A stretch of DNA of 23,538 nt from a virus, in IMG/VR virus record IMGVR_UViG_3300025303_000109, positions 1 to 23,538 of that record; one strand, 5' to 3'. The position numbers and the translations under genes are program-made. Positions 1-23,538 of this stretch are shown here, one piece after another. Under the pieces are notes generated by a model that was given only the letters and a program-made list of their open reading frames with translations, searched no databases and was not told where the DNA came from. How positions within the stretch are numbered: position 1 is the first letter of the stretch; every line of letters starts with the position of its first letter.

Positions 1-2220
1 TCACAAGACCCACTCCACCGACGCCCGCCATGTGCGATTGGCGAGCGGGTACAGATAGACATGGTTGTACTGGTACGGCGACTCGCGCCACGCCCGGCGG
101 TCCGTCACGTTGTCCACGCCAACACGCCAGATCAGCAGTTGCCGGCCCACGTTCTGCTCATAACGAGCCCCAAGGTCCAGCCGCGTCCAGCTAGGAATCG
201 CCAGCGAGTTGTCCGGCAGCACCATGCGCTTGCCCTCGTAGACCACGCCCGCCTGCAGCTCCAGACCCGGCAGCCACACGTTCTGATGCGCCTGCAGCTT
301 CAGCACCGTCTCGGGCACGTTCGTCGGCTTCAGGCCGTTGAGCGTCACGTCCTCGCTGCGCTCGCGGCGCGCGCGCAGCTTCATCGCGCTCGCCATCAGG
401 CCGCCGTTCGTCCACTTCAGATCCGCCTGCGCTTCCACGCCGCGATGGTTCTGCTCGCCGTCGATGCGGGTCTCGAGCATGTTCTCGCCGTTCACCGTGA
501 CCGGCACGTCGCGCGTCGCGGGCTTGCTGATGTCGAAGTAGTTGATCGACCAGTCCACCGTCCGGCTGCCCGACTTCAAACCGATCTCCCACTGCTTGCT
601 GCGCAGCGCCGGCAGCACCGCCGTGCGGTTCGCATAAACCGGCAGGTTGGGCACGACCGCCGATTCAATGCCCTGGCCCCAGCTCGCGTAAGCCAGCAAC
701 TGCGGATCGATCGCGTAGCTCACGCCGAGCCACGGCGTCGTGAACGACTGCGCGTACGGATTCGGCGTGCCGACCTGGCCCGCCTCCGGACCGACCGCGA
801 CACTGTCGCGCTTGAGCCGCGTGTGACGCACACCGAGCCAGCCTTGCCAGCGCTCGCTGAACTGCATCGCGTCGCGCAGATAGAGCTCGGTGCTGCGCTC
901 GGTGCGGTTGGTGTTGGTGCCGGAGAGCGTGGGATCGGCCGTCGTCGGCAGCGTGCCCCAGATGTTGCCGGTGCCCGCCGGGTTGTAGGCCTGACCCTGC
1001 AGCCGGCTCTTGTAGCGCGAGAACAGCACGCCCGTCGTCAGCTCGTGCGCGATGCCCGCCGTTCTCAGCTTGCCCTGCGCCGAGAGATCGAGCGCGTCGC
1101 TGTTGCGGTGCTCGTTCTCGCTGCGGAAGTCGTATTGATCGAAGGTGCCGTTGGGGCAGTAGGTGCTCGGGTAATACGTGCCGTCGCCCGCGGTGCAGCC
1201 GAACGGGTAGGCGAGGCGGTCATCGTTGACCAGCCGCTGGATCGCGGCATGCGCCTGCAGCTTCCAGTCGGCATTGAGCTGATGCTGGACGCGCAGCGAG
1301 GCGGTGCGGCCCTCGAAGACGACCGGCAGGCTCCACGACTGGTTGTTGAGGTTGATGCGCGGATCGATGGCCTTGGCGTCGGGCAGCTTGTCGCCGAGCA
1401 GGCTGAAGCCGGGCTGGCTGGGCTGGCTCTGGCGGCTGAGCTCGACCTCGGCCTCGATCAGCGTGTCGCGAGTGACGCGCCAGTCGCCGGCGACGGCCAT
1501 CAGCCAGCGGTTGCCATCAGCGTCGCGCAGCTCGGGGCGGAGCTTGGCGGCCTGCAGGTTGACGCGCAGGCCGAAGGCCTTGTCGTTGCCGTGGCCGTCG
1601 CTGAAGCGGTGGCTCCAGTCCATCGCCGATTCGATGGTGCCGCGCTCGCTGACGCCGAGCATCACGCTGGTGAGCTCGACCGTCGGCCGCTTCACGACGA
1701 GATTGACCAGGCCGCCCGGGGCGCTGGTGCCGGACTGGATGCCCGACGTGCCCTTGAGGACTTCGACGCTGCCCTTGTTGGCCAGGGGGAGGGCGGTCTC
1801 GGCGTTGATCGGGAGGCCGTCGCGGCGGAAGTTGAAGCGGTTGTCGAGGTCGTAGCCGCGGACCTTCAGATAGGAGACGTAGCCGGTGGAGTTGTAGGAG
1901 TCGCCCACGCTGGCGTCGAGCAGCGTCAAACCGGCAAGGCTGCTCAGGCCGCGGTCGGCGAGCATCTCGGCGCTGATGACGCTGGCCTGCATCGGGAGCT
2001 TGGCGACCGGCGTGTCGCCGAAGCCGCCGACGGTGACGGGCGCATCGGCGGTGCCCTTGATGACGACGCTGGGCAGCGCGGGAGCCGCCGCCGAGGCAGA
2101 GGAGGCCGAGGACGCCGACTGCGCCGCGGCGGAGAGGGACAGGCCGCCAGCGGCCAGGGCGATCGACGCGATCGCGAGGCGGTGCAGCGGGAAGGGAGTC
2201 AGAACGGACGAAGTTGCCAT
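1..2220 (-). CDS. TonB-dependent outer-membrane receptor, probable thiamin/thiamin-precursor importer
   Basis: A 739-residue outer-membrane beta-barrel receptor that would use TonB/ExbBD energy to import a scarce ligand into the periplasm. A signal peptide (residues 1 to about 33, ending in Ala-Ala-Ala-Gln) is followed by a low-complexity Ala/Ser linker, a TonB-box-like stretch near residues 50-56 (LPSVVIKG), a plug domain (about 70-180, with VEVLKGTSG and the Gly-rich APGGLVNLVVKRP), and a barrel to the C-terminus. Two Cys (about 341 and 354) sit in a predicted extracellular loop, as in siderophore receptors of the FhuE/FoxA type. The start at 2220 was chosen because it directly precedes the signal peptide; the longer open frame begins inside the riboswitch. 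By sequence alone it would be called a siderophore receptor, but the upstream TPP riboswitch points to thiamin or a precursor (inference; thiamin-regulated outer-membrane receptors are known). The stop codon lies at the window edge, so the gene is complete. Confidence 0.93.
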   Translation of the reverse strand: MATSSVLTPFPLHRLAIASIALAAGGLSLSAAAQSASSASSASAAAPALPSVVIKGTADAPVTVGGFGDTPVAKLPMQASVISAEMLADRGLSSLAGLTLLDASVGDSYNSTGYVSYLKVRGYDLDNRFNFRRDGLPINAETALPLANKGSVEVLKGTSGIQSGTSAPGGLVNLVVKRPTVELTSVMLGVSERGTIESAMDWSHRFSDGHGNDKAFGLRVNLQAAKLRPELRDADGNRWLMAVAGDWRVTRDTLIEAEVELSRQSQPSQPGFSLLGDKLPDAKAIDPRINLNNQSWSLPVVFEGRTASLRVQHQLNADWKLQAHAAIQRLVNDDRLAYPFGCTAGDGTYYPSTYCPNGTFDQYDFRSENEHRNSDALDLSAQGKLRTAGIAHELTTGVLFSRYKSRLQGQAYNPAGTGNIWGTLPTTADPTLSGTNTNRTERSTELYLRDAMQFSERWQGWLGVRHTRLKRDSVAVGPEAGQVGTPNPYAQSFTTPWLGVSYAIDPQLLAYASWGQGIESAVVPNLPVYANRTAVLPALRSKQWEIGLKSGSRTVDWSINYFDISKPATRDVPVTVNGENMLETRIDGEQNHRGVEAQADLKWTNGGLMASAMKLRARRERSEDVTLNGLKPTNVPETVLKLQAHQNVWLPGLELQAGVVYEGKRMVLPDNSLAIPSWTRLDLGARYEQNVGRQLLIWRVGVDNVTDRRAWRESPYQYNHVYLYPLANRTWRASVEWVL

Positions 2221-2311
2221 CGGAATGCCGGAGCCAGGAATGCGATGGCAGGTCGGCAAACCGGACACGCCGATGAGAAGGCGGCGTGCGAGGACACCCG
2301 TGGTGTCGAAG

Positions 2312-2440
2312 GCATGCTTCCCTGCGCGAGGATTAACTCGGCCTACAAAGATAAGCATTTGTAGGCTGACGGCTGACTGGCCGTCATCAGGTTCAAAGGG
2401 ACTTTCTCAGCCGGTTGGTCTCACAACCAGCACCCCTAGC
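2312..2440 (-). promoter_or_regulatory. TPP riboswitch (thi box) with two extra hairpins
   Basis: Read on the minus strand, the conserved TPP aptamer elements occur in order: CTAGGGGTGC (2439-2430), a P3 hairpin (GGTTG/CAACC), GCTGAGA (2411-2405), CCCTTTGAACCTGAT (2400-2386), the P5 hairpin CGAG-TTAATC-CTCG (2340-2327) and GCGCAGGGA (2326-2318). This matches the thiM/thiC-type consensus. Between CCTGAT and P5, where the usual J4/5 has only a few bases, lie two perfect hairpins: TGACGGC/GCCGTCA (2386-2367) and GCCTACAAA/TTTGTAGGC (2366-2341). The receptor start codon lies about 95 bases downstream. I cannot tell whether control is transcriptional or translational; no clear terminator follows the aptamer, which favours translation. 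Confidence 0.9.
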
Positions 2441-2477
2441 GATCCCGGCGCACGAAGCGCCGAGCTATCTCATTCTA
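2441..2477 (-). promoter_or_regulatory. Candidate promoter -10 and 5' leader hairpin for the receptor mRNA
   Basis: On the minus strand, TAGAAT at 2477-2472 is a good -10 element. It would place the transcript start near 2465, just before a GC-rich hairpin (CGGCGC, TTCG-type loop, GCGCCG; about 2463-2445) and then the TPP aptamer. The -35 region at the expected distance is weak (GCACGT). The hairpin may stabilise the 5' end. The call rests on the -10 match and on the position directly ahead of the riboswitch. Confidence 0.4.
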
Positions 2478-2508
2478 GGTTCTCGGAGCAGCGCACGTGC
2501 CGTCATGA

Positions 2509-2721
2509 CACTGTGTCCAACTGCTGGTTGATCCCGTCGTCCTGTACGCCGACCGTGGCCAGTGGACAGTGCGCGGCACGGAGCGAGAAGAGACGACACA
2601 GGGAACTGAGGCATGGGAGCAAACCTGGCTCCTCACGGGGCTTCGCGGATGCCAGATCGAGGAAATCGAAAGCGAACTGGCGGCCGACCGTGAGCCGTGC
2701 TTTATCAGCGGATTCGACTGA
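2509..2721 (+). pseudogene. Small unrecognised coding remnant, about 70 codons, no proper start
   Basis: An open frame of 70 codons ends with TGA at 2719-2721. Its composition is protein-like: rich in Glu and Asp with three Trp, including segments WEQTWLLTGLRGC and QIEEIESELAADREPC. No ATG or GTG opens it, because the frame is closed by TGA at 2506-2508. An ATG at 2505 lies in another frame and would join this one if one C of the CC at 2514-2515 were absent, giving a protein of about 71 residues. It may therefore be a recently frameshifted small gene, or the tail of a gene cut during integration of the neighbouring element. I do not recognise the family. It overlaps the candidate promoter region of the receptor on the other strand. 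Confidence 0.35.
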
Positions 2722-2803
2722 GGCGGCCCGCACGTTAGGACCCCTCCTGCGCTACATTTCGTGACGGACATGAGCCGCAATCCAAGACGGGAGGACAGGG
2801 AAT

Positions 2804-3820
2804 ATGGCATTCACGAAAAGAATCGAATTCGCAAACTACACGTTGAAGTTTGGCGACGACAAGGTCATGTTGGATTTACTGGAGGAGATTGTTTGGCCTT
2901 CATTTCAGGAACGTGAGTACATTCGCAAGCTCAAGAACAGGTCGAGTTACTTCTTCTTGGACACGCAACTGGTCAACCTGCGCGCCACGACCGGTGAGAA
3001 GTCCGTGGCAATTGCTGGCCGGATCGTAAAGAATACGAAGATTGCTCGCGACCAATACTACCGCTCCGGTGGCCTAGTGCCTGATAAGCGCGAACTCGCA
3101 TCGGCACCTTCCGCGATTTTCGTGTTGTTGCTCGAAAATCATCGACTTTTGTATTGTCGAGAAATGTCGAATGCACCGGGCATTCAGAATTTCGCCAGTA
3201 CTACGCAAAATTTTCTTAGTCAGCGTCACAGCGAGTTCATTCAGGAAAAATTGACAGAGGTGCAGGCGGAGCGTGGGGAAATTCCAAGAGGCGTACGCAC
3301 GGATTTGTTTCGGCGCTTCCCACGTCCGAAGGTGAGAGTTACTCCGCTCTCCGGGCAGCAGGAGTTGAAGGAATTTGTTCAGCGCTTCGCCTCAATCGAG
3401 CAACTGAACATCAAACTTCTTCCTACGAATCACGAGGAAATCAATAATGATGATTTCTGGAAGGAAATGGAGCGGCGGCGCAAAGAAATGAAGAGTGAAA
3501 ACACCGCCATCCGGTTCTCCAACGCGGACGAGGGATTGAGCGCGGCTAACGTCGTGGCGCAGACAGCTGCAGCTACCGAGCTTGCGAACTCCGAGGTCAC
3601 GATGCGCGGTCACGACGCTCAGGGTGACAAGATCACAGGCAACAATGACGACTTCAGCTTGACTGTCCCTCTGGAGGATCTGCCTACAGACGTCGCGGCT
3701 GCTGCAGCTTCGATGTTCGGCCATTTCATAAATATCGCGGGTCGCGGATTGATTACGCTTCCCGCGATTGCAGCTGGTGTTGCCGAAAAGGTAAATGGTT
3801 TTCTTGCGGGTAGGGAGTGA
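2804..3820 (+). CDS. RexA-like soluble component of a putative two-gene phage-exclusion system
   Basis: A 338-residue protein with no signal peptide, preceded by a good ribosome site (GGAGG nine bases before ATG). An N-terminal alpha/beta region contains the hydrophobic strand APSAIFVLLLENHRLLYCRE (101-120). Strand-rich VRVTPL and LNIKLLP follow near 177-207, then a charged helix with EMERRRKEMK (221-230). A C-terminal part has VTMRGHDAQGDK (265-276), and the last 35 residues are Ala/Gly-rich and hydrophobic. As I remember lambda RexA, it shares the order of elements, including a similar Arg-x-x-Asp-x-x-Gly-Asp segment; this is weak, unaligned similarity. The stop overlaps the start of a four-helix membrane gene, as expected for a RexA/RexB or Kiwa (KwaB/KwaA) pair. 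GC content is visibly lower than in the neighbours, so recent transfer is likely. Function is inferred from architecture; DUF4747- or DUF4868-type proteins are alternatives. Confidence 0.85.
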   Translation: MAFTKRIEFANYTLKFGDDKVMLDLLEEIVWPSFQEREYIRKLKNRSSYFFLDTQLVNLRATTGEKSVAIAGRIVKNTKIARDQYYRSGGLVPDKRELASAPSAIFVLLLENHRLLYCREMSNAPGIQNFASTTQNFLSQRHSEFIQEKLTEVQAERGEIPRGVRTDLFRRFPRPKVRVTPLSGQQELKEFVQRFASIEQLNIKLLPTNHEEINNDDFWKEMERRRKEMKSENTAIRFSNADEGLSAANVVAQTAAATELANSEVTMRGHDAQGDKITGNNDDFSLTVPLEDLPTDVAAAAASMFGHFINIAGRGLITLPAIAAGVAEKVNGFLAGRE

Positions 3821-4437
3821 TGCACAACGACTTCGACCCAAACGATTTAACTAGCGAGCGGTCCCTATGGGAAATTTATCGTCTCGCGACCCGCATTCGT
3901 GCAGGCAAATTGCAGCTGGCGCTGAATTTCTTGACCGTCCTTTTTCTTGGGCTGCACGCTATCGTGCTGACCGAGAATGTCGCCCTGCTGCTATCGGATG
4001 TGCGCTCATGGGCGCAGATTGGGTTCAACTTTGCCATCACTACGCTCGGTTTTCTGGTCGCGGGCTTCACTATCTTCACGACGGTTGCGAAACCAGACAT
4101 GATGCTGGCCATGATGTCGGTGCCTCATAAGGAAACGGGGCTGCCGACATTGAAAGTGAATATGTTCGCGTTTATGCGAGTGTTCATTGCCTATTTGGTG
4201 TGCGCTGCGGTTTATCTGACCGTATTTTTGTTTTGTCAGACCAATGGCCTAGCTGCCAAGTTGGTTGCATTATTGCCCCACGGTGCGTGCATAAAGGATG
4301 GGGGCATTCGGATTGCGTATGTGCTAGTCGGATGGAGCTTTGTTTATTTGTTGTTGATGCTGAAGTCCTTCGTCTTCAATATTTATTCGATAGTTATGAA
4401 TATGCTCCGATGGGAGTACACCGTCCCGAAGAAATAA
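3820..4437 (+). CDS. RexB-like four-helix inner-membrane protein
   Basis: A 205-residue integral membrane protein. Four hydrophobic helices are evident at about 33-55, 66-88, 117-139 and 163-187, with a positively charged N-terminal segment (RLATRIRAGK) and a short basic C-terminus (TVPKK). The ATG at 3820 shares one base with the stop of the upstream gene (TGATG), with GGGAG just upstream, so the two are translationally coupled; a GTG at 3817 is possible. RexB of lambda also has four helices and forms an ion channel that depolarises the cell after RexA senses infection, and KwaA of Kiwa is a four-helix protein too. The second helix here (TLGFLVAGFTIFTTV) resembles the second helix of RexB as I recall it. 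Codon use is AT-richer than in the phage genes. The effector role is inference. Confidence 0.85.
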   Translation: MHNDFDPNDLTSERSLWEIYRLATRIRAGKLQLALNFLTVLFLGLHAIVLTENVALLLSDVRSWAQIGFNFAITTLGFLVAGFTIFTTVAKPDMMLAMMSVPHKETGLPTLKVNMFAFMRVFIAYLVCAAVYLTVFLFCQTNGLAAKLVALLPHGACIKDGGIRIAYVLVGWSFVYLLLMLKSFVFNIYSIVMNMLRWEYTVPKK

Positions 4438-4460
4438 AAAAGCCCAGCTCAAGGCTGGGC
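4436..4460 (-). terminator. Rho-independent terminator of the leftward operon
   Basis: Perfect 7-bp stem GCCCAGC/GCTGGGC (4442-4448 with 4454-4460) and a 5-base loop. On the minus strand the stem is followed by six T and then ATTT. It lies just past the stop of the plus-strand membrane gene but has no T-run in that direction, so it mainly stops the minus-strand operon. Confidence 0.85.
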
Positions 4461-4526
4461 AGGAAGCCGCTGCGCGAAAGATCGGGAGGGAGAGTGCGCA
4501 GCGGGAAGCCAGAGTTTATCCGGTGC

Positions 4527-4730
4527 TCAGGCGTGCTCGCATAGCCGATGTCGGGCACGTGTATCCGTCACATCTTGGAATGATCGGACTCCCATTCCAT
4601 CGAACTCCGCCCGGGGGATCGTCTTAACGGGCCGCGAGCAGGACAGTTCGTCGCCCTCCCACGGCTTCAGGCGTGCGAACCAAGAGCGATGGGCTGGCTC
4701 AACTCTCGGAGCCAACCCTTGCCTTGCCAC
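4527..4730 (-). CDS. Possible small protein at the end of the leftward operon
   Basis: An open frame of 67 codons from a GTG at 4730, overlapping the end of the upstream gene by about 60 bases in another frame. The part downstream of that gene reads like protein (WFARLKPWEGDELSC and PVKTIPRAEF), and the operon terminator does not come until 4460, leaving space for a gene. There is no clear ribosome site, and the true start may be later than 4730. I do not recognise it. It could also be a chance frame in GC-rich DNA. Confidence 0.3.
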   Translation of the reverse strand: MARQGLAPRVEPAHRSWFARLKPWEGDELSCSRPVKTIPRAEFDGMGVRSFQDVTDTRARHRLCEHA

Positions 4731-4924
4731 AAATTCTGCAGGCTATTGCGCGCCACGGCGCCGGCTTCCCGCGCGACCTCGGGGCCGCAAGCCACGATTT
4801 CGCCGTGTTCGTTGATAATGGCCAGTCGTGCGGGGCGCCCGTCCACGGTGACGCTGAGGCCCTCATGGGCCACAGCGCTGATGATCGCGCCGGGGATGGC
4901 GCCGGTCGGTTGTTGTCCGATCAT
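4667..4924 (-). CDS. Small hypothetical protein downstream of the StbB-like ATPase
   Basis: An 85-residue protein beginning MIGQQPTGAIPG, 23 bases after the StbB-like stop; an upstream in-frame GTG at 4984 would overlap the ATPase gene and is less likely. It contains a short beta-rich segment (LSVTVDGRPARLAIINEHGEIVACG) followed by an amphipathic helix with LQNLWQGKGWLREL near the end. No signal peptide or membrane helix is visible. Its place is that of StbC or TraM in the plasmid operons stbABC (R388) and traKLM (IncP), but I see no sequence evidence for either. Function unknown. Confidence 0.65.
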   Translation of the reverse strand: MIGQQPTGAIPGAIISAVAHEGLSVTVDGRPARLAIINEHGEIVACGPEVAREAGAVARNSLQNLWQGKGWLRELSQPIALGSHA

Positions 4925-4947
4925 GTCAATGCTCGCTGTGGCTCTGC

Positions 4948-5670
4948 TTAGGCCGCGGACTGCAGGGCGGAGAACTCGGCCCACACCTCGTCCAGCTCAT
5001 CGGCGGCGCTCTCGGCCATGCCCTTGAGGCTGAACGCTTGGCTCGCTGCGAGCCGCTGCTTCGGGTCCTTCGCTGCGCGCATTGCGGCCATGTGGTCGGT
5101 GTTGTCCGTGAGCACGGTGGCGAGCGTCAGGTTCTGCGCCGCCAGACGGCTGTAGACCTCGCTGTCGCTGATCGCGACAGGCAGCAACCGGGCGCGCTTC
5201 TCCTCGCTGATGTATGCATGCACGGCCGCGAACGCGCCGGCCAGCGTCGTCGTCGGCTCCAGGCCGTTCCCGATCACGACCACCTTTTCCGCAGGAACAC
5301 CGATCTCGGCGAGCGCTTCGACGGTGGCGATGGCGTCGCGCTCCTGCTTGGTCCCGGGCATCACCGGGATGACGAAGAAGTCGAACAGCTGGTGGCTGCG
5401 GCGCGTCTGCGTCATGCGCTGGAGGAAGTCCTCGACGTTGCTCGCGCCCACGTCAACGACCACGCCGCTTTCGCTGATGGCCAGGGCGTCGATCAGCTCG
5501 CCGAACTGCTTGCCGCGCAGGGTCACTTCCTCCTGGCCGTCTGCGTTGATGCTCTCGATGGCGACGAGCGCAGCAGCCGGGAGGTGGCGGCCGAACAGGT
5601 TGCGGGAGAGCGTGGTCTTGCCGGCGTTGCCGGAGTAGCTGATGAGGGCGATGTTCAGGGGCTTGGTCAT
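4948..5670 (-). CDS. StbB/TraL-like ParA-family ATPase
   Basis: A 240-residue P-loop ATPase of the plasmid stability family (StbB of R388, TraL of IncP plasmids). The Walker A motif is SGNAGKTT (residues 13-20) after a short strand. It is followed by VAIESINADG (36-45), the family-typical VVVDVGASNVEDFL (70-83) carrying the Walker B-like Asp, and conserved PVMPGTKQERD near 107-117. The start at 5670 has a good ribosome site (GAAGGAAC, 8 bases upstream) and begins directly at the first strand; a longer open frame to 5853 only overlaps the neighbouring gene. In plasmids these ATPases act with an adjacent DNA-binding partner (StbA or TraK) in plasmid positioning or conjugative transfer, and the gene just upstream looks like such a partner. 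Here the pair sits in a phage leftward operon, where it could serve segregation of a plasmid-like prophage or some unknown phage function. Confidence 0.88.
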   Translation of the reverse strand: MTKPLNIALISYSGNAGKTTLSRNLFGRHLPAAALVAIESINADGQEEVTLRGKQFGELIDALAISESGVVVDVGASNVEDFLQRMTQTRRSHQLFDFFVIPVMPGTKQERDAIATVEALAEIGVPAEKVVVIGNGLEPTTTLAGAFAAVHAYISEEKRARLLPVAISDSEVYSRLAAQNLTLATVLTDNTDHMAAMRAAKDPKQRLAASQAFSLKGMAESAADELDEVWAEFSALQSAA

Positions 5671-5699
5671 GGCGATAGTTCCTTCGGTGGTGGTAGGCG

Positions 5700-6103
5700 T
5701 CAGGTCTTGCTGGATGGCTTCAGAAGCTGCTTGGCCAGCGGGCTCAGCGTCTGTTGCAGGTAGCGGTCGCCCACGCGCTGAGCGCGACCCTTGAGGGTTG
5801 CTGCGACGGGCTCGGGTGGGGGCTCGTCGCTGGGGTTCTTCGATGGGCTGCATGCGAGGGCTTCTCCGGTTGAGGCGCGATGTGGTGGCGCTGGGGTTGC
5901 TTCAGGTGGCGCGGCGGTTGCGCGCACGCGCAAAAAAACTTGCTGATCGCTTGGCGAGAGACCCGCAGCCCGTGCGTCGCCAGCCATGCACGCATCTGCT
6001 CTTGCGTGTAGCCAAGCGCCCTGAGGCGCTGCAGCTCGGCGGCGTGGGCGTTGACGCCCTGCGGGTTTCGCGGGTTCTCGCGAAGCCACTGCTCAAGCTC
6101 CAT
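5700..6103 (-). CDS. StbA/TraK-like helix-turn-helix protein, interrupted by a frameshift at a T7 run
   Basis: Two open frames together make one plausible 134-residue protein. The first part (from ATG 6103) is MELEQWLREN onward and contains LRALGYTQEQMRAWLATHGL and VSRQAISKFF (to residue 57), a helix-turn-helix like that of TraK and StbA-type plasmid DNA-binding proteins. At the run of seven T (minus strand, 5938-5932) this frame passes into low-complexity sequence and ends at 5744. A -1 shift there continues into 77 residues of good coding sequence: a Pro/Ala linker, then LKGRAQRVGDRYLQQTLSPL and a basic end, stopping at 5700. The ATG overlaps the end of the Myb-like gene, and the StbB-like ATPase follows 29 bases later. 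The break could be a mutation, a sequencing error in the homopolymer, or slippage that makes short and long products. Confidence 0.7.
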
Positions 6104-6896
6104 GGCCGTCGCCGCGCGACGCCGCGGCTGCAGCGGCCCAGGGGCGCGCAGCGTCCGCGTACTCGCCAGGGCGCCGGCTGGCGAGGCCAAGGCCGTAAGC
6201 GTTCGGGTCGGCGGTGTAGCGGGTGTCTCTCGTGTCGGGGCCGCACTTGATGATCAGACCCTTGGGAATGTTCGGCTTGCCCGGAAGGTGGGCGGGCCCG
6301 CGATGGGCGGAGGTGCGCACGGAGGCCGCCGCGCCGGGGAGCGTCACCAGCTGCCGGGCGCCGGGGCGGCGGTCCCCGTGCGGGCGCTTCTTCGGGGCGG
6401 CGGGCTTTGCCGGGCGAGGCGTGCCGCGTGGCACAACGCTGCGGCCGAGGGCGGCCATCTTGGTCGCGTAGAACTGTCGTCCCGCGGCCCGCTTGTGCTC
6501 CCGGGCGTCGCGGCGAGCCTGCTTCTCGCCGGCCTGCGCCTGCTCTCGCGTCGCGTAGTAGCGGAAGCGAGGGCCTTCGCGATGGCGGAAGACCTCGCCA
6601 GTCTCCAGCGCGTGCAGCAAGGCTTTGCTCGCGTGGCGATCTCCGCAGCCGGCCAGCGCTGCGGCTTGCTGCACCGTGGTGCCCGCATCGCCTGCGGCGC
6701 GGACGTGCGGCAGGATGTTCTCGACGGCCTCGGGCCGGGGACTGATGAGGCCGAGCTGCGTTGCCTTCGCGCTCAACGCGAAGACGTGGCGATTCAGCAG
6801 CTTGGCGAGATCGGCACGGGGCATGGTGCCGTAGAGCGCTCGCAGTTGATCGGTCTCGGCCGCGGTCCAGTTGCGGTAAGGGCGCTTGAGTGGCAT
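6093..6896 (-). CDS. Myb/SANT-like DNA-binding phage protein
   Basis: A 267-residue basic protein. Residues 1-60 look like a SANT/Myb-type helix-turn-helix often found in phage proteins: YRNWTAAETDQLRALYG, then PRADLAKLLNRHVFALSAKA. A second winged-helix-like stretch (about 70-125: TTVQQAAALAGCGDRHASKA, then ETGEVFRHREGPRFRYYAT) suggests two DNA-contacting modules. The middle is a long Arg/Lys/Ala/Pro linker. The C-terminal segment KPNIPKGLIIKCGPDTRDTRY resembles the conserved tail of other phage proteins of this layout. It starts 3 bases after the stop of the upstream gene and overlaps the next by 11 bases, so it is an operon member. Probably a regulator; its target is unknown. Confidence 0.8.
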   Translation of the reverse strand: MPLKRPYRNWTAAETDQLRALYGTMPRADLAKLLNRHVFALSAKATQLGLISPRPEAVENILPHVRAAGDAGTTVQQAAALAGCGDRHASKALLHALETGEVFRHREGPRFRYYATREQAQAGEKQARRDAREHKRAAGRQFYATKMAALGRSVVPRGTPRPAKPAAPKKRPHGDRRPGARQLVTLPGAAASVRTSAHRGPAHLPGKPNIPKGLIIKCGPDTRDTRYTADPNAYGLGLASRRPGEYADAARPWAAAAAASRGDGHGA

Positions 6897-6899
6897 GGA

Positions 6900-7253
6900 T
6901 CAATCCTGGGGATGAGTGAGGTCGATGAATCGACGTGAGGGGCGGGGGAGCGAAGGCGTGCGCAGCCGGCGCGCCTTCGCAGCGATCGACTCGGCGTCGG
7001 CGCGGAGGGCCGGGCCGAAGGCGTGGGAGGAGGTTTCTTTGCACAGGAGTCGGCGCAGCTGCAGCTCGGCGTCGACGCCGCACACGGCGCCGAACAGCGT
7101 TGTGGCGATCTCCGCGGTGGCGACTTCCATGTAGGTCCGCGGGTCGACGCTGGTTGGCAGCGTCGAGGTGCTAGCCCTGTGGCTGCGTGCGGCGTTGAGA
7201 ATCAAGTCGCGAAGGGCGTCAGCGGTGCCCTTGCTCAAGGGTTTGGCGCTCAC
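6900..7253 (-). CDS. Hypothetical phage early protein
   Basis: A 117-residue protein, mostly helical by composition. The central part VDPRTYMEVATAEIATTLFG and GVDAELQLRRLLCKE looks like a small helical bundle, and the C-terminus is basic. Its start codon overlaps the stop of the first gene of the operon by four bases (7250-7253), indicating translational coupling. I do not recognise a family. Being second in the PL-type operon, it is likely made early after infection or induction. Confidence 0.72.
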   Translation of the reverse strand: MSAKPLSKGTADALRDLILNAARSHRASTSTLPTSVDPRTYMEVATAEIATTLFGAVCGVDAELQLRRLLCKETSSHAFGPALRADAESIAAKARRLRTPSLPRPSRRFIDLTHPQD

Positions 7254-7546
7254 GTCGGTTGCTCCAGTTGCGCGATGGCGATGCGCAGTGCTTCCACCTG
7301 CGTCGCCAACTGGCGCTCCAGCAGGCCGTCGGCGTGCATGCGGCTCACAAGAACGCGGTCCCGTTGAATGCGGGTCGTCATCGCCGCCAATTGCTGGTCG
7401 ATGGCCATGTGTTGCCGCAGCGTGATCAGCTGGTGCTGCAGCTCCGCCAGGCGAATGCGCAGAGCGCGAGCCTTGACCCAGCGCAGCAAGCCGCGGGGGG
7501 ACAAGCGCAATGCCCGGCGCAACGGTTTAAACAAGCTCTGGTGCAT
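7250..7546 (-). CDS. Hypothetical coiled-coil protein, first gene of the leftward operon
   Basis: A 98-residue, strongly basic protein. It begins with a basic amphipathic segment (FKPLRRALRLSPRGLLRWVK) and continues with a long helix having heptad-like Leu/Ile spacing (IRLAELQHQLITLRQHMAID), consistent with a coiled coil. The ribosome site is a perfect AGGAGG six bases before ATG, only about 18 bases downstream of the predicted PL start, so expression should be strong once repression is lifted. No homologue recognised. Confidence 0.75.
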   Translation of the reverse strand: MHQSLFKPLRRALRLSPRGLLRWVKARALRIRLAELQHQLITLRQHMAIDQQLAAMTTRIQRDRVLVSRMHADGLLERQLATQVEALRIAIAQLEQPT

Positions 7547-7563
7547 CGCTGCCTCCTGTGAAT

Positions 7564-7598
7564 TGGCGTATTACACGTCATGTTTAATTTAGTGTCAA
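7564..7598 (-). promoter_or_regulatory. PL-like promoter with operator in the spacer
   Basis: Minus strand: -35 TTGACA (7598-7593), a 17-base spacer, -10 TGTAAT (7575-7570), predicted start near 7564. The spacer contains AAATTAAACA (7590-7581), a 10-base word found again at 8955-8964 beside the repressor gene. The TAAACA core occupies spacer positions 7-12, exactly as in the Cro-side promoter. A repressor bound there would block RNA polymerase. ATTACAC (7570-7576) and GTGTAAT (7605-7611) form an inverted repeat flanking the site; TGTAAT at 7606-7611 could be the -10 of a weak divergent promoter for the 7691 gene. Confidence 0.78.
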
Positions 7599-7690
7599 CA
7601 AGATGTGTAATCAACTCACGCAGGTGGGCGAAGGGCGGTCGGCGATTGAGGGGACGCTGCTACCCTGCCGCGCTCTTAGAGGAGGGCTCG

Positions 7691-8050
7691 ATGTCGGGGC
7701 GCATGCGGATCGTGGGTGGGGACTTCGAGGCCGGTGATTGGTCGGTGCAGGCTTGTGGCGGCCTGGTCGCGATGGCGCGAGCTGACGGTTCGATCCGACC
7801 GAGTGCAGTTGCCCTGCAATTGGCAGCGGTCGAACTGCTGTCCGTGGAGAAGGCAAAGAGCCTGGCCGCGGCTGGTGGCTGGGCCGCCGCGGGCGCTGTG
7901 GCGTTCGGGGCACTCGGAGCGCTGGGCGGCGCGTTGCTGGGTGGAAATCGGACGGAGGTCTGCTTCCGAATCCAACTGGGCGACGGGCGCGGCTTCGTCG
8001 CCGTTGGCCGGCCGCAGGTGTTTCAGCAGCTGTGCGCAGCGGTCGTGTAA
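7691..8050 (+). CDS. Small glycine-zipper membrane-associated protein, possible lysogeny-expressed cargo
   Basis: A 119-residue protein with GGAGG six bases before ATG. N-terminal beta-rich domain (WSVQACGGLVAMARADG), then VELLSVEKAKS, a hydrophobic Gly/Ala segment with small-residue periodicity (about 62-85, AAAGAVAFGALGALGGALLG), and a C-terminal domain (NRTEVCFRIQLGDGRGFVAV). This order (beta strand, VEKAK-type turn, Gly-rich hydrophobic hairpin, then EVxFxxxxxDGRxF) is familiar from an uncharacterised family common on phages and plasmids. It is the only plus-strand gene between PL and the repressor, so it is likely transcribed on its own, perhaps in the lysogen. A superinfection-related role is only a guess. 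Confidence 0.78.
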   Translation: MSGRMRIVGGDFEAGDWSVQACGGLVAMARADGSIRPSAVALQLAAVELLSVEKAKSLAAAGGWAAAGAVAFGALGALGGALLGGNRTEVCFRIQLGDGRGFVAVGRPQVFQQLCAAVV

Positions 8051-8053
8051 AAC

Positions 8054-8080
8054 AAAAAGCCCCAGGGGGCGCCTGGGGCC
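8054..8080 (-). terminator. Terminator of the repressor-side transcript
   Basis: An 8-bp GC stem GCCCCAGG/CCTGGGGC (8059-8066 with 8072-8079). On the minus strand it is followed by TTTTTGTTTT. It lies between the convergent ends of the 8094-8300 gene (minus) and the 7691 gene (plus) and should mainly stop the minus-strand transcript; the plus side has no T-run. Confidence 0.82.
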
Positions 8081-8093
8081 TTCTGCGAGGGGA

Positions 8094-8300
8094 TCAACGC
8101 TGACGGCGCCGGGGTGGCGGTGAGCCGCCTCCGATCACTATGGTGCAGCGACTCGCGCGGTTGATGTACACGTGCTGGACAGCTGCGCGTTCCTCATCGT
8201 CTTTCTGTGCGCGACCAGCCTCTGCTGAGTCCTCTGCCTGCTGGCGCATGGTTGCGAGAAACGCGTCAGCCGCGCGCCGTGTACTGCTATCACCCGTCAC
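8094..8300 (-). CDS. Small hypothetical protein downstream of the repressor
   Basis: A 68-residue protein starting with GTG, preceded by GGGGAG at a suitable distance. The N-terminal two thirds is a charged helix (RRAADAFLATMRQQAEDSAE and AQKDDEERAA). The C-terminal part has VQHVYINRASRCTIVIGG and a Pro/Arg tail. It lies about 100 bases after the repressor gene on the same strand and before the terminator, so it is probably co-transcribed with the repressor in the lysogen. Function unknown. Confidence 0.62.
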   Translation of the reverse strand: MTGDSSTRRAADAFLATMRQQAEDSAEAGRAQKDDEERAAVQHVYINRASRCTIVIGGGSPPPRRRQR

Positions 8301-8339
8301 TTGAACTACTCCCCTCTTAACGCCAATTTGTCGGCGTCA

Positions 8340-8426
8340 TTACAGGATGTAAATTCTCGCAAGAATTGCAGCGCCTAGGACGGTCAGCAAAGCAATTCCC
8401 TTCTCATGCGCGCTCCTTCTTGACAC
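8340..8426 (-). CDS. Possible 28-residue single-helix membrane peptide
   Basis: A short frame from GTG (8426-8424) to TAA (8342-8340) overlaps the 3' end of the repressor gene and would encode a basic start (SRRSAHEKG) followed by a hydrophobic stretch IALLTVLGAAILARIYIL. The repressor's last codons include GAAGGAG, but that site is better placed for a seven-codon ATG frame ending in TGA at 8384. The translation signal for this peptide is therefore weak, and it may be chance. Confidence 0.2.
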   Translation of the reverse strand: MSRRSAHEKGIALLTVLGAAILARIYIL

Positions 8427-8925
8427 CGGCCCCGGCCTTCGCGTCGTCGCCTGTATGACGCCGATGCTCGGCGAGGCGCTCCCCGTGGTGCTTGTCCACG
8501 GTTTCGACAAAGGTCAGGTTGTGTGTCGTCCGCATCACCTTGTCCAGCTCGGCGGCCAATGAGTAGGCAGAACTGCGCCAGTCCGGAGGTGAGGGAGTGC
8601 CCAGCAAGGCGGCCAGGATCTGATCGATTTGCTCCAGCTTGGCCGCGGGAAGCGCGGCTAACGCCCTGAGAGAGATCGAGCGCAGCGGCCATGGGCCGAG
8701 GCCTTTGCTGGCCGCCGGCTCCGCCACTTTTCCAAGCAACTCATCCACGGTTACGCCGAGAACGGCTGACGCCATCGCGTGATGCTCGGGGGGCATGCCG
8801 CGAGCTTTCCAGTTCGTGATCGCGGCCGGAGACGCCCCCATGGCTTTCCCGAACTCCGTCTGGTTCATGCCGCGCTTCTTGGCCAGCTTCAGGGCTGTGT
8901 CGATCACACGAACGGGTTTAGTCAT
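8404..8925 (-). CDS. CI-like prophage repressor lacking a peptidase domain
   Basis: A 173-residue protein with an N-terminal helix-turn-helix of the Cro/CI type: MNQTEFGKAMGASPAAITNW (about 20-39) followed by KARGMPPEH and LGVTVDELLG. The rest is helical, with AKLEQIDQILAALLG, and a charged C-terminus. No S24/LexA-type Ser-Lys peptidase region is visible, so RecA-stimulated self-cleavage is unlikely and induction must work differently, for example through an antirepressor. The start at 8925 precedes the domain; a GTG at 8940 would add five residues. There is no good ribosome site. It is divergent from the Cro-like gene, with 83 bases between starts, holding operators and promoter. It probably binds the TAAACA-containing sites here and at PL. 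Confidence 0.85.
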   Translation of the reverse strand: MTKPVRVIDTALKLAKKRGMNQTEFGKAMGASPAAITNWKARGMPPEHHAMASAVLGVTVDELLGKVAEPAASKGLGPWPLRSISLRALAALPAAKLEQIDQILAALLGTPSPPDWRSSAYSLAAELDKVMRTTHNLTFVETVDKHHGERLAEHRRHTGDDAKAGAGVKKERA

Positions 8926-8945
8926 GGCGTCAGCGTACACAAGGC

Positions 8946-9006
8946 GTTTACGACAAATTAAACAACGGTGTTGACTGAATACTAAACAAAGTGTGTAATT
9001 CAGTTC
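8946..9006 (+). promoter_or_regulatory. PR-like promoter and operators of the lysogeny switch
   Basis: Plus strand: -35 TTGACT (8971-8976), a 17-base spacer, -10 TGTAAT (8994-8999), predicted start about 9006. The spacer holds TAAACA at positions 7-12 (8983-8988), the same placement as in PL. A second operator-like site, GTTTA-N8-TAAAC (8946-8963), is an 18-bp dyad containing AAATTAAACA and lies nearer the repressor gene, where it could control the repressor's own promoter. The -10 ends only nine bases before the Cro-like ATG, which implies an mRNA with almost no leader. Confidence 0.75.
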
Positions 9007-9008
9007 CT

Positions 9009-9293
9009 ATGAACACCACTCCACCGTTTACCGGCCTGCCCGACGACGTTGAGCGCGAGGCCCGCGCCGCTGCTATTGACGCCGCGGCTTCGGCCGTTGG
9101 CGGCAAGTCGAAGCTGGCTGAACTGCTCAACGTCACGCGCGGCGCCGTCACCAATTGGATCGCCCGCGGCGTTCCGGCAGAACGCGCTCCGGACATCGAG
9201 GAGCTGTCTCGGTTCCATGGATCGCCCGTCACCTGCGAGCAGCTTTGCCCCGAGGTGAAGTGGCACGTCTTGCGCGGTAACCCGTTGCATTGA
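9009..9293 (+). CDS. Cro/YdaS-like helix-turn-helix regulator
   Basis: A 94-residue protein. The helix-turn-helix spans about 32-60: GGKSKLAELLNVTRGAVTNW followed by IARGVPAERAPDIEELSRF, the pattern of the YdaS/Cro family. The ATG at 9009 is used because the only alternative, GTG at 8991, would lie inside the promoter. No Shine-Dalgarno sequence precedes it, in keeping with a leaderless or nearly leaderless transcript from the promoter ending at 8999. As the first gene of the rightward operon it should repress the repressor promoter and favour the lytic route, like lambda Cro. Confidence 0.87.
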   Translation: MNTTPPFTGLPDDVEREARAAAIDAAASAVGGKSKLAELLNVTRGAVTNWIARGVPAERAPDIEELSRFHGSPVTCEQLCPEVKWHVLRGNPLH

Positions 9294-9366
9294 TGGCGTC
9301 AAGGGGGTGGGGTGGGAACAGGGCCGAATTGTGCGGCGGTTCTTTCGATCCGGCGTGTAAAAAAAC

Positions 9367-9894
9367 ATGGGACAAATACACATGAGCGGAGATGCTGAGC
9401 GCATTACCGGAGTGGTGACGCGCGTCATGGCTGCGGTGCGCGCAACGGTTGAGGCAACCCCTGACGGCTACGCGCGGCATGGCGCCGCATTACGAAAGGC
9501 GCCGGGCACCCTCCGCAACGAACTGTGTGACCGCGGGCCTGACAGCCGCGCCAAGCTCGGGCTCGCGGATGTGCTGCGCGTCATGCACGGCTCTGGTGAC
9601 CTGCGCACCCTTCACGCAATGGCACTCGAGTTCGATCACGTGGCGATCCCCTTGCCCGCCGTGGCAAGTGCGACCTCCTGCGCCGACACAGTGGCCGCCA
9701 TGGCGGTCGAGTTCGGCGATCTGATCGCCGTCTATTCCCGCGCCGTTCAGGACAACCGCGTGACCAACAACGAGCTGGCCGAGGTGATCAGGGCATGGGG
9801 CGAGCTGCTGGTGGCTGGCAAGGCGCTCATCAACGACGCGTCAGCGCGCAACGCCGCGCTGCACCGATCACAGGGCGTTGCCCTGAACTGCTGA
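9367..9894 (+). CDS. CII-like phage regulatory protein (CP76 family)
   Basis: A 175-residue protein. The N-terminal half contains a family-typical segment: RHGAALRKAPGTLRNELCD (about 37-55), then SRAKLGLADVLRVMHGSGD and LRTLHAMALEF, which fits phage regulatory CII proteins of the CP76 type. The second half is helical (ADTVAAMAVEFGDLIAVYSR and NNELAEVIRAWGELLVAG). Two starts are possible, 9367 and an in-frame ATG at 9382; neither has a strong ribosome site. It follows the Cro-like gene by 74 bases and precedes replication genes, the position of cII in lambda. CII proteins activate lysogenic promoters; here the target is not visible. Confidence 0.82.
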   Translation: MGQIHMSGDAERITGVVTRVMAAVRATVEATPDGYARHGAALRKAPGTLRNELCDRGPDSRAKLGLADVLRVMHGSGDLRTLHAMALEFDHVAIPLPAVASATSCADTVAAMAVEFGDLIAVYSRAVQDNRVTNNELAEVIRAWGELLVAGKALINDASARNAALHRSQGVALNC

Positions 9895-9907
9895 CAAGGA
9901 AATCACG

Positions 9908-10243
9908 ATGCGGCCACGTGGAGGCATTCGTAAGGCTGTGGCCGAGCACATGGCTGCTGCGCAAGAGGGCGCCACGTGGCGCGACCTTGCGCAGCGGCTT
10001 GAAGCGCAGGGCCTCATCAACACTCGCGCGCCGTCCGAAATGGAGCTGGTGCGACGAGCCGTCGAGAACATGAAGCGAGCGGGCGAAATCGAGCCGGTCG
10101 GCGAGCGCCGCACGCGCTGGAGCCGTCGGCCGCTGAAGCTGTATGGCGCGCGGCGCGCCACGTGTGACCAGTCGAAGGACGGCAGCGCTGCCCTGGCGGC
10201 CGTGATGGGCCAGTGGCCCGCCCGCGTCGGCGAAGAAGGCTAG
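9908..10243 (+). CDS. Small winged-helix protein
   Basis: A 111-residue basic protein, 14 bases after the CII-like stop with AAGGAAA as ribosome site. Its fold appears to be a winged helix: IRKAVAEHMAAAQEGATWRD, then LAQRLEAQGLIN, ELVRRAVENMKRAGEIEPVG and a final strand LKLYGAR. Phages often carry such a gene between cII and the replication initiator; it could be a regulator or an accessory replication protein. The last 30 residues look disordered. Confidence 0.72.
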   Translation: MRPRGGIRKAVAEHMAAAQEGATWRDLAQRLEAQGLINTRAPSEMELVRRAVENMKRAGEIEPVGERRTRWSRRPLKLYGARRATCDQSKDGSAALAAVMGQWPARVGEEG

Positions 10244-10350
10244 TCCATGCGCCGATAGCGCCACCCTTAACCCGAACCCGATCGCTCCATGCGACGCCGA
10301 GCTGCGGCGCTGCAGGGAGTTGCTTTGCCCAAATCTGGAGTCACCACCCG

Positions 10351-11220
10351 ATGAGTCACTCACCCGTCGAATCTCAACGATGGGCCATCAAGCGCGCTGC
10401 AGCGCGCGCGACGCTGGACCCCACGCAACCCGGCCGCCGCCTGTCGCCGCCCCAGAAGGGCGTGCTCATGCAGCTGGCAGACATGGCCGACGACAGCGGC
10501 TGCTGCTGGCCGGGCGTGGCGCGCTTGGCTGAGCGCACGGCCTTCTCCGAGCGCTGCGTCCGCAACGCGCTGCGCAGCCTGGAGGCCATGGGGCTGGTGC
10601 AAACTTCCCGCGGCGGCGGTCGCGGCAATAGCAACGAGTACCTGCTGCAGATGGGCGTGCTGCAGCTGGCGGCGGCCCAAACGCCCAGGCGAGAAAAGGC
10701 GGCACGGCCTGCCGTCTCTGCCCCGGGTTTGTCTGCTGGAAACCCGGCACTGGACGACTCGAAACCCGGCACGGCCTGCCCCCGAATTACCAATACCCCT
10801 CATACCAATACTCCCCCAACCCCCTCGCGGGGGCTTGCTCCCTTTCGCATGAGTGGACGAGGGAGCGAGGATGGGGCGTGCGGGTCTACGAAGGAGCTGT
10901 TGAGCCTCAAGGACTGGCTGGAGCAATGTCGCGAGCAGGGCGAGCAGGCCATCGCACCGGATGATGCGGTGTGGACCTACGCCGAGCAGGCGGGTCTGCC
11001 CACGGAGTTCGTCGCGCTGGCATGGCGCCAGTTCAAGCGGCGCCGCCTGGGCGCGGGGAAGCGCCAGCGCGATTGGCGGCGGGCCTTCCGGGACTCCGTT
11101 GAGACCTGCGCCTATCGCCTTTGGCGAGCGGCCGGCGACGGCTACATCCTCACGACGGAGGGGCTGCAGGCGCAGCGCTTCTTCGACCAGATCGATGCGG
11201 CTGAGCGGGTGCAGGCATGA
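10351..11220 (+). CDS. O-like phage replication initiator, helix-turn-helix
   Basis: A 289-residue protein. The N-terminal domain (about 28-90) is a winged helix like those of lambda O and other phage initiators: PPQKGVLMQLADMADDSG, CCWPGVARLAERTAFSERCV, RNALRSLEAMGLVQTSRGGG. A Pro/Ser-rich, poorly ordered linker (about 110-180) follows, which in related phages carries or lies near the origin repeats. The C-terminal domain has DAVWTYAEQAGLPTEFVALA and WRQFKRRRLGAGKRQRDWRR, typical of DnaT/O-type helicase-recruiting tails. It overlaps the DnaB gene by four bases. No DnaC/P-type loader is present, so this protein or the helicase itself may handle loading. The start at 10351 precedes the domain; the upstream extension to 10213 overlaps another gene. 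Confidence 0.82.
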   Translation: MSHSPVESQRWAIKRAAARATLDPTQPGRRLSPPQKGVLMQLADMADDSGCCWPGVARLAERTAFSERCVRNALRSLEAMGLVQTSRGGGRGNSNEYLLQMGVLQLAAAQTPRREKAARPAVSAPGLSAGNPALDDSKPGTACPRITNTPHTNTPPTPSRGLAPFRMSGRGSEDGACGSTKELLSLKDWLEQCREQGEQAIAPDDAVWTYAEQAGLPTEFVALAWRQFKRRRLGAGKRQRDWRRAFRDSVETCAYRLWRAAGDGYILTTEGLQAQRFFDQIDAAERVQA

Positions 11221-12668
11221 CGGGCTACGACATGCGTCCCGAGCCACCAACGCCAGCTGATCGGCCGATGATCGTTCCGCCGCGCAGCGAGCAGGTCGAG
11301 CAGTCGCTGCTCGGCGGCCTGCTGATCGGCGGGCGCGATGCCTTCGACCGCGCCGAGCAGATCCTGCCGAACGACTCCGCGTTCTACTTCGCCGTCCATC
11401 GCGCCATCTACTGCAGCATCCGCGCCTTGCATGCGCGCCATCGTCCGGTCGATGTGGTGACGGTGTTCGATGCCGGTGGCCATGAGCTGGTCTACCTCAA
11501 CGCGCTGACTCAGAGCGTGCCTAGCGCCTCGAATGTCGGCTACTACGCTGAGCGGCTCACGGAGCTGTGGCGGCGCCGCGAGTTGCTCCGGGTTGCGCAG
11601 GAGTTGCAAGCGGCTGCGCTGGCGGAGCAGGTCGGTAGCGAACAGGTTGCGGGTGAGGATGTGGCGAGCATCGTGGACAAGACCGCGGGGGATCTGCTGC
11701 GGCTCGCGGAGGGGAGGGACGAGCGCGGGCCGGTGCCTGCGGGGGAGGTGATGCTGAGCCTGATGCAGCACATGGAGGATCTGGTGGAGGGGCGGGTCAC
11801 GATGATCGAGACCGGCCTGCGCGATGTCGACGACCAGTTGGGCGGCGGGCTGCGCGAAGGCGACCTGATGGTGCTTGGCGCGCGTCCCAGCATGGGCAAG
11901 TCGGCGATGGTGGGCACCGTGGCGCTGAACGCCTCGCGAGCCTGGGGGGTCTTGTTGCTGACCCAGGAGGACTCGCTGGCGACGTGGGGCAGTCGGGCAG
12001 TGGCGAACGTGGCGCACGTGAACCTGTCGGACCTCCGCAACCCGGTGAAGGCGAAGGAGCCGGATCGGATGTGGAAGGGGCTGGCCGATGCCGCGGACGA
12101 GATCCAAGGGCGAGCGCTGATGTTGGACGATCAGGCGGGCCTGACCCTCTCGGACGTGCGCCGGAAGGTGAAGCAGGCGAAGCGCGCTTTGATGCCGCGC
12201 CCGGGCCAGAAGGGGCGGCCTCTCAAGCTTGTCGTCATCGACTACCTCCAGCTCATGACCGGCGAGAAGGAGAACCGCAACCAGCTGCTGGGAGACATCA
12301 GCAATGGCCTGAAGAAGCTGGGCAAGGACGAAGCGGTGGCCGTGATCCTGTTGTCCCAGCTGAGCCGCAAGGCCGATGAGATGCCGATGGGATCGCTGCC
12401 GCAGATGAACCATCTGCGCGATTCCGGCGACATCGAGGGCGCTGCTGACGTGGTGGCGCTCCTGCATCGGGAAGCGATGCGACGCAAGACGGGCGAGAAC
12501 GAGCAATGGGCGCAGATCAACTTCGCCAAGTGCAAGAACGGCGCCACGGGCGTCGTCAACGCGCGATTCATCGGCGCGCATCAGCGCTTCGAGAACTGGG
12601 ACGGTCCGGTGCCATCGTTCGGCGCCGGTAGCGCAAAGAGCGGATACAGCGGTGGAGGGCTGAACTGA
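11217..12668 (+). CDS. DnaB-type replicative helicase
   Basis: A 483-residue RecA-fold hexameric helicase that would unwind DNA at the phage fork. The N-terminal primase-binding domain (about 22-130) starts PPRSEQVEQSLLGGLLIGG. The ATPase domain has TGLRDVDDQLGGGLREGDL followed by Walker A GARPSMGKS (221-229), Walker B LVVIDYLQLM near 340, ILLSQLSRKADEMP, and the SGDIEGAADVVALLHRE segment near 405-420. Length and motif order match host DnaB proteins (about 460-480 residues). Start and stop overlap the neighbouring genes (ATGA at 11217, TGATG at 12666), so it is translated as part of the replication operon. Confidence 0.95.
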   Translation: MTGYDMRPEPPTPADRPMIVPPRSEQVEQSLLGGLLIGGRDAFDRAEQILPNDSAFYFAVHRAIYCSIRALHARHRPVDVVTVFDAGGHELVYLNALTQSVPSASNVGYYAERLTELWRRRELLRVAQELQAAALAEQVGSEQVAGEDVASIVDKTAGDLLRLAEGRDERGPVPAGEVMLSLMQHMEDLVEGRVTMIETGLRDVDDQLGGGLREGDLMVLGARPSMGKSAMVGTVALNASRAWGVLLLTQEDSLATWGSRAVANVAHVNLSDLRNPVKAKEPDRMWKGLADAADEIQGRALMLDDQAGLTLSDVRRKVKQAKRALMPRPGQKGRPLKLVVIDYLQLMTGEKENRNQLLGDISNGLKKLGKDEAVAVILLSQLSRKADEMPMGSLPQMNHLRDSGDIEGAADVVALLHREAMRRKTGENEQWAQINFAKCKNGATGVVNARFIGAHQRFENWDGPVPSFGAGSAKSGYSGGGLN

Positions 12669-13096
12669 TGCGAAAGCTGGAAGACATCGAGCGCAGATTG
12701 CTCAACTGGTCGAGGTGGAAGGCCGGTCCCGGCGTGGGTGGCCTGGGCTACGCGAGCGTAAACATGCTGGCGGCGCTGGGCGGCAGCTCGCGCGGCGCTC
12801 ATGACCCGATCCCCATCCCGACGATGGCAATCGAGGCGGAGGAGACCGACTGCGCAGTCGTCGCACTGCCGTCCGAACTGCGCCGCACGGTCGAGGTGGT
12901 GTACCTGGGTCGGGGCGGGGCCGCTGACCACGCCCGCATGCTGGCGGTGCCGCTGCCGACAGTGCGGTCGCGCGTCTGTCAGTCTCACAAGGCGATCAGC
13001 AATTGGCTGGCGGACAAGGCCCAAGGCCGCCAGAACCAGCGTGAGAACGACGCTCGACTGCAGTCCGTCGTTTTACGGAATATCACCAACCGCTAG
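12668..13096 (+). CDS. Q-like late regulator with sigma-region-4-like helix-turn-helix
   Basis: A 142-residue basic protein. The N-terminus IERRLLNWSRWKAGPGVGGL, with a Trp-x-x-Trp pattern, is common in phage antitermination proteins of the Q/RinA type. The second half resembles sigma factor region 4: ELRRTVEVVYLGRGG followed by the helix-turn-helix DHARMLAVPLPTVRSRVCQS. It overlaps the DnaB stop by one base and is last in the early operon. A promoter-like sequence overlaps its 3' end, followed by a leader and a terminator, just as lambda Q sits before pR' and tR'. It probably controls late transcription, either by antitermination or as a sigma-like activator; the sequence does not decide between these. 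Confidence 0.75.
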   Translation: MRKLEDIERRLLNWSRWKAGPGVGGLGYASVNMLAALGGSSRGAHDPIPIPTMAIEAEETDCAVVALPSELRRTVEVVYLGRGGAADHARMLAVPLPTVRSRVCQSHKAISNWLADKAQGRQNQRENDARLQSVVLRNITNR

Positions 13097-13105
13097 AGTT
13101 CGGGC
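13072..13105 (+). promoter_or_regulatory. Candidate late promoter (pR'-like)
   Basis: TTTACG (13072-13077), a 16-base spacer and TAGAGT (13094-13099) form a moderate sigma-70 promoter overlapping the last codons of the Q-like gene. The predicted start near 13105 gives a leader of about 100 bases, including a strong terminator, before the first late gene. The match is imperfect; position and downstream terminator are the main support. Confidence 0.45.
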
Positions 13106-13166
13106 ACCTTGGGGGTTAGCGCGTCGGCGCAAGCCTTCGAGGGCTGAGAGAGGGAAGCGAGGCGGT

Positions 13167-13209
13167 AACGCCCGGCAGGCTTGACGGTCTGCCGGGCGTT
13201 TCCTTTTTT
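13167..13209 (+). terminator. Strong terminator in the late leader (tR'-like)
   Basis: A 10-bp perfect stem CGCCCGGCAG/CTGCCGGGCG (13169-13178 with 13189-13198), extended by AA/TT, followed by TTTCCTTTTTT. It lies 16 bases before the first late gene, so late expression requires read-through, presumably through the Q-like protein made just upstream. Confidence 0.9.
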
Positions 13210-13225
13210 GGGCGATGGAGCTGCT

Positions 13226-13981
13226 GTGAAGTTCACGTTTGACCTGAACACGCGGGCCGTTCGCGCAGCGCTCGGCGAGTCGGATCGACAGGTCCGCTTC
13301 GCCGGCATCCTGACTGCGACCAAGGTGGCGCAGGCGGTGAAGGCTGCCCAGGAGCGCGCGCTGCCGGCAGTGATCGACAGGCCCAATCCGTACACGCAGC
13401 GCTCGCTGTTCATGCGCCGCGCGACCGTGCAGAGGCCCGTGGCTGAAGTCTGGTTCAAGGACGACAGGGCCGCGAGTCGGATGGGTACGCCCGCGGCCGT
13501 GTACCTGGCGCCGCAGGTGTCGGGCGGTGCTCGGCGCGTCAAGCGATTCGAGAAGGCGCTGCAGCTCGCAGGCCACATGCCGAGCGGCTATCAGTGTGTG
13601 CCAGGTGGTGGCTGCAAACGCGATGCCTACGGCAATCCGAGCCGTGGCCAGATCATCCAGATCCTGAGCCAGCTGCGTATCACGCTGACCGCTGGGCACA
13701 CTCGAAACATGCCCCATGACGCGGGCAAGCAGATCGCGGCGCAGCGTCGGGCGGGTGGTCGCTACTTCGTGGCCAAGCCCGGAACGCGGCTCTCTCCCGG
13801 CATCTACCTGCGCGAGTTCATCGGGCGTGGAGTGCTGCCGGTGTTCTTGTTCAAGAAGGCGACCGCGTATCGGCCGCGCTACGACTTCACGTCGATTGCG
13901 AATCGCGCTGCGCTGGATGCGCTGCCAGATGCGCGGCGCGAGGCCATCGCGCAAGTCAAGGCGCCGGCATACCGACGCTGA
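13226..13981 (+). CDS. Putative phage structural protein upstream of the terminase
   Basis: A 251-residue protein. It starts with GTG at 13226, preceded by GGAG at a good distance; the frame upstream runs through the terminator and is not translated. Features: FAGILTATKVAQAVKAAQER (helical), DRPNPYTQRSLFMRRA, then GTPAAVYLAPQVSGGARRVK, a Gly/Cys-rich loop with QCVPGGGCKRDAYGNP, and VLPVFLFKKATAYRPRYDF near the end. The repeated basic segments and the final FLFKKA-type strand recall tail-completion or minor tail proteins of the gpZ/HK97 gp10 kind. In lambda such a gene lies after the capsid genes, so its place before the terminase is unusual. Family assignment is tentative. Confidence 0.8.
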   Translation: MKFTFDLNTRAVRAALGESDRQVRFAGILTATKVAQAVKAAQERALPAVIDRPNPYTQRSLFMRRATVQRPVAEVWFKDDRAASRMGTPAAVYLAPQVSGGARRVKRFEKALQLAGHMPSGYQCVPGGGCKRDAYGNPSRGQIIQILSQLRITLTAGHTRNMPHDAGKQIAAQRRAGGRYFVAKPGTRLSPGIYLREFIGRGVLPVFLFKKATAYRPRYDFTSIANRAALDALPDARREAIAQVKAPAYRR

Positions 13982-14169
13982 TGAGTCCTCGCTGCTGCTG
14001 CTCGACAGCTCGCCGCGTCTGCCACTGCACGGCGGGCGCAGCGGGTAAAGGCGTGCAGTGCCTGCCGCCCAGGCGGCCGGGCGGCAGCAGCAAGGGCTCG
14101 GCGCGACCGAGGGCGGGGTGGGTCCCTCCCGGGTCCTGGCGACGTGAGGTCATTCGGGCCACGTCATAA
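13981..14169 (+). CDS. Possible small Cys-rich protein in the cos-proximal region
   Basis: A 62-codon frame whose ATG shares one base with the stop of the upstream gene. It reads CCCSTARRVCHC near the start, then Arg/Gly/Pro-rich sequence. The overlap favours translation, and the closely spaced Cys could bind metal. The composition is also what non-coding GC-rich DNA gives, and the same stretch probably holds the packaging site. Confidence 0.35.
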   Translation: MSPRCCCSTARRVCHCTAGAAGKGVQCLPPRRPGGSSKGSARPRAGWVPPGSWRREVIRATS

Positions 14170-14216
14170 GTGCCTTCGCTGTCCTTCTCACTTGGTTGAC
14201 GGTTGATGGTTGACGA
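14100..14216 (+). other. Candidate cos/packaging region with three tandem heptamers
   Basis: In lambda-type phages with a Nu1/gpA terminase the cos site lies just upstream of the small terminase gene. Here that interval contains a GC-rich block with GGGTCCCTCCCGGGTCC (about 14119-14135) and, ending two bases before the terS ATG, three head-to-tail heptamers GGTTGAC, GGTTGAT, GGTTGAC (14194-14214). The heptamers could be small-terminase binding repeats comparable to the R sites of lambda cosB. The cutting position cannot be read from sequence alone. Confidence 0.35.
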
Positions 14217-14795
14217 ATGGGAAAGCTCAGCTATTCGCAGCTCGGTGAGCTGCTCGGAATCAGCAAGCAGGCGGTGGCCAAGGCGGTCAAAGCGGGCATG
14301 CCGGTGGACTCTTTCGAGGCCGCGGACACATGGCGCAGGGCCAACCTCGATGTCAGCCGTACCAAGGCTGCTCGGGTCGATGTCAGCGCCAGGCCTTCGG
14401 GGCGAAGTGTTGATGACGCAGGTGACGACGACGGCCCCCAGTCGTCGGATGACGATGCCTACAAGCGTGCCCGCACCGAGCGCGAGCAGATCCGCCGTGA
14501 TCGCGAGCAACTGGAGCTGGACCGCGAGCGCGGGAGCCTCGTGGACAAGGCAGAGGTCGCGCGGCTGCGCTTCACCGAGTTCAGGGCGCTGCGCGATTCG
14601 CTTGGCCACATCGGCGCGCGGGTCAAGGACGCGCTGAGCGTCGAGTCGGACCCGCTGCGCTGCGAGCAGATCGTGACCAATGAGCTGGAGCGCGCTCTGA
14701 GCGTCTTCGCAGACCAGATTCTGACGCGCGGCGTCATGCAAGACGATGACGACGAAGACGACGGCGATGGCGAAGGAGGCTCGGGCGTCGATTGA
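14217..14795 (+). CDS. terS: Terminase small subunit, Nu1-like
   Basis: A 192-residue DNA-recognition subunit of the packaging motor. The N-terminal winged helix reads LSYSQLGELLGISKQAVAKA and VKAGMPVDSF (about 4-33), as in lambda Nu1. An acidic linker (VDDAGDDDG) follows, then a long charged helix (KRARTEREQIRRDREQLELD) and GSLVDKAEVARLRFTEFRAL, which in this family precedes the surface that binds the large subunit. The C-terminus is very acidic (QDDDDEDDGDGEG) and is encoded in the overlap with the next gene. No ribosome site is seen before the ATG at 14217; a direct-repeat tract occupies that place. Confidence 0.9.
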   Translation: MGKLSYSQLGELLGISKQAVAKAVKAGMPVDSFEAADTWRRANLDVSRTKAARVDVSARPSGRSVDDAGDDDGPQSSDDDAYKRARTEREQIRRDREQLELDRERGSLVDKAEVARLRFTEFRALRDSLGHIGARVKDALSVESDPLRCEQIVTNELERALSVFADQILTRGVMQDDDDEDDGDGEGGSGVD

Positions 14796-16971
14796 CACAG
14801 TGCGCCGCGCGATCTCGGATGCCCTTCGGCCGGACGCCAAGGTGCTGGTAGACCAGTGGGCCGAGGACAACCGAATCCTGCCGCCCGACACGCCGGAGCC
14901 GGGGCCATTCCGCAACACGCGGACGCCGTACCTGATCGACATCCAGCGCACGATGTCACCCGGCAGCCCCTTCCGCGAGGGCTGGTGGCAGAAGCCTCAC
15001 CAGGTCGGCGGGTCTGTGTCGGGCGAGAACATGATCGGCGCTTGGGTGTGCGCGGCGGCCGGTTCCCTCCTCGTCGTCTTCCCGACGCTGGACGACGGCA
15101 AGCAGTGGGAGCTGCAGCGCTTCGAGCCCATGCGCGCGAACACGGCGGCGCTGCGCAAGCGCATTCGCTCCGGAGGCGAGAAGGGGAGCGGCAACACCAA
15201 GATGCGCAAGCGCTACCCGGGCGGCGTCATGCGTCTGGTGGGCGCGAACCGGGTTGGCGCGCTGAAGTCCGCGACCTATCGCTACATCAAGTTTGAGGAG
15301 TGCGACGAGTACCCCGCCGACATCGACAACCAGGGCGGAACGATCAGTCTCGCGACCGCGCGGGCCGCGAACTTCGGCAACCGCGCCAAGATTTACGGCG
15401 ACTCCACGCCGACGGTTGATGGTGCGAGCAACATCGCCGCGCAAGTGAAGCGAGGCGATCAGCGCAAGTGGTTCATGCACTGCCCCGACTGCGGGCATCC
15501 GCAGACGCTGGTGTGGTCGCAGATGAAGTGGCGCGACGGCGACCCGGACTCGGCCGCGTACGCGTGCTGCGAGTGCGGCGCGCTGAACAGCGAGGCGGCG
15601 TGGAAGGCTCGGAACTACGCGCTTCGGGCACCTGGGATGAGCGAGGCGGAGGCGAAGGCCGCGGGACTCGCCTACTGGGAGGCGACGGCGGTCGGTGAGC
15701 CCGGTGTGGCGAGCTGGCTGGGGTTGAACGCGCTGGGCGCGCCCCTCGGGTGGCGGCCCTGGCCCCAGCTCGTGATCGACTGGCTCGCGGCGAAGGGCGA
15801 CGAGAACAAGCTCAAGACCTTCACCAACAACATGCTGGGGGAGACCTACAGCGAGACCGTTCGTAATCAGGTCGGCGCCGGGGATCTTCAGAACCGCGCC
15901 GAGGCCTACGAGCTGATGACCTGCCCGCAGGGCGGTCTGGTTGCTGTTGCTGGTGTGGACACGCAGGACAACCGCCTTGCCGTGGCGATTCGCGCTTACG
16001 GCCGCGGTGAGGAGAGCTGGGGCATCTGGCACGGTGAAATCTTCGGCAGCCCAGCTCAGCCGGAGACCTGGACGAAGCTGGCTCAGCTGCTTGAAGCGCC
16101 GATCACCCACGCGAGCGGCCAGGTGATGCGGGTGGATGCCGCTGCAATCGACGCAGGCGGTCACCACGCGGAGGACGTGTATGCGTTCACCCGCGCCGCA
16201 AAGCTCCGCGGCAAGCACTGGTTTGCAGTCCGCGGCGCCAAGGCTTACGACCACCCCAAGCTCGGGCGGCCGAAGACCTACGAGTACACGTGGCGCGGCA
16301 AGCCCGTCCCGGGCGGTGCCGAGCTGCGATGGGTGGGAACGCAGGCCATCAAGAACCTGATCGACGGCCGACTGGCCCTCGGGGAGCGCGGGCCCGGCTA
16401 CTACCACATGCCTCTCGGCTTTGGCGCCGACTACTACCAGCAGCTGCGAGCGGAGCGGCGCGTCTGGCGCAAGGACGGCAAGACCGGCAACCGGGTGCTG
16501 TGGTGGGAGTGTCCGAGTGGCGTGCGCAACGAGGCATGGGACTGCGAGGTGTACGGCTACGCAGCGTACCTCTACACGATGAGCGGCCAGCACGCGGAGA
16601 CCGTTTGGCGCGCCCGTGAGCAGCTGTTTGCGCCGCGCCATCCCGATTTGTTCGATCAGCCGGCGATCGCGTCACCAACTCCACCTCTTGCGCTACGACC
16701 GCAAGCGTTCGCACCCGCAGTGCAACCGGTGGCAACCGAGGTGCAACCGGTAGCGCCCGCCGTGCAACCGCAGCCAAGTCCGGCCGCAGAGCGGCGGCAG
16801 GTTCAGCCCGAGCCCGAGCCCGAGCCGGAGGAGCCGGAGCCACAGCTGCAGGTCATCGACTTCAGCGCGGTGCGGCAGTACGCCGCGGCGCCACCGCCAC
16901 AGCCAGAGCCACCGCCATTGCGCCGGTCGCAGTCCAGCTTCGTGCGCAGCTGGGGCTCGGCCGGTGTCTAG
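14746..16971 (+). CDS. terL: Terminase large subunit, lambda gpA-like, with C-terminal extension
   Basis: A 741-residue packaging ATPase and nuclease; lambda gpA has 641 residues. The ATPase domain contains the degenerate Walker A KPHQVGGSVSGEN (83-95), LLVVFPTLDDGKQWE (108-122) and Walker B YIKFEECDEYP (180-190). Cys pairs in HCPDCGH and ACCECG (about 245-280) form the expected zinc-binding loop. The nuclease domain begins at VAGVDTQDNRLAVAIRAYG, with the first catalytic Asp. After about residue 640 comes an extra Pro/Gln/Glu-rich tail of roughly 100 residues with three 7-residue repeats starting VQP and a PEPEPEPE run. It overlaps terS by 50 bases; an alternative start at 14767 (MAKEARAS) would shorten the overlap. 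Confidence 0.95.
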   Translation: MTTKTTAMAKEARASIDTVRRAISDALRPDAKVLVDQWAEDNRILPPDTPEPGPFRNTRTPYLIDIQRTMSPGSPFREGWWQKPHQVGGSVSGENMIGAWVCAAAGSLLVVFPTLDDGKQWELQRFEPMRANTAALRKRIRSGGEKGSGNTKMRKRYPGGVMRLVGANRVGALKSATYRYIKFEECDEYPADIDNQGGTISLATARAANFGNRAKIYGDSTPTVDGASNIAAQVKRGDQRKWFMHCPDCGHPQTLVWSQMKWRDGDPDSAAYACCECGALNSEAAWKARNYALRAPGMSEAEAKAAGLAYWEATAVGEPGVASWLGLNALGAPLGWRPWPQLVIDWLAAKGDENKLKTFTNNMLGETYSETVRNQVGAGDLQNRAEAYELMTCPQGGLVAVAGVDTQDNRLAVAIRAYGRGEESWGIWHGEIFGSPAQPETWTKLAQLLEAPITHASGQVMRVDAAAIDAGGHHAEDVYAFTRAAKLRGKHWFAVRGAKAYDHPKLGRPKTYEYTWRGKPVPGGAELRWVGTQAIKNLIDGRLALGERGPGYYHMPLGFGADYYQQLRAERRVWRKDGKTGNRVLWWECPSGVRNEAWDCEVYGYAAYLYTMSGQHAETVWRAREQLFAPRHPDLFDQPAIASPTPPLALRPQAFAPAVQPVATEVQPVAPAVQPQPSPAAERRQVQPEPEPEPEEPEPQLQVIDFSAVRQYAAAPPPQPEPPPLRRSQSSFVRSWGSAGV
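16720..16782 (+). repeat. Three 21-bp tandem repeats in the terminase tail
   Basis: Three consecutive 21-base units, each beginning GTGCAACCG (16720, 16741, 16762), encode VQPVATE, VQPVAPA and VQPQPSP. They lie in frame in the disordered C-terminal extension of the large terminase, before a Glu/Pro run. Units 1 and 2 are more alike than unit 3. Confidence 0.85.
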
Positions 16972-16985
16972 ACCTTGGAGAGCAC

Positions 16986-17507
16986 ATGCAACAGAACATC
17001 ATCGCTGGCGACACGCTCAGCTTCGCCAGAAACTGCACCGCCTACCCGGCCAGCGCCGGCTGGCGGCTCCTCTACACGCTGATTCCGCGCGCCAGCTCGG
17101 CGCAGCGCATCAACTTCGACAGCCAGGCCGACGGGTCAGCGCACCGCGTCAATGTCGCCGCGGCGCTGACGAAGGGCTGGGCGCCGGGCGACTACGCCTG
17201 GGCCTGCACGGCCACTGATGGCGTGAATGTCTGCACCGTGGAGCGCGGGCAGTGCGTGATCGAGCCTGATCCGCGCGAGGCTGCCTCGGGTACCGACAGC
17301 CGCAGTCTCGCGAGACGGGCGCTGGACGATGCCCGCGCGGCCATGGCTGCATGGTCGCCCACACGTCGCCGCTACAAGGTCGGCGACCGCGAGCAAGAGT
17401 TCAACAGCGCCCAGGAGATCCTGCGCGTCATTGCCTACTGGGAGCGGGAATGCGCCCGCGAGGAGGGGCGCCCGCTGGGTGCGCGAATCTACTTCGGGAC
17501 GCGCTGA
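16986..17507 (+). CDS. gpW-like head-tail joining protein with extra N-terminal domain
   Basis: A 173-residue protein between terminase and portal, the place of lambda W. The N-terminal part (about 1-95) is beta-rich and Ig-like: IIAGDTLSFARNCTAYPASA, WRLLYTLIPRA and WAPGDYAWACTATDG. The C-terminal part (about 105-173) follows the gpW pattern: a helix LARRALDDARAAMAAWS, a beta hairpin RRYKVGDREQEFNSA, a second helix ILRVIAYWERECAREEG and a final IYFGTR. In lambda, gpW (68 residues) seals the portal after packaging. Here the joining domain appears fused to a separate domain. The gpW comparison is my reading of the pattern, not an alignment. Its stop overlaps the portal start. Confidence 0.82.
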   Translation: MQQNIIAGDTLSFARNCTAYPASAGWRLLYTLIPRASSAQRINFDSQADGSAHRVNVAAALTKGWAPGDYAWACTATDGVNVCTVERGQCVIEPDPREAASGTDSRSLARRALDDARAAMAAWSPTRRRYKVGDREQEFNSAQEILRVIAYWERECAREEGRPLGARIYFGTR

Positions 17508-19114
17508 TGTCGGGCGGCTTCAAGACCTTCAGCGAGCCCGGCAGCAGCATCCTGCGCGACTTTCGAGCCGCCATGCAGGCCCGCCGACAAACGGGGCTGC
17601 CGCTGACCACGCCGCTGCGCGCGCAGCGCAGCTTCGCGGCCTCGCAGTCCACCGTCCTGTCGGCAGGCTGGCCGACATGGGATGCTTCGATCAACAGCCT
17701 GCTGCGTAGCGCGCTGCCGGTGCTCAAGGCTCGCAGCCGCCACTGGTCGCGCAACACGGGTCAGGGCCGACGATTCTTGAACCTCGTGCGCAATGGCGGG
17801 GTGGGGCCTGCAGGGTTTCCGCTGCGGATGCAGTGCGGCGATTGGGTCAAGGGTCCAGGCGGCTACAAGTGGCAGCTGGACAAGCTGGCCAATGACGCCA
17901 TCGAGGCCGCTTGGCTGGAGTTCTGCCAAGCCGGCAACTGCGACGCGTCGGGAAAGTTCAGCTTCGGCGAAGCCTGCCGCCTGCAGCTGGAGATGGTGGC
18001 TCGCGATGGCGAGTTCCTGGGCCGGCATCTGCGCGGTGCGCCCAACAAGTGGCGCTATCAGGTTCAGCTGCTCGCGACCGACCGCCTGGACCACAGCGCC
18101 AATGCCGATGCGGTGGGCTCTGGCAATGAGGTGGTGCTGGGCGTGGAGCGCAGCAGTGTGGGGCGCCCGGAGTTCCTGCATGTGTTGCGGGCCAATCCTC
18201 TGGACGCCCGCGGCACGCGCAACGCCGAGCGAGTGCCCGCAGGCGACATGCTGCATGGCTTTGTGGCCATCGATCCCGAGCAAGTGCGTGGCGTGCCCTG
18301 GTCGCATGCCGTGCTGCTGGGCTCGCACATGCTCGCGGGCTTCTCGGAGAGCGCGGTCTTCGCCGCCCGTGCGGGAGCCTCCCAAATGGGCTTCCTGCAG
18401 CAGACGGCCGGCGAAGGCGGACCGCTTCGACCCGAGGAGCTGGGCGTGAAGCCCGACGCTGACGGCGAACTGAGCAAGGAGCTGCGCCCCGGTGCCGTCG
18501 ATCTGCTGCCGCCCGGCGTCACGTTCGTGGGCTTCGATCCGAAGTATCCGAGCGATGCCTTCGGTCCGTTCACCAATGCAGTGAAGCAGGACATTGCGGC
18601 CGGCCTCAACGTGGCCCACCACAACCTCAGTGGCGACATGACCGGCGTGAACTACAGCTCGGCGCGAATCGCTGAGCTCGCTGAGCGCGACGGCTGGCGC
18701 GGCGTGGCGCACTGGTTCATTGGGGCCTGGGTGGTACCGGTCTTCCGCGAGTGGCTGCAACTGAGTCTCTTGGCCAGTGCGATCCGGCTACCTAGCGGCG
18801 CGGCGCTTCCCGCCAGCAAGCTGGACAAGTACCTGGCCGGAGTGCAATTCCACGGCCGCGGCTGGGACTGGGTGGACCCGCTCAAGGAGGTCAATGCGGC
18901 GCGCATTGCCCGCGAGGAGGGCTTCACCACGCGCACGCAGGTCGTGGCCGCGAAGGGCGGCGACTTTGAGGACAACGTGGCCGAGCTGGCGCAGGAGAGC
19001 GAGATCCTGGCCGCGCACGGCGTGACCCTGGGTGCGGCTCAGGCCGGGCCGCCGCCACAGAAGGCGGCCCCCGTCGCCGCCAACCCTGAAGAAGAAAAGG
19101 AACTCGAAGAATGA
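17507..19114 (+). CDS. Portal protein, lambda gpB family
   Basis: A 535-residue portal, the ring at the packaging vertex. The N-terminal region ILRDFRAAMQARRQTGLPLT and LKARSRHWSRN, followed by DWVKGPGGYKW, leads to the stem and clip region. The family signature YPSDAFGPFTNAVKQDIAAG, LNVAHHNLSGDMTGVNYSSA lies near 345-385, and FAARAGASQMGFLQQ near 285-300. The C-terminal tail is charged (NPEEEKELEE). ATG 17507 overlaps the preceding stop by one base; an open frame starting at 17351 is only an extension through the upstream gene. The stop overlaps the protease-capsid start (ATGA), so the head genes are translationally coupled. Confidence 0.95.
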   Translation: MSGGFKTFSEPGSSILRDFRAAMQARRQTGLPLTTPLRAQRSFAASQSTVLSAGWPTWDASINSLLRSALPVLKARSRHWSRNTGQGRRFLNLVRNGGVGPAGFPLRMQCGDWVKGPGGYKWQLDKLANDAIEAAWLEFCQAGNCDASGKFSFGEACRLQLEMVARDGEFLGRHLRGAPNKWRYQVQLLATDRLDHSANADAVGSGNEVVLGVERSSVGRPEFLHVLRANPLDARGTRNAERVPAGDMLHGFVAIDPEQVRGVPWSHAVLLGSHMLAGFSESAVFAARAGASQMGFLQQTAGEGGPLRPEELGVKPDADGELSKELRPGAVDLLPPGVTFVGFDPKYPSDAFGPFTNAVKQDIAAGLNVAHHNLSGDMTGVNYSSARIAELAERDGWRGVAHWFIGAWVVPVFREWLQLSLLASAIRLPSGAALPASKLDKYLAGVQFHGRGWDWVDPLKEVNAARIAREEGFTTRTQVVAAKGGDFEDNVAELAQESEILAAHGVTLGAAQAGPPPQKAAPVAANPEEEKELEE

Positions 19115-21093
19115 ATACGTTCCAGCGCGCGGCCCTTGTCGCCGCTGCCCTGGCGATGGCGGGGCCGGCTGTGGCCGAGCGAGCCATGGCAGCTCCGGTC
19201 GGCGAAACGCCGCAGCAGCTTGCCGTTCGGCTGCACGCGTCCGACGTGCTGCGCCTGTACGCCAAGGTCGACAAGGAAAGCATCAACGAGGAGGCGCGCA
19301 CCGTCGAGATCGCGTGGGCCAGCGAGGCGCCTGTGCCCCGCTGGTTCGGCTTCGAGGTGCTGGACTGCACGACCGACAGCATTCGCCTAGCGCGGCTGAT
19401 GGATGGCGCGCCGCTGCTGTTCAACCATGACCGCGACGGCCTCATCGGCGTGGTCGAGAGCGTCAGCATCGGCTCGGATCGCGTCTGCCGCGCAGTCGTG
19501 CGCTTCGACACCTCCGAAGAGGCTGAGAAGCGCTGGCGCCAGGTGCTCAACGGCGTCCTGCGTCACGTCTCGGTCGGCTATGCCGTGTCCGCGATGGTGC
19601 TGGAGTCCGACGAGGACGGAATCCGCACCTACCGAATCACCGACTGGGAGCCCTATGAGCTTTCCATGGTGACCATTCCCGCCGACCACTCGGTGGGCGT
19701 CGGCCGAAGCGCCGATCTCTTCTCTGTTTCGGCTGCGGCCTCGGTGGCCGCAGATCCTGCAACCGTCCCCACAACCGATCCCACAACCATTCCCGCAACG
19801 CCGAAGGAAAACCGTTCCATGCCGCAAACGATTGAAACCCCGACCCAGCCACCGGAGAACGCCGACGTGGTCCGCCGCGACGCCCTGCTGGGCCTGGGTC
19901 AGCGTTATGCCGATTACATCAGCATCGCCGATGTGCAAACCGCCTGCCGCGATGGCCACACGCCCGAGCAGCTGCAGGAGCTGGTCATCCAGCGCATGAC
20001 CAGCAAGCACAGTGACACGCGCAATGCGCATATCGGCATGAGCGATAAAGACGTCGGCCGCTACAGCGTGGCTCGCGCCGTGGCCGCCATGGTGACGGGC
20101 GACTGGAAGGCGGCCGGCCTGGAGCGCGAAGCCAGTGAAGCCGCCGCCAAGATGTTCGGTGGCACCTCGCGCGGCCTGCTGCTGCCGATGGACGTGATGA
20201 GCCGCTCGTTCAACGTGGGCACCGCGGCGGAAGCCGGTAATCTGGTGCCCACGACGCTGCGTGACGACATGTTCGCCGACGTGCTGCGAAGCCGTCTGGC
20301 CATGGGTCGGCTAGGTGCCACGATGCTGTTCGGGCTGACCGGCAACGTGGATCTGCCGCGCAAGACTTCGGGAAGTGCGCTGAGCTGGCTGACGGAAGTC
20401 GCCGGCGCCGCCACCACGCAGGTCAACACCGGGAAGGTCAGCCTGACGCCCAAGCGCATCGGCGGTGTCATCGAGTTCAGCAAGCAGGCCGTCATCCAAT
20501 CGGCGATGGCGGTGGAGCCGCTGCTGCGTCAGGATGTGATGTCCGAGTATCAGGTGCAGTTCGAGACCGCGGCCATCAACGGCTCGGGCGCTGCCGGTCA
20601 GCCGCGTGGCCTGCGCAACACCAGTGGCGTGGGCTCGGTGGTGGGCGGTGCCAACGGTGCCTCGCCGACCTGGGCGCATGCCGTGGCGCTGGAGAGCGCC
20701 TGCGCCAACGTCAATGCCGAACCCGATGCGCGCAGCGGCTACCTCATCAACACGCGCTTGCGCGGCACGTTCAAGACCACGCAGAAGGCGGCGAACCTGC
20801 CTTTCATCTGGGAGAACGGCGCAACGCCGCTGAACGGCTACCGCGCCGAGGTGACCAACATCGTGCCCAACAGCCTGTCCAAGGGCACGAGCGCGGGCGT
20901 CTGCAGCTCGCTGATCTTCGGCAGCAACTGGGAGATGTTCGTGATGGCCCAGTTCGGCGCCATCGAGCTGCTGCTGGACGAGGTGAGTCTGGCCGCCAAC
21001 GGCCTCAACCGGCTGCTGCTCAATGCCTTCGTGGACACGGGCGCTCGCCGTGCGGCCGACTTCTCGGTGATGGACGACGCTCTGGCTGGCTGA
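19111..21093 (+). CDS. Prohead protease/major capsid protein fusion (HK97 type)
   Basis: A 660-residue fusion. Residues 40-200 form a U35-type prohead protease: LLFNHDRDG with the likely catalytic His106, RHVSVGYAVS with Ser154, and WEPYELSMVTIPAD. A Pro/Thr/Ala-rich linker (about 205-240) follows, then a helical scaffold-like delta region, and an HK97-fold capsid domain from about residue 335 (EAGNLVPTTLRDDMFADVL onward, PRKTSGSALSWL, NGSGAAGQPRGLRN). Such fusions are known in phages of Burkholderiales. An in-frame ATG at 19819 (residue 237), preceded by GAAGGA, could start a separate capsid product. The first 30 residues are hydrophobic and end in AVA, like a signal peptide, which is odd for a cytoplasmic head protein; ATG at 19186 is an alternative start without a clear ribosome site. 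Confidence 0.94.
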   Translation: MNTFQRAALVAAALAMAGPAVAERAMAAPVGETPQQLAVRLHASDVLRLYAKVDKESINEEARTVEIAWASEAPVPRWFGFEVLDCTTDSIRLARLMDGAPLLFNHDRDGLIGVVESVSIGSDRVCRAVVRFDTSEEAEKRWRQVLNGVLRHVSVGYAVSAMVLESDEDGIRTYRITDWEPYELSMVTIPADHSVGVGRSADLFSVSAAASVAADPATVPTTDPTTIPATPKENRSMPQTIETPTQPPENADVVRRDALLGLGQRYADYISIADVQTACRDGHTPEQLQELVIQRMTSKHSDTRNAHIGMSDKDVGRYSVARAVAAMVTGDWKAAGLEREASEAAAKMFGGTSRGLLLPMDVMSRSFNVGTAAEAGNLVPTTLRDDMFADVLRSRLAMGRLGATMLFGLTGNVDLPRKTSGSALSWLTEVAGAATTQVNTGKVSLTPKRIGGVIEFSKQAVIQSAMAVEPLLRQDVMSEYQVQFETAAINGSGAAGQPRGLRNTSGVGSVVGGANGASPTWAHAVALESACANVNAEPDARSGYLINTRLRGTFKTTQKAANLPFIWENGATPLNGYRAEVTNIVPNSLSKGTSAGVCSSLIFGSNWEMFVMAQFGAIELLLDEVSLAANGLNRLLLNAFVDTGARRAADFSVMDDALAG

Positions 21094-21164
21094 TCGTTCG
21101 CGCGCATCTCCTGAACTGGCCGGCGCGTGTGACGCGCTGGTCGGCCAACCCCACCCTGTTCCCT

Positions 21165-21194
21165 GCCCGCCGGGCTTCGCCCGAGCGGGCTTTT
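21165..21194 (+). terminator. Terminator after the capsid gene
   Basis: A stem GCCCGC/GCGGGC (21165-21170 with 21185-21190) with an inner GGGCTTCGCCC hairpin, followed by TTTT. It separates the protease-capsid gene from the small head and joining genes and may act as a partial terminator that lowers their expression relative to capsid, or may stabilise the 3' end of capsid mRNA. Confidence 0.7.
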
Positions 21195-21210
21195 CCGTTT
21201 GGAGAAACCA

Positions 21211-21567
21211 ATGTTCCAACAGACCGCCAAGCCCGTTGACCTGATCGTCATCGAGCCCACCCGCATCGACGCCCAGCCCATCGAGGCCGGTACGGTGCTC
21301 AAGCAAGTCCCGCCCGATCTGGCCATGGAGCTGGCCGCGGCTGGCAAGGTGCGAGTCGCCACCGAGGAGCTGATCGCCGAGTATCAGGACCGGGCCAAGG
21401 CCGCCAAGAAGCTGGCCAGCGCCGAGGCCGGCAAGGCGGCCGACGCCCAGGCCGCCGCCGACGAGCGCATCGCCACCACCGTGGCGGCTGCAGTCGCCGC
21501 GGCGCTGCAGGCTGCCGGCGTGGTGCCAGCCAACCCGGCCAATCTGACCAATCCGGCCAAGAGCTAA
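21211..21567 (+). CDS. Small phage head protein, unknown role
   Basis: A 118-residue protein with GGAG seven bases before ATG. The N-terminal half is beta-rich (KPVDLIVIEPTRID, then IEAGTVLKQVPPDLAMELAA and GKVRVATEEL). The rest is an Ala-rich helical region (KAADAQAAADERIATTVAAA and VAAALQAAGVV) and a repetitive NPANLTNPA end. Proteins of this pattern sit between the capsid and connector genes in many siphophages. A head-decoration or accessory role is possible but not shown. Confidence 0.75.
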   Translation: MFQQTAKPVDLIVIEPTRIDAQPIEAGTVLKQVPPDLAMELAAAGKVRVATEELIAEYQDRAKAAKKLASAEAGKAADAQAAADERIATTVAAAVAAALQAAGVVPANPANLTNPAKS

Positions 21568-21570
21568 GAC

Positions 21571-21876
21571 ATGGCGGCCGGTGAGACCGATGCGGATCTG
21601 CGGGAGCTGATGAAGTTGGAGGGGACGCCGGCTGAGCTGGCCGGCACCTCCGTCCTCGGGATATTCGAGGAGCCCCTGACGGTCGATCCGCTTGGCGGTC
21701 TCGGTGTTGCCGCGGGTCGGCCCCAGTACCGCATGCCCAGCTCCGATGTCCCGGCGAACGTGACGGATGCGCCGCTGCAGCTCCTGTATCGCGGAGTCCT
21801 GCGGCGCTTTGCTGTGCGAGAGCACGAGCCCGACGGCACCGGCCTGACGGTGCTGAAGCTCAGCGAGGCCGCATGA
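21571..21876 (+). CDS. Probable head-tail joining protein (gpFII-like position)
   Basis: A 101-residue protein. Features: LGIFEEPLTVDPLGGLG, PQYRMPSSDVPANV, and LLYRGVLRRFAVREHEPDGT with LTVLKLSEA at the end. This pattern of a short beta-barrel, with a buried strand reading FAVRE followed by a turn and LTVLKL, is that of phage head-tail attachment proteins of the gpFII/Gifsy-2 type. It overlaps the gpU-like gene by four bases. Confidence 0.72.
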   Translation: MAAGETDADLRELMKLEGTPAELAGTSVLGIFEEPLTVDPLGGLGVAAGRPQYRMPSSDVPANVTDAPLQLLYRGVLRRFAVREHEPDGTGLTVLKLSEAA

Positions 21877-22322
21877 GCGCTTCCGGCTTCAGTGACGTGA
21901 CGCTCGCCGCGAAGCGAGCGCTTCAGGCCGAGCCGGCCGTGGCGAATGGAAACGTCCGTCGCGGCCAGCCCCGGCCTCTTCAGGCCGGGCAAGCTGTCGC
22001 CGCCCTGGTGTTGCCAGCGGTCGCCCAGGGCGACGACGAGCACACGAATGGGCCGCGGGACTGGCGCACCACGGTTGTCGTGGAGCTGCAGGCCCGCGCC
22101 CATGCCGGCCAGGAACCCGAGGACGCGCTGGACGTGCTGCTCTGCGATGCCTATGCCCGGCTCACGCGCCTGGCCGACTTCTGCCCGGCAGTTGTGGAGG
22201 CCATGGGCACGCCGCGCGTCGAGTGGGACATCGCTGAAGCGGACACCGCCATCGCGACCGTGCGGCTCGCCTTCACCGTGCTGCATCGCACGCAGCCGGG
22301 CTCGCTGATCTCCGACACCTGA
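21873..22322 (+). CDS. Tail terminator-like protein (gpU type)
   Basis: A 149-residue protein whose ATG overlaps the stop of the joining gene. The N-terminal helix (FSDVTLAAKRALQAEPAVAN) is followed by strands (WRTTVVVELQARAHAGQEPE), a helix (ALDVLLCDAYARLTRLADFC) and a final strand pair (TPRVEWDIAEADTAIATVRL, AFTVLHRT). This order of elements is that of lambda gpU and related tail-terminator proteins, which cap the tail tube where it meets the head. Confidence 0.75.
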   Translation: MSASGFSDVTLAAKRALQAEPAVANGNVRRGQPRPLQAGQAVAALVLPAVAQGDDEHTNGPRDWRTTVVVELQARAHAGQEPEDALDVLLCDAYARLTRLADFCPAVVEAMGTPRVEWDIAEADTAIATVRLAFTVLHRTQPGSLISDT

Positions 22323-22345
22323 CCCAACCCTTCACCGAAACGACG

Positions 22346-22555
22346 ATGAACACGAAGACCCGTATCGAGCCCACCGAGGGCAACCCTGAACCGCTGCCGC
22401 CCGTCGGCGGCCAGTGGACCCGTGATGACGACGGCGGTCTGCGGCCGTCCGACCGTGCAACCGCGGCGGCGGCCGGGCTGTCCTGGCCCGAGGAAGTCGC
22501 CGCGCTCGACGGTGCCGAGGTCGCGGACGCCGCGGCGAAGAAGCGCGTGCGCTGA
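22346..22555 (+). CDS. Small hypothetical tail-region protein
   Basis: A 69-residue hydrophilic protein, Pro/Asp-rich at the start (EPTEGNPEPLPPVGGQWTRD) and ending in a short helix with basic residues (ADAAAKKRVR). It resembles the small proteins of unknown function, such as the DUF2635 kind, often placed just before the tail tube or sheath gene; the match is only in size and position. GAACACGAAG-type context upstream gives no clear ribosome site. Confidence 0.65.
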   Translation: MNTKTRIEPTEGNPEPLPPVGGQWTRDDDGGLRPSDRATAAAAGLSWPEEVAALDGAEVADAAAKKRVR

Positions 22556-22575
22556 CCCAACGAAGGAGCAACAGA

Positions 22576-23538
22576 ATGCCCCGCTATACGCGAAAGTCCG
22601 CCATCCTGGCGGCGAAGGAGGCCACCGCAGGCGTCGATGCCGCCCCGACGGGCGCGGCCAATGCGCTGCTGGTCTCCAACCAGAGCATCAACCCGCTCAA
22701 CGCGACGAACGTGGACCGCGACAACGTGCGGGCCTACTTCGGCGGCAGCGAGCAGCTGGTGGGGACCGCCTACAAGGAGGTGTCCTTTGACATCGAATTG
22801 GCCGGCAGCGGCACCGCGGGCACCGCGCCGCCGTGGGGCGCGTTGCTGTGTGCGTGCGGCTTCGCGGAGACCACCGCTGCGACGCCGGCTCGCATCGAAT
22901 ACACGCCCATCACGGACAACGTGCCGAGCGTGACCATCTACTACTACATGGACGGCGTGCTGCACAAGCTGCTCGGCGCTCGTGGCAACTGCGAGATCAG
23001 CGCCGGCATCGGCGAGATCCCGAAGCTGAAGTTCACGTTCCAAGGCATTGACGGCGGCGACACGGTCGCGGCCACGCCCGCCACCACGCTCTCCGCCTTC
23101 AAGACGCCAGTCGTCATCAACGATGCGAACAGCGGCGATGTGACGCTGGGCGGCGCGCTGGCGGCCGGCGCCGTGACTGGTGGCCAGGGCTATCCGGGCA
23201 AGGGCCTCTCGCTCAGCCTGGGCAACGAAGTGCAGTTCGTGCCGCTGACCAGCTCGGAGGGCATTGACCTGACGGGCCGCGCCGTCAGCGGCAAGGTCTC
23301 GCTGGACCTGACGCCTGCGCAGTACGTCGCGGCCATGGCGGACGTGAAAGCCAACGTCGTGACCACGCTGTCCTATCAGTTCGGCACGCAGGCCGGCAAC
23401 ATCGTTCTGCTGTTCGGGCCCGCGGTTCAGCGGCTGAGCCCGAGCTACGAGGACTACAACGGTCGAGCGATGGCCAGCTATGACCTTCGCTTCGTGCCGA
23501 AGAGTGGCAACGACGAGTTGCGTCTGGTCCTGCTATAA
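22576..23538 (+). CDS. Major tail tube protein
   Basis: A 320-residue protein with GAAGGAG eight bases before ATG. It begins MPRYTRKSAILAAKEATAGV and carries the family segments VSNQSINPLNATNVDRDNVR, SFDIELAGSGTAGTAPPWGA, VTIYYYMDGVLHKLLGARG and SYDLRFVPKSGNDELRLVLL. These are characteristic of long siphophage tail tube proteins (Phage_tube_2 type) in which an Ig-like domain may follow the tube fold. The stop is the last codon of the window, so the gene is complete. A tail chaperone and tape-measure gene would be expected next. Confidence 0.93.
   Translation: MPRYTRKSAILAAKEATAGVDAAPTGAANALLVSNQSINPLNATNVDRDNVRAYFGGSEQLVGTAYKEVSFDIELAGSGTAGTAPPWGALLCACGFAETTAATPARIEYTPITDNVPSVTIYYYMDGVLHKLLGARGNCEISAGIGEIPKLKFTFQGIDGGDTVAATPATTLSAFKTPVVINDANSGDVTLGGALAAGAVTGGQGYPGKGLSLSLGNEVQFVPLTSSEGIDLTGRAVSGKVSLDLTPAQYVAAMADVKANVVTTLSYQFGTQAGNIVLLFGPAVQRLSPSYEDYNGRAMASYDLRFVPKSGNDELRLVLL

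Follow-up and report, generated by a model that had tools for sequence, protein, structure and literature searches.

The TPP riboswitch on the minus strand of the window, by which we mean the whole analysed stretch of 23,538 nucleotides, is very probably the attR of an integrated phage, rebuilt as a hybrid aptamer of phage and host DNA by riboswitch-targeting large serine integrases. This reading was obtained by comparing sequences, and it is carried by the hairpin structure of the aptamer, the anatomy of attachment sites in relatives, the covariation of the stems and the register of an integrase motif.

The aptamer lies at 2302..2447 (minus strand). In a cmscan search, positions 1-105 of the RF00059 model aligned end to end to 2447..2302 (35.7 bits, E 1.5e-5), and the match covered P2/P3, CUGAGA, P4/P5 and the AGGGA strand. 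This score is below the Rfam gathering score of 54.3 bits, which is a curation threshold and no structural feature, and a search of the window at that threshold gave no TPP match. Most likely the low score results from the penalty for an insertion, as 59 nt separate ‘CCUGAU’ from ‘CG-AGGGA’ in the window and 14 in the RF00059 consensus. The alignment places these approximately 45 additional nt between P4/J4-5 and P5. In the rest of the aptamer, the pyrimidine-binding motif CTGAGA of J3/2 (2405..2410) is intact and the 5' strand of P4 (CCTG, 2388..2391) pairs with CAGG at 2324-2321.

Two hairpins at 2341-2386 had been described in an earlier note made from the sequence alone, and its coordinates proved to be exact. 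Folding of the segment 2386..2341 by itself gave precisely two hairpins, one of 7 bp abutting one of 9 bp (-22.9 kcal/mol, z = -6.0), a stability that none of 200 dinucleotide shuffles reached, and both hairpins were kept in the MFE fold of the whole element. Hairpin 1 (2367..2386, minus strand) is formed by TGACGGC/GCCGTCA and hairpin 2 (2341..2366, minus strand) by GCCTACAAA/TTTGTAGGC; folding and covariation support both. The same note had located them in J4/5, packed without spacers against a canonical P5. Folding and the RF00059 alignment agree with this packing, and in the covariance alignment the hairpins fall within J4/5, outside the arm known to vary (P3/P3a). The optional helix described for TPP aptamers, P3a, sits at a different place in the structure (PMC2258182).

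To find other aptamers of this kind, we used a pattern in which CTGAGA and GAACCTGAT are followed, after a long gap, by CGNAGGGAA. Two further IMG/VR records with hairpin aptamers were found (L015 and L052), both with the riboswitch near a prophage edge, and many bacterial loci were among the matches listed. A looser scan gave 87 loci, nearly all by chance, of which those with CTGAGA upstream were kept. Among the matches from Burkholderiaceae, one or two hairpins occupy precisely the insertion point of the window. An alignment of TonB-linked TPP riboswitches from this family, along the lines proposed in the earlier note, confirmed that the insertion recurs, but in a minority; the canonical form prevails and is strongly conserved. 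Altogether the hairpins recur in 34 distinct aptamers, with sequences that differ from one to the next. As the MAFFT alignment (A1) misregisters hairpin 1 due to differing loop lengths, pairing was counted from the fold of each sequence, with pairing across sequences as a control. In the 34 aptamers the outer six pairs of each hairpin were paired in 97% of cases within one sequence and in 52-53% across sequences, the first value being high by construction since the helices were taken from each sequence's own fold. The stronger sign of covariation in these sequences is the range of pair types at fixed positions: several occur at every stem position, and G-C, C-G and A-T at most of them. This pattern of substitutions indicates that the RNA structure of the J4/5 hairpins is under selection. 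With RF00059, such hairpin riboswitches reach about 35-45 bits, less than the gathering score, and standard annotation thus misses them.

Further variants of the P4/P5 region came up in these searches. In one, an internal loop and an additional stem lengthen P5 itself; this variant was seen in Pseudomonas oryzihabitans (L103, L111, L158), in L097 and L167 (Chromohalobacter) and in many Phycisphaerae loci. These P5 extensions were kept apart from the J4/5 insertions and not pooled with them. A J4/5 hairpin before a canonical P5 was also seen in Paenibacillus (L104, L107, L116, L118, L125, L136, L157, L159, L164) and in other Firmicutes (L091, L138, L165). The riboswitch-clade integrase was absent from the stretches examined around these Firmicutes loci, and their hairpins would have a separate origin, perhaps in another integrating element.

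Important insight into the origin of the insertion came from the ends of related elements. Host riboswitches are canonical at the crossover (...ACCTGATTGAGGTAA|TCCTCGCGCAGGG). The empty site is a conserved 47-mer without hairpins, CTGAGAnAGTCCCTTtGAACCTGATTGAGGTAATCCTCGCGCAGGGA; its pattern was matched by 206 of 401 Burkholderiaceae genomes, and forms with an insert make up about one tenth of the matches listed for it. Relatives of the integrase occur in 12 of the 401 genomes, and a canonical host TPP 5' half stands before the closest of them (G288, G350, G219). In these bacterial genomes the other end of the element is a hairpin TPP riboswitch, about 24 kb away in G288 and 86 kb away in G350. 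In the case of G003, both ends lie in one record. The left end has a canonical TPP 5' half ending in ...GAACCTGACTGAGGTAA, followed by GCCCC...CAAAGTAAACT and then by the serine integrase, and the right end has a complete hairpin TPP riboswitch and the start of a TonB-like receptor. G005 is similar, the left end having a related integrase and the right end a hairpin riboswitch that precedes a CytX-like permease. The left copies are without hairpins and the right copies with hairpins in G003, G288 and G350 and also in the remnants of 1-4 kb in G219, G004 and G200, the left copy of G200 being interrupted. The G219 remnant carries a decayed aptamer. Another remnant attR was noted in L302 (about 5730-5890), where CTGAGA has decayed (CTGGAAAA) and the integrase arm TTTTACTTTG is intact. 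The G288 element (G288:C37:168015-192535; L297, L298) is an island and not a phage; its ORFs, named by eye as patatin-like, DUF262-like and large helicase-like, are possibly defence genes.

The viral contigs L225, L227 and L228 provided the attP form. There the hairpin-bearing 5' half of the riboswitch stands directly before int, flanked by right-end phage genes on one side and by int on the other. After GAGGTAA or GAGATCA these contigs continue with GCCCC/GCCTC...TAAACT, which replaces TCCTCGCGCAGGG and the aptamer's own 3' half. The genes at the right end of G003 and G005 directly precede attP in these three contigs, which most likely makes them unintegrated forms. All four types of att site were thus observed: attL and attR in G003, G288 and G350, attP in L225, L227 and L228, and attB in the canonical sites.

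The integrases of G003, G005 and L228, found at one end of each element, contain Resolvase, Recombinase and zinc-ribbon domains. In the int tree, riboswitch-targeting integrases are separated from those targeting the rimO region with a support of 100/100. The latter form a more distant sister clade (L234-L242), inserted beside a rimO-like gene (GGGCACCCGAGCGATACCATACCTATACGCGG). The P arm and the reverse complement of the P' arm matched best in one register, about an AA or CA centre shared with attB, in all seven elements compared, the symmetry in L225 taken alone being not significant. On this basis the crossover in the window would be the central dinucleotide AA at 2333..2334 (minus strand). 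In serine integrases, the attP half-site has 25 bp and the zinc domain binds an outer motif at a distance of about 16-24 bp to the central dinucleotide (PMC3783163). In the window, ATGCTTATC (2350..2358, minus strand) lies in register, 16-24 nt from the putative crossover and in the loop of hairpin 2, a position matching the attP zinc-domain contact of the A118-family integrase (PMC3783163). The loop and 3' strand of hairpin 2 would consequently form the integrase P half-site. A TTTA/TTAT motif at -24..-16, mostly within the loop of hairpin 2, was present in all 11 elements and absent from all 25 element-free hairpin loci (Fisher p 1.7e-9, from a small number of elements and from related sequences that are not independent).

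In the window itself, which comes from an IMG/VR virus record, the genes on both sides of the aptamer fit an attR. Phage genes stop just 5' of the riboswitch. They include a CII-like activator (9367..9894, plus strand, phrog_101), a replication protein, DnaB, the terminase large subunit (14746..16971, plus strand, PF05876 and PF20454) and a portal protein with protease/capsid (17351..21093, plus strand, PF05136, PF05065 and PF04586). On the other side lies a host gene for a TonB-dependent receptor, cut at the window's left end (1..2220, minus strand, PF00593 and PF07715). From the aptamer onward, this side is 86% identical at the nucleotide level to Mitsuaria sp. GD03876, and the comparison with that genome gave no match further 5'. 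Comparing attP (L225, L228), attL (G003, G288, G350) and empty sites, P5 emerges as the recombination core (CGAGTTAATCCTCG, CGAG-TTAATC-CTCG, 2327..2340, minus strand), with a 5' strand from the phage and a 3' strand from the host. The junction would leave phage DNA from 2335 upwards and host DNA up to 2332.

A marker gene of the elements is also present, encoding an 85-aa ‘MIG’ protein (MIGQQPTGAI..., 4667..4924, minus strand). Relatives of it lie 5' of attP or attR in 9 of 11 elements, and none was found in the element-free hairpin loci searched. The protein had no match in Pfam and is a candidate recombination directionality factor. Two ORFs lie between attR and the phage core (2804-4437, plus strand); one of them (2804..3820), with a sub-threshold DUF4747 match in the Pfam search, looks like cargo of the prophage end and had no relative in the viral contigs searched. 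The record ends before int and attL, so that attR is the one att site in the window. The window phage is only distantly related to the other riboswitch-targeting elements, and in the stretches examined around its terminase relatives, both riboswitch-clade int and the MIG gene were absent. The attR sequence with its in-register motif, the adjoining phage genes on the 5' side, the host homology starting at the aptamer and the MIG gene point to the attR of a prophage, and from them we infer that the window phage uses a riboswitch-clade integrase. Such an integrase is predicted at the far end of the prophage, together with an attL in which a canonical 5' half up to TGAGGTAA is joined to GCC(C/T)C...AGTAAACT.

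Signals for expression are distributed over both halves. A -10-like TAGAAT (2472..2477, minus strand) lies on the phage side; near it, no full match to the sigma-70 consensus was found. All elements scanned have a similar hexamer at a distance of 14 or 33-41 nt on the 5' side of the aptamer, and several also have a terminator just before it. From the host side comes a stem of TGCCATCG (2250-2243) and CGATGGCA (2222-2215) on the minus strand, spanning the start codon ATG at 2220-2218, with both halves in 12 of 15 loci compared. It is a probable translational expression platform.

These observations can be combined in one mechanism. A clade of large serine integrases, carried in Burkholderiaceae by phages, one genomic island and remnants, would use as attB the DNA of the P5 stem-loop in TPP riboswitches, chiefly those before genes for TonB receptors and CytX-type permeases, and would recombine it with attP in the P5 loop at an AA or CA centre. 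The attP, directly before int, would bring a -10-like element, sometimes a terminator, and the 5' part of a riboswitch up to the P5 loop. Integration would split the host riboswitch at P5 and leave its canonical 5' half at attL. Because the element carries its own 5' half in attP, the phage 5' half and the host 3' half would form a complete hybrid aptamer again at attR, ahead of the host gene, which would thereby probably stay regulated. It is expected that this hybrid binds TPP and controls the gene downstream. The P half-site of the integrase would have to sit right 5' of P5, which is J4/5 in the RNA, and would be fitted there as one or two hairpins with the protein-binding motif in a loop and with co-varying stems. 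In the simplest account, the DNA motif is tolerated in the loop, and the stems still let P4 and P5 meet. Altered TPP affinity through the hairpins is possible.

Not all hairpin riboswitches adjoin an element. Ten stand beside the same reductase/ferredoxin genes as canonical sites do and have no element in between, and one element-free hairpin riboswitch (G263) retains a near-complete arm (CATATCTTGTTGGCC). Precisely such a riboswitch would remain if a prophage were deleted between its two homologous riboswitch halves, and we infer that these loci are scars of lost elements. The nearest element-free relatives of the window host (L110, L204) also have two hairpins, but without the motif; in this host lineage the hairpins may thus predate the present prophage. 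A more speculative extension, to which we give somewhat less credence than to its opposite, is that P5-loop phages seize the transcription initiation and half the aptamer of a thiamin-linked receptor or permease gene for their own benefit, and that the scars are no longer attB, leaving the riboswitch working and the host immune to re-integration there.

Element-free loci also bear on another origin of the hairpins, namely a host-evolved variant, a multi-helix junction that tunes affinity or adds an input, with the adjacent prophage having captured host sequence. Hairpin aptamers without a nearby element are indeed common in Roseateles-type genomes among the matches listed, and selection on the stems would be expected of such a variant as well. 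However, the host halves at attL lack hairpins whereas attP and attR have them, and canonical sites dominate in Burkholderiaceae. Moreover, fixation of the loop motif is confined to loci with an element, and the motif mirrors the P' arm beyond the crossover. A host-evolved variant is consequently unlikely.

A second input had also been considered in the earlier note, and two stable abutting hairpins could suggest a specific second sensor or protein-binding element for tandem regulation, independent of DNA recombination. We found no evidence of a second ligand or input at the hairpins. Their stem sequences vary freely, element-free loci have no conserved loop, and the segment 2341-2386 matched no Rfam family besides TPP itself. 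Recombination at a prophage attR explains the insertion, and a separate sensor is very improbable. Even less credible is the idea that a REP/MITE-like hairpin, repetitive or mobile, landed by chance in a dead riboswitch. The decayed aptamer of G219 would fit it, but the core motifs are otherwise intact, and one or two covarying hairpins at the same position in 34 distinct aptamers, unrelated in sequence between loci, are not one repeat family.

Rebuilding at attR, the reading we prefer, shows how one sequence could satisfy two constraints, RNA folding and recognition of the DNA by a protein, if the motif to be recognised sits in the loop of a hairpin. This reading would explain both a structural variant of the TPP riboswitch and why such riboswitches score below the Rfam threshold, and it suggests that integration history shapes riboswitch evolution. 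It also points to a natural integrase/att pair whose landing site is very well conserved in Burkholderiaceae. The open literature, subscription papers being outside the search, yielded no report of a riboswitch as attachment site. This appears to be a phage attachment site of an undescribed kind, in which a metabolite-sensing riboswitch is split and rebuilt.

Regarding known systems, the window aptamer shares with other TPP riboswitches of RF00059, e.g. E. coli thiM, the P1-P5 architecture, CTGAGA, ACCTGA, CGNAGGGA and the full-length model match. It differs by the 45-nt two-hairpin insertion between J4/5 and P5, by falling below the Rfam cut-off and by its putative assembly from phage and host DNA. 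Prophages and islands in tRNA or tmRNA genes, and e14 and phage 21 in icd, restore their target after integration. Like these, the present elements carry a part-copy of the target, which would be whole after integration. Here, in contrast, what would be restored is an mRNA leader that senses a ligand, and the RNA is visibly altered, with the element supplying the 5' part together with a promoter-like sequence. The integrases have the Resolvase, Recombinase and zinc-ribbon domains of large serine integrases such as A118/LI integrase, phiC31 and Bxb1, and their attP is likewise pseudo-palindromic, its T-rich outer motif lying 16-24 bp away from a central dinucleotide (PMC3783163). Unlike in those systems, the attB would here be the P5 loop of a riboswitch, and the P arm would double as an RNA hairpin.

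Follow-up and report, generated by a model that had tools for sequence, protein, structure and literature searches.

StbAB ties plasmid positioning to conjugation, and the occurrence of such a pair in a phage raises the question of what it does there and where it came from. We analysed this in an IMG/VR virus record taken whole (23,538 bases; hereafter the window), in whose early region a preliminary description had placed a StbA-like helix-turn-helix protein, an ATPase likened to both StbB and TraL, and a small third gene.

Layout of the record and its early promoters

The record is a fragment of a temperate phage of Burkholderia-group bacteria, host flank included. Its layout is lambdoid, with repressor, Cro, CII, initiator, helicase, terminase, portal and head genes; these include an O-like initiator, a DnaB helicase, a GpA-type terminase, a portal protein and a protease-capsid fusion. 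The left side and the control genes are arranged as follows:

1-2442: host chromosome flank, TonB-dependent receptor gene, 86% identity to a Mitsuaria genome
near 2443: left end of the prophage
8404-8940, minus strand: cI-type repressor gene (phrog_8, E 7e-8; phrog_35)
8991-9293, rightward side, behind the promoter PR: Cro/YdaS-like gene
9367-9894: CII-like gene

The match to the Mitsuaria genome ends at 2442, with none beyond, which places the prophage end. No integrase is visible in the window, and no plasmid replication gene was recognised in it. Integration by XerCD at dif was rejected, as we found no dif-like site in the window, in the first 60 kb of the Mitsuaria contig or in the genome (G001) of the phage relative L011 described below.

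The prophage junction falls right at the 5' end of a TPP riboswitch-like element upstream of the TonB receptor gene (2302-2447, minus strand; 35.7 bits, E 1.5e-5, below the Rfam gathering score). The stretch between host flank and leftward operon (2804-4437, plus strand), where an integrase might be expected, encodes two proteins, one of 338 aa that is weakly similar to DUF4747 and one of 206 aa that is membrane-like; PADLOC returned no match for these proteins, and a defence-system reading was dropped. A period-12 ACAAC repeat in a head gene (19753-19799) looks like a coding repeat, is without counterpart, and was also set aside.

The genes of interest belong to a leftward operon of overlapping or closely spaced genes that runs from 7546 to 4667, with the following features:

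8971-8999, plus strand: rightward early promoter PR, TTGACT-N17-TGTAAT, before cro
8957-8964 and 8981-8988, plus strand: two AYTAAACA motifs at PR
7570-7598, minus strand: leftward early promoter PL, TTGACA-N17-TGTAAT, exact twin of PR
7581-7588, minus strand: AYTAAACA motif in PL, candidate repressor site
7250-7546, minus strand: first gene of the operon, from the ORF list
6900-7253, minus strand: operon gene, from the ORF list
6093-6896, minus strand: operon gene upstream of stbA, 267 aa, overlapping the stbA start, with a weak match to D5-like regulators (phrog_323, E 9.7e-7)
5700-6103, minus strand: stbA-like gene (helix-turn-helix adaptor), split over two frames, identified by its match to the StbA of L011
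5932-5938, minus strand: run of seven T at which the stbA frame is lost (frame A before, -1 frame after)
4951-5670, minus strand: stbB-like gene, ParA/MinD-class ATPase, 240 aa (NCBIfam NF041292)
4667-4924, minus strand: small phage gene, 85 aa, not stbC (relatives in L018, JC1, LPPA36 and Rb1)
4442-4460, minus strand: terminator-like hairpin at the operon end, a 7-bp GC-rich stem followed by a T run

The pattern TTGACW-N17-TGTAAT occurs exactly twice in the window, at PL and PR, with 0.02 copies expected in shuffled sequences, and the three copies of AYTAAACA each lie at one of the two promoters (0.03 expected). Twin promoters with a common motif fit a repressor-controlled PL and PR, and they bear out the early view that the pair is driven from a phage early promoter; we infer that PL is likely shut in lysogens and stbAB silent. 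Terminator-like sites showed no excess over shuffles across the operon-end region.

The ATPase, its partner and the third gene

We found that the ATPase exceeds the cut-off of the NCBIfam StbB model NF041292 (223.1 bits against 200, residues 6-232), in agreement with its initial assignment. In the alignment its P-loop reads SGNAGKT, the SGxxGK[T/S] form that defines the R388 StbB group, as opposed to KGGxxK in the RP4 TraL group (PMC3098194). The likeness to TraL did not survive, as the NCBIfam TraL model gives only 12.4 bits against a cut-off of 360; judged by these motifs and models, the protein is an R388-type StbB and not an RP4 TraL-type ATPase. An AlphaFold model (pLDDT 90.9) predicts a fold of the ParA/MinD class, the closest solved folds being ParF, SegA, TP228 ParA, McdA and MinD-like ATPases, and nothing in a viral structure library reaches E 0.001.

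By tblastn, the window StbB has relatives in 1,479 plasmid records, at up to 45% identity and about 95% coverage (42% identity to R388 StbB), and matches in 0 of 50,697 phage records. A search with R388 StbB likewise found no phage, no PHROG family matched the window protein, and no paper tying R388-type StbB to a phage was found in a literature search. A D6-like plasmid prophage carries a gene named stbB that stands with parM; we take it to be probably an unrelated ParR, named after R1/NR1 usage.

Relatives were also sought by a genome scan, in 401 family and 399 order genomes, and in IMG/VR. Two emerged, each 62% identical: an IMG/VR phage (L011), and a prophage of Mitsuaria sp. GD03876 (L018), which was the one further window-type StbB in the genome searches. 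Other Burkholderiales matches score far lower, and those examined adjoin relaxase or conjugation genes. A match at locus L002 was discarded as a false positive, with only 40 residues matching and phage head and tail genes as neighbours.

Between L011 and L018, substitutions in stbB are distributed over codon positions 1/2/3 as 7/4/56, which argues for strong purifying selection in phages and an ATPase in use. The stbB frame is also open upstream to a conserved ATG inside stbA (window 5853, L011 9833, L018 9848), so that all three phages may make a long form of StbB; the substitutions in the overlap speak neither for nor against it.

The partner gene starts with the ATG at 6103, and its helix-turn-helix frame stops at 5744; the StbA-like C-terminus (..RAQRVGDRYL..) lies in the -1 frame past the T run and ends at 5700. 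Aligned to the StbA of L011, which is intact and 144 aa long, the N part reaches 120 (500 shuffles: mean 24, s.d. 4), the C part 135 (500 shuffles: mean 35, s.d. 6), the read-through protein reaches 93 bits, and the tail of the first frame is at the level of shuffles (40; 33.5, s.d. 5.8). Both halves also match the StbA of L018. No Pfam or NCBIfam model scores above cut-off on the protein; a helix-turn-helix and an NPLL-type tail are common to phage StbA and the StbA of Burkholderiales plasmids and islands. The StbA-like protein first described is therefore recognisable in both its halves, but it is split over two frames.

L011 and L018 read stbA in a single open frame without a T run. This rules out a family-wide programmed frameshift and indicates a change private to the window phage, with no conserved recoding signal; a pattern search for further copies of the site found none. 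The change is either a mutation, a sequence error or a site rescued by slippage, and the pair in this record is either inactive, working with a truncated StbA, rescued by slippage, or misread through sequence error. A broken stbA could also mean the loss of a recently acquired passenger without present use, and the weak codon constraint on this gene between L011 and L018 (8/13/17 at positions 1/2/3) goes in the same direction. We nevertheless consider such decay unlikely, given that stbB is intact in the window and strongly constrained between the two relatives, that stbAB is kept in two different phage types, and that a candidate binding array (see below) is found in all three phages.

The last gene of the operon had been thought to complete the stbABC or traKLM order, which does not hold. 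The plasmid StbC proteins that we compared have a C-terminal hydrophobic, membrane-like stretch; this is absent from the 4667-4924 protein, and its relatives are phage proteins, encoded in the Mitsuaria prophage (L018 11651-11896, with other ORFs between it and stbB) and in phages JC1 (1794-2081), LPPA36 and Rb1 (73820-74053). A serine recombinase is the next gene in JC1 and lies two genes further along in Rb1; the relative in the Mitsuaria prophage stands at one end and the serine integrase at the other, making them neighbours once circular. These surroundings point to an integrase-side phage gene, perhaps an excision (directionality) factor.

Phage relatives and the origin of the pair

Judged by their tape measure and gpD-type tail genes, L011 and L018 are P2-like, and both have a phage primase gene upstream of stbAB. 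Each is an integrated prophage and carries an integrase at, or adjacent to, the end of the prophage. In L011 a tyrosine integrase neighbours stbAB and a tRNA-Ser; the Mitsuaria prophage is flanked by rimO and phaR (named by eye), and its large serine integrase adjoins rimO. Two unlike phage types carry stbAB in their early region. In the Mitsuaria contig (about 6700-44000; L055-L057), the large serine integrase takes the place of a P2-type integrase in a P2-like prophage.

A phylogeny, which had been proposed as a check on the ATPase, places StbB among plasmid StbB proteins and not among known phage proteins. The window, L011 and L018 form one clade (support 100/100). Phages G003, G004 and L015 nest with R388 and Xanthomonas plasmids (phage branch 99/92, whole group 100/98), G005 groups with pDTG1-type plasmids (100/99), and G002 stands apart. 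The branching of the protein tree points to three or more independent acquisitions by phages, which suggests that plasmid positioning machinery has been adopted by phages time and again; capture from conjugative or mobilisable plasmids or islands is the best explanation for the pair. The evidence of repeated capture, like the phased array described below, is new with respect to the preliminary description, and shows a plasmid maintenance module moving recurrently into phages, a movement that the phage collections and phage protein families used here do not reveal.

The phage pair resembles stbABC of R388 (IncW; PMC3098194) and related MOBF plasmids (Xanthomonas plc, p47, pDTG1), whose StbB are 39-45% identical and have the same type of P-loop, in its order of adaptor and ATPase genes, in the helix-turn-helix and related tail of StbA, and in repeats at 11-bp spacing. 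Unlike the plasmid operon, which is placed in the leading region by a relaxase gene, the phage has no StbC, and no oriT or relaxase nearby; a phage early promoter is present instead, and the repeats lie far from stbA with a core GGTTGC rather than the TTGCATCAT of R388. The order of TraK/TraL/TraM in RP4 (IncP-1), a DNA-binding protein and an ATPase, is analogous, and StbB and TraL are related at PSI-BLAST level (PMC3098194). However, TraL has KGGxxK, its model gives 12 bits on the window ATPase, and the third gene is unrelated.

Could StbAB serve to segregate a low-copy, non-integrated prophage, as had been suggested? StbA stabilises R388, the window shows no integrase, and related stbAB occur in three phages (G002, G003 and G004) that encode a small serine resolvase but lack a tyrosine integrase, as expected of phage-plasmids. 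G002 and G003 were confirmed as phages by structural and replication genes, and all three may be phage-plasmids, for which low-copy maintenance is plausible. For the clade of the window, however, we regard it as improbable: the record has a host flank that stops at 2442, its two close relatives are integrated with integrases at or beside the prophage end, we recognised no plasmid replication gene in the window, and the pair sits behind an early promoter that is likely shut in lysogens. A survey of integrases in stbAB phages, which had also been advised, is thus divided between integrating phages (L011, L018) and those without a tyrosine integrase (G002-G004).

Loci L012 (with L062-L066), L013 (with L067-L069) and L014 (with L070-L071) represent stbAB phages with a small serine resolvase and no tyrosine integrase, i.e. 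candidate phage-plasmids with an R388-type stability system; in L012 a StbC-like gene is present beside stbAB.

A phased GGTTGC array and the proposed function

No repeats adjoin stbAB in the window clade, and an array surfaced only on a whole-phage scan:

16701-16769, minus strand: candidate StbA-binding array, seven units at 10-11 bp, four of them exact GGTTGC, in the 3' tail of the terminase gene

It lies beyond the conserved terminase domains (the nuclease domain ends at residue 608). Arrays were also found in G001, near 36418-36486 (six units), and in the Mitsuaria contig, near 12918-13010 (nine units of RTTGC). Phased chains of three or more are formed by 6, 4 and 4 of 2,080 hexamers in the three phages, and GCAACC/GGTTGC is the only hexamer phased in all three, for which independence gives about 2e-5; this hexamer was spotted first and tested later, and its figures are guides and not strict probabilities. 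None of 5,000 synonymous-codon shuffles of the terminase gene reached a chain of four, the GGTTGC triple pattern of the window and G001 has two occurrences in 101 Burkholderiaceae genomes, and a search of 842 kb of other loci gave no phased GCAACC chain. The array alone is not diagnostic, since at least 120 viral contigs have GGTTGC triplets at 10-11 bp spacing and no StbB match was found in 80 stretches from them. Some GGTTGC viral contigs (L091-L170) have clean 11-bp tandem arrays.

R388 StbA binds two sets of five 9-bp repeats at 11-bp spacing, the stbDRs (PMC3098194). The only plasmid StbA found with phage StbA as query is that of NZ_AP023178 (30% identity); GGTTGA repeats spaced at 11 bp lie immediately before its gene, beside mobC, and the repeat cores upstream of stbA elsewhere are GATGCA in R388, AGCAAC in Pandoraea, TGCAA in L051 and CGAACA in phage G005. 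From its phasing, the GGTTGC array may be a centromere or docking site for StbA, and it provides a concrete DNA motif for testing. The recommended search for repeated StbA sites has therefore yielded a candidate array in three phages, although none next to stbAB.

Among the three functions initially suggested, DNA positioning during infection fits best. By analogy with known systems, we propose that StbA/StbB, an R388-type pair made early by an integrating temperate phage, serves to position the phage DNA while it replicates, a proposal that we believe and doubt in equal measure. What was computed is the StbB family, a recognisable StbA, the operon with its twin promoters, the integration of the relatives and the array; for each functional step we infer the following. 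Infection or induction would open PL, and StbA and StbB would be made, the early promoter placing their action in this phase. StbA would then bind the phased repeats on circular or replicating phage DNA, and StbB, as a ParA-like ATPase, would move or tether the StbA-DNA complex relative to the nucleoid and membrane, helping phage DNA replication or an even spread of phage copies.

A precedent is found in the integrated Corynebacterium prophage CGP3, where the AlpA/AlpC pair is induced early, binds repeats in the phage DNA and is required for the efficient replication of that DNA (PMC4446434). Both cases combine a segregation-type pair, an integrated prophage, early expression and repeats in phage DNA. 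Unlike StbB, which is ParA-like, AlpC is actin-like, and alpS lies upstream of its own operon; moreover, the function of AlpA/AlpC was shown by experiment. ParABS of P1-type phage-plasmids (PMC4490671) similarly includes a ParA-class ATPase, a DNA-binding partner and repeats in the phage. However, StbA is not ParB-like, the pair studied here belongs to the early operon of integrating phages, and its StbB has no PHROG match.

Several observations count against positioning. Unlike in plasmids, the candidate array lies about 11 kb from stbAB, and in the window it is inside a coding region; stbA is frameshifted there and no integrase is visible. In R388, StbB is needed for conjugation and not for stability, and phage use would not be a simple transfer of the known role. 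A more general form of our proposal, i.e. that integrating temperate phages position their replicating DNA in the lytic or early phase by means of a captured StbAB and a distant GGTTGC centromere, taken from plasmids at least three times, is tentative, and we lean somewhat against it.

Early operons are a usual location of host-takeover genes. Such a position, and donors that are conjugative or mobilisable elements with stbAB by the relaxase, might suggest that phage StbA/StbB acts on resident plasmids, competing for plasmid StbA sites or displacing, blocking or exploiting conjugative elements. We hold this to be very unlikely. Neither the window record nor the other phage records have a TrwC (PF08751) or PF03432 relaxase, which leaves the suggested exploitation of conjugation unsupported; PADLOC gave no match, and the phages' own candidate array argues for a self-acting cis site. 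Positioning of phage DNA remains our preferred reading, and stbAB in non-conjugating phages with their own candidate array separates the positioning role from conjugation and offers a small test system.

Two minor observations concern the surroundings of the repeats. Beside the GGTTGC array of the L011 phage lies a HicA/HicB-like pair, recognised by eye (G001 35465-36210; L078). Element-specific phased repeats stand directly upstream of stbA in L026 (about 2640-2740), L051 (about 968-1025) and L016 (about 9498-9610), i.e. in islands and one phage, and would be useful to learn the recognition code of StbA.
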